Source of the DNA: a virus
Virus record (IMG/VR): IMGVR_UViG_3300032334_001083
Coordinates: 1 to 48,875 of that record
Reading direction: 5' to 3' (one strand)
Length of the DNA stretch: 48,875 nucleotides
Shown: positions 1 to 48,875 of the stretch, one piece after another
How the letters are laid out: the number at the start of each line of letters is the position of its first letter
How positions within the stretch are numbered: position 1 is the stretch's first letter
Program-made: the position numbers and the translations under genes
Notes under the pieces: generated by a model
What the model saw: only the letters and a program-made list of their open reading frames with translations
The model's database searches: none
What the model was told of the DNA's origin: nothing

Positions 1-1034
1 ACAACTGATATAAATCTCCAGCCAAAGCGAATCCCTAACTTATGGGCGCAGTCAGACCATTTCTGTTTTGTAGTATTTGATCGTAAATCATAAAATTCGT
101 TTTTATAAACAATACCACCCCGACTACCAAATGAAAACATGTTGCCATCTTCTGCCCTAGTCCCAGATCTATTGGGTGATTTTGGATCATGGAAAAAGTG
201 AAGTTTAATTCCATCTGGGCATCTAACAATATCGTGTTTATCCCACCATGCAGATCCATCCTGCTTAAGTCTATTATCCATGGCGGTCATAGTCCAAAAT
301 TGGCGTGGACTAATTTCATCTGGTCTACTATGAGTTCCTTGGTGAAAACGTATTTCTATATTCTCCGGTATTCTAAAATAACGATTGAATAAATATAAGC
401 CAAGCCAAAGCTGATCTTCTTTTACTTTTGGATCATAGGGATAGAAACAAGTATTTTGATTATACTCGTTACCAAATAACGTCACTTCTGTCCATTCATC
501 TTCTATCGAATAACGGCCTTCTTGAATAACGATATCAGTAACATCATCAATTGTATCAATTGTTCCATCTTCATATTGATATTTCATTCTTCCATATGTT
601 TTACCGTCATCTGAAAGCTTTAATATTGTTTCATGGACAGAACCCTGTCGGCATGATCGTATTCTAAGACCTTTTTTGTTTGATTTTAGAGAAGCTATTT
701 TGGCGCCAATTCCGTAATTATCCGTAAGGGATCTAATTTTATTTAACACTACTGAAAGATCGGACATTAAATGTAGATCTTTTCGACTCATACCTGGCCC
801 ATTATTCCATATTGATAGCTTTGGTGTATCCCCTAATTCTGGAATAAATGTAGGATAAAATCTTATAAACCCTTTTCCAGAAACGTCTTGAGTAGAAGCC
901 TCAATTGCGTTTTGAGTTAACTCCCGCATCATCATGCCGGATGGGCATTTTTCAATGTCACGATAAATGGCAAATTCTTCGCCACCATCAGAAGCGTATT
1001 TCAGTGGATCAACATCGTTATACGTGGTCATCAT
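1..1034 (-). CDS. GHKL (Bergerat-fold) ATPase, partial
   Basis: An open frame of 344 codons runs off the left edge, so the C-terminus is missing. The GHKL nucleotide-binding boxes appear in order: N-box with E38 and N42 (ELTQNAIEA), G1 box NNGPGM at 77-82, and G2 box NYGIGAKIA at 107-115. This is the ATP-binding fold of Hsp90, MutL, MORC and histidine kinases. The first G1 residue is Asn where Asp is usual. ATP binding is supported; the substrate is unknown. No kinase dimerisation region precedes it, so it is more like the Hsp90-like ATPases found in phages. The start is the first of two consecutive ATGs, after AAGGAGTC. It diverges from a small HTH gene that may repress it. Confidence 0.85.
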   Translation of the reverse strand, partial: MMTTYNDVDPLKYASDGGEEFAIYRDIEKCPSGMMMRELTQNAIEASTQDVSGKGFIRFYPTFIPELGDTPKLSIWNNGPGMSRKDLHLMSDLSVVLNKIRSLTDNYGIGAKIASLKSNKKGLRIRSCRQGSVHETILKLSDDGKTYGRMKYQYEDGTIDTIDDVTDIVIQEGRYSIEDEWTEVTLFGNEYNQNTCFYPYDPKVKEDQLWLGLYLFNRYFRIPENIEIRFHQGTHSRPDEISPRQFWTMTAMDNRLKQDGSAWWDKHDIVRCPDGIKLHFFHDPKSPNRSGTRAEDGNMFSFGSRGGIVYKNEFYDLRSNTTKQKWSDCAHKLGIRFGWRFISV

Positions 1035-1068
1035 TAGACTCCTTTATAGGCGTAATTACCTTATCCAT

Positions 1069-1097
1069 AATCTACGATGTGTATAGCCTATCGTCAA
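1069..1097 (-). promoter_or_regulatory. Putative sigma70 promoter of the GHKL ATPase gene
   Basis: On the minus strand TTGACG and TAGATT are separated by exactly 17 bases and lie about 35 bases upstream of the start codon. It fits the bacterial vegetative consensus well. No experimental support. Confidence 0.5.
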
Positions 1098-1098
1098 T

Positions 1099-1120
1099 AC
1101 AAAATGAATAATTATTTTGT
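1099..1120. promoter_or_regulatory. Candidate operator (inverted repeat)
   Basis: Arms ACAAAAT and ATTTTGT (7 of 7 complementary) flank an 8-base AT-rich centre. The dyad lies right beside the -35 of the minus-strand promoter and upstream of the small HTH gene, a natural place for a dimeric Cro/CI-like protein to bind. Inference from symmetry and position only. Confidence 0.4.
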
Positions 1121-1154
1121 TGCGTCGGGATTCTGCATAGTGTAAGACGCTGAC

Positions 1155-1355
1155 ATGAGCAGAGAACCATTAAAACACCCATACACAACGCCTGAGATGG
1201 AGCGTCTTGCGCTTTCTCTTGGGGCTTATAAGGTTACAGTTTGGAGCTGGAGGCGTAGGGGCGTACCTTTGTCTTGGCAGATTAAGCTGCACCAAGCAAG
1301 CAAAGGTAAAATAAAGCTAACAGACTTTAAGCGTCCAAAACACAAGGTAAACTAA
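1155..1355 (+). CDS. Small Cro/YdaS-like HTH DNA-binding protein
   Basis: A 66-residue basic protein. Residues about 14-45 (ERLALSLGAYKVTVWSWRRR, then GVPLSWQIKLHQAS) fit a helix-turn-helix of the Cro/YdaS type: a short helix, a turn, then the W-RRRG-P recognition pattern common in phage repressors, with a basic tail. It is divergent from the GHKL ATPase with a palindrome between them, so autoregulation and control of the ATPase gene are plausible. It could be a Cro-like early switch or a local repressor. The target is inferred. Confidence 0.65.
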   Translation: MSREPLKHPYTTPEMERLALSLGAYKVTVWSWRRRGVPLSWQIKLHQASKGKIKLTDFKRPKHKVN

Positions 1356-1359
1356 GATT

Positions 1360-1590
1360 ATGGACGATCTTGAAAAGTCGGCTTCCGCCCATTGTTCGCA
1401 TTTGTCCAAGACTGTGCGTGATTGGATAGCTTTTATGATCGACATGCTTGTGGAAATGGGTGACGAAATCCCGTCCCGTGAGTCAGATCGTTACGTTTTA
1501 TACAAAAGTAATAAAATCCCAGAGGCGGTGTATCTTCAGTTTGATACCGAAGCTACTCAGAAGGCCATGGCTAAATTGAATGGAAAATAA
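1360..1590 (+). CDS. Hypothetical protein, 76 aa
   Basis: Not recognised. An acidic N-terminal half with a short amphipathic segment (DWIAFMIDMLVEM, about 20-33) that is too polar for a clear membrane helix, then a basic tail. It starts four bases after the HTH gene stops and its end overlaps the next start by 11 bases, so it belongs to the same transcript. No catalytic motif seen. Confidence 0.55.
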   Translation: MDDLEKSASAHCSHLSKTVRDWIAFMIDMLVEMGDEIPSRESDRYVLYKSNKIPEAVYLQFDTEATQKAMAKLNGK

Positions 1591-1765
1591 TCTTTCCGAA
1601 ACGACGGATAGATTTTGTGCCTCATGCGGCGAATTAGCTATATATGGTATTGGTAAAGCTAGGCCGCATAAATATAAGAATCCCGAAGGCGTCGAACAGT
1701 GGCTTTGTCCTGTATGCTGGGATTTACATGTAGGACATCCTGACGATGGCGAGGATACAGCATGA
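1580..1765 (+). CDS. Small zinc-ribbon protein
   Basis: A 61-residue protein with two CxxC pairs: CASC near residues 13-16 and CPVC near 43-46, spaced as in a treble-clef or zinc-ribbon fold. The spacer contains basic residues (KARPHKYKN) that could contact nucleic acid. Such proteins in phages are usually of unknown role. It overlaps the previous gene by 11 bases and the next by 20, consistent with a compact early operon. The start has only a weak ribosome site, so it may depend on translation of the upstream gene. Confidence 0.6.
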   Translation: MENNLSETTDRFCASCGELAIYGIGKARPHKYKNPEGVEQWLCPVCWDLHVGHPDDGEDTA

Positions 1766-2129
1766 ATCAATTCTTCAAAAACAAGTGGTTCAATATCTTT
1801 GGGCAATTCTTCCGCATTCAATCGTTGCCGCCATCCCAAATGGAAGCCAAAGAACCTCCTCAGGGCGCCCAGCTAATGCGATTCCTGGCTTGCTGCCAGG
1901 TATCCCGGATCTCATGGTGATGCTGCCCAAGGGTAGGGTGGTGTTCTTTGAATTGAAATCAGAAAAAGGCAGAGTTAGCGATGCGCAGCTTGCCGTTCAC
2001 TTAAAGATGCATGGGTTAAACCATGATGTCGCAATTGTAAGAAGCATTGATGATGTAAAAAATGCTTTGGATGCTTGGGATATCACAACACGGGAGTCAA
2101 AAAATGGGACAGGCAATAATCTGGACTGA
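1746..2129 (+). CDS. VRR-NUC domain nuclease
   Basis: A 127-residue protein occupied almost wholly by a VRR-NUC domain of the PD-(D/E)XK superfamily. Visible signatures are PNGSQR at 31-36, G-I-P-D (catalytic D55) at 52-55, and F-E-L-K (E69, K71) followed by KGR-S-AQ. The family acts as stand-alone Holliday-junction or flap nucleases in phages. It lies between a zinc-ribbon gene and the GcrA-like gene, overlapping both, in a DNA-metabolism cluster. A role in recombination or replication is inferred; substrate preference cannot be read from sequence. Confidence 0.88.
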   Translation: MARIQHESILQKQVVQYLWAILPHSIVAAIPNGSQRTSSGRPANAIPGLLPGIPDLMVMLPKGRVVFFELKSEKGRVSDAQLAVHLKMHGLNHDVAIVRSIDDVKNALDAWDITTRESKNGTGNNLD

Positions 2130-2655
2130 AGAGATGATCCAAATGCTTAAGGATCTTGCTAGCAGCCCATTATCAGCTAGCCAAATTGGCGCAAAGCTGG
2201 AAGCTAAGTTCAATAGAAAATTTACCCGAAACAGTGTCATTGGAAAATTTCATCGATTAAACATTTCTTTTGGTAAATCTAATGCTCAAAAGGAAGAAGT
2301 AAAAAAAAACTCACCGCCAAGAAAATTGATCAAGGCACCTGCGAAACCTCAATCACCAAAACAGGTTCTTGAAATAAAGCCTAAGAAAGATTTAAGGCTT
2401 TCAACCATCACTATTTTGGCTGAGCCAGTTAAAAATAACACTTACAGATTTTCAAATCCTAAGGCTCTTGGTGTTCCATTAATGGATCTAATGGAAGGTA
2501 TGTGCAAATATCCTATGGGCGATGTCAAAAATGATGACATTATATTTTGTGGCGCCATAGCAGATAGTAAGCATAGATCTTATTGCTCACATTGCTACCC
2601 AATAGTTTATATGACAATCAGAAAATATAGAGAGATGACTGCCAAAAACCCTTAG
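2104..2655 (+). CDS. GcrA-family transcription regulator
   Basis: 183 residues. The N-terminus matches the GcrA DNA-binding domain: IIWTEEMIQML, the SASQIGAKL helix, then TRNSVIGKFHRL at about 37-48. The C-terminus keeps the family's CKYPMGD, FCGA and YCSHC cysteine-containing signature that binds sigma70. In Alphaproteobacteria GcrA recruits RNA polymerase at promoters bearing N6-methylated GANTC made by CcrM. The middle (about 55-115) is a basic linker rich in Lys and Pro. Start chosen at the ATG after GGGAGTC; it overlaps the nuclease gene by 26 bases. It converges on an adenine methyltransferase 17 bases away. A role in hijacking host cell-cycle promoters or driving phage promoters is inferred. 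Confidence 0.88.
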   Translation: MGQAIIWTEEMIQMLKDLASSPLSASQIGAKLEAKFNRKFTRNSVIGKFHRLNISFGKSNAQKEEVKKNSPPRKLIKAPAKPQSPKQVLEIKPKKDLRLSTITILAEPVKNNTYRFSNPKALGVPLMDLMEGMCKYPMGDVKNDDIIFCGAIADSKHRSYCSHCYPIVYMTIRKYREMTAKNP

Positions 2656-2672
2656 CAGCCATCCAAAGATAT

Positions 2673-3998
2673 TTAGAAAATATCGTCATCACCCCAAACG
2701 TCAGACGTTGGCTCTTCCTTTAAAAAAGCTGGGATGTTCTCCTCTTCTTCTTCTGGTGCCTCATTACCATAAGACTCCCAGCCATCTCTTCTACGTCTGG
2801 CGTTTAATTCCAGCTTTTTCAGACTGGGAAAGTAATTTTCAATGATGCGGTAAAAGTCGTCAGGCTTAACCGAATGATCTGCAACTGGCGCCGATATAAT
2901 TGATGGGAACTGTGATCCTGGCGCTGGAGCTGGGATATTCCCCTTGGTTCCAACCAATAGCAATTCATGCTGATTGCGGAACCAATAGCCCGTACCAATT
3001 CTGTCCTTCACCCATGTAACATGGCTCTTATATTCAAATCCCCATGCTTCCATAACTTTAAGAGCCTGTGGAAGCATTGGTACAGTAGCCCATAAAAACA
3101 ATACGCAGTTTTTGTCGGTAATTCCGCTAACTGGCCATGAGCAAATATCTTCGACGCTCTGACACGGATAGTGGTTATCAGCTGATCGATCCATTCCCTT
3201 TTCACTGTAGGTTTGAAACGACCAAGCAGGATCTGCCAAAACTACCCCAAACTTACCTTGAGGGAAGGACATCTGCTTCTCGCCCAGGATGCGCTCTTTC
3301 TCTTCCCTCTCAATCTTCTTAAGCTCACCTCTAGCCGATACCTTTTCCCCAGCAAGAGCCCTCGCCAACAGACCCCTCTGCATATCCTCTGGGAGGCTTG
3401 CCAGTGCGTCTAATTCAACGCCCGTATCCAATGAGGTTCCGATGGTCGAAGCTATCTCAGGGATGTTCTTTACCCGCCTAGCGTCCCTTTCAATAGCTGT
3501 TGAGGAACGGTTTGTTTCTTTGGCTACGGCATGGGATGAATTTGAGTGTATACGGTTCTCTAAATTAATACCAACTTGGGATTTATTTCCCTCTGACTCA
3601 TCCGCAGGGCGTCCAGACTTCAACCGATAGCGAATCTCTGCAATCTCTTTCAGCCTAGCGTAGTGGATGGATTGTTGAGCTGCAGTCAGTTCATTCCGAA
3701 TCAAGTTTTCGCAAAGCTCAACCTGTTCAGCGTCTAATGCGTCTACGCCTTCTAGGATTGTAGCGTTAATATTATCCCACTTAAGACGCTTTGCTGCTTC
3801 TAATCTGTGGCGGCCAGCAATGACCCAGTAGGTATTGTGGCTATCGTCTCGTCGTACGGTAATTGGATTTATCAGGCCAATTTCGGCCATAGAATTTGCA
3901 AGTCTTTCAACAAGATCTGGACGTTTTGGAATATGTCTTTCTTCGCTTACGTTAATAGCAATTAAACCTATCTTTTCTACATTATGTAAAATGCTCAT
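2673..3998 (-). CDS. ParB-like domain fused to MT-A70 adenine methyltransferase
   Basis: 441 residues with two domains. Residues 1-110 form a ParB/Srx-type domain (GRHRLEAAK at 62-70, then CENLIRNELTAAQQ), followed by a linker to about 240. The C-terminal half is an MT-A70 N6-adenine methyltransferase with catalytic motif DPAW at 256-259 (the common form is DPPW), the NHYPCQS segment and the ELLLVGTKGN strand. The fusion is known from many phages and integrative elements; it methylates adenine in DNA, perhaps to protect phage DNA from restriction. Start taken at the ATG after CGGAG, seven bases away, instead of the ATG two codons upstream. It ends close to the GcrA-like gene in convergent orientation. 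Confidence 0.9.
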   Translation of the reverse strand: MSILHNVEKIGLIAINVSEERHIPKRPDLVERLANSMAEIGLINPITVRRDDSHNTYWVIAGRHRLEAAKRLKWDNINATILEGVDALDAEQVELCENLIRNELTAAQQSIHYARLKEIAEIRYRLKSGRPADESEGNKSQVGINLENRIHSNSSHAVAKETNRSSTAIERDARRVKNIPEIASTIGTSLDTGVELDALASLPEDMQRGLLARALAGEKVSARGELKKIEREEKERILGEKQMSFPQGKFGVVLADPAWSFQTYSEKGMDRSADNHYPCQSVEDICSWPVSGITDKNCVLFLWATVPMLPQALKVMEAWGFEYKSHVTWVKDRIGTGYWFRNQHELLLVGTKGNIPAPAPGSQFPSIISAPVADHSVKPDDFYRIIENYFPSLKKLELNARRRRDGWESYGNEAPEEEEENIPAFLKEEPTSDVWGDDDIF

Positions 3999-4063
3999 AT
4001 GCATCTCCGTATTTCGGGGACGGGTTGCATAGCAGGACTCAAGTATAATGGGAAGGGCGGGAA

Positions 4064-4097
4064 AAGGCAGCTAGGAATTAAATCCTTACGCTGCCTT
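4064..4097. other. Strong imperfect hairpin upstream of the methyltransferase
   Basis: AAGGCAGC pairs perfectly with GCTGCCTT, extended by TAGGA/TCCTTA around a six-base loop. On the minus strand it is followed by CCTTTTCCC, so it could attenuate or terminate transcription entering the methyltransferase gene. No gene lies in 4005-4190. Confidence 0.45.
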
Positions 4098-4190
4098 GAC
4101 ACCCCATATATGCCTGAGATAGGCTTAAAACATTCGCGGTGTTACGAGCACCCGAAGCCATGAGCCACCAACCGAAACTTGGTAACTGCT

Positions 4191-4436
4191 ATGAAAAATA
4201 CAGCCGATAAGGCTAAAAATCAACATCCCGTAGATCATAAATCTGCAAATGAGCTGACGATGAAAATCGTTGCCCAGCTTCGCATGGCTGTACGCTATGC
4301 TGAGCTGGCGCAGGATTATGAGGAACTGTTTGATAACTTTGGTTTTGACCGAAGCGTTGAGCAGTTCATTCAATACGCTAAGGATTCCTCCGACACATTA
4401 AAAAAGCTGCGTAAGGCACGGGGGGTGACTGACTGA
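4191..4436 (+). CDS. Hypothetical protein, 81 aa
   Basis: Not recognised. A mostly helical, charged protein: residues 20-50 (ELTMKIVAQLRMAVRYAELA) suggest an amphipathic helix, and the tail is basic (LKKLRKARG). The ATG at 4191 is preferred over an in-frame TTG 12 bases upstream, but neither has a good ribosome site. Its stop lies just before the structured RNA region. Confidence 0.45.
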   Translation: MKNTADKAKNQHPVDHKSANELTMKIVAQLRMAVRYAELAQDYEELFDNFGFDRSVEQFIQYAKDSSDTLKKLRKARGVTD

Positions 4437-4440
4437 GAAG

Positions 4441-4896
4441 CCCTTTAGTCCGAAAGGACATTCTGGTTGGACAATCCATTAAACCGTTGGTGAGGTACGG
4501 CAGGGGCCAGAATTAAGCGTTACTGTTGGGAGTCGGAACGCAACGCAGCGGCAGCACAAGAGCTGGAAGCCGTAAGTCCGATCTGGGGTGGTAGGTGCCC
4601 CTAAAATAGTCGCCAGCCAACCTATAGGCCCTTACATGACCTATGGGCGGCGTATGTGGAAACCTTAGACGCAAGATACCGTTAAAGTCGGGGCGTCATT
4701 TGGTTCGTAATGAGCATATGTCGATAAGTGACAGCTTCCCTAGTTTTGCCAGGGAGCATGTCACAGTATTAGCTACCGATAGGTAGGTAATACGATACAG
4801 GTAACTGGTAACATACACGGGTAATTAATAACTAACTTACAATATGGCTGGCATGGGGTCAGTCGTAACAGGATAACTGCGTTCTGGAGACTGATT
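4441..4896 (+). ncRNA. Candidate large structured noncoding RNA
   Basis: No convincing gene lies in these 456 bases, but complementary arms follow one another almost without a break: GTCC-GAAA-GGAC (4448-4459); a multiloop closed by ATTCTGG/CCAGAAT (4460-4466/4507-4513) enclosing TGGA/TCCA and CCGT/ACGG; GCGTT/AACGC (4517/4537); CGGC..CAGC/GCTG..GCCG (4549-4572); GGGG/CCCC (4585/4598); CCTATAGG/CCTATGGG (4621/4640); GTGACA/TGTCAC with TCCCT/AGGGA (4728-4764); GTATTA-CTACC-GATA-GGTAG-TAATAC (4766-4793); TCAGTC/GACTGA (4859/4889). Two loops are GNRA tetraloops. The last helix reaches the ribosome site of the next gene, so it may be a free RNA or a giant leader. The strand is inferred from the flanking genes. 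Confidence 0.6.
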
Positions 4897-5193
4897 ATGA
4901 ACTGGCAACAGATGTCTTTAAATGGAATATATGCTAAGAAACCCAACAATAAAAAAAGCAAATCTCTCTCTAAAACAGCTAAAAGAACAACTGATGAAAA
5001 AACAAAACCTTACTTATTTCGTAAGGGTTCTCATGTGATTCATTATTGGAATACAGAAAAAGAAGATACTTCCTGCAAATTATGGTCTACAGGTGGCATT
5101 AGAAATAAAAGCAGATTTTATTGGTCTGACACGACAGGCGGTCGTTCAATATGCCAAATGTGTCAAACAAATAAAGATAAACAAAATGATTAG
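4897..5193 (+). CDS. Hypothetical basic protein with C-terminal CxxC
   Basis: 98 residues. The first 45 are very rich in Lys and likely disordered. The rest (HVIHYWNTEKEDTSCKLWST...ICQMC) looks like a small Trp-rich fold with Cys at about 61 and a CQMC pair near the end, which may bind zinc. GGAG lies seven bases before the ATG, in the 3' arm region of the last helix of the upstream structured RNA, so its translation could depend on that fold. No family recognised. Confidence 0.6.
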   Translation: MNWQQMSLNGIYAKKPNNKKSKSLSKTAKRTTDEKTKPYLFRKGSHVIHYWNTEKEDTSCKLWSTGGIRNKSRFYWSDTTGGRSICQMCQTNKDKQND

Positions 5194-5230
5194 TTATTGA
5201 CATTATCCAAAATGTATAATAGATGGAGCT

Positions 5231-5710
5231 ATGCAAGAATATACGCTTAACGATAGAGAGGTAGCTGCTGCCAAAAGAGTTGGCGCATTGCGCCGACAGC
5301 AAATCATAGAACTTGGCATATTAGGAAGATATGGAATTGAAGGAACAGAGCAGGAATTGGTTAAGTGGGATATAGATAGCACTGGCGGTGAGATTGCTGC
5401 CGCAAGGATATTGAACAAACCATTGAATCCTGCGTTCAAGAATTTTGCTGGTGCGGACATTGGTAAAAATATAGATGTAAAAACATCCCGCGTTCACCGT
5501 TATAGACTTATTGTTCGTCCAGGTGATGTGGATGGGGAAGTAGATAAATCAAATTGGTGGTATGTCCACGTAACTGGCTCATTACCAACATATAAAGTTT
5601 GGGGAGCCATAAAAGTTTCCGATGCCAAAAAAGTAGGTAGTTGGGAAAACCCTAAAAATCGAGGATATGCTTGGTTTGTTAGGCATGAATACCTAACAAA
5701 ACATTTCTAA
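5231..5710 (+). CDS. PD-(D/E)XK-superfamily nuclease-like protein
   Basis: 159 residues. After a helical N-terminus there is the pattern GGEIAAARILN (E54), then GADIGKNIDVKTS with D76, D82 and K84, matching the E...D...(D/E)xK core of restriction-endonuclease-like folds. A following strand-rich region (WWYVHVTG, KVWGAIKVSD) is typical of phage nucleases of this type. It probably cleaves DNA; whether it acts in host genome degradation, recombination or defence is unknown. Located in the DNA-metabolism cluster, upstream of an HTH protein and the helicase. Confidence 0.7.
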   Translation: MQEYTLNDREVAAAKRVGALRRQQIIELGILGRYGIEGTEQELVKWDIDSTGGEIAAARILNKPLNPAFKNFAGADIGKNIDVKTSRVHRYRLIVRPGDVDGEVDKSNWWYVHVTGSLPTYKVWGAIKVSDAKKVGSWENPKNRGYAWFVRHEYLTKHF

Positions 5711-5723
5711 TGGAGTTGATGAG

Positions 5724-6140
5724 ATGAATGATTTTGAAATTGAATCACGTACGTTCTACAAAATGCCACAGCATTCTACGCAGATATTTGAGAAAACCTA
5801 TTCCGGTAATCCTCAACGTATATCTTTGCCAAGGGTTAAATTCCTTGAGGTAGATGGAACTGAATATCGTCCCAAATGGGCTATTGATTACACTCCTAAA
5901 GAAGAGCGTGAGCCTGTACCAGTAGCTGCGCCAATATTAAAAAATATAACACCTCGTCGGTTAGCTATGCGATCTGGTGAGCTTGCTATTACTGAGCTTG
6001 AACAGATGGTTTATGATATGTACCAGAAAGGAATGACATGCCAAGACATATGCGAAAAAACTGGTAAAAACGCATCATCTGTCAACGCTGCATATGGAAG
6101 ATATAAAAATAAAACTCTTTCAAACAATGACAAAAACTGA
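5724..6140 (+). CDS. Protein with C-terminal helix-turn-helix
   Basis: 138 residues. The N-terminal two thirds are not recognised. The last 45 residues (ITELEQMVYDMYQKGMTCQD, then ICEKTGKNASSVNAAYGRY) form a sigma-region-4 or resolvase-like HTH, with the GMTCQDICEKTG turn. Ribosome site GGAG about eight bases before ATG. A DNA-binding regulatory or replication accessory role is inferred. It directly precedes the first homing endonuclease gene. Confidence 0.65.
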   Translation: MNDFEIESRTFYKMPQHSTQIFEKTYSGNPQRISLPRVKFLEVDGTEYRPKWAIDYTPKEEREPVPVAAPILKNITPRRLAMRSGELAITELEQMVYDMYQKGMTCQDICEKTGKNASSVNAAYGRYKNKTLSNNDKN

Positions 6141-6149
6141 TACGCTCAA

Positions 6150-6175
6150 CCCCATAATAACAACCATCCATGGGG
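6150..6175 (+). promoter_or_regulatory. Hairpin pairing the ribosome site of endonuclease 1
   Basis: CCCCAT (6150-6155) pairs perfectly with ATGGGG (6170-6175). The GGGG of the 3' arm is the only Shine-Dalgarno-like run before the start codon, so the paired form would block translation. One of six such elements in the window. Confidence 0.5.
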
Positions 6176-6178
6176 TCT

Positions 6179-6760
6179 ATGATGACGGGAATAAAAAAGC
6201 CACGAGAAGTGGTATCTATAGATATAATTAAAGAGTTCCTTGTTTATGATAAGGATACAGGTAAATTATATTGGAAAGTCAGAGATGTTAAATATTTCAA
6301 TGACGGTGAAAGAAAAGCTAATGCTTGCTCCATATGGAACTCAAGATACTCTGGCAAAGAAGCTGGATGCCCAGATGGTAGCAATAGAATAGTAATAAGA
6401 ATATTTAAGAATACATTTTTTGCTCATCGGCTTGCTTTTATTCTTATGGAAGGAAGGGAACCTATAGAGCAAATTGATCACATTAATGGGAATTCATTGG
6501 ATAACCGATGGTGCAATATTAGGGAATGCGTAGATTATCAAAACAAGCAAAATCTAACTGTTCGTTCAAATAGCTCTACAAAAGTTCAAGGTGTATACTT
6601 TTTTAAAAAAAGATTGAAAAAACCATATGAGGCAAGAATTAGATTACGTGGAAAAAAATATTATTTGGGAACATTCAAAACTGCTAAAGAGGCAGGACAA
6701 GCATATTTAGAGGCAAAACAAAAACTACATACTTTTCAGCCAACGCCAAGAAAGGGTTGA
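6179..6760 (+). CDS. HNH homing endonuclease with AP2 domain (copy 1)
   Basis: 193 residues. N-terminal domain with DKDTGKLYWK; HNH_3-type nuclease core (HRLAFILMEG..., then IDHINGNSLDNRWCNIREC) carrying the catalytic His pair and Asn; and a C-terminal AP2-like DNA-binding domain (VQGVYFFKK...YYLGTFKTAKEAGQAYL). This is the usual free-standing phage homing endonuclease, which cuts alleles lacking the gene. It sits in a short gap between the HTH gene and the helicase. The ATG at 6179 is preferred over the ATG at 6170, which lies inside the hairpin; the next codon is also ATG. Confidence 0.88.
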   Translation: MMTGIKKPREVVSIDIIKEFLVYDKDTGKLYWKVRDVKYFNDGERKANACSIWNSRYSGKEAGCPDGSNRIVIRIFKNTFFAHRLAFILMEGREPIEQIDHINGNSLDNRWCNIRECVDYQNKQNLTVRSNSSTKVQGVYFFKKRLKKPYEARIRLRGKKYYLGTFKTAKEAGQAYLEAKQKLHTFQPTPRKG

Positions 6761-6764
6761 TGAT

Positions 6765-8273
6765 ATGAAACAACTTCGGCCCTACCAGCTTGAAGCTGTA
6801 AAAGAGTTTTGGCAAGCTCATGACGCCAAGGAAAAGCTTGTTTTCTCAGCCCCGACTGCTGCTGGGAAGACCCGCGTGTGCGCCGAAATATTTTTAATGG
6901 CTCTTCAACGGAATTTGCGATGTGCTTTTACAGTTCCTTTCTTAAGTTTAATAGATCAAACTTTTGAAGCTTTTGCACATGTTGGAATTGACAAAAATGA
7001 TATGTCAATTATTCAAGCAGATAATCCTTACTGTGATTATTCAAGGAAAATACAAATTTGTTCAGCTGACACGTTGGTTAGGCGTAAGAATTTACCAGAA
7101 GTTGACATAGTTGTTTATGATGAGGTTCACAGACAATCTCGCCTATACAAACGTTGGATGGATGAATACCCAAATGCTACGTTTTTGGGGGTTTCAGCTA
7201 CACCTTGGGCAAGAGGTATGCGTGATATCTGGGATCGACTCATTATTGTATCGACTACACGAGAATTGATAGAACAAAAGTTTCTGTGTGATTATAAATA
7301 CTATGCACCGACAAGCCCTGATCTAAGTGGCGTTAGTATTGTTGCAGGCGATTATCATGAGGGCCAGTTAGGCGATGCAATGAATAAGCCTCATCTGGTT
7401 GCTGATCTTATCAAAACATGGAAGGAAAAGGCATCTGATCGTCCCACGCTTTGCTTCTGTGTTACTCGTGAACATGCTCGTGAGGTTCAGTCCCAGTTTT
7501 TAGAGAATGGGGTAGCTGCTGGTTATTGTGATGCATATACCTCGGTCAAAGACCGGAAGGCGCTGATTGAGCAGCTTCGCACTGGTGAGCTAAAGGTTGT
7601 TACAAACATTGGTACGATGACAACTGGATTGGATGCTCCTTTCCTAAGCTGTATTATCCTTGCTCGTCCTACCAAGTCTGAGATGTTGTTCTTGCAGATT
7701 GTTGGTCGTGGCCTTCGCACACATGCATCTAAAGAGCATTTGCTCGTACTTGATCATAGCGACACTGGTCTGAATCTTGGGCTGCCTTGCTCTATTCATC
7801 ATACAGATCTCTTGCCTGGTAAGATATCTAAAGAGGCTAAGGCGGCAGCTAAAGAGGCGGCCAAAGAGAAATCTAATAAGCCTCATAAGTGTATATCATG
7901 TAACCATGTACATGATCGTAATCTTATGGTTTGCCCTAGCTGTGGTCACATCCGTAAGCGTGTTTCTGATGTTGTTATGCGTGAAGGCTATCTGTCTGAG
8001 CTATCCAAAGATGGTAGCCAAAAGGCAATTCTTAATGTTGATATGGCCATCAGGCAGGATTGGTATTCCGGTCTTTTGTATATCGCCATGGAGCGGGGCT
8101 ATTCTCAAGGTTGGTCGGCGCATCAGTTTAAGTCAAAATTCAATATGTGGCCTGATAACTTTAAGAAGGTTGCCAAGCCTCCTACGAATGCAATGAGGGG
8201 TTGGGTGCGTTCAAGGCAAATAGCTTATGCGAAGGCTAGAGAAAAGCAAACCCGCAATAATATCAGTTTGTGA
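6765..8273 (+). CDS. SF2 DEAD/DEAH-box helicase with zinc ribbon
   Basis: 502 residues. Motif I APTAAGKT at 29-36, motif Ia in the PFLSLIDQT stretch, motif II DEVH at 119-122, motif III SATPW at about 145, a second RecA fold with GTMTTGLDAP (motif V) and QIVGRGLR (motif VI). Near residue 376 there is a four-cysteine ribbon (CISC...CPSC) after a Lys/Ala-rich helix. This is the layout of phage DNA helicases related to UvsW and ResIII, which unwind branched or replicating DNA. It starts five bases after the endonuclease stop, so the two are probably cotranscribed. Confidence 0.93.
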   Translation: MKQLRPYQLEAVKEFWQAHDAKEKLVFSAPTAAGKTRVCAEIFLMALQRNLRCAFTVPFLSLIDQTFEAFAHVGIDKNDMSIIQADNPYCDYSRKIQICSADTLVRRKNLPEVDIVVYDEVHRQSRLYKRWMDEYPNATFLGVSATPWARGMRDIWDRLIIVSTTRELIEQKFLCDYKYYAPTSPDLSGVSIVAGDYHEGQLGDAMNKPHLVADLIKTWKEKASDRPTLCFCVTREHAREVQSQFLENGVAAGYCDAYTSVKDRKALIEQLRTGELKVVTNIGTMTTGLDAPFLSCIILARPTKSEMLFLQIVGRGLRTHASKEHLLVLDHSDTGLNLGLPCSIHHTDLLPGKISKEAKAAAKEAAKEKSNKPHKCISCNHVHDRNLMVCPSCGHIRKRVSDVVMREGYLSELSKDGSQKAILNVDMAIRQDWYSGLLYIAMERGYSQGWSAHQFKSKFNMWPDNFKKVAKPPTNAMRGWVRSRQIAYAKAREKQTRNNISL

Positions 8274-8285
8274 TCTGACATTCTA

Positions 8286-8315
8286 TTGTAAAATTTATAC
8301 CTCATCCTGTATAAA
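8286..8315 (+). promoter_or_regulatory. Possible promoter
   Basis: TTGTAA and TATAAA are separated by 18 bases, about 25 bases upstream of the next plus-strand gene in an AT-rich gap. Moderate match to the sigma70 consensus. Confidence 0.35.
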
Positions 8316-8339
8316 GTCATTTTCCTGACTTGACATAGG

Positions 8340-8879
8340 ATGGGGGCTACCTTGGCTAAGGGCGGTCGTAAACGCAAGCTGAACGTGGAAAGGTATCCCA
8401 GCGGGGAAGTAAAGCCTATCCAAGAGATCAGCCCCATATCAATAAAGAGGTTAATGATGGCCGCTGCTGCTCGAATGGCTGATGAAGAATGGGGTTCTGT
8501 AATTGGACGATACTTTTTAACTGGACAGATAACCCAGGATCAGTATGAGGCCGCCAAGAAGTTTGGCTCATTATCTGAATCCTATGATCGCATGATGCAG
8601 GGGCCAAAGCCTCCATCACAATGCATCGGAGAGCGTATTCATGGCGCCCAGGTTGATCCTTTATCAGAGGCAGGTGCTGCAGAGGTAGAACGGCACAAGG
8701 TTTTATTTGATAACTTTGAAAAGATCAGAGGTGTTGTCGGTAGCCGATCAGTGTTTGAGGAAATGCGTAGGGTATGTTCCGGTGTAGGTCAGTTACCAGA
8801 TTCATATGAGCGATTTCTCATGATTAAGTCAGCTTTGGGTAGTTTGGTTATTTTCTGGAAAATTGACAACAAACGGTAA
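8340..8879 (+). CDS. Hypothetical phage protein, 179 aa
   Basis: A basic N-terminus (KGGRKRKLNVERYPSGEVKP) is followed by a helical region with the pattern W-G-IGR-L-G-IT-QYEAAK-F-L-SYDRM, which resembles uncharacterised phage proteins found near replication genes. No catalytic motif. The start is uncertain: ATG at 8340 lies too close to AGG, and an in-frame TTG 12 bases later (LAKGGRKR) is an alternative. It ends before a strong terminator and converges on the cytosine methyltransferase-like gene. Confidence 0.6.
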   Translation: MGATLAKGGRKRKLNVERYPSGEVKPIQEISPISIKRLMMAAAARMADEEWGSVIGRYFLTGQITQDQYEAAKKFGSLSESYDRMMQGPKPPSQCIGERIHGAQVDPLSEAGAAEVERHKVLFDNFEKIRGVVGSRSVFEEMRRVCSGVGQLPDSYERFLMIKSALGSLVIFWKIDNKR

Positions 8880-8928
8880 TAATTTTACATTAAGTTAGAT
8901 TTCCATCCCCATGGAACTCTCTCAACTT

Positions 8929-8957
8929 AAGCCGCTCTTAACTGGGCGGCTTTTTTT
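8929..8957 (+). terminator. Rho-independent terminator
   Basis: AAGCCGC and GCGGCTT form a perfect 7-bp stem around a 10-base loop, followed by seven T. It ends the plus-strand early unit. The stop codon of the convergent gene overlaps its T-run. Confidence 0.85.
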
Positions 8958-9528
8958 ATCCCCATTGCTCGGCCATCGCATTTGCTATGCCTTGGTAGGT
9001 TTTTGACCTTTCCTTCCACCTGTCTGGGCTTGGCCCCAGTTTGTTTTGTCCGCTTGGCGTTTGATTAGCGTATCTTTCTTTTTTGATGATATTAGTGGGG
9101 ATCAAATTTGGTAGCCCCTCAAGCCACAAGCAAGTAGATTTACTGGCGTCTTCCCCAAACATCCAGGGCTGTATGATTTGATTGGGCTTGCGCCATCTTG
9201 TTGATAGGCATCCGATTGGATTTTCTATTGCTATTTTCGGAATACCACATGTAGCCAGCATCATAACAAATTTTATAGCATCTTCTGTTTGTATAGCTCG
9301 TTCCGGTCGTCGTTTATTCCAGTGTAAGCCGCTAGAAGATAGATACGTACAAGGAGGGTGAGCAATCATTAAATCCCAATTTTGGTGCAGTATATAAGTG
9401 ATGTCACCTTGGTAATGAGGACCTGGAGCTTCTGTGGGCAACAGATCGCAGCTCACAGCTTCGTGGCCCTTGCGGATGAAAGCGTCTCTAACAGTTCCAG
9501 AAAACTCACAAGCAACTAATACTTTCAT
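8956..9528 (-). CDS. Cytosine-C5 methyltransferase-like protein
   Basis: 190 residues. The N-terminus VLVACEFSGTVRDAF replaces the classic motif I of C5 methyltransferases. Motif IV AHPPCTYLSSSGLHW contains the catalytic Cys in PPC, and IENPIG matches motif VI (ENV). The region WMFGEDASKSTCLWLEGLP is characteristic of this short phage family, which is often annotated as DNA cytosine methyltransferase although activity is rarely shown. Probable role: modifying phage DNA or nucleotides against restriction. Start chosen at MKVLVAC instead of two earlier in-frame starts that lack spacing. It is the last gene of a minus-strand operon of overlapping genes. Confidence 0.82.
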   Translation of the reverse strand: MKVLVACEFSGTVRDAFIRKGHEAVSCDLLPTEAPGPHYQGDITYILHQNWDLMIAHPPCTYLSSSGLHWNKRRPERAIQTEDAIKFVMMLATCGIPKIAIENPIGCLSTRWRKPNQIIQPWMFGEDASKSTCLWLEGLPNLIPTNIIKKERYANQTPSGQNKLGPSPDRWKERSKTYQGIANAMAEQWG

Positions 9529-9532
9529 TTTC

Positions 9533-9664
9533 TCAATCATCCTCATCAAGCCAATGCTTGAAGTCTCGCTTTTCAGCAGTTGTCTTTTTGAATATCATGC
9601 TTATGGCTATCCAGAATAGATTGACGAGGAATATGACGCCAAGGAATTCTAAGACTTTATTCAT
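9533..9664 (-). CDS. Small single-helix membrane protein, 43 aa
   Basis: A 43-residue frame. Residues 5-25 (LEFLGVIFLVNLFWIAISMI) form a clear membrane helix, followed by a basic then acidic tail. Its ATG overlaps the upstream stop as ATGA, so translation is coupled. Its end is just upstream of the methyltransferase start. Function unknown. Confidence 0.6.
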   Translation of the reverse strand: MNKVLEFLGVIFLVNLFWIAISMIFKKTTAEKRDFKHWLDEDD

Positions 9665-9849
9665 TGGTTCTCCCCCAGAGCTTTCATGGCAAACTCTAGC
9701 TGCTCAATATTTTTCTCTAGCTTGATGATATGCGCCGGATCTTGGCTAAGTGTGTGAATAAGCTTTAAGACATATTCCTCCAGTTCTTTAACACGAGCCT
9801 TTAGTTCATCATTCTGCTCTAACAGAGCTTTGATTATATGTTCGCTCAT
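9661..9849 (-). CDS. Small coiled-coil protein, 62 aa
   Basis: Nearly all heptad-like: residues 5-30 (IIKALLEQNDELKARVKELE) and 40-58 predict a two-part coiled coil. Both ends overlap neighbours by four bases (ATGA). No family assigned; coiled-coil proteins of this size are frequent in phage early operons. Confidence 0.65.
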   Translation of the reverse strand: MSEHIIKALLEQNDELKARVKELEEYVLKLIHTLSQDPAHIIKLEKNIEQLEFAMKALGENQ

Positions 9850-10253
9850 TTCTTATCCAATACGTTTTTTGCCATGTGAACATCAACGGGATCTACAAGC
9901 ACATCTTTTGACTTGTAAGGATCGCCTTCTTTCCAATTTGATAGCAGATCAGCGTAAGGCTTTACACAACGCTCTAGTTTGGAAATTCGTATTTCTAGTA
10001 TTTTTATCTTAGCGTCCCTCTCATCAATCATTTCATAAATTGCATGGGATAAATCCCATAAGGCTTTCTCTGGATCACAACGTATCTCATCATCAGTAAG
10101 ATGCCGAGCATTCAGAAAAAATCCAGCAATTCCAGAAACGGCAGCATATGCCCTTAAGCCCCACTTATGTTTGGCCTCGATAGCATCAGCTGCTTCCTGA
10201 CATAGGGCATCTGATTTACGTAATTTATTTAAAAGGTCTGAATAATCAGTCAT
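9846..10253 (-). CDS. Hypothetical protein with MTDYS N-terminus (copy A)
   Basis: 135 residues. The first 26 residues (MTDYSDLLNKLRKS...EAADAIEAK) match the start of the next upstream gene, a short helical module common in phage proteins of unknown role. The middle has a small hydrophobic stretch (AYAAVSGIAGFFLNA). A coiled coil follows near 85-105. Four-base overlaps with both neighbours. Confidence 0.65.
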   Translation of the reverse strand: MTDYSDLLNKLRKSDALCQEAADAIEAKHKWGLRAYAAVSGIAGFFLNARHLTDDEIRCDPEKALWDLSHAIYEMIDERDAKIKILEIRISKLERCVKPYADLLSNWKEGDPYKSKDVLVDPVDVHMAKNVLDKK

Positions 10254-10597
10254 TCTGCACTCTCCAAATCTGATATTTCCTCAAGATGATGCAAAATATC
10301 CTCGCCCTCTCTCATCAAAAGGTCGGGTATCTCTGTCGTCATTGTCAGTTCATTGCGTTTTGCTTCCGGCGAACTGCCGTATTTAAACAGCCTTTCCATC
10401 CAATATTCTAAGAACGCAATACGTCGTGACATTCGTTTACGGTTCCAAAGATAGGTGTCACACTCGACTTTCATTTGATGTTCTAGTTCAGCAATCCGCT
10501 TTGCTTGCGTTTCAATAGCGTTGGCGGCTTCGCAATCAATTTCGACATCATCCCATTCTGTTCGCAGTCTATGCACAAGGCCTGAATAGTCGGTCAT
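10250..10597 (-). CDS. Hypothetical protein with MTDYS N-terminus (copy B)
   Basis: 115 residues. It shares the MTDYS-L---LR----------AA-AIE module with the neighbouring gene, followed by a coiled coil (AKRIAELEHQMKVE) and an unrelated C-terminus. The shared module suggests a partial gene duplication. It starts one base after the upstream stop. Confidence 0.65.
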   Translation of the reverse strand: MTDYSGLVHRLRTEWDDVEIDCEAANAIETQAKRIAELEHQMKVECDTYLWNRKRMSRRIAFLEYWMERLFKYGSSPEAKRNELTMTTEIPDLLMREGEDILHHLEEISDLESAE

Positions 10598-10598
10598 C

Positions 10599-10799
10599 TC
10601 AATTACCCTTAGCGTCTACAAAGCAGCTCAGATCAATAGCCAGAAACTTATCGCCTAAAACTGCCACACACGTTCTAGCTTCCAGCGGCTCAGTCTCATT
10701 CATGTCTTTGTCAAACCAGTGAATGATTGTGGCGTCATGGCCATCCTCTGTGATCGCCACGTTCCTCGTGTAGTCTATGGCAATGACGGTATGGCTCAT
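10599..10799 (-). CDS. Hypothetical protein, 66 aa
   Basis: Short, strand-rich and acidic (VIAIDYTRNVAITEDGHDATIIHWFD). Not recognised. ATGA overlap with the gene upstream and one-base spacing to the gene downstream place it firmly in the operon. Confidence 0.6.
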   Translation of the reverse strand: MSHTVIAIDYTRNVAITEDGHDATIIHWFDKDMNETEPLEARTCVAVLGDKFLAIDLSCFVDAKGN

Positions 10800-11053
10800 T
10801 TGATTAACTCCGATCTCACCATGCTGTTCATCATCATTTCAGCCGCCAAACATATGCGCCGACCACTTTTCAAGGGGCCTATGTAATGCATGGCAAACTG
10901 CCTTCCCCATTCGTACGCCCATGCCTCAACATCACAATCAAAGTAATCATATCGGAAGGGCGTTTTGTTTCTCACATCCTCAAACCCCAAGTTGAAGGCT
11001 TTGGTCTTCATGATGCGATGGATGCTAGTATATTCGGTTGCTTTGACTTGCAT
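10796..11053 (-). CDS. Hypothetical protein, 85 aa
   Basis: Pattern KAFNLGFEDVRNKTPFRYDY followed by WAYEWGRQFA resembles a small phage family of unknown function. Its start overlaps the preceding gene by 29 bases; GGGG lies about eight bases upstream. A later in-frame ATG (MKTKAFNLG) is possible but has no ribosome site. Confidence 0.6.
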   Translation of the reverse strand: MQVKATEYTSIHRIMKTKAFNLGFEDVRNKTPFRYDYFDCDVEAWAYEWGRQFAMHYIGPLKSGRRICLAAEMMMNSMVRSELIK

Positions 11054-11270
11054 CCTGGCGCCCCAGTTTGATTGCCAGGCGTAACTTGTCTAACGCCGAC
11101 CTGCTTGTTTCTGGTATAAAGCCAACCAGTTCTTTCACCTTAGATTTTTCACCTTGCACCGCTCGTCGAAAGTATTCCGCTTCCTTCCTGTCAGTGAAGT
11201 AGAACGTGCGCTTGTCCGTTCCTCCTTTTGTTGGGTAGACAACCTGCAAAGCAAATACAAAGTCAGACAT
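11025..11270 (-). CDS. Hypothetical protein, 81 aa
   Basis: A basic small protein with a strand-rich start (FVFALQVVYPTKGGTDKRTF) and a helical C-terminal half. Not recognised. It is the first gene of the minus-strand operon ending in the methyltransferase, preceded by AAAGGG and by a long noncoding region that should hold the promoter. Confidence 0.6.
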   Translation of the reverse strand: MSDFVFALQVVYPTKGGTDKRTFYFTDRKEAEYFRRAVQGEKSKVKELVGFIPETSRSALDKLRLAIKLGRQDASQSNRIY

Positions 11271-11416
11271 TCCTATACCCTTTCCTGTTTCACATTACCA
11301 TACATTTTGCATAATGTAAGTCACATATCTTTGCGCCGTAAAAACCAAGAGACCTTTTTTCCAGAAATTTCCTATGGGGGCTTGGTATAATTGGAAAACC
11401 AAAATTGAATTTCCGT

Positions 11417-11498
11417 TTTTTCCTAGGTCAAATGGGGTGCAAATTTCACGAAAGCCAATTTGGATTTTCGGTTTTCGGTTTTTCCGAGGTCAAATGGG
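11417..11498 (+). repeat. 20-bp direct repeat, two copies
   Basis: TTTTTCCTAGGTCAAATGGG (11417-11436) and TTTTTCCGAGGTCAAATGGG (11479-11498) differ at one base and are spaced 62 bases apart. Looser similarity (CCAA-TTGAATTTCCG-like) extends upstream of both. They could be protein-binding iterons. Confidence 0.6.
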
Positions 11499-11988
11499 TT
11501 TTGGAAAATCCAGAATCCAAAATCGGTTTTGCAAAATTTAGCTTTTGTTCCGCTTTCGTTCGTCGTCATTGTATACTTAGTTTATGTATACATGGATTTT
11601 ACAAGTCATTGATATTATTATGCTTTCCCATTACATGCTCTCAATCCCCTATAAATGGCCGCTGATAGTCTTTTGCCCTTTACGCTATGATATACCCTTG
11701 AACCTCAATTCTTGCCCTAACGCCTCGATTATGCGCCCTATACATGCCCATAATTGGCGGCCAATGGGCTTTAGCTTTAGAACGCCTAGCCTTTGCCCTT
11801 GATATGAGGCGCAAGCATAGGGCAAGCATCAGACAAAGCCTTGCCTATGCCGCTAAAGCCTAGCGACATGGGGAAAGCTTAGGACATGGCCGCCCGATTA
11901 GACTCGCCAATCGGCAAGCCTAGCAATTGGCCAAGCGTCATCATTGGCGCCAAAGCCTAGCGCCTTAGTTTCTGTCCAGTTAAAACGG

Positions 11989-12022
11989 AAAACCCCGCCA
12001 AGCCTTTAAGGGCCTAGCAGGG
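11989..12022 (-). terminator. Rho-independent terminator of the small-gene block
   Basis: Read on the minus strand, CCCTGCTAGGCC pairs with GGCTTGGCGGGG over 12 positions (including G-U pairs) around a six-base loop, followed by TTTT. It lies just after the last gene of the 12-17.8 kb block. Confidence 0.75.
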
Positions 12023-12033
12023 CTGATTGTTAG

Positions 12034-12330
12034 TTAGTCATTATAATCATCAAGGCAAACTTGTTCGACTCTTGTGCTATCAAGCAAGGCTTGTTCGACT
12101 AGGTTATAAAGCCATTCTTTATGATCTAGAATCTTGTCTTCGTCCTTTTGACCAGAGGCGTTTATTTTAATTCCCATTACGTCAACGTCTGTGACGTATG
12201 AGCTAAAGATCCCGACTTCTCTATCGGGCGGCGCCATATTATAGCTTATTCTTGCCTCTCCATTTGCGTATACTGCCAAGCCCTTCACAATTTCCAAGTC
12301 ATCGAAATAATAGATAAACTCTTGTGACAT
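12034..12330 (-). CDS. Hypothetical acidic protein, 98 aa
   Basis: Strongly acidic, strand-then-helix (EFIYYFDDLEIVKGLAVYAN...WLYNLVEQALLD). Not recognised. Ribosome site GGAGTC before the ATG, as in most genes of this block. Last gene before the terminator. Confidence 0.65.
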   Translation of the reverse strand: MSQEFIYYFDDLEIVKGLAVYANGEARISYNMAPPDREVGIFSSYVTDVDVMGIKINASGQKDEDKILDHKEWLYNLVEQALLDSTRVEQVCLDDYND

Positions 12331-12342
12331 GATCAGACTCCA

Positions 12343-12522
12343 TTATTTAGAGTTTTTGGCTATAGCGTTAAAAACTCTTAGGTAATCTCTAGCCATGCGA
12401 TAATCATCACAGCGCATTTTATCTAATAGATTGCCGCAAGAGTCATAAACTCGCACAAAATACCAATAGTCATACTTCTCAAAAATTGTATAAGCGCCAT
12501 TTTTGAATTCTTTGACTTTCAT
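12343..12522 (-). CDS. Small protein, 59 aa
   Basis: A complete 59-codon frame with the block's standard leader (ACGGAGTC, six bases, ATG). Aromatic-rich middle (YTIFEKYDYWYFVRVYD) suggests a small beta fold, then a basic helix. The stop lies 13 bases before the next start. Function unknown. Confidence 0.65.
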   Translation of the reverse strand: MKVKEFKNGAYTIFEKYDYWYFVRVYDSCGNLLDKMRCDDYRMARDYLRVFNAIAKNSK

Positions 12523-12564
12523 GACAAGACTCCGTTTTTATTGCCGCTCAAAATTAAGCGCATA

Positions 12565-12587
12565 AAGGCGCCACTATGGGCGCCCTT
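12565..12587 (-). terminator. Possible weak terminator
   Basis: On the minus strand AAGGGCGCC and GGCGCCTT pair around CATAGT with one bulged G, followed by TTTA. It lies between two genes of the same orientation and may attenuate instead of terminate. Confidence 0.4.
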
Positions 12588-12599
12588 AAACTCTCAATC

Positions 12600-13352
12600 T
12601 TAAAACCCCATATCAATGGTTAAAGGACAGCGGGGCAAGGGCGGCACAAAATCGGGATCATCAGCTAGGATTTCGTCCAGTTTATCTTGTCTTACTTCAA
12701 CAATGTCCTTTTGAAAGGCGTCATTGTCTATCGCCTTCCATAAACCCTCGTAAAAATCTCCATTCTCGCTCATTCCCTCATAAATGCTAAAAAACAAGTC
12801 TTCATCATCCTGTAGGAATGAAGCAATTAAAGTCCCTATTTCGTTATAATCCCATGACGTCACGGGCTTTTCTGTCCATTCCTCAATATCATTTGAGTAA
12901 TGAGGGATGAATCCGTCGCGTCTCGTAAACGAGTCCTCAATGACTTTAGCGAGGTTCACATGGAGATTTCTTTTTGACTCTTTGAATAGCTTTACAATGG
13001 CGCTTAATGGCGCCGAAGCAAAAACCCTGTCTGTCTGAAAATTGTATTCTCTAGGACTCGTCATTTCCTCAAAGGACAAGGGCAAGTCAAACCCCGTCGC
13101 GTCTTTAAAATAGAGCGAAAAAGATTCCACCCATTCTTGCGCAATATGCTCTTGCCAAATCTTGTAGTTGATATTTCTTTGAAAGATTTCTTGAAAATCG
13201 TTTTCATCAAGCATTTCATGCTTTGAGAGTCTTTCCTCTTTTTGCATTTCTAACATGTATTCAATTTCACGCTCTAATACGTTATCCATTTCTGAATCAA
13301 GAATTGAGTAAAAAAAGCCGGGAAAGGGGATAGTAGTAGATAACGTCTTCAT
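12600..13352 (-). CDS. Acidic phage protein of unknown function, 250 aa
   Basis: The largest protein of the block and strongly acidic. It begins MKTLSTTIPFPGFFYSILDS, an N-terminus that resembles a widespread uncharacterised phage family. No catalytic motif. The high density of Asp and Glu would fit a DNA-mimic inhibitor of host enzymes, but this is only a guess from charge. Leader AAACAAACGGAGTC precedes the ATG. Confidence 0.7.
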   Translation of the reverse strand: MKTLSTTIPFPGFFYSILDSEMDNVLEREIEYMLEMQKEERLSKHEMLDENDFQEIFQRNINYKIWQEHIAQEWVESFSLYFKDATGFDLPLSFEEMTSPREYNFQTDRVFASAPLSAIVKLFKESKRNLHVNLAKVIEDSFTRRDGFIPHYSNDIEEWTEKPVTSWDYNEIGTLIASFLQDDEDLFFSIYEGMSENGDFYEGLWKAIDNDAFQKDIVEVRQDKLDEILADDPDFVPPLPRCPLTIDMGF

Positions 13353-13380
13353 GATTGTGACTCCGTTTGTTTAAGTTAAG

Positions 13381-13566
13381 TTAAGCTTTGATTTCATCAG
13401 CGGAAGCATCAGCAAAGATAAAATCATATTGATGTTCAAGATTTTGTGCAGGGCTTTGGCTTGCGAATAATTCCTTAGCTTCGGCAATGGCCGCCAGTTC
13501 GTTTGCCGCTTCTATTTCGTATTCATAGGCACAAAGAGTCCTAAGATAGACTTGATATTTTTTCAT
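13381..13566 (-). CDS. Small protein, 61 aa
   Basis: MKKYQVYLRTLCAYEYEIEA then ANELAAIAEAKELFA: a beta hairpin and a helix, the pattern of small phage proteins of unknown role. The ATG at 13566 has GAGGA eight bases upstream and is preferred over an in-frame TTG at 13581. Confidence 0.6.
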   Translation of the reverse strand: MKKYQVYLRTLCAYEYEIEAANELAAIAEAKELFASQSPAQNLEHQYDFIFADASADEIKA

Positions 13567-13577
13567 GATGGCCATCC

Positions 13578-13859
13578 TCAATATTCGCTTATTATATTTT
13601 TATAATCGGGATCACTCTCTCCCCATATGATAAACAAATCGCCGTCTTGATATAAAAACCCCTCTTTATCGTCAAAAATGATACGGGCATTATCTAAAAT
13701 TGAGTCCCATGACTCCCAATAGGATTCATTCTCCGGCCCTTGTTCTATTTGCTCCCATTGCCAAGGCGTCACTCCATGGACGAATTCGCGCTTGACTGAT
13801 TCTGCGAAAAATTGGGGAATATAAACGCCTCTAGATGAATCGGCATATATGTCGGCCAT
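13578..13859 (-). CDS. Hypothetical acidic phage protein, 93 aa
   Basis: ADIYADSSRGVYIPQFFAES then a GVTPWQWEQIEQGPENESYW core, and a C-terminal FLYQDGDLFIIWG strand. This order resembles a broad uncharacterised phage family. Acidic. Leader ACGGAGTC. No function can be read. Confidence 0.65.
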   Translation of the reverse strand: MADIYADSSRGVYIPQFFAESVKREFVHGVTPWQWEQIEQGPENESYWESWDSILDNARIIFDDKEGFLYQDGDLFIIWGESDPDYKNIISEY

Positions 13860-13888
13860 TGTTTTAGACTCCGTTAGGTTAGGTTATG

Positions 13889-14248
13889 TTATGCTGCACG
13901 AATTTTTGGGATTGATAGGGCGGCAAAATATTTTCGCGCCTCTTTTATTGCTTCCCCTACCATAGAATAAAAATAAGGATCATGCCGAAATTCATCGAAT
14001 GATTTATAACAGCATTCGCCAAGATAATCGGACGCTATTTCTTTCCCATTCCATAGGACGCGAACACGAGCAATAAACCATTCAAGGCGCCCTTCATTTA
14101 TGTCTTCAAGCAAATCTTTACGCTCTTGCTCCGTCTCAAAATGCCAATCAAAATGCTCATCAGGCGCCATTTTTTCAGGCGCCACAGATAAGTCTACTGT
14201 GAAATTGGCCGTTTTGTATTCCCATATCTTTTCAAAATAAGTCATCAT
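13889..14248 (-). CDS. Hypothetical protein, 119 aa
   Basis: Mixed alpha/beta; acidic first half and a basic C-terminal helix (EAIKEARKYFAALSIPKIRAA). Two tandem ATG codons follow ACGGAGTC. Not recognised. Confidence 0.6.
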   Translation of the reverse strand: MMTYFEKIWEYKTANFTVDLSVAPEKMAPDEHFDWHFETEQERKDLLEDINEGRLEWFIARVRVLWNGKEIASDYLGECCYKSFDEFRHDPYFYSMVGEAIKEARKYFAALSIPKIRAA

Positions 14249-14257
14249 AAGACTCCG

Positions 14258-14386
14258 TTATTTTTCTGTGATTGCAACAAACGCAAGAGTCGCGCTTGCA
14301 AATACAAGGGCAAGCCCAAAGCATAGAATTGAGATTCCGAATTTTTGCTCTGGGGTTTGATCAAGGATGAATTGCACAATGGCCAT
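14258..14386 (-). CDS. Small membrane protein, 42 aa
   Basis: A complete frame with leader ACAAACGGAGTC. Residues 17-40 (FGISILCFGLALVFASATLA) are a membrane helix after a short polar N-terminus. One of several tiny membrane proteins in this block. Confidence 0.6.
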   Translation of the reverse strand: MAIVQFILDQTPEQKFGISILCFGLALVFASATLAFVAITEK

Positions 14387-14410
14387 TTGATTAGACTCCG
14401 TTTGTTTTAA

Positions 14411-14713
14411 TTAATAGTTTTCTGCTTCGTCTTCAGCATATGCTGATTCAATTCTATTGCCGCTATGGACACAAAATAAAGCAGGGTGCTCGTAATTTAT
14501 ATCAATTCCGCTTACTATCCATTCACGAGGTAAAATCAAAGTATGCGGGGCAATGTAAGCGGCGCATATTTCGCGCCAATTTTCACGGGCTGAATCAATT
14601 GATAAAGATTCTTCATCACCCATGATAAAATATAAAGGATACCCTCCCGGCCAAGCGTATTTATCACGAATTGCTTGTTTGATTTCTTGTAATGATGGAT
14701 TTCTTTTTACCAT
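14411..14713 (-). CDS. Conserved phage protein with YAWPGGYPL motif, 100 aa
   Basis: Residues 10-45 (IKQAIRDKYAWPGGYPLYFI then MGDEESLSIDSARENWREI) match a small conserved family seen in many phages and plasmids of diverse hosts, function unknown. Leader AAAGGAGTC. Acidic C-terminus. Confidence 0.7.
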   Translation of the reverse strand: MVKRNPSLQEIKQAIRDKYAWPGGYPLYFIMGDEESLSIDSARENWREICAAYIAPHTLILPREWIVSGIDINYEHPALFCVHSGNRIESAYAEDEAENY

Positions 14714-14734
14714 GATAGACTCCTTTAGGTCTGA

Positions 14735-15202
14735 TTAATTGAATGATTGCACGACAGCCCTATTGCGAAATTCTCGCTTGGCGGCGCCTTTGATTTTCTC
14801 ATACGAGTCGCAAGCGCATTGGTCGCGCCAATATGTCCAAAGGGCGCCCCGCATTACTGATGCGACAGCCTTGCGATATTCAGTTGGCCAATACTGACCG
14901 ACGCAATAGTCTATAATGACAGCGCCCTTGTCATTGGTTGTTATTTCTAAACGTCCCGCAAAATTTCGCTTTGCCGCCTCAATAATATCATCAGCCGAAA
15001 TACCCGAAGCGCGACTAACGGCGCCTAGTAATTCTTCTGCTATGTGTCGATCTTTAGTGATAGCGCGAGACTCTGCGAAATAGGCCTTGCGCCCTTCAAC
15101 GTCTCTATAGTCGCTGATATAGTTTCTTGGCTCTAGCATTGGCCGCTTTGCTACGAAAGCATATAGGGCGCCAATGATTTCTTCTTTATTGATAGCTGTC
15201 AT
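14735..15202 (-). CDS. Conserved phage protein with GQYWPTEYR motif, 155 aa
   Basis: Contains RPMLEPRNYISDYRD near residue 20, then GRLEI..., and CVGQYWPTEYRKAV near 107. This order resembles a widespread uncharacterised phage/plasmid family that often travels with the YAWPGGYPL protein encoded next to it. Helical and basic C-terminus. Leader ACTGGAGTC. Confidence 0.7.
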   Translation of the reverse strand: MTAINKEEIIGALYAFVAKRPMLEPRNYISDYRDVEGRKAYFAESRAITKDRHIAEELLGAVSRASGISADDIIEAAKRNFAGRLEITTNDKGAVIIDYCVGQYWPTEYRKAVASVMRGALWTYWRDQCACDSYEKIKGAAKREFRNRAVVQSFN

Positions 15203-15225
15203 TTACGTGACTCCAGTTTGTTTGC

Positions 15226-15318
15226 TTAACCGAAAAAGAAAAAGAGACTAGCGGCGGCCATTAGTGGAACCCAAAGAGTAGCAGCCAATGTGAAGGCGAT
15301 TAGTTCAAGGGTTTGCAT
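15226..15318 (-). CDS. Tiny membrane protein, 30 aa
   Basis: Thirty codons almost entirely hydrophobic (LIAFTLAATLWVPLMAAASL then FFFFG). The leader ACAAACGGAATAC is a variant of the GGAGTC element. A single membrane helix; could be a holin-like or toxin-like peptide, unproven. Confidence 0.5.
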   Translation of the reverse strand: MQTLELIAFTLAATLWVPLMAAASLFFFFG

Positions 15319-15353
15319 TGGTGTATTCCGTTTGTTAGCGTTTGACTATCCAA

Positions 15354-15382
15354 AACGTATAGATGGGCTTGAACCTTGTCAA
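15354..15382 (-). promoter_or_regulatory. Putative promoter
   Basis: TTGACA, 17 bases, TACGTT on the minus strand (TATACG at 15 bases is the alternative -10). The downstream 21 bases are nearly identical to a second site about 920 bases away. Confidence 0.45.
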
Positions 15383-15402
15383 GCCTTAGTGATGATATTT
15401 TC

Positions 15403-15927
15403 TTAGATTAGGTTTGCTCTTTCAAAAGCCTTTAATCCTTCAAGATAGGGATCGAATTCTGTCCCTATACAAAGATTAAATAAACGATTCATATCGTAAT
15501 CATATTCTTTAAGATCATCAGAATTTAATCCGACTAATGAATTTGCGCTGTTATCGGGGTGAAATCCTATACCTAATAGCTTTACCCATCTATTAACTAT
15601 AGCTTCTATCTCGCGCTTAGGGCTTTCCAATTGTTCTAATATGTCCGACCATTGGTCCCCTTCAGCTATTGGACCGTCATTGTAATAGCCCGTGTTTTCG
15701 CCATTGGAATCGCCTCTCACGATTTGTATTCTTTCTCCATCAATGGAATGATCCCACAAATCTTTATCTTTTGGCGCTATCCATGCATAAAGATTTCTGC
15801 GTTTGTTATAGAAACAAGGACAGGCATCATTATGCCAAGATACGTCTTCCCATTCATCAGACAATAAAGGAATGTCGCTATCGGGGAATGACGGAAATTC
15901 TACTTTCCATTGTGGAGTATTGCTCAT
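15403..15927 (-). CDS. Hypothetical acidic protein, 174 aa
   Basis: Not recognised. Acidic with many Trp and Tyr (WKVEFPSFPDSDIPLLSDEW). The ATG at 15927 overlaps the upstream stop as ATGA and is preferred over an ATG five codons earlier. A coupled gene pair with the next entry. Confidence 0.6.
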   Translation of the reverse strand: MSNTPQWKVEFPSFPDSDIPLLSDEWEDVSWHNDACPCFYNKRRNLYAWIAPKDKDLWDHSIDGERIQIVRGDSNGENTGYYNDGPIAEGDQWSDILEQLESPKREIEAIVNRWVKLLGIGFHPDNSANSLVGLNSDDLKEYDYDMNRLFNLCIGTEFDPYLEGLKAFERANLI

Positions 15928-16238
15928 TTTAAATATTCCCATTCAGTAATCTTGATTGCGTTTTTAGCGTATTTCTTGCCAAGCTTTCTAAGCTCTTCGC
16001 CTAGCTTTCCATCTAACATCCATCTTGTTTGCTTAGACTGTAGAAAGTCTTTTATTTCTTCATCATTCCAGCCCTTAGCGTTTAATTCGGCGGCCATTGC
16101 ATTCCACAAATCAAAGCTAGGCATATTAAACGAATACATGCCCCATTCTGATTCATTCAAAGGGCCTATATGCCCCGTGCAATCATAGGGATCATTGTAT
16201 TCTGTGACATAGTGAGAGGGGGTTTTTTGCTCATACAT
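15924..16238 (-). CDS. Hypothetical protein, 104 aa
   Basis: MYEQKTPSHYVTEYNDPYDC start; a middle rich in aromatic residues and a helical basic end (LGKKYAKNAIKITEWEYLK). The start at 16238 follows CTGGAGTC; longer in-frame starts lack a ribosome site. Translationally coupled to the next gene. Confidence 0.6.
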   Translation of the reverse strand: MYEQKTPSHYVTEYNDPYDCTGHIGPLNESEWGMYSFNMPSFDLWNAMAAELNAKGWNDEEIKDFLQSKQTRWMLDGKLGEELRKLGKKYAKNAIKITEWEYLK

Positions 16239-16273
16239 AATCGACTCCAGTTTGTTTGTTTGACTATGCAAAA

Positions 16274-16303
16274 CGTATATCAAGAATCACTGAACCCTGT
16301 CAA
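16274..16303 (-). promoter_or_regulatory. Putative promoter
   Basis: TTGACA, 18 bases, TATACG on the minus strand, upstream of the coupled pair. GGTTCA follows the -35, as in the second copy at 15.37 kb. Confidence 0.45.
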
Positions 16304-16312
16304 GGGCTAAGG

Positions 16313-16399
16313 CTACCGTTTCCAATAGCGCAAAATCTGAAATCCTAGCACAATGACAAGGGCGCCGATTTCATAGAACAATGTCGCGCTGTCCATCAT
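16313..16399 (-). CDS. Tiny membrane protein, 28 aa
   Basis: MMDSATLFYEIGALVIVLGF then QILRYWKR: one membrane helix with a basic C-terminus. The start overlaps the upstream stop (ATGA) after GGAGAG. Confidence 0.5.
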   Translation of the reverse strand: MMDSATLFYEIGALVIVLGFQILRYWKR

Positions 16400-16587
16400 G
16401 TATCATCTCTCCATGATTTTGGGTTGTCTTGTTTGGTGACTTTGTATCCTAGGCGTTCAATAGCGTCCAAATCGCTATAGGTTAGGGTTTTCTTATTTAC
16501 CATTTCTGCGAATATCTTGGCTTTTTCGCAAACGGGATAAAAGAAGAAACGCCCATAAACCGACTTAGCATTAATTATGATTTCCAT
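16396..16587 (-). CDS. Small protein, 63 aa
   Basis: MEIIINAKSVYGRFFFYPVC then a helix with KTLTYSDLDAIERLGY. The N-terminal part resembles a small strand-rich family seen in phages and plasmids, function unknown. Ribosome site AGAGGA. Coupled to the tiny membrane protein that follows. Confidence 0.6.
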   Translation of the reverse strand: MEIIINAKSVYGRFFFYPVCEKAKIFAEMVNKKTLTYSDLDAIERLGYKVTKQDNPKSWRDDT

Positions 16588-16596
16588 GATTTCCTC

Positions 16597-16773
16597 TTAT
16601 TGTTCTGTTAAATTCCATAATGATATAAAGGCTTGAATCCATGCCCGTTGCATAGGAGTCATTTCTGCCACGTATTCATAAAGCAATTCATCAGCGGACA
16701 TGGAGGGGAATCCGTTTTCTGTTAACCATTCTCCATAACATTCCGTTAAATGCTCTATCTGTGATTTTCTCAT
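16597..16773 (-). CDS. Small helical acidic protein, 58 aa
   Basis: MRKSQIEHLTECYGEWLTEN then SMSADELLYEYVAEMTPMQR: helical, with a tryptophan-rich C-terminus. Leader AAGGAGTC fixes the start at 16773. Not recognised. Confidence 0.6.
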   Translation of the reverse strand: MRKSQIEHLTECYGEWLTENGFPSMSADELLYEYVAEMTPMQRAWIQAFISLWNLTEQ

Positions 16774-16783
16774 GATCGACTCC

Positions 16784-16945
16784 TTATTTGATTTTGTTTC
16801 CGATTGCGGCGCCAATGACTGCACCAATAGGGCCGCCAATGCAGAATCCGACAAATCCTAGAACAAACGTATTTCGGGTATTTTCTTTAGTTTTGACCAT
16901 TTCGTTTCTGATATCTTGATCATTTGGCTTATTTTCTTGCTGCAT
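16784..16945 (-). CDS. Glycine-zipper membrane protein, 53 aa
   Basis: A polar N-terminal 26 residues, then VLGFVGFCIGGPIGAVIGAA with GxxxG-spaced glycines, typical of a glycine-zipper membrane helix, and a short basic end. Leader TAGGAGTC. It could oligomerise in the membrane; function unknown. Confidence 0.6.
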   Translation of the reverse strand: MQQENKPNDQDIRNEMVKTKENTRNTFVLGFVGFCIGGPIGAVIGAAIGNKIK

Positions 16946-16954
16946 GATTGACTC

Positions 16955-17035
16955 CTAGTTTTTTAGAATTTTGCATACTGCTAAAATTGCCCAAACGATC
17001 ACAAACCCTTTGGCTAAAAAGTTAAATATTTCCAT
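16955..17035 (-). CDS. Tiny membrane protein, 26 aa
   Basis: MEIFNFLAKGFVIVWAILAV then CKILKN: a single helix. It has the full block leader (AACGGAGTC, four bases, ATG), which is the main reason to accept so short a frame. Confidence 0.5.
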   Translation of the reverse strand: MEIFNFLAKGFVIVWAILAVCKILKN

Positions 17036-17085
17036 GATTGACTCCGTTTAGTTTGGGGAAGAATGGGGCATAAGCGCCCCATCAT

Positions 17086-17142
17086 TTAGTTTGCAAGCGC
17101 CAAGAAAAGCGCAAAGGCTGATAATGAGACTAGGATTGTCAT
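17086..17142 (-). CDS. Possible 18-aa hydrophobic peptide
   Basis: MTILVSLSAFALFLALAN. Its ATG overlaps the stop of the secreted peptide gene (ATGA), which is the only positive sign. It may be chance. Confidence 0.25.
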   Translation of the reverse strand: MTILVSLSAFALFLALAN

Positions 17143-17258
17143 TGGCAAATGACTGTGCCGTTCACTAAAGTCGTGCATACAATTGTAGCCTTAGCAGGCG
17201 CCGCAAATGTAAAGATTGACGAAGCGGCAAGAGCAAGAGCAAGAATAAGAGCTTTCAT
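17139..17258 (-). CDS. Small exported peptide with signal sequence, 39 aa
   Basis: MKALILALALAASSIFTFAA then PAKA: a textbook Sec signal with a cleavage site after AKA near residue 24. The predicted mature peptide is only 15 residues (TIVCTTLVNGTVICQ) with two Cys able to form a disulfide. AAAGGA precedes the ATG. A longer plus-strand frame covers the same DNA but is poorer. An exported phage peptide could act on the envelope; unproven. Confidence 0.55.
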   Translation of the reverse strand: MKALILALALAASSIFTFAAPAKATIVCTTLVNGTVICQ

Positions 17259-17379
17259 TTTGTTGTCCTTTGTAAGTGTCTGTCAGGGCTTAATTGCCGC
17301 TGACAAGGTTCAATATAAATACATTATGTATAAATACAACAACAAAATTGATACATTGCGTATATTTAATGAATCCAGG

Positions 17380-17826
17380 CTAGGCTATTGAATCTGCATC
17401 GATTTTAAATTGCTCTTTGCCTTGAATCTCGTATAATAGGCGCAAATCAGACATGGGGATTAGGGCTATTTCTTTATTATTTGGGGTTTTTGGCAAATCA
17501 TCAATGGAGAAGAAATCGGCGCCAAGCCAAAGCCCGAAATGAGAGGGAAAGTAGAAAAGGACAGAATACGATTTCTCTGCCATGGCGGCCATTTTGGCTA
17601 TTTCTCGCAAATCCTCAATTTTAACTGGACAGGCTTTGATTTCGGGCAATGGTTTGCGGACTAATTGAACAAGGATGAAGGAAAGAAGCTTATTTGTAGC
17701 CTTGTCCTCTATTTCGTAAATTCTTAGATTGTGGGTGATTTTTCGGGCTATTCGTTTATTTGGTTGTAAGGTTAAAAGACGGGCAATAGCTGTTAGCTCT
17801 TGAGTGAATTCTTTGTCATTTTGCAT
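17380..17826 (-). CDS. Hypothetical protein, 148 aa
   Basis: Not recognised. Basic helical N-terminus (RLLTLQPNKRIARKITHNLR), then a strand-rich middle (LLSFILVQLV, SVLFYFPSHFGLWLGADF). The start is uncertain: ATG at 17826 or TTG at 17862, neither with a good ribosome site. It is the most upstream minus gene of the block and divergent from the terminase-side genes. Confidence 0.55.
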   Translation of the reverse strand: MQNDKEFTQELTAIARLLTLQPNKRIARKITHNLRIYEIEDKATNKLLSFILVQLVRKPLPEIKACPVKIEDLREIAKMAAMAEKSYSVLFYFPSHFGLWLGADFFSIDDLPKTPNNKEIALIPMSDLRLLYEIQGKEQFKIDADSIA

Positions 17827-17881
17827 AAGTGTGGGTTTATTGTATATTTCGGGCTTAGGCAATCATTTTGGGGTTTGATTG

Positions 17882-18058
17882 ATGGATGAAGCGGCAAAGG
17901 ATAGGCAAGAGTTGATTCAACTCCTTTCGGGGATATCGGATAAACTGGACGATATATCTAGTTTGCTTTCGGCATTGCCGCACAACGTAGCATACAAACA
18001 AGGGCTCCAAAGATTTCCGATAAACCCCGATAATGTAAGCTTGAAGGAATATAATTAA
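17882..18058 (+). CDS. Small protein, 58 aa
   Basis: MDEAAKDRQELIQLLSGISD then KLDDISSLLSALP: a helical heptad-like first half and an unstructured tail. GGGG lies eight bases before the ATG. Its stop overlaps the next start (TAATG). First gene of the short plus-strand operon leading to the small terminase. Confidence 0.55.
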   Translation: MDEAAKDRQELIQLLSGISDKLDDISSLLSALPHNVAYKQGLQRFPINPDNVSLKEYN

Positions 18059-18189
18059 TGCAATCCAAACGCCCTAGTCTTTTGGCATTATATCAAGCCT
18101 TATTGGACAAGGCGATTAGTGCAAACGATTTGCGGACTAGTCGCGCTGCCTTTCGGGCAATCGTCAAGTATATTAATGCAAATGGATAA
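18058..18189 (+). CDS. Small basic protein, 43 aa
   Basis: MQSKRPSLLALYQALLDKAI then SANDLRTSRAAFRAIVKYI: two basic amphipathic helices. Coupled to the gene before it. Not recognised. Confidence 0.5.
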   Translation: MQSKRPSLLALYQALLDKAISANDLRTSRAAFRAIVKYINANG

Positions 18190-18201
18190 GGGCTTTGAGA
18201 C

Positions 18202-18444
18202 ATGACTCCAACCCGTGAGAATATGATTAAACTAGCAAAGATTAAGATAGACTTAGATAGGCGCCTCAAGAGGCATGAGTTTTATCAATCTGAGATAGAC
18301 TTGGAGTTTTTGACGGCCAATTATTTAAAGATATTTGAATCGGCATTTTCGGCTGATAATCACAAGGCAGCAATTGAATGCCTTGAAGCTTTAGAAAGAC
18401 TTCATTTTCCGCCAAGCCTAAACAAACAAGTAAACAAGAGCTGA
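18202..18444 (+). CDS. Small helical protein, 80 aa
   Basis: Helical and charged throughout (MIKLAKIKIDLDRRLKRHEF; AAIECLEALERLHFPPS). No family assigned. It lies four bases upstream of the small terminase gene and in the same operon. Confidence 0.55.
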   Translation: MTPTRENMIKLAKIKIDLDRRLKRHEFYQSEIDLEFLTANYLKIFESAFSADNHKAAIECLEALERLHFPPSLNKQVNKS

Positions 18445-18448
18445 TGAC

Positions 18449-18871
18449 ATGCCACCCTTACCAAATCCAAGACAAGAGCTATTTTGCCAGAACCTAGTCA
18501 AAGGCAAATCAAAGGCCGAAGCTTATAGAGATGCTGGATATTCAGATGATAGGCACCATGCTCATAGGTTGGCCACAAAAGGCAACATCATGGAAAGATA
18601 TGCAGAACTGTTTGACGCGACTATTCCAGAGGTAAAATGGGATAGAGAAAACGCAAATAAACAATACACGGAGCTATTATTTAAGCTAAAACAAGCAAAT
18701 AAGCTTGAAGCGGCTGGACGTATTATGGATTCAATTTCAAGAGTCAATGGTTTGATAATTACAAGACATGAGACGGGAAAAGCGGGAGAATTTGAAGGCT
18801 TAACCGACTATGAATTGCTTGAACTGATAGCAGAACCGCTAGGCGACTCTCGCGCTGATGACTCTGAATAG
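18449..18871 (+). CDS. terS: Terminase small subunit
   Basis: 140 residues. The N-terminus PNPRQELFCQNLVKGKSKAE then AYRDAGYSDDRHHAHRLATK contains the helix-turn-helix typical of small terminase subunits (an F...V.G.S...A...AGYS pattern), followed by a helical oligomerisation region and an acidic C-terminus. It would recognise the packaging site and regulate the large subunit. It lies 1.6 kb before the large subunit, separated from it by a terminator, two small genes, a hairpin-rich gap and an endonuclease. Confidence 0.8.
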   Translation: MPPLPNPRQELFCQNLVKGKSKAEAYRDAGYSDDRHHAHRLATKGNIMERYAELFDATIPEVKWDRENANKQYTELLFKLKQANKLEAAGRIMDSISRVNGLIITRHETGKAGEFEGLTDYELLELIAEPLGDSRADDSE

Positions 18872-18959
18872 CGTTTAAATGGCTTTAGGAGGCCGCTGGT
18901 TCGTTTATTATAGCGCCAAGCTGGCATAGTAGCCAGGGCTATCAATCAAGGCATTGTAG

Positions 18960-18983
18960 GGGCGTTTCTGACGCCCTTTTATT
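18960..18983 (+). terminator. Rho-independent terminator
   Basis: GGGCGT and ACGCCC around TTCTG, followed by TTTTATTTT. Another hairpin, CTGGC/GCCAG, lies 40 bases upstream. It ends the small terminase operon. Confidence 0.85.
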
Positions 18984-19105
18984 TTGTGGTTTGTGGGTGG
19001 AGTCGGGTATAGTTGGAAATTAATACCAAGTTGGGATTAATTAATTCGGGCTGACATGGGGGTTGTAATGCTGCCAGAAATGTGACAATATAGCGCAACA
19101 ATAGG

Positions 19106-19119
19106 GACAATATATTGTC
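19106..19119. promoter_or_regulatory. Perfect 14-bp palindrome abutting a start codon
   Basis: GACAATATATTGTC is fully self-complementary and ends at the base before the ATG of the next gene. A half copy (GACAATATA) lies 22 bases upstream. It may be an operator for the GRP-motif protein encoded downstream. Confidence 0.45.
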
Positions 19120-19368
19120 ATGGGTTTGATGCATCAGATAAAGACTAGATCGACAAAAGCGGCCAAGTCTAAGCCGCAATCCGCTCCAGTTGATATTGAG
19201 GCAGAGTCTTTACCTAAGCCCATTGCCAAGCCTTTAGGCAAACGCAAGGCAGGGCGGCCAAGGATAGAGGATAAGGACAAGACTTTAGAGTCACAAAAGC
19301 CTTGGCAAGATTTGGGCATGTCAAAGCGGACATGGTTTAGGCGCCAAAAGGAATTGAGGGAAAGATGA
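19120..19368 (+). CDS. GRP-motif DNA-binding-like protein (copy 1)
   Basis: 82 residues. The basic N-terminus ends in KRKAGRPRIEDKDKTLESQK, an AT-hook-like GRP core, followed by PWQDLGMSKRTWFRRQKELR, an HTH-like end in which GMS-RTW-RRQ is the recognition pattern. The second half is repeated in the next gene. It probably binds AT-rich DNA; the target may be the palindrome at its own start. No good ribosome site is visible. Confidence 0.6.
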   Translation: MGLMHQIKTRSTKAAKSKPQSAPVDIEAESLPKPIAKPLGKRKAGRPRIEDKDKTLESQKPWQDLGMSKRTWFRRQKELRER

Positions 19369-19559
19369 TAGGCTATAACTATTTGCCGCAGACTATCGGG
19401 GAGCCATTGCCTAAACTAACTGGACAGCGCAAGAAAGGGCGGCCATTGGCAAAGGACAAGGGCAAGACGTTAGCGGCGCTAAAGCCTTGGTTAGCTGAAG
19501 GCATGAGTGAAAGGACATGGTATTACCGCCAAGCCAAGGACAAGGACAGCAACCCATGA
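19365..19559 (+). CDS. GRP-motif DNA-binding-like protein (copy 2)
   Basis: 64 residues, a paralogue of the gene before it: RKKGRPLAKDKGKTLAALKP then W..EGMSERTWYYRQ. The start overlaps the upstream stop by four bases. Tandem duplication followed by divergence is the likely origin. DNA binding is inferred. Confidence 0.6.
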   Translation: MIGYNYLPQTIGEPLPKLTGQRKKGRPLAKDKGKTLAALKPWLAEGMSERTWYYRQAKDKDSNP

Positions 19560-19946
19560 TATAATATAATCAATAGATCATATCCCCATATCTTTGGGGC
19601 TGGAAAATCAAGAGGCGATTTTTCCAGAGAAATCAGGCCATTCTCTAATAGAGAAAAAGAGGGGGTGCCAACCTTTTTTTATTTGAAGGGCAGGAGCTAG
19701 GAGCGCAGCGAGGACTCGCCAGCCCATATACCAATTTTTCAAATGACTGTAAACATACCATTTGAAAATCTTAATTTGAAAAGTAAAACATCAAACCAAT
19801 TTTAAAAAAAAGTCGCCATAAAAATTTCCAAAATTTTCTAACTGTTTGTAAACTAAAGTTGTGTGTTGTTTATCAATGTGGTAATAAAAAATGCCGCCAC
19901 CTGTTAGGGCAAGTGACGGCTTAACCTAAACCCAGTGGAGTGGGCT
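19560..19946. other. Noncoding region upstream of the large terminase side
   Basis: About 390 bases without a gene. Hairpins: CCCCA/TGGGG (19584-19599), CTGGAAAA/TTTTCCAG (19600-19627), TTCTCT/AGAGAA (19641-19655). Then a very AT-rich stretch with inverted repeat TTCAAATG/CATTTGAA (19738-19766), and GCCGCCAC/GTGACGGC (19893-19920, one mismatch). Placed between small and large terminase, it could contain the packaging site. Confidence 0.5.
19931..19944 (+). promoter_or_regulatory. Hairpin enclosing the ribosome site of endonuclease 2
   Basis: CCCA and TGGG pair around the loop GTGGAG, which holds the Shine-Dalgarno GGAG, six bases before the ATG. Confidence 0.4.
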
Positions 19947-20453
19947 ATGGCCAAGGAAGATCTTATAACGCATAGAGAGTTATTATCAATATTGGATTAC
20001 AATGCAGAGACAGGAGTGTTTACTTGGTTAGTGGCTAAATCAAGAAGATTGCATATTGGCGATGTGGCAGGGACAATTAATAACCGTGAGTACCGTATGA
20101 TAAATATAAATTTACGTTTATATTGTTCTCATAGACTTGCTTGGTTTTATGTTTATAAAGAGTGGCCCAAAAATCAAATTGATCATATAAATGGCATTAA
20201 AGACGATAACCGTATATCAAATCTGCGACTAGCAACAAATGCAGAAAATAATAGAAACAAAAAAATAACTAAAAGCAATACATCGGGATATAAAGGTGTT
20301 CATTGGAATAAGCGAAAAAATAAGTGGGATGCAAGGATAGGGTTAAATAAAAAAAGAATACGAATAGGCCGCTTTGATTGCCCAAAAAAAGCACATGAGG
20401 CATATTGCGAGGCGGCGGAAAAATTACATGGTGAATTCTCTAAAGCTGGATAG
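19947..20453 (+). CDS. HNH homing endonuclease with AP2 domain (copy 2)
   Basis: 168 residues. YNAETGVFTW start module, HNH core (HRLAWFYVYK..., IDHINGIKDDNRISNLRLAT) and AP2-like C-terminus (YKGVHWNKRKNKWDARIGL ... HEAYCEAAEKLHGEF). Start at the ATG after GGAG. It lies eight bases upstream of the large terminase gene, so it probably targets the terminase locus of relatives. Base composition is richer in A and T than the terminase gene, consistent with separate arrival. Confidence 0.9.
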   Translation: MAKEDLITHRELLSILDYNAETGVFTWLVAKSRRLHIGDVAGTINNREYRMININLRLYCSHRLAWFYVYKEWPKNQIDHINGIKDDNRISNLRLATNAENNRNKKITKSNTSGYKGVHWNKRKNKWDARIGLNKKRIRIGRFDCPKKAHEAYCEAAEKLHGEFSKAG

Positions 20454-20461
20454 TTACTAGG

Positions 20462-22216
20462 ATGATGCCACCTCGTGCAAAGTTGTTAAGGGCTTATAAG
20501 GCTAGGCTTGAGCTTGGTAAGAGGGATCTTCGCAGGGATTGTGAGGGGAGCTTTAGTTATTTTGTCCAGCAAGCATGGCCTGTATTAGAGCCTGCCCAGC
20601 CTTTAATGTGGGGCAAGGTAATGGAGGTTGTGTGTGATCATTTGGAGGCTGTGCGGGATAAGGAGATTACCCGACTGATTGTGAATATTCCGCCAGGATT
20701 TTCAAAATCTACAATGTTTGGTGTGATGTTTCCAGCTTGGATATTTACGACGGAGCCGACGGCGAAGATTTTATCGGTAGCGCATAACTTGGATCTGGCG
20801 CTGAGAGATAGCGTGAGATGTCGCAGGCTTATTCAGAGTGAGTGGTATCAAGATCTCTGGCCGCATGTGAAGCTGGCTGGTGATCAGAATGCCAAGGCAA
20901 AGTTTGAGATTGAGGGTAGCGGTGGATTTAGGCAGGCTCTGGCATCGGGAGCTATTACCGGTGTCCGTGCGGATCACGTTATCATCGACGATCCATTGTC
21001 AGCGACGGATGCTATGTCTGAAGCTGTGCGTAATAGTATGAAGGATTGGATTTTAGAAGCTGTTCCTACTCGATTGAATAATCCAGGTGGCGATAATCCT
21101 TCGACGATTAGTCTTATTATGCAGAGGCTCCATGAGGATGACTCAACGGGCGTCTTGCTGGATAGAAATTTAGGCTATCAGCATCTCTGCCTGCCGATGA
21201 TGTATGATCCTGCACGGCATTGCCAGACGACAATTGGTGGTGATTGGCGCACGGAAGAGGGTGAGCTTTTATTCCCTGAGAGATTTCCACAAGAGGTTGT
21301 TGATCGGGATTCAGCGGCGATGGGGCCTTGGGCTACCGCTTCTCAGTTCCAGCAATCGCCAAGCCCTAGAGGGGGTGGTCTAATCCTAAGAGACTGGTGG
21401 GCAGTTTGGGACGACACGCTGGCGCAGGAACAGGGTGTAAGGGATGCTAATAAATACCCACCCATGGATTTAATTATTTGTTCAGTGGATACGGCCTATA
21501 CGACTAAGCAAGAGAATGACGCCTCGGCCATATCTGTCTGGGGCATCTGGCAAAAGAGCGGTGGGCAAGCCCGTAAGATAATCTCATCCTATGCCAACGA
21601 TAGCCTAGAGAGAAGCGGCAACGTCGTTGATATGTTTGGCAACCCGATTGAGGTTGTAGATGATCGGGATACCATTCCTTGCGCCATGCTTATGTATTCC
21701 AAAGAACTTAGGGTTAATATGCATGGTGAAGACCCTAAGCAAATGGAGGGGGAAAGTTTAACAGATTTTCGCCGCCGAGCCGAAAGCCAATGGGGTCTTG
21801 TCCAGCATATTGCAGATATTTGCCGAAAATATAATGTAGATGTCGTGCTGATTGAGGCCAAGGCTAACGGTATTTCGGTCGCCCAAGAAATTAAACGAAT
21901 TTATAAAACGGCTAATTGGAACGTAAAATTAATTAACCCAGGGAACCAAGATAAGGTTGCAAGAGTTTATAGTGTGCAGCCCCTATTTTCAAACAACCAA
22001 ATATATGCCCCAGACAAGGAATGGGCTGATAAATTAATCACGCAAGTCTCGGTTTTTCCAAGGGGAAAAAACGATGACCTTGTTGACTCCATGAGTCAGG
22101 CATTAAGGTGGTTGCGCGACCAAGGAATGTTAATGAGACCAGAAGAAATCGGAGCTAGAATATCCGAAGATATGATGAGAGGTCGAAAACAAAATAAGCC
22201 AGTTTATGATGTCTAA
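20462..22216 (+). CDS. terL: Terminase large subunit
   Basis: 584 residues with both expected domains. ATPase: Walker A NIPPGFSKST at 75-84 and Walker B VIIDDP with D176-D177. RuvC-like nuclease: catalytic Asp in SVDTAY (D343), VVLIEAKANG (E465) and the DDLVDS segment near 538. This motor cuts concatemers and drives DNA into the prohead through the portal. Length is normal for the family. It starts eight bases after one endonuclease gene and its last four bases overlap the stop of another on the opposite strand. Confidence 0.96.
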   Translation: MMPPRAKLLRAYKARLELGKRDLRRDCEGSFSYFVQQAWPVLEPAQPLMWGKVMEVVCDHLEAVRDKEITRLIVNIPPGFSKSTMFGVMFPAWIFTTEPTAKILSVAHNLDLALRDSVRCRRLIQSEWYQDLWPHVKLAGDQNAKAKFEIEGSGGFRQALASGAITGVRADHVIIDDPLSATDAMSEAVRNSMKDWILEAVPTRLNNPGGDNPSTISLIMQRLHEDDSTGVLLDRNLGYQHLCLPMMYDPARHCQTTIGGDWRTEEGELLFPERFPQEVVDRDSAAMGPWATASQFQQSPSPRGGGLILRDWWAVWDDTLAQEQGVRDANKYPPMDLIICSVDTAYTTKQENDASAISVWGIWQKSGGQARKIISSYANDSLERSGNVVDMFGNPIEVVDDRDTIPCAMLMYSKELRVNMHGEDPKQMEGESLTDFRRRAESQWGLVQHIADICRKYNVDVVLIEAKANGISVAQEIKRIYKTANWNVKLINPGNQDKVARVYSVQPLFSNNQIYAPDKEWADKLITQVSVFPRGKNDDLVDSMSQALRWLRDQGMLMRPEEIGARISEDMMRGRKQNKPVYDV

Positions 22217-22731
22217 TTGGTCCTAGCAAAATCACCAAAAAGATCTTTGGCCGCCTGACAATAAGCGGCATGTGCTTCTTCTGGCGTATCATAAGTTCCT
22301 AAGTGATAATATTTGCCCCTTCGAGTTATTGAGGCTTGATAAGGTTTGCCTTTATTCTTTTTTGTAACACCCTTATACCCAGTAGTATTAGTACAATACT
22401 TAGCAGTATTGGCCATGTTTTGAGAATTGTTAGATGCCCTTAAATTACACCACCGATTATCAATCTTATCAAGATTCTTATGATCAACCCTATCTGATGG
22501 CCATTCGCCCATCATGAGGACATATGCAACCCGATTAAGCCTAAGACATACATGGTCAATTGTTATCTGAAGATAACCAGTTGAATTGCTCAAAGTACCA
22601 GCTTGCTTACCCGAAAACCTATTATCAAACCTAGGCACACCCCTAGGCTTCCAAGTGAACAAGCCTGTTTCTGGATCATAGGAAAGCAATTGAGCTACAC
22701 GCTCAGGCGTGATAGTAGATGTCTTAGTCAT
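22213..22731 (-). CDS. HNH homing endonuclease with AP2 domain (copy 3)
   Basis: 172 residues, opposite in direction to the surrounding morphogenesis genes. YDPETGLFTW, HNH core (LNRVAYVLMMGEWPSDRVDH, then DNRWCNLRAS) and AP2-like end (YKGVTKKNKGKPYQASITRR, then HLGTYDTPEEAHAAYCQAA). The first His of the usual HRLA motif reads Asn here (LNRVA). It sits between the large terminase and portal, abutting the terminase stop. It must have its own promoter or be read from antisense transcripts. Confidence 0.88.
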   Translation of the reverse strand: MTKTSTITPERVAQLLSYDPETGLFTWKPRGVPRFDNRFSGKQAGTLSNSTGYLQITIDHVCLRLNRVAYVLMMGEWPSDRVDHKNLDKIDNRWCNLRASNNSQNMANTAKYCTNTTGYKGVTKKNKGKPYQASITRRGKYYHLGTYDTPEEAHAAYCQAAKDLFGDFARTN

Positions 22732-22733
22732 GG

Positions 22734-22748
22734 CCTACCCTTAATAGG
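22734..22748 (-). promoter_or_regulatory. Hairpin enclosing the ribosome site of endonuclease 3
   Basis: On the minus strand CCTA and TAGG pair around loop TTAAGGG, which holds the Shine-Dalgarno AAGGG, six bases before the ATG. Short stem. Confidence 0.4.
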
Positions 22749-22760
22749 TTAATGATTAAA

Positions 22761-22792
22761 AAGGCGTAGGAGGTCACGTTCCTGCGCCTTTT
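22761..22792. terminator. Bidirectional rho-independent terminator
   Basis: An 11-bp stem (AAGGCGTAGGA with TCCTGCGCCTT, one G-U pair) and an 8-base loop, with T-rich flanks on both strands. It would stop terminase transcripts after the antisense endonuclease and isolate the portal unit. Confidence 0.75.
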
Positions 22793-22893
22793 GCTTATAT
22801 CAGACTGTAAACAAAAATCAACCAAGCCCTTGCCAAAACGCATAAAACTCGGTTAATATAAACTGAGAATAAGTGTAATTTTGGGCTTGAGAA

Positions 22894-23106
22894 ATGCTGA
22901 CGATTGAGGATCTTCATGTAAGATCCCATGAAATTAGAGACAGACTGGATCGGCTTTTTCAAGAAATGGAATCTGACGGCTATATCGTGCTGACCTATGA
23001 GAAAGCCACGGAAATTATTACGCTTTTGATGGAAGCTAAAAGTCTTAATAACAGAATTAGCTATCATTCTATACTTACGTCAGGCCCCTGTTCTGGTCCT
23101 CATTAG
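22894..23106 (+). CDS. Small helical protein, 70 aa
   Basis: LHVRSHEIRDRLDRLFQEME and YEKATEIITLLMEAKSLNNR predict two amphipathic helices. Located just upstream of the portal. Not recognised. Weak ribosome site. Confidence 0.5.
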   Translation: MLTIEDLHVRSHEIRDRLDRLFQEMESDGYIVLTYEKATEIITLLMEAKSLNNRISYHSILTSGPCSGPH

Positions 23107-23159
23107 TGCAATAGTTGCGCTCCCCAATACATGCGCTGCCCAGCGCCAAGGATTTACCA

Positions 23160-25529
23160 ATGGATGACCCTCGTTTTATCCGACAGCCTGAACTAGAATC
23201 CCCTGAAAAGCCCAAGGGAGAGGTTGTCGATTTAGGCGACGGAAATGATCTGGTAAAGCTAAAACCAGATGCTCTTGTGATTGATTTGCCTGATGGGTCG
23301 ATCTCCATAAATTTTGGTGGCCTGGCCGATCTGCCTCCAGAGGGCGCCAATGATCACGACGCCAACCTAGCTATGTACTTGGATGAAGGTACGCTGGGCG
23401 GTATTACCGATGAGTTGCTTCGTTTAATAACTGACGATACGACACGCCAAGAACAAAGACTGCAAGACGTTGTTAAGGGAATTGATCTTTTAGGAATTAA
23501 ACTTGAAGAGCCTAAATCTGAGCCGAATGAAGAAGGCATCAGCGTAATTAAGCATCCATTATTATTGGAGGCAGTATTAAGGTTTCAAGCAAATGCAAGA
23601 GGTGAATTGCTTTCCGCTGACGGCCCAGTAAAAGTTAAAAACGAAGGCGACGGAACGCAGGAATTAGATTTAGATGCTCAGCAACTTGAAAGCGATTTTA
23701 ATTATTATCTCACTTCAGGTGCTCCTGAATACTATCCTGATTTTGATCGAATGCTTTTTTCGCTTGGCCATGGTGGCGAGGCATATAAGAAAGTTTACTG
23801 GCATCCGCTTAAGCGCCGTCCAGTATCTGAGACAATAGACCGAAAAGATATTATTTTATCTGATGGTGCAGTGAGTTTAGAATCCTGTGCACGTATCACG
23901 CATCGATCCAGAATGCGTCCTTCTGTTGTTAAGCAAATGCAATTGGCAGGAGCTTGGAGAGATGTCTCTCTTACAACTGGTCTGCTTATGCCAGATCTAA
24001 ATGTTGTAGATCGTAAGCTAGAAGAGATTGCTGGCATACAGCCGAAGTTAAACTTAACATCAGAAGATACTGATCGTGAGATTTATGAGTGTTACTGTGA
24101 ATTAGATCTCAAGGGTTATGAACACGAAGAAGACGGAGAACAGACTGGATTAGCTATTCCCTATAGAGTGACGATAGACAAGGATAGCCGACAGGTTCTG
24201 GAAATTCGCAGATGGTGGGAAGAAGGAGATCCGTCATATGTGCGAAAAGAAGTCTTTGTCGAATATGTGTTCGTCCCCGCATTTCCAGGTGTTAATCTTG
24301 GCTTACTTCATATTCTTGGAAATGCTTCAAGAGCTCTTACGGCTGCTTGGCGAATTGCTCTTGATAACGGGATGCTGGCTAATTTTCCGGGCGGCATTAT
24401 GGCTCGATCAACAGGGAAACAGCAGACCACCAACATAAGAGTTGGCCCTGGTCAGATTGCGCCGATGGATGTTGATGGTGTCCCACTTAACCAAGCGTTC
24501 ATGCCGCTTCCATACAGAGATGTAACTCAAGGACTATTGGGGATAATCCAAAGTGTGGATCAAGCTGCAAGACAATTAGGTGGAACTGCTGAGACTGCTG
24601 TAGGCGAGGGGCGCAATGATGCTCCAGTTGGTACAACGATTGCCCTAATTGAGCAGTCTCAGAAGGTATTGAATGCTGTTCATAAGCGGATGCACTGCGC
24701 ACAACAAAAAGAATTTGCGCTTTTAAAAGAATTATTCCGCAGAGATCCCGAAGCTCTTTGGAGAAATAATAAAAATCCAAACTTTGGTAGAGATGTTCAG
24801 CGTTTAATGGCGGCTTTGGAAAATAATGATATTGTTCCCAAGGCTGATCCTAATACGGCCAGCCACACCATGAGAGTTCAAAAGGCGATAGCCGTTTATA
24901 CGCTTGCTCAACAGAACCCATCTGCATTTGATCAGAAGGCGGTTTATAACAAGATCTTTAGTATGATCGGTATTGATGATGCTCAAGATCTATTCAGCAA
25001 GGCGCCTCCTGGGCCGCCTCCTGTTGATGAGACGAAACGGATGCAAGCTCAGGCAGAGATGGTTTCTGCACAGGCTAAAATACTGGATGCTTCTGTTAGA
25101 GCCCAAACAGCGCAGGCTGAGAGCGGCGTTAAGATGGCTGGCATCCAAACACAGAATATGGACGCTCTTAATAAACATAAAGCTAATAAGGCTAAGGCTA
25201 CTACGGCTATGGTTGAAGCTGCTGGTAAGCTTAAACTTGAACAACTGCGCCTAAAACAGAGCGAACTTGTTCATCATGATAAGATAAAGAAGGACAGTTT
25301 ATTTAAGGGCTTAGATTTACAAGCAGCCCAAAAAAATAAGCAGTCCGATATACAGCAAACTGGAATGGATATAGCGCATCAGCGTGAGAAAGCAGATATG
25401 CAAGCCGCTAAGGAAGCTAACCAAGCTGCTGCCCAGCATCTTCATGAAGTATCATTAGAAAATCAAAGGGCTAAAACTGCTCGTGAAAATGATTTCTTGT
25501 CGCTTCTTGGTGGTGAGCCTACTGAATAA
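23160..25529 (+). CDS. Portal protein
   Basis: 789 residues. Central core typical of large podovirus-type portals: FDRMLFSLGHGGEAYKKVYW near 200, a conserved ARITHRSRMRP region, the PFPG-like block FVPAFPGVNLGLLHILGNAS near 380-400, and VGTTIALIEQSQKVLNAVHK near 500. Residues from about 600 onward form a long Ala/Lys/Gln-rich coiled coil, perhaps a barrel extension into the head. It forms the twelve-subunit DNA channel and docks the terminase. The ATG with AAGG eight bases upstream is chosen over an earlier TTG. Confidence 0.9.
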   Translation: MDDPRFIRQPELESPEKPKGEVVDLGDGNDLVKLKPDALVIDLPDGSISINFGGLADLPPEGANDHDANLAMYLDEGTLGGITDELLRLITDDTTRQEQRLQDVVKGIDLLGIKLEEPKSEPNEEGISVIKHPLLLEAVLRFQANARGELLSADGPVKVKNEGDGTQELDLDAQQLESDFNYYLTSGAPEYYPDFDRMLFSLGHGGEAYKKVYWHPLKRRPVSETIDRKDIILSDGAVSLESCARITHRSRMRPSVVKQMQLAGAWRDVSLTTGLLMPDLNVVDRKLEEIAGIQPKLNLTSEDTDREIYECYCELDLKGYEHEEDGEQTGLAIPYRVTIDKDSRQVLEIRRWWEEGDPSYVRKEVFVEYVFVPAFPGVNLGLLHILGNASRALTAAWRIALDNGMLANFPGGIMARSTGKQQTTNIRVGPGQIAPMDVDGVPLNQAFMPLPYRDVTQGLLGIIQSVDQAARQLGGTAETAVGEGRNDAPVGTTIALIEQSQKVLNAVHKRMHCAQQKEFALLKELFRRDPEALWRNNKNPNFGRDVQRLMAALENNDIVPKADPNTASHTMRVQKAIAVYTLAQQNPSAFDQKAVYNKIFSMIGIDDAQDLFSKAPPGPPPVDETKRMQAQAEMVSAQAKILDASVRAQTAQAESGVKMAGIQTQNMDALNKHKANKAKATTAMVEAAGKLKLEQLRLKQSELVHHDKIKKDSLFKGLDLQAAQKNKQSDIQQTGMDIAHQREKADMQAAKEANQAAAQHLHEVSLENQRAKTARENDFLSLLGGEPTE

Positions 25530-25560
25530 AAAGCACTAATTGCTGCTTGAGGAATAAGTT

Positions 25561-28500
25561 ATGGACGAAAATATTAAAGCAGCTCTTCGCATAGCTAGGC
25601 TTCATCGTGCCTTTGGTGGAGATGCTTACGCAGCAAATAACGTTGCTTCTGGCATGGCAGATGGCGGATCTATAAATCGTAACAACTACCAAATGGGTGG
25701 CGCACCCATGCCTCCAGCACCAAACACAATGGGTGCTCCTCAAGGCCAGCCGATGAATAATCAGCCTGGCAACCCTATGAATAGTTTTGGCCAACAGACA
25801 CAAAATGGAATTAATGGAGCGCCCATGAGAGACATGGGGTATACGGCCCCTCCGCCATTTGCGACATTAGATAATAATTTACCCCCACCACAACCTGTTC
25901 AAGCTCCTGTTCCTAGTTCTTATAATCCATTTATGTCCAACACACCGCCTATGCAGATGGCTGATGGTGGTATTGTTGATGCTTTAAGATTAGCAAGAGA
26001 AAACCAAGATAGATTGCCCATGCGCCCTTATGGGCCAAGATATAATCCAGAAACAAATGAATTAAATTCAAGAGATTTAAAAGACATTGGATATTACGGC
26101 CCGATTCGTGATCGTGAAGGCGGCGTAGCCACAGAATATAGCGGCAATATAGGTAATTTTACCTACCCAACTATTCATAAAAACATGAGTGACGCAGATT
26201 TAGCTGCGACAATGATGCATGAAACATTGAATAAGCCAAAATATGAAGGCGAAGATATTATTAGTAAGAGATTAAATAAGGCTCAGCCAAAAATTCCATT
26301 CCCAGAAGATGTTGATCAAAGAGCTTATGAGGCCGCACAGCAACGTTTATCAGAAGGTAGATCTCCATATTATGAGCCTGGTAAAGATGAATACCCTAAA
26401 TGGTCTCCAGAACAGCACTGGGACGAACAAGTTATTATGCCAAGGGCTGATGGTGGCGTTGCAGAAGCTCTTGAACAAACACATGGTGATCATGCTATTC
26501 CATTACATCAAGCAATAGCGCGACATGGATATTCCACTGATGGCAGCGTTGAAGGTGATGTTCAATTTGCACCTGATGAAAATGTAAAAGCTCAGGACAA
26601 CACATCTGTTGACAACACTTCTGTTGCGCAGCAGGAAGATGAATCCCGTGAAAGATTCTTACATAAAGAATTAGAAGGATCTGCTCCGCAATATAATCCA
26701 TCATATGATAGAGCAATAAAAGCTGCGGCCCAATATACACCACCTGGCGCTTTTGCGGACGCAGCAGGATATCTTGGTAATCCAAGTATTAAGGAAAATC
26801 TTCAGGCAGGGCGTTATGTTCCAGCTGCTTTGCAAGCTGCGGCAGTTGCTATGCCTCTTGGTTTTGCAGGACGGAAAGCTGCAACTTCAGGTTTGAAAGC
26901 TGGCGCAGAGCAACTTTATAAACTTGGCAAGTCAGATATTGTAGGTATGCCAGGATACACGGCATATAAAACGGTAGAAGACTGGGCTCCTCAAGTTATG
27001 GGGCATCAAACTTGGAATGCCGCCAAGCAATATGGTGCTCATGCAGCAGAGGCTGCTAGGCAGGCATTAGGATTTGCTGAAGGTGGGTCTGTGCAAGATC
27101 AACAACGTCCTTATGTAAATCCAAACAGGCAGACAAAAACGCCGTCATCGTCATCATCAACGATATCCACATCAACGACAACACCTAAAACATCACGCCC
27201 AATTTCCCCTGAAGAATACAATAAGGGTAATTTGAAGGGTGGCGAATATGTAATGGCTAAGGGTGGAGCCGTTGAAGATGCTTTAAGAATTGCAAATAGA
27301 CAGCATTTTAGAAAAGGTGGCATGGGTTACACATTGCCACCTGGTATTGCTAATAATGCAAAAGCAATGCAAGCGTATATTAGTGAAAATATAGGAAAAA
27401 TGTCTGACTTGCAGCGTCTTGAAGCACTACAGCAAGCAGAAGCAGGTAATCAAAAAACAGATCAATCTCGTGCATTGCCTGTTTTAAATGTTATGAATAG
27501 AGCCGCTGCTGGCTATAATCAATTTAAAGGTGGCAGCAAAGCCAATCCAGAAGAACTAAGCACAATTAAGGGCCAGATGATGGCCCCTAGGCAGTTCACT
27601 TCTTTTACTGGACAGACACCCAAAAATTTACAAGTTGGTGTTAATGCTATTCATAGGGTATTGAATAACCCTAATAATCCGCAAGTTAAATCATCTGCTG
27701 ATTTAGTTAATCGTGTAGCTAGTGGACAGATACCAGACTTTACAAACAACTCCATGTATTATGCTACACCTGGTGGTGCTGGTAAGGGATTTGTTCAAAA
27801 TTTACATCGTGATCCTAATGTAACAAATTTTGGCAGAGCTGGCGCTCACGTTTATGCTGGTGATAAAAATCTTAGTCCTGTAGCTAAAGTAAATTATCCA
27901 AATGTCCGTGATGATTTGCAGAGAGAATTAGCTGCTAACAAGCAAGCAATGGCAGCTGAAAGAACGCCACAGGCTAGTGCTTCTCCTGCAACACCAGCAG
28001 CTGCACCTACGCCATCGGCTACACCAGATCAAATGGCTAATAGGCCACAACCATTTACGCCACAACAACAGGCTCCCGTTCAAGCTCCTAATGAGACAAG
28101 CACACAAAATTTCTTAAAGGCTCAAATGGCAAATGCGCCAGAGCCTGCTCAGCAACCAGCTGCGCCTGTTATTCCTGCTCAGCCTCCTGTGGCGCCATCA
28201 GCACCTCAACAACCAGAAGGTAGTTTTGGCGTTGATTTCAAGGAATCTAAAGCAGAACAACCGCCCACAATGGGAACGCCACCAGTAGCAGAGGCACCTA
28301 AACCCCCTGAGCCTGAGCAGATGGCTGCTGCGCAAGATGAACCTATCGCTAAGCCAATGAATCCACAGGGGCCAGAAGCTCCAGAGCCAATGGCTGCACA
28401 AGCCGAAGCGCCAGAGCCAATGATGCCAGAACAGCCAGATAATATGGATATGGCAGGAGACATGGGTGGTGGTTTTGATATGGCTGCTTATGGTGGGGCG

Positions 28501-29895
28501 ATTAAACCACATTATGAGTACAGTGATGGTGGTGAGGTTGGCAAAAGATTACAGGATCATGCGCTAAGGTTGTCTCGCAAAGGTTATGATGAAGGTGGAT
28601 CTTTAGACGATTTAAATAACGGAGGATTGGGTCATTCTGTTGAGTTTGCTCAAGCTCCAGCTCGGCCAACGTTAGAACAAAAGTTTCCCCAAAAGAACGA
28701 ACCTTTTGATGTTTTACCTTTAACAGAAACAAACACAGGCATTCATTTTGACCCAAAAGCAGGTTTAGCAGGCCCAATTACAAAGGGATTAAAGATCGCA
28801 CATCAAGCCGCTCCATCATGGATGGGCGGGGAAGGAAAGTTTGACCCCAATAACCCAGAAGATTTTAAAGCGGTTCAAGATTTAGCAGGGACTGCTCTGG
28901 GTTCTGGCACCGTATTTAATAGGGCGCCTAAAGGCGCAATTGGCATGTTTGTTTCTGCCCATCCTAAAGACCCTCTGGTGGAGGAAGCACTGCGTTTGGC
29001 AAACAGAGGCGCAAGTCCTGCAGATGTATATGAAAGAACGGGATTGACGCAAGGTTCCACAGGTATATGGCATCACGATGTTCCAACGCATGATTTGGGG
29101 CTGACGCGAGAAGCAGAAACCAAACTTAAAAATGAAGGTAAATTTACTGGCAAATATGGAGAATTAATAGAGGCCCCTACGCTTTACGAAAAAGCGCCCG
29201 AATTAATTGAGGCCCCGGTAGAAATAAATTACAATAAAATGCGGTATCATCCCGACCTAGGGAAGAATCTTGCACAAACAGTGCCAGGTGAAAATCCAAA
29301 GATTCAAATAAACACGCACAGATTAGATAGATCATCTTCAGAATACGATCCTGCAAGACCATTTAATTTGTTAGACACGGCTGTTCATGAAGGAACGCAT
29401 TACGTCGCGGACGCGAGGGGTGAGCCTGGAGGAGGGACGCCAGAATATTTTAGGGAGCGTAATTTAGCAGGGATGCTTTCCCCATATACTTATGAGTATA
29501 AAAAAACAAAAGATTCAAAATATTTGACGCCTTCAGAAAAAGAAAAAGATATTTTACCAGAAATTGTAAAAATGGAAATGGAAAGAAAAAACATACCAAA
29601 TGCCAAATTTCCTGATGTTGTTAAAATATTATCCGAACAGCCCGAAGATTATATAAACTTTTTAAGATACGCTTTTAATAGAAAGAAACCTGACGATACT
29701 ATTAGAAGCCCTCATGAGGCATATAAAAGATTAGAGAATGAGGCTTTTGCACGTTCAGGAGAGCAACGAAGAACGTTTACTCCATCCCAAATAAGGCAAA
29801 CACTTCCGCAAGAAACTTTTGCTCAGACGGAAGGAGAGGTTCCTTGGAACGAACTTTATCCGCAATTCGGGAATTGGTGGAAAAACCGTGAATAA
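25561..29895 (+). CDS. Giant virion-associated multidomain protein, 1444 aa
   Basis: A modular protein. Short repeats of the form MADGGxV-DALRLA recur at least eight times along residues 30-1030. Residues about 610-790 (PVLNVMNRAAAGYNQF, APRQFTSFTG) resemble a SleB-type cell-wall hydrolase. A Pro/Ala/Gln-rich linker spans about 800-960. The C-terminal part contains HEGTH at 1276-1280, a zinc-metallopeptidase (HEXXH) signature. The combination suggests an internal protein ejected with the DNA that cuts peptidoglycan and carries a polyvalent protease-like domain. GAGGAA precedes the ATG. Placement after the portal fits. Confidence 0.75.
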   Translation: MDENIKAALRIARLHRAFGGDAYAANNVASGMADGGSINRNNYQMGGAPMPPAPNTMGAPQGQPMNNQPGNPMNSFGQQTQNGINGAPMRDMGYTAPPPFATLDNNLPPPQPVQAPVPSSYNPFMSNTPPMQMADGGIVDALRLARENQDRLPMRPYGPRYNPETNELNSRDLKDIGYYGPIRDREGGVATEYSGNIGNFTYPTIHKNMSDADLAATMMHETLNKPKYEGEDIISKRLNKAQPKIPFPEDVDQRAYEAAQQRLSEGRSPYYEPGKDEYPKWSPEQHWDEQVIMPRADGGVAEALEQTHGDHAIPLHQAIARHGYSTDGSVEGDVQFAPDENVKAQDNTSVDNTSVAQQEDESRERFLHKELEGSAPQYNPSYDRAIKAAAQYTPPGAFADAAGYLGNPSIKENLQAGRYVPAALQAAAVAMPLGFAGRKAATSGLKAGAEQLYKLGKSDIVGMPGYTAYKTVEDWAPQVMGHQTWNAAKQYGAHAAEAARQALGFAEGGSVQDQQRPYVNPNRQTKTPSSSSSTISTSTTTPKTSRPISPEEYNKGNLKGGEYVMAKGGAVEDALRIANRQHFRKGGMGYTLPPGIANNAKAMQAYISENIGKMSDLQRLEALQQAEAGNQKTDQSRALPVLNVMNRAAAGYNQFKGGSKANPEELSTIKGQMMAPRQFTSFTGQTPKNLQVGVNAIHRVLNNPNNPQVKSSADLVNRVASGQIPDFTNNSMYYATPGGAGKGFVQNLHRDPNVTNFGRAGAHVYAGDKNLSPVAKVNYPNVRDDLQRELAANKQAMAAERTPQASASPATPAAAPTPSATPDQMANRPQPFTPQQQAPVQAPNETSTQNFLKAQMANAPEPAQQPAAPVIPAQPPVAPSAPQQPEGSFGVDFKESKAEQPPTMGTPPVAEAPKPPEPEQMAAAQDEPIAKPMNPQGPEAPEPMAAQAEAPEPMMPEQPDNMDMAGDMGGGFDMAAYGGAIKPHYEYSDGGEVGKRLQDHALRLSRKGYDEGGSLDDLNNGGLGHSVEFAQAPARPTLEQKFPQKNEPFDVLPLTETNTGIHFDPKAGLAGPITKGLKIAHQAAPSWMGGEGKFDPNNPEDFKAVQDLAGTALGSGTVFNRAPKGAIGMFVSAHPKDPLVEEALRLANRGASPADVYERTGLTQGSTGIWHHDVPTHDLGLTREAETKLKNEGKFTGKYGELIEAPTLYEKAPELIEAPVEINYNKMRYHPDLGKNLAQTVPGENPKIQINTHRLDRSSSEYDPARPFNLLDTAVHEGTHYVADARGEPGGGTPEYFRERNLAGMLSPYTYEYKKTKDSKYLTPSEKEKDILPEIVKMEMERKNIPNAKFPDVVKILSEQPEDYINFLRYAFNRKKPDDTIRSPHEAYKRLENEAFARSGEQRRTFTPSQIRQTLPQETFAQTEGEVPWNELYPQFGNWWKNRE

Positions 29896-30022
29896 AATCC
29901 AAAACCTGCTCTTCTTTGCTGGGGCTGTCAAAAGCGCCAGGGCCGTCACACATGGTATCGGCTTCTGCTGGCGGGAGCACGGATCGGATAAGTTCAATTC
30001 TTTCAGCTTCTGTAAGTTCCAT
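29777..30022 (-). CDS. Possible antisense small protein, 81 aa
   Basis: MELTEAERIELIRSVLPPAE then a charged sequence with a helical end (SEQKFLAEVFALFGME) reads like a real acidic protein. It overlaps the last 119 bases of the giant gene on the other strand and has no clear ribosome site. Either a genuine overlapping gene or chance. Confidence 0.35.
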   Translation of the reverse strand: MELTEAERIELIRSVLPPAEADTMCDGPGAFDSPSKEEQVLDFIHGFSTNSRIADKVRSKEPLLPSEQKFLAEVFALFGME

Positions 30023-30069
30023 GAGCTACTTATAATTAACCAAATAGAAAAAGACAAGGAAGTATAGTA

Positions 30070-30591
30070 ATGGCTAAATCACCCGCTTGGCAAAGAGCTG
30101 AAGGTAAAAATAAAAACGGCGGCTTGAATGCCAAAGGCCGTGCATCTGCCAAGGCTGAAGGCCATGATTTAAAACCACCACAACCAGAAGGTGGTTCGCG
30201 CAGAGACTCATTCTGTGCCCGGATGTCTGGGATGAAGAAGAAATTAACCTCTAAAAAAACCGCGAATGATCCAGATAGTCGCATTAATAAATCTCTTCGC
30301 GCATGGAATTGTGCTGATGGCGGCGCGATTGAGGAAGAAATAATTGAAATTAAGAAGCCAAAAAAAGAAAGTACTCGTGTTGAAGGCATGGAAGCTCATA
30401 GCCGCTTAGACAGAGCGCCACGAAGTAAAAAATCTGGTGGTGAAGTTTGGGATAAACCTCGTCCTAAAGATTTAGGCAAACCCCATCATCTGTCGGATAG
30501 CCAAAAATCCAGTGCAAAAGCTGCTGCTAAAGCTGCTGGTCGCCCTTATCCAAATTTAATTGACAACATGAGAGCCGCAAAAAAGAAATAA
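30070..30591 (+). CDS. DUF6321-like phage protein with Gly-Gly motifs
   Basis: 173 residues, very basic. The first 80 residues (KSPAWQRAEGKNKNGGLNAK, then DSFCARMSGMKKKLTSKKTA, DPDSRINKSLRAWNC) match a small conserved phage domain known from many marine and freshwater phages, which I associate with DUF6321; role unknown. The extension carries CADGGAIEE, SRLDRAPRSKKSGGEV and a Lys-rich end. The RLDRAPR...GG element recurs in two other proteins of this region. Ribosome site AAGGAAG. Confidence 0.7.
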   Translation: MAKSPAWQRAEGKNKNGGLNAKGRASAKAEGHDLKPPQPEGGSRRDSFCARMSGMKKKLTSKKTANDPDSRINKSLRAWNCADGGAIEEEIIEIKKPKKESTRVEGMEAHSRLDRAPRSKKSGGEVWDKPRPKDLGKPHHLSDSQKSSAKAAAKAAGRPYPNLIDNMRAAKKK

Positions 30592-30633
30592 TGAGTAATT
30601 TTAAGATAAATTAATCACTTGACATGCTTAAAG

Positions 30634-30662
30634 TTGATACTTTTCGACTTTTTGTGTAGAAT
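30634..30662 (+). promoter_or_regulatory. Strong putative promoter of the 553-aa protein gene
   Basis: TTGATA, exactly 17 bases, TAGAAT. It lies in a 200-base gap and would give a leader of about 125 bases. Confidence 0.6.
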
Positions 30663-30694
30663 AAATTGAGTTTTAGTCAATTTTTGACACTTCT

Positions 30695-30739
30695 GCCCTA
30701 CGCTAGGGCGGTTTCACCCCTTAAGTTGGCCGCTTAAGG
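30695..30739 (+). other. Two hairpins in the mRNA leader
   Basis: GCCCTA-CGC-TAGGGC and CCTTAAG-TTGGCCG-CTTAAGG, both perfect, between the promoter and the gene at 30796. No T-run follows, so this is a structured leader more than a terminator. Confidence 0.5.
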
Positions 30740-30795
30740 TCAAAAATCCTATTGAAAGCTTCATTAGGTGCCACAAATTCCTAGGAAAAACGACT

Positions 30796-32457
30796 ATGGC
30801 ACATGAATACGCAAAACAAGCGAAAGATTCGCATGATAGAAAGCTTAAAAGCTACGGAGCGAAGACATCTTCAAGCGTAGACGGCACTAATGAAGACGGC
30901 GATGCTACGAATTTCGCTGGATTCCGTGCATTAAACACAAATAAACAGGCAGGAATGTCGCCTTTGAACAAAAAAGGCTCCATGTCTGAGGAAACCAACC
31001 CACGCATCATGCGTAAGAAGGGTGGACGTGTCGCTGGCGCTGATAGTTTAAAGCGTTTAGACAAGGCTCCTCGTAAAGGTAAGGCAGCTGGTGGTGGTTT
31101 GCAGGGAACAGGTCAACGTATTGGCCCAATTCCTAGTGCTGACACACAGCAAATGGATTTTGACCCGACGACACGGGTAAAACCAGGGCAAATGGCGCCT
31201 GGAACAATGCGCAAGAAGGGCGGCAAAGTGATGCGTGGCCAGCAGGATTACGAATCCCGCAGCCATGAGAGCCAAGGCGCTCAACATCTTCGTCCTTATG
31301 AAGGTCACAAGAAAGGTGGCCGCATAAAGAAATCTGGCGGTGGTGGTTTTGAAGACATCCTTGGCAGCATTGGAAATGCGTTATTCGGTGAGGACGAAGC
31401 CTCAGCTGCTGAAGCTCCTGCTCGTCGCGCTGCTCCTATGGGTCGTCGTGCTGCAGCTCATCCAGTGGTTCGTCACCGTGTTACGGAGGTTGAGCGTCCT
31501 GTAGATGTTCCATTGCCTCCAAGTCGCCCATCTGATTTGGGCGTTGTTTCTGCTGGTGCGCCTGCTCCTATTTCTGATGCAGATGCTACTGCTAACTTCT
31601 ATCGTTCGCAGGGTATTGGTCAAAGGGCAGCCCCTGAAGCGTCGACAGACTTCTTGACTCAACAGCTTTACCGTAAACGTGGTGGCAAGGTTAGCCACGA
31701 AGGCCATATGAACAAGGGTGAGAAATACGGTGCTGCTCGTACGTCTGGTGAGACAAAAGGCGAACTTGATTCCGCAATGAGAGCTTTGAAGTATGGCAAT
31801 AAAGCCAAGGCTGAAAAAGAACTTGGTCGCGCTCAAGGCCATACACGCAAGACTGAATATTACACAGGTCGTGCATCTGGTGGTAAGTCAGAGCATCCTG
31901 ATGAGGCTCAAGATAAAGCTCTCATCCGCAAGATGGTCAAAGCTAAAGACCTAAAGATGAAGGATGGTGGCCGTGCTCATCGTGCCTCCGGCGGCGGTGC
32001 TTTTGATGATTACATGGGCGATGAAGGTTCTGCTCCTAAGTCAAGCGGCAAATCTGGCAAGGGCAAAACCACAGTCAATATCATGATTGGTCAGCCACAA
32101 CAGCAGGGCATTAATCCAATGGCTTTGGCTGCTTTGGCTGATATGGCTGGCGGCCCACAAGGTGGCCCTCCACAACAGTTGCCACCCCCTGGTGCAATGC
32201 CACCTCCAGGTGCAGGTGCTCCACCCCCACAAATGATGGCTCCTCCTCCATCTGCTCCTCCTGGCCCACCTCCTGGTGGCCCTCCTATGCCTAGAGCGAG
32301 AGGCGGTCGTGCTGAAGAAGTGCAGGTTAAATATCGTAAACCTGGACGGAAAGACGATTACCCCGCCATGGATTTCGGAAGCGGTGGTGGTTTTGGCAGA
32401 CGCCAAAAAATCAATAGTTATGGGACAAAGGGTCCAAACAGCAAAGATAACTACTAA
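30796..32457 (+). CDS. Basic Gly-Gly-repeat protein with proline-rich tail, 553 aa
   Basis: Seven or more copies of a K/R-x-GG-K/R-V/I/A element (KKGGRVAG, KKGGKVMRG, KKGGRIKK, KRGGKVSH, KDGGRAHR, RARGGRAEE) are spread along a basic, largely disordered chain. SLKRLDKAPRKGKAAGGG near residue 80 matches elements in two neighbours. Residues about 440-500 are a PPPG-rich tract. No enzymatic motif. It is likely a virion or head-assembly protein of unknown role. The ribosome site AGGA lies in a palindromic TTCCTAGGAA. Confidence 0.65.
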   Translation: MAHEYAKQAKDSHDRKLKSYGAKTSSSVDGTNEDGDATNFAGFRALNTNKQAGMSPLNKKGSMSEETNPRIMRKKGGRVAGADSLKRLDKAPRKGKAAGGGLQGTGQRIGPIPSADTQQMDFDPTTRVKPGQMAPGTMRKKGGKVMRGQQDYESRSHESQGAQHLRPYEGHKKGGRIKKSGGGGFEDILGSIGNALFGEDEASAAEAPARRAAPMGRRAAAHPVVRHRVTEVERPVDVPLPPSRPSDLGVVSAGAPAPISDADATANFYRSQGIGQRAAPEASTDFLTQQLYRKRGGKVSHEGHMNKGEKYGAARTSGETKGELDSAMRALKYGNKAKAEKELGRAQGHTRKTEYYTGRASGGKSEHPDEAQDKALIRKMVKAKDLKMKDGGRAHRASGGGAFDDYMGDEGSAPKSSGKSGKGKTTVNIMIGQPQQQGINPMALAALADMAGGPQGGPPQQLPPPGAMPPPGAGAPPPQMMAPPPSAPPGPPPGGPPMPRARGGRAEEVQVKYRKPGRKDDYPAMDFGSGGGFGRRQKINSYGTKGPNSKDNY

Positions 32458-32469
32458 AATTGGTCGGGT

Positions 32470-32498
32470 GACGGCAGTTGTTGTGAGCAGCTGCCGTC
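32470..32498 (+). other. Stem-loop between the 553-aa gene and endonuclease 4
   Basis: GACGGCAG and CTGCCGTC pair perfectly over 8 bp. No T-run. Similar GC-rich stems precede endonucleases 2 and 3. Confidence 0.5.
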
Positions 32499-32510
32499 CC
32501 CTAAACAAAA

Positions 32511-32524
32511 CCAAGGGGGCTTGG
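32511..32524 (+). promoter_or_regulatory. Hairpin enclosing the ribosome site of endonuclease 4
   Basis: CCAAG and CTTGG flank a GGGG loop; AAGGGGG is the Shine-Dalgarno sequence, seven bases before the ATG. Confidence 0.5.
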
Positions 32525-32526
32525 CT

Positions 32527-33051
32527 ATGTCTAAATGGACGAATATCACACAAGAATACTTATTCTCAATATTAGATTACGATAAAAATACAGGATTTTT
32601 TACTTGGAAACATCGCAATAATGTTGGTTCTGCTTGGAATACAAGGTACGCTTATAAAATTGCAGGAGGTTTAAATCCTACGGACGGATACTGGTATATT
32701 GCAATTAATAAAAAGTTACATTCTGCCCATAGATTGGCTTGGATTTATTGTTATGGTGATAATCCAAAAGAACATTTAGATCATATAAATCTTGATAAAA
32801 AAGATAATAAAATTGAAAATCTCAGAATAGCATCAGTGATAAATAATTCTTGGAATATTGGAAAAAAAACAAATAATAAATTAGGTCTAAAGGGTGTTAG
32901 TCGTCATTCTTATGGACATAAGTGGCAAGTATTTATTGTTGTAAACAAAGAAAGGAATTATCTAGGTCTGTATGATTGTCCTGCCGCAGCCTCATTTGCA
33001 TACCAGATCGCTTCTGATATACATTTTGGTGAGTTTGCGAGGGCATTTTAA
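32527..33051 (+). CDS. HNH homing endonuclease with AP2 domain (copy 4)
   Basis: 174 residues. YDKNTGFFTWK, HNH core (HRLAWIYCYGDNPKEHLDHI, then DKKDNKIENLRIAS) and a C-terminal AP2-like domain (LKGVSRHSYGHKWQVFIVV ... YLGLYDCPAAASFAYQIA). Very AT-rich compared with both neighbours, a sign of recent acquisition. Its stop codon overlaps the next ATG (TAATG), so the downstream gene's ribosome site (GAGGG) now lies inside the endonuclease coding end. Confidence 0.9.
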   Translation: MSKWTNITQEYLFSILDYDKNTGFFTWKHRNNVGSAWNTRYAYKIAGGLNPTDGYWYIAINKKLHSAHRLAWIYCYGDNPKEHLDHINLDKKDNKIENLRIASVINNSWNIGKKTNNKLGLKGVSRHSYGHKWQVFIVVNKERNYLGLYDCPAAASFAYQIASDIHFGEFARAF

Positions 33052-33260
33052 TGAATTTAGATTTAAGGCTTTTTTTAGAAATTGAAAAAATATTAACTGA
33101 ACTACAGGAGCAATTAGCTGCTGAGTTAATCCTTGGTAAGGCACAAAGTTTCGACGACTACCGTTTTCGCGTAGGTCGTATGAAAGGCGTATCAGATGCT
33201 CTGAACGCTGCACGAGAGGCCAATAAGCGCATTATTGGCGTAGATGAAGAAAGAAGATAG
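33051..33260 (+). CDS. Small conserved phage protein, 69 aa
   Basis: LDLRLFLEIEKILTELQEQL then FDDYRFRVGRMKGVSDALNA: a helical pair with the FDDYR-RVG element seen in small phage structural-region proteins. Function unknown. Translationally coupled to the endonuclease upstream. Ends two bases before the chaperonin-like gene. Confidence 0.6.
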   Translation: MNLDLRLFLEIEKILTELQEQLAAELILGKAQSFDDYRFRVGRMKGVSDALNAAREANKRIIGVDEERR

Positions 33261-33262
33261 CT

Positions 33263-33682
33263 ATGCCAGCTATGGAAATGAATCATGATGAAGTTGATCC
33301 AAAACAAGCGATTTTGGACAAGGTAGGAAGTTTGGATGAAGTAGAGGTATTTGGTAGCGATGTGCTTGTCGCTCTTTATATTCCTCCAACAAAAACTCGC
33401 TCTGGAATTATCCTATCAGATACAACAAGAGACGAGTCAAAGTGGCAAGGTAAAGTAGCTTTAGTCCTAAAGCTTGGGAATACAGCTTATATCGACGATG
33501 AAGGTAATAAATTCCGCGACATCGAACCTGGCCAATGGGTTGTTTTGAGGCCGTCCGATGGTTGGCCATTTCAATTAAATACAATGAAATCCAGAATATC
33601 AAAAGATAATGTTGTCGATTGCCGAGTGGTAACAGACATAAACATTCGCGCCAGGGTAAGCCATCCTGACCTCGTATATTAA
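33263..33682 (+). CDS. GroES-like co-chaperonin
   Basis: 139 residues. The central part follows the Cpn10 fold: GSDVLVALYIPPTKTRSGII (the loop that meets GroEL is TKTRSGIIL), then GKVALVLKLG and DIEPGQWVVLRPSDGW. T4 gp31 and related phage proteins replace host GroES to help fold the major capsid protein. Its position just before the scaffold and capsid genes fits that role. The C-terminal 30 residues are an extension. Confidence 0.75.
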   Translation: MPAMEMNHDEVDPKQAILDKVGSLDEVEVFGSDVLVALYIPPTKTRSGIILSDTTRDESKWQGKVALVLKLGNTAYIDDEGNKFRDIEPGQWVVLRPSDGWPFQLNTMKSRISKDNVVDCRVVTDINIRARVSHPDLVY

Positions 33683-33694
33683 TGGAGCGCTTCC

Positions 33695-34747
33695 ATGTCT
33701 GATGAAGAATATAAAGAAAAATCGGTAGAAGTAATTTTACCAGAAGAAACAGTTGCAGAAGTTGATTTAGATTCAAATGAACCAAAAGTTTCTGAATCTA
33801 AAGCCCATGTTCAAGAAGTTAGGGCTGAAGAAGATCTAGCTGTAGAGCCTGATCGTCCTAAAAAGCCAGTAATTGATGAGCGTGAAAAAGCTTTAAAAGA
33901 ACTTAAGGCTCAGTATGAACATCAAAAGAGAGTTGCTGAAGCAGAGCGTGAGGCCAGAAAGCAGGCTGAACTTTATGCTCGTCAGCAAGCACAGCAGGTT
34001 CACCACGCAAAGAATGAGGTTCAGGATGGTAATCTCAAGATTATTCTGAATGCTATTGATGCGACGGAGCAGGCTGCGGCAAGTGCTGAAAGAGATTATG
34101 CAACGGCTATGTCTGCTGGTGATTACGCTATGGCGGCTAAAGCTCAGCGCATCATGGCCCAAGCTGAAAGCCATTTGCTACAATTGCAGAATGGCAAACA
34201 ACGTCTTGAGGAAACATTACAACAGCCTACTGAGGGTTCCGTTCAAGAGCCAGAAATTCCTAGCTTTGAGCCAAGAATTCAGCATGACCCCGTTGAAATG
34301 TATGCCTCAAAGTTAGCTCCAAAAAGTGCCCAATGGCTGCGTGAGCATCCAGATGCGGTAAATAAGATTGGGAAGCTGACAAGAGCACATGCGGATGCTG
34401 TTGAGGATGGTATTGCGCCAGAATCTCCAGATTATTTCCGATATATCGAAAGTCGTCTTGGATATAGCAGTAATGAGGTTGATGATTCAGAGGATTATGT
34501 AGAAGAGCAGCCAGTTCGTCAGGTTAAACAGGCGCAATCGTTAAAAAAGCCAGCGGCTTCAGCTCCTGTTACATCATCGGCTAGTGCTGCAACGCCACGG
34601 CAATCCAGCACAAATTCTATGGTTTTGAGTGCTGATGAAGTTGAGATGGCACTTTTAGCGGAACCATCACTAAGCCGTGACAAGGCAATTGAATCATATG
34701 CCAGAAACAAAGCGTACCTTATTAAACAAGGGAAGCTTTCTGCTTAG
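33695..34747 (+). CDS. Scaffolding protein
   Basis: 350 residues, acidic and mostly helical. A Lys/Glu/Ala coiled coil at about 60-180 (EREKALKELKAQYEHQKRVA) and a low-complexity C-terminal third, ending in a short basic helix (RNKAYLIKQGKLSA) of the type that binds capsid protein. Composition, size and position before the major capsid gene support a head scaffold. GGAG eight bases before the ATG. Its last 26 bases overlap the end of an antisense endonuclease gene. Confidence 0.75.
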   Translation: MSDEEYKEKSVEVILPEETVAEVDLDSNEPKVSESKAHVQEVRAEEDLAVEPDRPKKPVIDEREKALKELKAQYEHQKRVAEAEREARKQAELYARQQAQQVHHAKNEVQDGNLKIILNAIDATEQAAASAERDYATAMSAGDYAMAAKAQRIMAQAESHLLQLQNGKQRLEETLQQPTEGSVQEPEIPSFEPRIQHDPVEMYASKLAPKSAQWLREHPDAVNKIGKLTRAHADAVEDGIAPESPDYFRYIESRLGYSSNEVDDSEDYVEEQPVRQVKQAQSLKKPAASAPVTSSASAATPRQSSTNSMVLSADEVEMALLAEPSLSRDKAIESYARNKAYLIKQGKLSA

Positions 34748-35198
34748 CGATTAGGTAAGCTTCATGGGCTTTTTCTGGAGTATCAAAATACCCAAGATGA
34801 ATACGTTTTCTGTCTTTAACAAAACAGGATCTGTATCTTTTGGTATTTTTGACAAATGTTACTCCAGTAAAGCCTGTTTTGCTTCTTTTACTTACATTTG
34901 CGTTGTGACCATTCTTAGACTTATTGGAATCACGCAAATTAACAATACGATTGTCCGATTTTTTTCGGTTGATATGATCAACCAAACCATTCGGCCAATC
35001 ACAGTAAAAGTATAGCCAAGCTAACCTATGAGCGAAATAAAGGGTTCCGTCGATGCTAAACTTCAAATATCCATTCTTATCAGAATGCTTTGAACCTAAT
35101 GGCTTCGAATTTATGCCCCTATCAATTCTGGTAAAAATTCCAGTATCTGGGTTGTAGTGAACAACTTCTTTTAACCGTTTTTGGGTAAGTGTTGGCAT
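34722..35198 (-). CDS. HNH homing endonuclease with AP2 domain (copy 5)
   Basis: 158 residues, antisense to the head operon. YNPDTGIFTRID, HNH core (HRLAWLYFYCDWPNGLVDHI, then DNRIVNLRDSN) and AP2-like end (FTGVTFVKNTKRYRSCFVK ... HLGYFDTPEKAHEAYLIA). The true start is the ATG after TAGGAGA, not an upstream in-frame ATG. It lies between scaffold and the 189-aa head gene. The extreme C-terminus is encoded by DNA that also codes, on the other strand, for the end of the scaffold. Confidence 0.9.
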   Translation of the reverse strand: MPTLTQKRLKEVVHYNPDTGIFTRIDRGINSKPLGSKHSDKNGYLKFSIDGTLYFAHRLAWLYFYCDWPNGLVDHINRKKSDNRIVNLRDSNKSKNGHNANVSKRSKTGFTGVTFVKNTKRYRSCFVKDRKRIHLGYFDTPEKAHEAYLIAKQKASLV

Positions 35199-35203
35199 TA
35201 TGT

Positions 35204-35217
35204 AGTCTCCTAAGACT
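35204..35217 (-). promoter_or_regulatory. Hairpin covering the ribosome site of endonuclease 5
   Basis: On the minus strand AGTCT-TAGG-AGACT: a 5-bp stem with four-base loop whose loop and 3' arm contain AGGAG, eight bases before the ATG. Confidence 0.5.
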
Positions 35218-35245
35218 TCCATACACCAAAATAGGGACATGCACA

Positions 35246-35815
35246 ATGACAAATGAAGCAAATATAGATTTAAGAACTAGAGAAGGTAAGGCATTAAAAT
35301 TAGCGCAAGCTGAAGAAAATGCCCCAATTTCTAGTAAATCTGCCGTTGGTAAAGAATCCTCTGAACAATCAAGAGCTAGGGCAGAGGCTAGAATCCGTGA
35401 AATACGTGGCAATCCTGACTTAGCAAATGGCACAGAGAGAGATAAATATTGGGCACCACCACCGCCAGATGGATTTGATTATCAGTGGAAATTAAAGTCC
35501 GTTTTGAATCAAGACGACATTGATCGTATTCGGCAGAATGAAATGAATGGCTGGGAGCCAGTTCCGCTGAGCCGTCATCCAGAATTAATGCCAAGAGGCT
35601 GGAAGGGTGATACGATTGAGGTCGGCGGCCTTGTTTTGATGGAGCGCCCAATGATGTTCACGCAAGAGGCTCGTGAAGAAGAGCGTCGTTTGGCTAAGGA
35701 AGCGGTTTGGACAAAAGAAAATCAAATGAGAGAGGGCAGGCAAGGTGACTTGGGCCCTCGAAATGTTAATCGGTTTAGCAAGTCGCATAGCCGAATTGAT
35801 GTGCCAAGCGAATGA
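35246..35815 (+). CDS. Head-region protein, 189 aa
   Basis: A basic, charged N-terminus (ARAEARIREIRGNPDLANGT), then a conserved-looking domain (WAPPPPDGFDYQWKLKSV; NGWEPVPLSRHPELMP; GGLVLMERP). This pattern resembles a common protein encoded between scaffold and capsid genes of podovirus-like phages; role unknown. The ATG at 35246 follows AGGG; earlier in-frame starts overlap the antisense endonuclease control region. A terminator follows. Confidence 0.65.
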   Translation: MTNEANIDLRTREGKALKLAQAEENAPISSKSAVGKESSEQSRARAEARIREIRGNPDLANGTERDKYWAPPPPDGFDYQWKLKSVLNQDDIDRIRQNEMNGWEPVPLSRHPELMPRGWKGDTIEVGGLVLMERPMMFTQEAREEERRLAKEAVWTKENQMREGRQGDLGPRNVNRFSKSHSRIDVPSE

Positions 35816-35823
35816 TATATTTA

Positions 35824-35848
35824 AGGGGAGGGCTAGTCCCTCCCTTTT
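35824..35848 (+). terminator. Rho-independent terminator
   Basis: GGGAGGG-CTAGT-CCCTCCC followed by TTTT. It separates the scaffold unit from the capsid unit. Confidence 0.85.
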
Positions 35849-35862
35849 ACATAATGCCTAAG

Positions 35863-35891
35863 TTGACAAAGTAACTTTAGACTCGTAAAAT
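35863..35891 (+). promoter_or_regulatory. Capsid operon promoter with a GANTC site
   Basis: TTGACA, exactly 17 bases, TAAAAT, a near-consensus promoter. GACTC (35880-35884), a GANTC methylation site, lies one base from the -10. Known GcrA-dependent promoters carry methylated GANTC between -35 and -10, the same placement. Dependence on the phage GcrA-like protein is inferred. Confidence 0.7.
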
Positions 35892-36011
35892 GTAACCTGC
35901 CAATTTGTATAAAATTATTGGCGAAAGCCGTTAGTGCATTTTCGTGCATTGCGTGTGTTTAGGCGTCTAATTACTCGCGCTGAGTTTTAGGACGTTAAGC
36001 TATCGCTCTTA

Positions 36012-36048
36012 GTTTGGTAGAACTCTGCCAAACGTTCGGACAGAGTTC
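36012..36048 (+). other. Possible pseudoknot in the capsid mRNA leader
   Basis: Arms interleave: GTTTGG (36012-36017) with CCAAAC (36028-36033), and GAACTCTG (36020-36027) with CAGAGTTC (36041-36048). This order is that of an H-type pseudoknot; a simple stem-loop using only the second pair is the alternative. The leader is about 250 bases long, with a further ACCCA/TGGGT hairpin near 36065. Confidence 0.45.
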
Positions 36049-36153
36049 CGAAATATATCAGCAACCCACGCTGGGTAGCTTCAAAATCTCCCGTCTGTTT
36101 CTGCGGTGCGCTACCGTAGCTAACGACATTCTCTTCTAAAAAAGGAGAAAGCC

Positions 36154-36792
36154 GTGGCTAACAATCTCGCGCCATTTGGTTTTCGTCCGTCGAATACGTC
36201 GAACGGCCCAGTGAACTGGCGCATTTCGACTCGCCGGATTTCAAAAAACAACGCGACACCAATCTTCAAGGGCGACGTTACTGTTCCTGTAGTTGGCGCT
36301 GCAAACGGATATATTACACAGGGCGCTACAGCAGACTTTGCTGCTCCTGGCACACCTTGCTCTGGTATTTTCTGGGGCTGTCAGTATCTTTCGGTTTCTC
36401 AGAAACGAACGGTATGGAACCAGTATTGGCCCGGCAGTGACTCTCAGGAAGATGTTATTGCATACGTGATCGATGATCCGAATGCACGTTTCATCGTCCA
36501 AGCAGACTCAACTGCTTTCAACATCACTGGCACACCAACGGAGTTCTTGACATCTCCAGTTGGTCAGCTTGCTAACTTCAGCGATCTTGGCGGCAATACA
36601 AATACTCAGCAGTCAGGAATGGTCATTTCGACACTGGGTTCGACAGCAACCTTCCCGTTCATTGTAACGGATTTGGTTCTTGCGCCTCCTGGATCAAACG
36701 GAACAGACCCTACTTCAATCTATAACTGGGTTGAAGTTGGATTCAACAACGAGTGGCTACGCGGCAACGCTGGCGTCACTGGCATCGTTTAA
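36154..36792 (+). CDS. Capsid-associated (decoration-like) protein, 212 aa
   Basis: MANNLAPFGFRPSNTSNGPV start, then a strand-rich chain of low charge (GDVTVPVVGAANGYITQGAT; SGIFWGCQYLSVSQKR; VIDDPNARFIVQAD). Proteins of this type directly precede the major capsid gene in many phages and probably decorate or stabilise the shell. GTG start with GGAG eight bases upstream. 13 bases separate it from the capsid gene. Confidence 0.7.
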   Translation: MANNLAPFGFRPSNTSNGPVNWRISTRRISKNNATPIFKGDVTVPVVGAANGYITQGATADFAAPGTPCSGIFWGCQYLSVSQKRTVWNQYWPGSDSQEDVIAYVIDDPNARFIVQADSTAFNITGTPTEFLTSPVGQLANFSDLGGNTNTQQSGMVISTLGSTATFPFIVTDLVLAPPGSNGTDPTSIYNWVEVGFNNEWLRGNAGVTGIV

Positions 36793-36805
36793 GGAGCATT
36801 AGCAA

Positions 36806-37720
36806 ATGGCAGTTAATCTTTCAGCCATCCGCGACCTGCTTCTTCCAGGTCTGCGTGGCGTTGAGGGTAAATACCCTCAGATCCCTTCACAGTGGGACAA
36901 AGTGTTTGAAAAAGCCAAATCAAACATGGCTTTGGAGCGCACAGCTGAAATGCGTTATCTCGGTCTTGCAGCTATCAAGACTGAAGGCGGCGCAGTAAGC
37001 TTCGACAACAATGCGAGTGAGCGTTACGTCTACAACCAAGAGCATTATGAGATCGGTCTCGGCTACGCGATCACTCGTAAGGCAATCGACGACAACCTCT
37101 ACAAGACACAGTTTACACCTACGAACCTCGGCCTGATTGAATCTTTCGGTCAGACAAAGGAAATCTACGGTGCAAACCTGTTGAACACGGCGCAGACATA
37201 TAATGCTGCAGTCGGTGGTGACGGTCAGCCTCTCTGTTCGCTGAACCATCCTATCGATGGTGGTGTTATTCCTAACACGCCTATCGTTCAGGTTGACCTC
37301 AATGAGTCATCATTGCTGAACGCAATGGTTTCGATCCGTCAGAACTTCAAAGACATCGCTGGTCTGAAGATGTTCGCTCGCGGTCGCAAGCTGATCGTTC
37401 CGCCGTCACTTGAGCCTGTTGCAATCCGTCTTACAAAGACTGAATTGCGCCCAGGAACAGCAGACAACGACGTCAACGCGATCCATACGACCGCTGGTGG
37501 CCTTCCAGAAGGCTACATGGTCATGGACTTCTTGACCTCGAACTATGCTTGGTTCCTCTTGACAAATATAAAAGGGCTTGTATATATGGAACGAGTCCCT
37601 TATGAAATGGATCTCCAGGTTGACTTCACAACTGATAACCTCCTTGTGAAAGGATACGAGCGCTATTCGTTTGGGTACTATAACTGGCGCTCAATTTTTG
37701 GATCGTTCCCAACACACTAA
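36806..37720 (+). CDS. Major capsid protein
   Basis: 304 residues, compatible with an HK97-type shell protein related to the Mu-like major head subunit. Features: N-terminal arm, an E-loop-like segment (FDNNASERYVYNQEHYEIGL), a helical spine (YAITRKAIDDNLYKTQFTPT), and a C-terminal A-domain part (YMVMDFLTSNYAWFLLTNIK). Order (scaffold, 189-aa protein, decoration, capsid) supports the call. GGAG lies before the start. Codon use is GC-richer than in the endonucleases, as expected of a highly expressed core gene. Confidence 0.85.
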   Translation: MAVNLSAIRDLLLPGLRGVEGKYPQIPSQWDKVFEKAKSNMALERTAEMRYLGLAAIKTEGGAVSFDNNASERYVYNQEHYEIGLGYAITRKAIDDNLYKTQFTPTNLGLIESFGQTKEIYGANLLNTAQTYNAAVGGDGQPLCSLNHPIDGGVIPNTPIVQVDLNESSLLNAMVSIRQNFKDIAGLKMFARGRKLIVPPSLEPVAIRLTKTELRPGTADNDVNAIHTTAGGLPEGYMVMDFLTSNYAWFLLTNIKGLVYMERVPYEMDLQVDFTTDNLLVKGYERYSFGYYNWRSIFGSFPTH

Positions 37721-37722
37721 AA

Positions 37723-37757
37723 TCAATGACTTACAGTTTAGAACTGTATATCATTGA
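37723..37757 (+). other. Long stem-loop after the capsid gene
   Basis: TCAATGA/TCATTGA and TACAGTT/AACTGTA stack into a 14-bp two-part stem with a three-base loop, two bases after the capsid stop. No T-run; it may protect the 3' end of capsid mRNA or act as a processing site. Confidence 0.55.
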
Positions 37758-37783
37758 CATGATTATTTCCTTCGGAGTATGGT
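37754..37783 (+). promoter_or_regulatory. Putative internal promoter of endonuclease 6
   Basis: TTGACA, 18 bases, TATGGT. Transcription would begin near 37790, after the 5' arm of the hairpin that covers the ribosome site, so this transcript would be free to be translated. Confidence 0.4.
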
Positions 37784-37812
37784 TTGTCCATGGGGCAAAT
37801 CAACCCGAAGGA
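37768..37812 (+). promoter_or_regulatory. Hairpin sequestering the ribosome site of endonuclease 6
   Basis: TCCTTCGG (37768-37775) pairs perfectly with CCGAAGGA (37805-37812), which contains the Shine-Dalgarno core. An inner TTTG/CAAA pair supports it. The strongest of the six. Confidence 0.6.
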
Positions 37813-37819
37813 GAGATAA

Positions 37820-38737
37820 ATGAAAGGTAGAGTTTCTGTTCCAAATATTTCACACGAACGTGTCAGAGAAGTATTAGATTACAATCCTTCTACAGGACAA
37901 TTCGTATGGAAGATTTGCATTGCTCGAAACATTAAAGCTGGCGATGTCGCTGGCTGCGTGTCTAAGGGTAGTGGTTATCAATACATCACAATTGATGGTG
38001 TTGAGGTAACGGCGTCTCGTTTAGCTTTGTTCTTTATGGATGGTGAGTGGCCTCGGACAAAAGTTCAATTTATTGACGGCGATAAAACAAACTGTCGTTA
38101 TACTAATTTAACTGTATCCAAGACTGCTTATGGTAACTTTGATTGGCAGACCAAAGAAGGTCGAACCGCTTATCAACGGGCTTATCGAGCTACCAATCCA
38201 ATTAATAAAGAACAAAATCGGTTGAGGGCAAACCGCTGGAATGCCGAAAACCGTGAACGTGCTAGGGAAATATCTAATCGCAGCAAAAAAAAGCAGCGAG
38301 AGGCTAATCCCGAAAAGTTCGCTGAGCAAAACAAAACGTGGCGTTCAAAAAACGTTGAGAAGCTCCGCTTATATGAAATTAAAAGGAAGTTTGATCTTTC
38401 CTTGGAGGAATATGAAGAACTTCTGTGCAAGCAGAACGGAGCATGTGCAATCTGCGAATGTCCAGAAACAGCCACTCGCGGTGGAGTTGTTAGGAAATTA
38501 GCAGTTGATCACTGTCATGATACTGGAAAAGTTCGTGGTTTACTTTGTTCTAATTGCAATACGGGTATTGGTAAGTTGAAGGATAGAGCAAGTCTTGTTC
38601 TGAAAGCTTACAAATACCTAGAGAAACACTCCGCAGATACGTCTGCAGAGCATCCGGGCTCCCTAGCCCCACAAACTGGCCCGGCAGACACTGCACGGAT
38701 TGTGGGACGAAACCTCGTGCAGGAGGAAGGAACGTAA
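37820..38737 (+). CDS. Chimeric homing endonuclease: degenerate HNH module plus endonuclease VII domain
   Basis: 305 residues. Residues 1-100 follow the HNH homing family (YNPSTGQFVWK; SRLALFFMDGEWPRTKVQFI) but the HRLA His is Ser and the DHIN catalytic motif reads QFID, so this nuclease site looks dead. A Lys/Arg-rich linker spans 110-190. Residues about 195-270 form a recombination endonuclease VII domain: CAIC at 209-212, DHCH at 230-233, and CSNCN (C243, C246, N247), with the TGKVRGLL link. The last 35 residues look like translated leader DNA and encode the ribosome site of the next gene. Inserted directly after the major capsid gene. Confidence 0.88.
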   Translation: MKGRVSVPNISHERVREVLDYNPSTGQFVWKICIARNIKAGDVAGCVSKGSGYQYITIDGVEVTASRLALFFMDGEWPRTKVQFIDGDKTNCRYTNLTVSKTAYGNFDWQTKEGRTAYQRAYRATNPINKEQNRLRANRWNAENRERAREISNRSKKKQREANPEKFAEQNKTWRSKNVEKLRLYEIKRKFDLSLEEYEELLCKQNGACAICECPETATRGGVVRKLAVDHCHDTGKVRGLLCSNCNTGIGKLKDRASLVLKAYKYLEKHSADTSAEHPGSLAPQTGPADTARIVGRNLVQEEGT

Positions 38738-38738
38738 A

Positions 38739-39197
38739 ATGGGTTATACGACTTTCACTGGTCCTATTAGGGCTGGTAACATCCTAAACACATCGGGCAA
38801 TACGCCTGGTGTAGACGTTGGTAACGTCGGTCAGGTTGTGATGGCGCAATCTGTTGCGGTTGCTGAAGACTCAAACGTTTTCACAACGGCCAGCATTCCT
38901 GCTTACAGCCAGATCCTTAGCATTGAGCTTCGTGCTACTGTTGCTTTTACCAGTTCGGTGAGTATCGGCAATACATATGATGGCACGACTGTTAACAGTG
39001 CCACATATTTTACAAATGCCACAGCCGCTGCTGCTGGTATAACGACCTTTTCAACATCAACACCACTGCAGAATGGTAACTGGTTAAACATCGGTTATCC
39101 TGACAGTCAGATTGTTGTTGCTGGCGGCACAGCTAGTGGCCCAGGTCGCGGCATTCTCACGATCACATACTTACAAGGCCCCAACGGCAACACCTAA
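38739..39197 (+). CDS. Structural protein, 152 aa
   Basis: Small Gly/Thr/Ser-rich, strand-rich protein of low charge (YTTFTGPIRAGNILNTSGNT; YSQILSIELRATVAFTSSVS), typical of head or tail surface proteins encoded after the capsid gene. The start lies one base after the endonuclease stop; AGGAGGAAGG is inside the endonuclease coding end. No specific family. Confidence 0.65.
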   Translation: MGYTTFTGPIRAGNILNTSGNTPGVDVGNVGQVVMAQSVAVAEDSNVFTTASIPAYSQILSIELRATVAFTSSVSIGNTYDGTTVNSATYFTNATAAAAGITTFSTSTPLQNGNWLNIGYPDSQIVVAGGTASGPGRGILTITYLQGPNGNT

Positions 39198-39224
39198 TTA
39201 TTTTAATGCAGAAGGAATATGCAA

Positions 39225-39635
39225 ATGAAGGGTAGATCAGCTCGTGCCTCTGGTGGCAAAACAGTTGAAGAAGGCGTTAAAGTAACCGACTCCGACAAGG
39301 GAGCTTCTTGGTATTCTGGCGATACTTCTAATGTAAAGAAAGAAGCCGAAGAGCCAACAGGTTTCAAAAAAGGCGGCAAGGTAGCCAAGAAGCAGGGCTA
39401 TTATGATCGCGGTCATGAAGCTGGCGGTATGCATGAATTCGAAAAACTTTCTAAAGAAAAGAAAGTTAAGAAAAAGGACGGCGGCTGCGCCATGGGCGAC
39501 AAGAGCAAAGATCGTCTTGATCGTGCAAAACGTGCTTCTGGCGGCGCTATTTCTGGCTCACGCAATCCTTTTGCGATGGCAGAGAAAACGTCAGAGCGCC
39601 CAGGATTCAAAGGAAAAACGGACATCAACGACTGA
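39225..39635 (+). CDS. Basic Gly-Gly-motif protein, 136 aa
   Basis: Five GG elements (ARASGGKTVEE, FKKGGKVAKK, EAGGMHE, KDGGCAMG, RASGGAISG) on a very basic, probably disordered chain. KDRLDRAKRASGGAI matches RLD-A-R...GG elements in two proteins 7-9 kb upstream. The second ATG is chosen because GAAGGA is eight bases from it. Function unknown; a virion-associated role is inferred from context. Confidence 0.65.
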   Translation: MKGRSARASGGKTVEEGVKVTDSDKGASWYSGDTSNVKKEAEEPTGFKKGGKVAKKQGYYDRGHEAGGMHEFEKLSKEKKVKKKDGGCAMGDKSKDRLDRAKRASGGAISGSRNPFAMAEKTSERPGFKGKTDIND

Positions 39636-39648
39636 GTTGATAAAAAGA

Positions 39649-39671
39649 GGGGCTGACAATAAATCAGCCCC
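39649..39671 (+). terminator. Probable terminator
   Basis: GGGGCTGA-CAATAAA-TCAGCCCC, perfect 8-bp stem, followed by TTGGTCCTTT, a weak T-run. Confidence 0.6.
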
Positions 39672-39687
39672 TTGGTCCTTTCGGACA

Positions 39688-39752
39688 GTGCTGGGCATTT
39701 TTTGAATGGATTGCAGGCGGCAAGCGGCCCAAGCACACCGATAGCAATATCG
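39688..39752 (+). other. Three-helix leader structure
   Basis: GTGCT-GGGC pairs with GCCC-A-AGCAC (one bulge), enclosing TTGC/GCAA, followed by CGATA-GCAA-TATCG with a GNRA tetraloop. It lies in the 136-base gap before the 65-aa gene. Confidence 0.5.
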
Positions 39753-39771
39753 TAATTATACAGGATGTCAA

Positions 39772-39969
39772 ATGGCAAAGAATTGGATCGCCTCCGCAAC
39801 TGAAAACAAAGGCGGTCTACATCGCTCTTTAGGTGTTCCAGAGGGCGAAAAGATTTCAGCTAAGAAATTAGCTTCAGCAAAGCATTCTGACGATCCAAAG
39901 ATCGCAAAACAGGCAAATTTAGCTGCTACGCTTAAGAAATTGCACAAGCGGCATGGCGGAGACGTTTAA
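39772..39969 (+). CDS. Small conserved phage protein, 65 aa
   Basis: WIASATENKGGLHRSLGVPE then KISAKKLASAKHSDDPKIAK, ANLAATLKKLHK. This order (KG-LHR-LGVPEG-KI-KK...ANLA-TL) resembles a short basic protein found near structural genes of many phages; role unknown. AGGA six bases before the ATG. Confidence 0.7.
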   Translation: MAKNWIASATENKGGLHRSLGVPEGEKISAKKLASAKHSDDPKIAKQANLAATLKKLHKRHGGDV

Positions 39970-39971
39970 AG

Positions 39972-40337
39972 ATGACACCTCATGTTGTTTTTACTGAAAA
40001 TGCTGATGGTTTAGGCGTTCAAATATCCGAATGGATACAAATGGACGCTTGGTGTCCTGGCCCTGTAGCAATGCAAGTCAATATTTATCAAAATCCAATA
40101 GATCCACCAGTTGTTTTTACGGTTCAATCAACGCTTGATGACCCGAATGATCCAGCAAGTCCTGTTCCTCCTTATGCTGTAAGTTGGTTTAATTGCGGTG
40201 ACGTTAATTTTGTGAATGCAAGCGCTCCTGCGCAGACATATTACATGGCAGCGCCTCGATATATTCGCTTAGTTCAGACAGCGGGTAAGGGTATCGCTCA
40301 GTTAACAGTTTGTCAGAACGGTTCAACGCCTTACTAA
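39972..40337 (+). CDS. Structural protein, 121 aa
   Basis: Strand-rich and uncharged (HVVFTENADGLGVQISEWIQ; AMQVNIYQNPIDPPVVFTVQ; RYIRLVQTAGKGIAQLTV). It looks like a small beta-sandwich of a tail or head surface. It starts two bases after the preceding gene. Not assigned to a family. Confidence 0.6.
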   Translation: MTPHVVFTENADGLGVQISEWIQMDAWCPGPVAMQVNIYQNPIDPPVVFTVQSTLDDPNDPASPVPPYAVSWFNCGDVNFVNASAPAQTYYMAAPRYIRLVQTAGKGIAQLTVCQNGSTPY

Positions 40338-40348
40338 GGATATATTCA

Positions 40349-40618
40349 ATGGCTTCAGCATATCGTCCTTGGTCGCCGAGCACTGGCCCTGGGTTTTTCA
40401 ACGGAAATATCCCGCAATATAATACTTTTCAGGCCAATGGCATTGGAACGCCCAATGGGACTGGATTTAATTCCAATCTTGGCCCGAATAACACACCAAA
40501 TCCTGGTCCTCCAGCTTCTCCAACAGAAGCAGGCATTCTTTTAGAGCCTTCGCTGAACGAATTCATTGCGTTGGAGGTCGGTTCAGGTGGTCCAGCATTC
40601 CATCTGCAAGTGGAATAG
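40349..40618 (+). CDS. Pro/Asn-rich small structural protein, 89 aa
   Basis: Low complexity (YRPWSPSTGPGFFNGNIPQY; NLGPNNTPNPGPPASPTEAG), ending in a compact beta-like segment (FIALEVGSGGPAFHLQVE). The ATG at 40349 has AAGGA eight bases upstream. Probably a virion linker or collar component; unassigned. Confidence 0.55.
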   Translation: MASAYRPWSPSTGPGFFNGNIPQYNTFQANGIGTPNGTGFNSNLGPNNTPNPGPPASPTEAGILLEPSLNEFIALEVGSGGPAFHLQVE

Positions 40619-40659
40619 ACTTTTAATCTTTTTTACTTTTTACGTTTGGGGCAGTTTCA

Positions 40660-43600
40660 ATGGCAATTAACAACAAAAACCTTGGTAGCATCTCAGGAAG
40701 CCCAACGGTTGATAATTTGAATCAGCCATCTGTGCCTCCTATTGAGAATTCTCCGAGTTTATTTTCTGTTCCTACTGTTCCTGCTGCAGGCTGGCATGTC
40801 AGTTTAACCGATCCAATTATGTATGGGATCGTTACGATTAATGGTTCACCGTGGACTCCTGCGGTAAGCCCTGGTCTTGCAAATACTGTTCTTACTACGG
40901 ATGGAAGCGGAAGTGTCGCGTGGCTCCCAGCGGTTCAATCGCTTGACTTTGGAACAACTGGCCTCCTTCCGACACCGGCTGCAACGGGTAATATCTCTGT
41001 TTCGGGTGTTCTTAATCTTGCAAATGGTGGTACTGGGCTTAACTCTGTTGGCGTTTCTGGGACTGCATTAGTCTCTAATGGCACGACAATTTCGTATTCA
41101 TACCCTGCTCGTGCGAATAATTTATCTGGTGGCGATCCAAACGGGATTCCTTATCAGACGGCAGCGAATGCAACATCTTTTGTTACTGCTGGCGTAACGG
41201 GACAGATTCTGAAGGCAAATACTGGCGCTGCCCCGACATGGGGCGCAGGCACAGCGACGATTGGCACGACGCCAATTACACTTGGCACGACGATATCATC
41301 GCTTGAGAACCTTACAACAGTTTCGCTGACGCAAGATCCGATTGATGGTCATGATGCAGCAACCAAGAGTTACGTTGATAGCCGAACGGGCGCATTGCGT
41401 AACTTGGGCAATGCCAAAGTTGCTACAACGGCAAACATTACACGCAATGGCCCACAGACGATTGACACCATTCCTGTGGTGGCTGGGGATATTGTTCTTG
41501 TTCGTGCGCAGGAAACCGCTTCTCAAAACGGTTTGTATGTCGTTCAGGCGGGAGCTTGGACATATCCAACGTATGCAAATACGTGGGCTGATTATGTAAA
41601 TGGTCTTGTGTTTGTTCTGCAAGGTTCGCAGTATGGCAATACAAGCTGGACACAGACAGAAGGCCCTGGTGGAACGCTTGGCGTAACGGATCAAAGCTGG
41701 GCTCAGATTTCTGCCGCTCTTGATTATACGCCTGGTGTTGGCATTTCGATTGCTGGTTCGCTGATTTCAAATACGGGTGTTCTTTCATTTAGTGGCGGAA
41801 CGACGGGTTTAGCGCCATCAGTTGCAACGACTGGCGCAATTACGCTTTCTGGAACACTTGCTCCTTCAAACGGCGGCACGGGTATTACGTCATTAGGAAC
41901 TGGCGTTCAGACGGCATTGGGGACTGCACCAAATACTGCAAATGGCTTTGTTACATTTAGCGGTGCTTTAGGAACACCTAGTTCTGGCATTTTGACGAAT
42001 GCCACGGGGCTTCCGCTTACGACTGGCGTTACAGGGGTTCTTCCGATTGCTAATGGCGGAACGGGTAACAACAACGCAAATGATGCGCTTAATGCGCTTC
42101 TTCCAGTTCAGACAGGTAATCCCGGCCACTTCTTAATGACGAATGGTTCCAATACGTCTTGGGAACAAAACCCATATGGAACGGTTACGAGCGTTGGTTT
42201 TTCAACAGGAACGACTGGGTTTTCGGTTACATCTGACACAACAAATCCGATTACGACGAGCGGAACATTTACGCTTTCTGGCACACTTGCTCCATCAAAT
42301 GGTGGAACTGGCATAACATCGCTTGGAACAGGCGTTGATACAGCGCTCGGTATTAGTGTCGGAACCGCTGGTAGTTTCGTTGTAAATGGTGGTGTTCTCG
42401 GAACTCCGTCTAGCGGAACATTGTCCAGCTGCACAGGACTCTCTCTTACGACAGGCGTGACTGGAACTCTTCCAGTAGCTAACGGCGGAACGGGGATAAC
42501 ATCGCTTGGAACAGGCGTTCAGACGGCGCTCGGTAATGCGACAAATGCTGCTAATGGGTTTGTAACTTTCTCTGGTGCTCTTGGCACTCCAGTGTCTGGC
42601 AATTTCTCAACAGGCACATTTACTTGGCCGACGTTTAATCAGAATACAACAGGTACGGCGGACAATGTGACGGGCATTGTCGCTGCGGCGAATGGCGGAA
42701 CGGGTCAGTCTTCTTATACGGCTGGTGACTTGCTTTATGCTTCTGGCACAACGGCAATTTCAAAATTACCGATTGGCTTGACGAATTACTTCTTAAAGTC
42801 AGTAGGCGGCGTTCCTGTTTGGGCTGCTGGACCTACTGGTTACGCAGATGCAATAGCACCGCGAAATACAGCTTATGGCTCTGGCGCAGGAAATGTCCCG
42901 CCTTCTGGCACGGACAATGTGTTTGTTGGGTATAATGCTGGGTTACTGGTGACTAGTGGTGCCAATTTGGTGCTTATTGGCTCTGGTGCAGGTGACGCAA
43001 TTACGAGTGGCGGCTCAAGTGCGATTGCTATTGGTAAAGATGCACTAGGTGTTGCAACCACAGGCAGCGCAAATAACATCGCTATTGGCGCTAGTGCGAT
43101 TGGCTCTGCAGCAGGCGGCTCAAATAACGTCGCAATCGGCGGTAACGCGGGTCAGCCAATTACCAGTGGAACTCAGAATACATTAGTTGGTGGTGCTTCT
43201 GGTGGAGCATTAACAACGGGCAGTGATAACGTCGCTATAGGCTACCAGACATTAGACGCCTGCAATACGGGCGCTCAGAATACTGCTGTTGGCAAAAGCG
43301 CTCTCGGCGCTTCTACTACAGCCAGCAATAACGTAGCTGTTGGCTATAATGCAGGTTTGGCGCTGACTACTGGCGACTTTAATACTGTTGTTGGTTCAAA
43401 TGCATTTGCGGCAGCAGGCAGCTTCTCGTCCAATACTGCAGTAGGCCATGAAGCGATGACGCTTGGTGGTTCGCAGTTCAATACGGCAGTTGGCCGTCAA
43501 TCAATGGCTGGCGCTGCTGGCGGCGTTGGAAATACGGCAGTTGGCTATCAGGCTGGTTATCGTTTCTCTGGTAACTATAATACCGCAGTTGGTTATGGTG

Positions 43601-44454
43601 CAGGACAGACAGCTGGAAATACTTATCTAACAGCGGTTGGCTATAACGCAGCAGCTTATAATACGGCTGGTAGCGGAACATTTGTTGGCGCTAATGCGGG
43701 TATTAATCTTACATCAGGCGTTGGAAATACCGCTCTTGGTTATAATGCCTTAAATGGTGGTGGCGGATCTACTGCAGCTAACAACACAGCTGTCGGCAAC
43801 AGTGCTCTGTTAAGCGTATCAAATGCTGCTCGAAATACGGGTGTTGGCGTCAATGCTGGAACATTAGTTTCAACAGGAACAAACAACACAGTTCTTGGTT
43901 ATAACGCTGGCAGCACGATCACGACAGGTGCCAATAATACTTTAATTGGAACTTATACTGGAACGGCAGCGCTTTCTGGCGTTTGCGCTCTTTCTGACGG
44001 CGCTGGCAACATTCGTCTTTATACGAATAGTTCGGGCGCTGTTTCGGTTGACGGAACTAATTTCGGAACCACAGGCCAAGTCCTAACATCGAATGGTTCT
44101 GGTGCGGCTCCAACGTGGCAGGGAACTGCCATGCAGACGGCATCGGCAACCACCACCTCAACTGCGCTTACAACAATCGCAACAATTGCAATTGGTTCTG
44201 GTATTTCTGTGAGCGGGTTTTTCTCTGCTGCCTGTGCAACAGATGGTAAGTATTACAGCTACCAAGTAAGTTTTGTTGCAACTAGCTCAACTGTTAACCA
44301 AAGCGCAATCGGAAGCGTTGCTAGAATTGGCGGCTCTCCTGATGCTTCGGCTGTTTCCGCCACGATTAGCGGCTCTAATCTTTTGATACAAGTCACAGCA
44401 AACAGCGCCAGTTCAACAAAATCGACGTATGTTTATAACGTGGTTAATTTTTAA
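40660..44454 (+). CDS. Long tail-fibre protein 1, 1264 aa
   Basis: An N-terminal module (SISGSPTVDNL; AGWHVSLTDPIMYG) shared with fibre 2 probably attaches to the tail. Residues about 250-350 are a tail-fibre repeat (GPQTIDTIPVVAGDIVLVRA ... AGAWTYPTY). Residues 370-720 hold repeats of the form LAPSNGGTGITSLGTGVQTA. Residues about 737-1110 are NTAVGYxAG repeats like the left-handed beta-roll of YadA-type trimeric adhesins. The C-terminus is a common fibre end domain. A trimeric receptor-binding fibre is expected. The stop overlaps the start of the next gene (TAATG). Confidence 0.88.
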   Translation: MAINNKNLGSISGSPTVDNLNQPSVPPIENSPSLFSVPTVPAAGWHVSLTDPIMYGIVTINGSPWTPAVSPGLANTVLTTDGSGSVAWLPAVQSLDFGTTGLLPTPAATGNISVSGVLNLANGGTGLNSVGVSGTALVSNGTTISYSYPARANNLSGGDPNGIPYQTAANATSFVTAGVTGQILKANTGAAPTWGAGTATIGTTPITLGTTISSLENLTTVSLTQDPIDGHDAATKSYVDSRTGALRNLGNAKVATTANITRNGPQTIDTIPVVAGDIVLVRAQETASQNGLYVVQAGAWTYPTYANTWADYVNGLVFVLQGSQYGNTSWTQTEGPGGTLGVTDQSWAQISAALDYTPGVGISIAGSLISNTGVLSFSGGTTGLAPSVATTGAITLSGTLAPSNGGTGITSLGTGVQTALGTAPNTANGFVTFSGALGTPSSGILTNATGLPLTTGVTGVLPIANGGTGNNNANDALNALLPVQTGNPGHFLMTNGSNTSWEQNPYGTVTSVGFSTGTTGFSVTSDTTNPITTSGTFTLSGTLAPSNGGTGITSLGTGVDTALGISVGTAGSFVVNGGVLGTPSSGTLSSCTGLSLTTGVTGTLPVANGGTGITSLGTGVQTALGNATNAANGFVTFSGALGTPVSGNFSTGTFTWPTFNQNTTGTADNVTGIVAAANGGTGQSSYTAGDLLYASGTTAISKLPIGLTNYFLKSVGGVPVWAAGPTGYADAIAPRNTAYGSGAGNVPPSGTDNVFVGYNAGLLVTSGANLVLIGSGAGDAITSGGSSAIAIGKDALGVATTGSANNIAIGASAIGSAAGGSNNVAIGGNAGQPITSGTQNTLVGGASGGALTTGSDNVAIGYQTLDACNTGAQNTAVGKSALGASTTASNNVAVGYNAGLALTTGDFNTVVGSNAFAAAGSFSSNTAVGHEAMTLGGSQFNTAVGRQSMAGAAGGVGNTAVGYQAGYRFSGNYNTAVGYGAGQTAGNTYLTAVGYNAAAYNTAGSGTFVGANAGINLTSGVGNTALGYNALNGGGGSTAANNTAVGNSALLSVSNAARNTGVGVNAGTLVSTGTNNTVLGYNAGSTITTGANNTLIGTYTGTAALSGVCALSDGAGNIRLYTNSSGAVSVDGTNFGTTGQVLTSNGSGAAPTWQGTAMQTASATTTSTALTTIATIAIGSGISVSGFFSAACATDGKYYSYQVSFVATSSTVNQSAIGSVARIGGSPDASAVSATISGSNLLIQVTANSASSTKSTYVYNVVNF

Positions 44455-47400
44455 TGGACAATAACAAAGGCACAGGCAGGCTTTCTGGAAGCCCTACAGT
44501 GGATGCACTGGGGAACAGAAGCATTGCTGCGTCCTATTCTATGATAGGCGCTGCGCCTTTGTTATTGAATTCTATTCCTGGTTATCCAGATGCTGGCTGG
44601 CATGTTACTCTGACAGACCCAATTATTTGGGGAAGCATCACTTTAAACGGTATTGTTTATAATTTCCCAACGGCTGCGGGGAATATTGGTGATGTATTAA
44701 CTGTTACTGGGCTTGGGACGACGGCTTGGGAACCAGCTGTTCACACACTTAATTTTGGAACAACTGGCCTTACACCTACGACGGCTTCAAGTAATAATAT
44801 TACGGTTGGTGGTATTTTAAATATTGCAAATGGCGGCACGGGCGCGACAACGGCGACTGCGGCAATAAATGCGTTGATGCCAAGTCAGTCTGGACAGAAC
44901 GGAAGGTTTTTAACCACAGACGGTTCTGCTATTTCTTGGGCTGCAAACCCTCTTGGAACCGTAACATCGGTTAATGTTTTAGGTGGGTCAACGGGGCTTA
45001 CTACAAGCGGTGGGCCTGTTACAACAGCTGGTGTTATAACTCTTGGCGGTTTGTTAAATGTCGCTTCTGGCGGCACTGGCCTGACAGCTGTTGGTCCGAA
45101 TGGCACAACAATTGTTTCAAACGGAACAACTTTATCCTATAGCTACCCAAATCAAGCCACGAACCTTTCTGGCGGCAATCCTTGGAATGTTGTTTATCAG
45201 TCAGCGACCAACGCTACAGCATTTGTTCCTGCTGGTATTACAGGCCAAGTTCTTTCAGCTAATACTGGCGCTGCTCCTTCTTGGGGATCTGGAACTGTAA
45301 CAATTGGCACGACGCCAATTACGCTTGGATCGACGGCTTTATCACTTGCGGGGGTTACTGCGGTAACTCTTACGCAAGATCCATCAAGTGCTCTTGATGC
45401 GGCGACAAGACAGTATGTAGATTCAAGAACAGGATCTCTTAATAACTTAGGAAGTGTTGTTGCTGCGACTACGGGCAACATTTCTCTTTCTGGATTGCAG
45501 GTAATTGACGGTGTTAACGTCGTTGCAGGCAATTCCGTTTTAGTTAAAAACCAAACTCTTGCTCAGCAAGATGGTGTTTACATCGCATCTGCTGGTGCGT
45601 GGTCATATGCGACTTATGCCAATACATGGTCTGATTATGTTGGCGCTTTAGTATTTGTCGCGGGTGGATCGCAATCTGGTTCTTCGTGGACGCAGACGGT
45701 AGGCCCAGGCGGCACGATTACCGTCACCCCAATGAGTTGGGCGCAGATTGGTGCTGCGATTGCTTATACTGGCGGCGCTGGAATTAATGTTACTGGCGGC
45801 ACAATTAGCAATACGGGCGTCTTGTCGTGGTCTGGTGGAACGACTGGTTTAACGCCTTCGATTGCAACAACTGGTGCAATTACGCTTGGTGGGACGCTTC
45901 AGATTGCGAATGGTGGAACTGGCCTTACAGCATTAGGAACAGGCGTTCAGACTGCACTTGGAAATAATGTCAACGGTGCAAGCGGCTTAGTTACTTTTTC
46001 TGGCAATCTTGGAACGCCGACAGCTGGTGTTTTGACTTTTGCAACTGGCTTGCCGCTGACAACTGGCGTTACAGGGACGCTGCCGATTGCTAATGGTGGC
46101 ACTGGTCAGATAACTGCTAATGCTGCATTTAATGCTCTTGCGCCTTCTCAAACCACTGCTAACGGACAGTTTTTAACGTCTAACGGAACGAACACAAGTT
46201 GGGCATCTCTTCCAGCTACATCTATTACTGTCAATTCTACTGCTATTGTTGGTGGGTCAAATCGTAGTATAGTATTTGATAATGCTGGGACTTTTGGGGA
46301 GGCAACATTTATAACCACCAATGGTGGTTCAACACTCACTTTAGGCGATTCTATTAGCGGTGTTAGCGGTCAACTTATATTGGCTACATCTGCATTAAAC
46401 AATGTCACTTTAGAAGCATCATCTTCTACCTCTGCATCATATAATCTTACGTTGCCGACAGGAACTGGATCAAACGGACAGTTTCTTACAACCGATGGTA
46501 CTGGCGTTACGAGTTGGACGACTGTTCCATCTTCTATGGTTTATCCGAGTGCTGGTATTGCTGTTTCGACAGGTTCTGCTTGGAATACATCAATTACCCT
46601 TGGCACAGGAGTTTCTACGGCTCTTGGGGTTAATGTTGGAACATCGGGTGCGTTTGTTGTAAACGGCGGCGCTCTCGGAACGCCGTCAAGTGGAACTCTA
46701 TCTGGATGCACAGGGCTTCCTCTTGCAACAGGTGTAAGCGGAACGCTTGCAATAGCAAATGGCGGCACTGGACAGACATCCGCTAATGCCGCGTTTAATG
46801 CACTGGCCCCGTCGCAATCAGGCGCGAATACTGAAGTTTTAACATCAGATGGAACAAACACATCGTTTGCACCTCTGGTTCCGTCTTCTACAACGGGCAA
46901 TATTCCTGTTGCGACGGCTACGGGATCTTTGTCTGATTCCGCTAAATATTTTTCTGATTCCATAACAACAAATTTAAATATCTGGTCTGCTCTTCAAACG
47001 CAGACCGCGATTACAAATGGCTTGTTGAATACGCCAACGCTACCATCTGTTACTCTGGCATCTACTGCAAACCTTTCTTTGACAGGTGCGGCTACTGTCG
47101 ATGGAACAGCAGTTGTCACGGGCAATACGGTTCTTGTTAAAAACCAGACAACAAACAGTCAAAACGGTGTTTATCGTGCGGTGACAACTGGTGCTTGGGT
47201 AAGGCAGGCATATGTTGCAGGCGCTTGGGCTGACGTTACGACGCAGGTTACATACGGTGATTTGGCTGAGAACGGCGGCGTCATCAACGTATTGAATGGA
47301 ACTGCAAATAAAAATCTTCAGTTCCAGATCTACTTTCAAAATCCATCTGCGACATTAGCTGCTGGAACGACAGTTTATATTACTGGTCTGACAAAGATTC

Positions 47401-48827
47401 CTGCGGCAAGTGTGTCAAATCGTTTTGTTGACGTTGGTATTGGCAATAACACAAACAATAACGGTTCGTCAGCTTTCCCATATGCGACGATTACTCAAGC
47501 TCTTATTGGGATGCAGTTCCCAGCAACGATCAATGTTGCAGCAAATCCAGCAGCTGAATCTTCATCAATTACTTGGACAAGCAGCCAGTCGAATTGCTCT
47601 GTTCAAAGCTCAAACATTAACAATAACGGTGGCCAGAGCATTCTTTCTGGCGTGATGACATTTGCAACGGGCAACACCCGCGTTCACTTTACAGGAACAA
47701 CGCATAGCAGCGCCACGCCTTTTGTGTTCCAATCTGGGGCCGCTGGTCGTAATTATTTCCAGACAGTTACGATTTCTAATGCCGCAGCGTCTGATTGGCT
47801 TGGATTGAATGCAGGCGTGACCAATTTCATCTCTTTGGATGATATTGAGTTTACGACTCCGATTGTAAATGCAATTAACCTTCCTGCGTTTTCAAGCGCT
47901 TTTACAATTTATCACTATAACCAGAATAATGGATTCTTACGTTACACAGGGACAGGCGCTGCGAACACGACGATTGATATTCGTTCTGGCTGCGTCGATG
48001 GATATATCTGGATTCCATCCACTTATCTTGGAACGATAAATTGGAATGGTGTAGAGTTTGGTTATCCTGTTGGATCAACAGCCTTTACGTCTGGAATTAT
48101 TACAAACCAGACTGATCTGACGACGATTCTGAACTGGACGACTGATGGTAGTTATGATGGCTGGTATGCCATTAACTTTGCTGGGCCTTCTGTTTTTGCT
48201 CAAGGCGCTATTTTTGGCAAGGTAACAATTGCTGGTGTAACGACATATACCTTCTGGGGGCGCACACTTGCGCAGGCTCCTGCAACGATTTCTACAAAGT
48301 CGGGCGCAGTTTATAGTAAAGTAACAAGTGGCTGGATTGTTTTGGCAACGGTTGCCACAGGTTCATGGGCAAATCTTTACGACACAAGCGTTTCTCAAAC
48401 GGCGGCTGCGATTAACACTGCCTATGCGATGACGCTTAATGGTATTGACCCTGATAGTCGGGGCTTCACAGTTGTTTCGGGATCTCGGATTACGGCTGCT
48501 TATGCGGGTATTTATACGTTCGCGCCATCAATTCAGGTTAGAAATAATAACAATTCGATCCACGAATTTAATATGTGGTTCCGTAAAAATGGCGTAAACT
48601 TAGCAGATAGCAACAGCAGATTTTCAATTACTGCCTCTCACGGCGGGGTTGATGGTTTTGCTGTTCCAGCTGTTGTGTTCTCCTTCAAGTTGGCTGCTGG
48701 CGATTACATTGAGGTTATGTGGTCAACAAGTAATACAAATGTTGAGATCTATACAATTCCAGCGACAGCCCCAGCCCCACGAGCGCCATGTATTATTGTT
48801 TCGATTACGCAAGCTGCTGTGATATAG
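44454..48827 (+). CDS. Long tail-fibre protein 2, 1457 aa
   Basis: A tandem paralogue of fibre 1: the N-terminal about 480 residues align throughout (GSPTVDALGN; GWHVTLTDPIIWGSI; QYVDSRTGSLNNLG). The VLVKNQT...NGVY...GAW module occurs twice, near 325-440 and 862-960. GGTG-type repeats fill the middle. Residues about 1010-1290 are a beta-helix-like stretch. The last about 145 residues (ITAAYAGIYTFAPSIQVRNN; FNMWFRKNGVNLADSNSRF; LAAGDYIEVMWSTSNTNVEI) form a C1q/TNF-like trimeric head, absent from fibre 1. Two different tips suggest two receptors or an accessory fibre. Translationally coupled to fibre 1. Confidence 0.88.
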   Translation: MDNNKGTGRLSGSPTVDALGNRSIAASYSMIGAAPLLLNSIPGYPDAGWHVTLTDPIIWGSITLNGIVYNFPTAAGNIGDVLTVTGLGTTAWEPAVHTLNFGTTGLTPTTASSNNITVGGILNIANGGTGATTATAAINALMPSQSGQNGRFLTTDGSAISWAANPLGTVTSVNVLGGSTGLTTSGGPVTTAGVITLGGLLNVASGGTGLTAVGPNGTTIVSNGTTLSYSYPNQATNLSGGNPWNVVYQSATNATAFVPAGITGQVLSANTGAAPSWGSGTVTIGTTPITLGSTALSLAGVTAVTLTQDPSSALDAATRQYVDSRTGSLNNLGSVVAATTGNISLSGLQVIDGVNVVAGNSVLVKNQTLAQQDGVYIASAGAWSYATYANTWSDYVGALVFVAGGSQSGSSWTQTVGPGGTITVTPMSWAQIGAAIAYTGGAGINVTGGTISNTGVLSWSGGTTGLTPSIATTGAITLGGTLQIANGGTGLTALGTGVQTALGNNVNGASGLVTFSGNLGTPTAGVLTFATGLPLTTGVTGTLPIANGGTGQITANAAFNALAPSQTTANGQFLTSNGTNTSWASLPATSITVNSTAIVGGSNRSIVFDNAGTFGEATFITTNGGSTLTLGDSISGVSGQLILATSALNNVTLEASSSTSASYNLTLPTGTGSNGQFLTTDGTGVTSWTTVPSSMVYPSAGIAVSTGSAWNTSITLGTGVSTALGVNVGTSGAFVVNGGALGTPSSGTLSGCTGLPLATGVSGTLAIANGGTGQTSANAAFNALAPSQSGANTEVLTSDGTNTSFAPLVPSSTTGNIPVATATGSLSDSAKYFSDSITTNLNIWSALQTQTAITNGLLNTPTLPSVTLASTANLSLTGAATVDGTAVVTGNTVLVKNQTTNSQNGVYRAVTTGAWVRQAYVAGAWADVTTQVTYGDLAENGGVINVLNGTANKNLQFQIYFQNPSATLAAGTTVYITGLTKIPAASVSNRFVDVGIGNNTNNNGSSAFPYATITQALIGMQFPATINVAANPAAESSSITWTSSQSNCSVQSSNINNNGGQSILSGVMTFATGNTRVHFTGTTHSSATPFVFQSGAAGRNYFQTVTISNAAASDWLGLNAGVTNFISLDDIEFTTPIVNAINLPAFSSAFTIYHYNQNNGFLRYTGTGAANTTIDIRSGCVDGYIWIPSTYLGTINWNGVEFGYPVGSTAFTSGIITNQTDLTTILNWTTDGSYDGWYAINFAGPSVFAQGAIFGKVTIAGVTTYTFWGRTLAQAPATISTKSGAVYSKVTSGWIVLATVATGSWANLYDTSVSQTAAAINTAYAMTLNGIDPDSRGFTVVSGSRITAAYAGIYTFAPSIQVRNNNNSIHEFNMWFRKNGVNLADSNSRFSITASHGGVDGFAVPAVVFSFKLAAGDYIEVMWSTSNTNVEIYTIPATAPAPRAPCIIVSITQAAVI

Positions 48828-48851
48828 TAAAATGAAATTAGAAGGTTTCTG

Positions 48852-48875
48852 ATGACCGTAAGTGTAGATGGAACA
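48852..48875 (+). CDS. Start of a further gene (8 codons, partial)
   Basis: ATG with GAAGG seven bases upstream, then TVSVDGT, cut by the right edge. It probably continues the tail/fibre module. Confidence 0.45.

Follow-up and report, generated by a model that had tools for sequence, protein, structure and literature searches.

The window analysed here, a 48,875-base virus record from IMG/VR, has a phage gene set with a phrog_38 terminase, a portal and a major head protein. It also encodes a ParB/MT-A70 fusion protein and a GcrA-type regulator, the latter of which suggests an alphaproteobacterial host. Within a rightward early operon, a promoter-like motif and a leader are followed by a small gene (ORF1), a gap, a second small gene (ORF2), a phrog_18407 gene, an HNH gene and a phrog_16 helicase gene. 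The features flanking the gap are as follows:

2673-4004, minus strand: divergent neighbour, a gene fusing a ParB N-terminal domain to an MT-A70 methyltransferase; conserved flank of the slot (69% identical in L090)
4036-4049, plus strand: promoter-like GACTCAAGTATAAT, at the same position in L002 (GACTCGCGTATAAT) and in L090 (identical)
4050-4190, plus strand: structured leader of ORF1, z about -3.3 to -3.45 against shuffles
4191-4436, plus strand: ORF1, a real coding gene for a small helical protein, also strongly structured as RNA
4897-5193, plus strand: ORF2, 98 aa, without a family, by eye unrelated to the L002 gene at that position
5231-5710, plus strand: phrog_18407 gene, conserved downstream flank, present too in the L095 phage

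Two relatives of this region were recovered, namely L002, reached via the ParB-MT-A70 protein (93% identical), and L090, the early region of contig G008, which was reached via its terminase. The order ParB-MT-A70, promoter-like motif, ORF1, gap and phrog_18407 gene is shared by the window, L002 and L090, and neither ORF1 nor phrog_18407 yielded relatives beyond L002 and L090 when used as bait. The fusion protein, a ParB N-terminal/MT-A70 adenine methyltransferase, is close to phrog_21315. The TATAAT and the position of 4036-4049 point to a putative promoter, and because GACTCAAGTATAAT occurs a second time in the G008 phage (L088 1506-1519), it may represent a phage-wide promoter type. In the leader, a hairpin at 4064-4097 has counterparts in L002 and L090 at the same place and of similar shape, with a different sequence.

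ORF1 encodes 81 aa from its ATG, or 85 aa if a TTG at 4179 is used, and is 51% identical to its L002 and 61% to its L090 counterpart. Since the changes concentrate at third codon positions (56-60% different, vs 20-32% at second positions), we consider it truly coding, and its predicted structure consists of three helices (pLDDT 70). A cassette at about 4057-5185, made up of leader, ORF1, RNA and ORF2, was swapped between L002 and the window, the flanks being 87-91% identical; ORF2 is wholly different across this swapped cassette in two otherwise closely similar phages. As bait in IMG/VR, ORF2 retrieved no relatives, and structure prediction without an alignment gave it no confident fold.

The gap itself, 4437-4896, is bounded by the ORF1 stop (4436) and the ATG at 4897. 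A first-pass annotation had described it as lacking any convincing gene, and in the frames checked we likewise found neither an ORF with a family nor a conserved protein, nor any conserved protein frame across the segment; the gap is a real noncoding slot. Its G+C content is about 52% in the first part, compared to 32-42% in the downstream genes. Rfam returned no match in the gap at gathering level and no relevant one at E values up to 10, including for group I and group II introns, RNase P RNA and tmRNA (Rfam and ARAGORN models), and the GOLLD and ROOL covariance models were also without a match, so GOLLD, ROOL, introns and RNase P found no backing as identities. No tRNA was detected in the window, and we found no homologue of the window's own gap sequence. 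The plus strand of the region contained no terminator-like or internal promoter-like sites, which we count in favour of an RNA embedded in the operon.

Folding of the gap

The whole gap folds at -160.1 kcal/mol (z -3.6), a value reached by 0 of 100 dinucleotide shuffles, and the opposite strand comes close to it (z -3.1). Among the 105 consecutive 460-base blocks of this phage (mean z -1.4, SD 1.7) it ranks 6th, and its folding alone is hence weak evidence. The initial description of a densely structured RNA therefore stands in so far as the gap beats its shuffles, but the fold is not exceptional within the phage and the signal is confined to part of the segment:

4437-4611, plus strand: 5' part, with a GAAA hairpin (4448-4459) and the ATTCTGG/CCAGAAT multiloop; z -0.06, no signal beyond shuffles
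4612-4852, plus strand: best-supported domain, multibranched; z -5.9, 0 of 100 shuffles as good, pairing entropy below all 100 shuffles
4860-4893, plus strand: last hairpin (4860-4864/4889-4893), pairing probability 1.0, covering the approach to the ORF2 ribosome site

The first-pass annotation had also drawn about ten helices in series, which fared unevenly. The GAAA-capped hairpin is well predicted, with a probability of 0.95, and the final helix does reach the ribosome site of ORF2, whereas the multiloop closed by ATTCTGG/CCAGAAT (4460-4466/4507-4513) has an ensemble probability of 0.33 and is absent from the minimum-energy fold. The two hairpins that can be drawn inside it have probabilities of 0.28 and 0.02, and the GATA loop, described as a GNRA tetraloop, is not one, as it has T in the third position. 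The gap contains 23, 5 and 1 exactly complementary 6-, 7- and 8-mers, against 22.2, 5.6 and 1.3 in shuffles, and long-range helices of 7-8 bases were consequently dropped as evidence.

Within the second half of the gap, which folds well, single-sequence folding predicts a good candidate domain at 4612-4852. It would be closed by helix 4612-4618/4846-4852 and carry arms at 4621-4647, about 4648-4722, 4728-4764 and 4766-4793, with main helices at pairing probabilities of 0.87-1.0 and weaker small hairpins. The z of -5.9 applies to boundaries picked after the fold was seen; in a scan of the whole record using 241-base windows and fewer shuffles, the same stretch came 9th of 312 windows at z -4.6. 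The strongest folding in that scan was over the ORF1 leader and ORF1 (4052-4372, with window starts at 4052-4212 and a lowest z of -7.6), which hold ranks 1, 3 and 4 of 312, and the second strongest window, 44372-44612, lies where two large ORFs (40660-44454 and 44454-48827) meet.

RNA in the corresponding gap of related phages

The gaps of L002 and L090 have a motif in common, TGCGGTTAN{2,10}GGTAAATGNNNTCCACC, and a pattern scan for it over IMG/VR, which may leave out the window's own record, returned four contigs only, i.e. L002, L090, L094 and L095. The latter two, from a freshwater phage, carry one identical RNA, which in L095 sits between a phrog_16 helicase gene and an unrelated small gene. 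When the L095 and L090 cores were aligned by sequence only (180 columns), none of 37 proposed pairs was broken and 5 were changed on both sides, and in the outer helix P1 both sides had changed in 4 of 7 pairs. A covariance model built from these two sequences recovered the L002 RNA at the expected place (E 1.3e-6). Across the three distinct sequences that make up this sample, with L002 fitted to the model before counting, 98% of pair cells were kept and 13 of the 37 pairs were changed on both sides; because L002 was aligned by the model, its share of the pairing leans towards structure. This combination of pair conservation and double-sided change was reached by 0 of 500 shuffles, and pairing fell to 32-45% in controls where the partner was slid by 1-3 columns.

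Rfam gave no credible match to the L002, L090 or L095 RNAs, at gathering level or at E values up to 10 (a group II intron fragment in L090, at E 9.5, is at chance level), and BLAST against phages and plasmids with either the window RNA or these RNAs as query returned zero matches. Taken together, the compensatory changes argue that the RNAs of L002, L090 and L094/L095 form a real structured RNA family, hereafter R1, which we consider previously undescribed as judged against Rfam 15. Across 385 alphaproteobacterial and 398 phylum-wide genomes, the R1 model gave weak matches only, none credible, with three inspected ones judged to be chance (one lies inside a coding gene), and the R3 model gave zero matches; as these genomes include no known positive, the searches are weak evidence of R1 absence. 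Three further model matches were likewise judged to be chance: one in L107, inside a ParB-MT-A70 gene, one in L012, and one at window positions 5134-5305, which extends across the beginning of the phrog_18407 gene.

Every R1 RNA also contains an exact 10-11-base direct repeat, whose copies lie 63-65 bases apart, on either side of a C-run/G-run hairpin close to the 3' end. The copies are identical within one RNA and different between RNAs, namely TTTGCGTTTAT in L002 (3283 and 3220, minus strand), AACCGATTAAA in L090 (4471 and 4536) and ACCGAATATC in L095 (9346 and 9410), and each repeat occurs in 0-2 of 500 shuffles. The complements of these repeats revealed no consistent partner inside the RNAs or contigs. 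The pair offers a specific lead towards a partner, and one that can be tested.

The direct repeats of the R1 relatives, the ParB-domain gene beside the window's slot and an opposite strand that folds almost as well would also fit an element acting at the DNA level, such as an origin of replication or a target of the neighbouring ParB-like protein, with inverted repeats that mimic RNA hairpins. We regard this as very improbable. G-U pairs occur in the R1 helices and are exchanged there, which favours an RNA, since such pairs would not be tolerated in a DNA cruciform. The unpaired loops of R1 are conserved, and no ParB gene was recognised around the L095 copy, whose neighbour is a helicase gene.

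Relation of the window's RNA to R1 and its possible role

The window shares several traits with R1 as found in L002 and L090: its RNA occupies the same slot between ORF1 and the next early gene, is of similar length, is noncoding, and fills the gap up to the start codon. This position is not strictly defining for R1, since the L095 copy sits elsewhere. There is, however, no detectable match by sequence or by model. Covariance models of the P2-P7 core (R1 and R3, filters off) found nothing credible in 4437-4896, and a model of the R1 5' half (P1 to P3, filters off) left it unmatched as well, although the latter has little power for distant members, as the true member L002 also fails it. Both the conserved R1 loop GGTAAATGnnnTCCACC and the exact 10-11-base repeat pair around a C/G hairpin are absent from the window's gap. 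Pairwise sequence alignment of the window RNA with R1 RNAs gave z 0.1-1.1 against shuffles, and alignment of folding profiles gave z -1.1 to 1.7, in a comparison where L002 against L095 reaches only z 0.5. A GCACAARAG motif shared by the window and R1, along with an AAGCG after the first junction, caught the eye but was dropped given these values (z 0.1-1.1 and at most 1.7). As all direct tests failed and their power is limited, we give equal odds to a far-diverged R1 member and to another RNA occupying that slot. The large noncoding RNA originally proposed for this locus is thus indirectly supported for the slot, which holds an R1 RNA in L002 and L090, but not for the window's own sequence, which matches no R1 model. 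Single-sequence folding cannot decide the window's case, and 4612-4852 is the part to probe.

The cassette exchange itself raises another reading, according to which R1 was lost or replaced in the window at that event, leaving a recombination-scarred spacer without RNA function in which the fold of 4612-4852 is fortuitous. A 5' half without folding signal and a rank of only 6th among 105 blocks, in a phage where many coding segments fold as well, are consistent with this. We nevertheless consider it unlikely: 4612-4852 beats all of its shuffles in both energy and pairing entropy, and because the slots of both relatives hold a putatively functional RNA, loss in the window would be a change and not the default.

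For the slot as a whole, we favour a noncoding RNA within the early transcript that works as an RNA, probably in trans, an account to which we give about even chances of being right. Here, 4437-4896 would correspond to a noncoding slot in the early operon of related phages, filled by a structured RNA that shares its transcript with ORF1, starting from the putative promoter around 4036-4049. The R1 RNA would itself be the functional agent, either released from the polycistronic early transcript or working within it, and the window's slot would hold a far-diverged relative of R1 or a different RNA, with 4612-4852 as its most credible structure. We infer the single transcription unit, the action in trans, and the same job for the window's sequence. 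This reading is preferred over a leader for one gene because R1 keeps its loops and helices while its neighbours change, and the different genes around the L095 copy, downstream of the phrog_16 helicase, likewise count for an RNA in its own right. The shared gene order of the window, L002 and L090, the compensatory changes of R1 and the fold of 4612-4852 speak for it as well. The failure of the window to match the R1 models, the similarity tests and the repeat pair counts against it, as does the small size of R1, with three distinct sequences known, one of them (L002) fitted to the model.

The main rival is a long cis-regulatory leader, governing how the next gene (in the window, ORF2 at 4897) is translated or transcribed. 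In each of the four cases the RNA takes up the entire gap and stops 8-18 bases short of the following start codon, which also fits cis control, and the window's last hairpin covers the approach to the ribosome site. Set against this, no two of the phages have the same downstream gene (the products being 98 aa, 123 aa, possibly a 34 aa peptide, and 71 aa) and none of these genes has a recognised family, the minimum-energy folds of the four RNAs show no common hiding of the ribosome site, and shuffles contain just as many perfect 7-base complements, so that we hold such a leader to be possible, if on the improbable side. Of comparable standing, and put forward tentatively, is an extension of the preferred own-right RNA in which R1 and the window RNA would be one fast-evolving, portable family associated with the early replication module and acting in trans, with the repeats as a recognition element. 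The repeat pair would then be re-invented in each phage and matched to something in the host or the phage.

Comparison with known RNAs

The closest parallels are GOLLD and ROOL, large structured noncoding RNAs of phages whose function is unknown (PMC12286853). The window and R1 RNAs resemble them as large structured noncoding RNAs in phage genomes, but are shorter (about 365-460 bases, against about 659 or over 800 for GOLLD and ROOL) and have no match in Rfam. GOLLD and ROOL are also often found near tRNA islands, whereas the window is without a tRNA and its RNA lies between early protein genes. R1 was recognised in the same manner as the candidate structured RNAs of comparative metagenomics, whose discovery relied on covariation within intergenic stretches of metagenomic contigs (PMC2864571, PMC8040213); the R1 and window RNAs differ in matching no Rfam 15 family. 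With its compensatory changes and changing neighbours, R1 would extend the short list of large phage RNAs without a known role.
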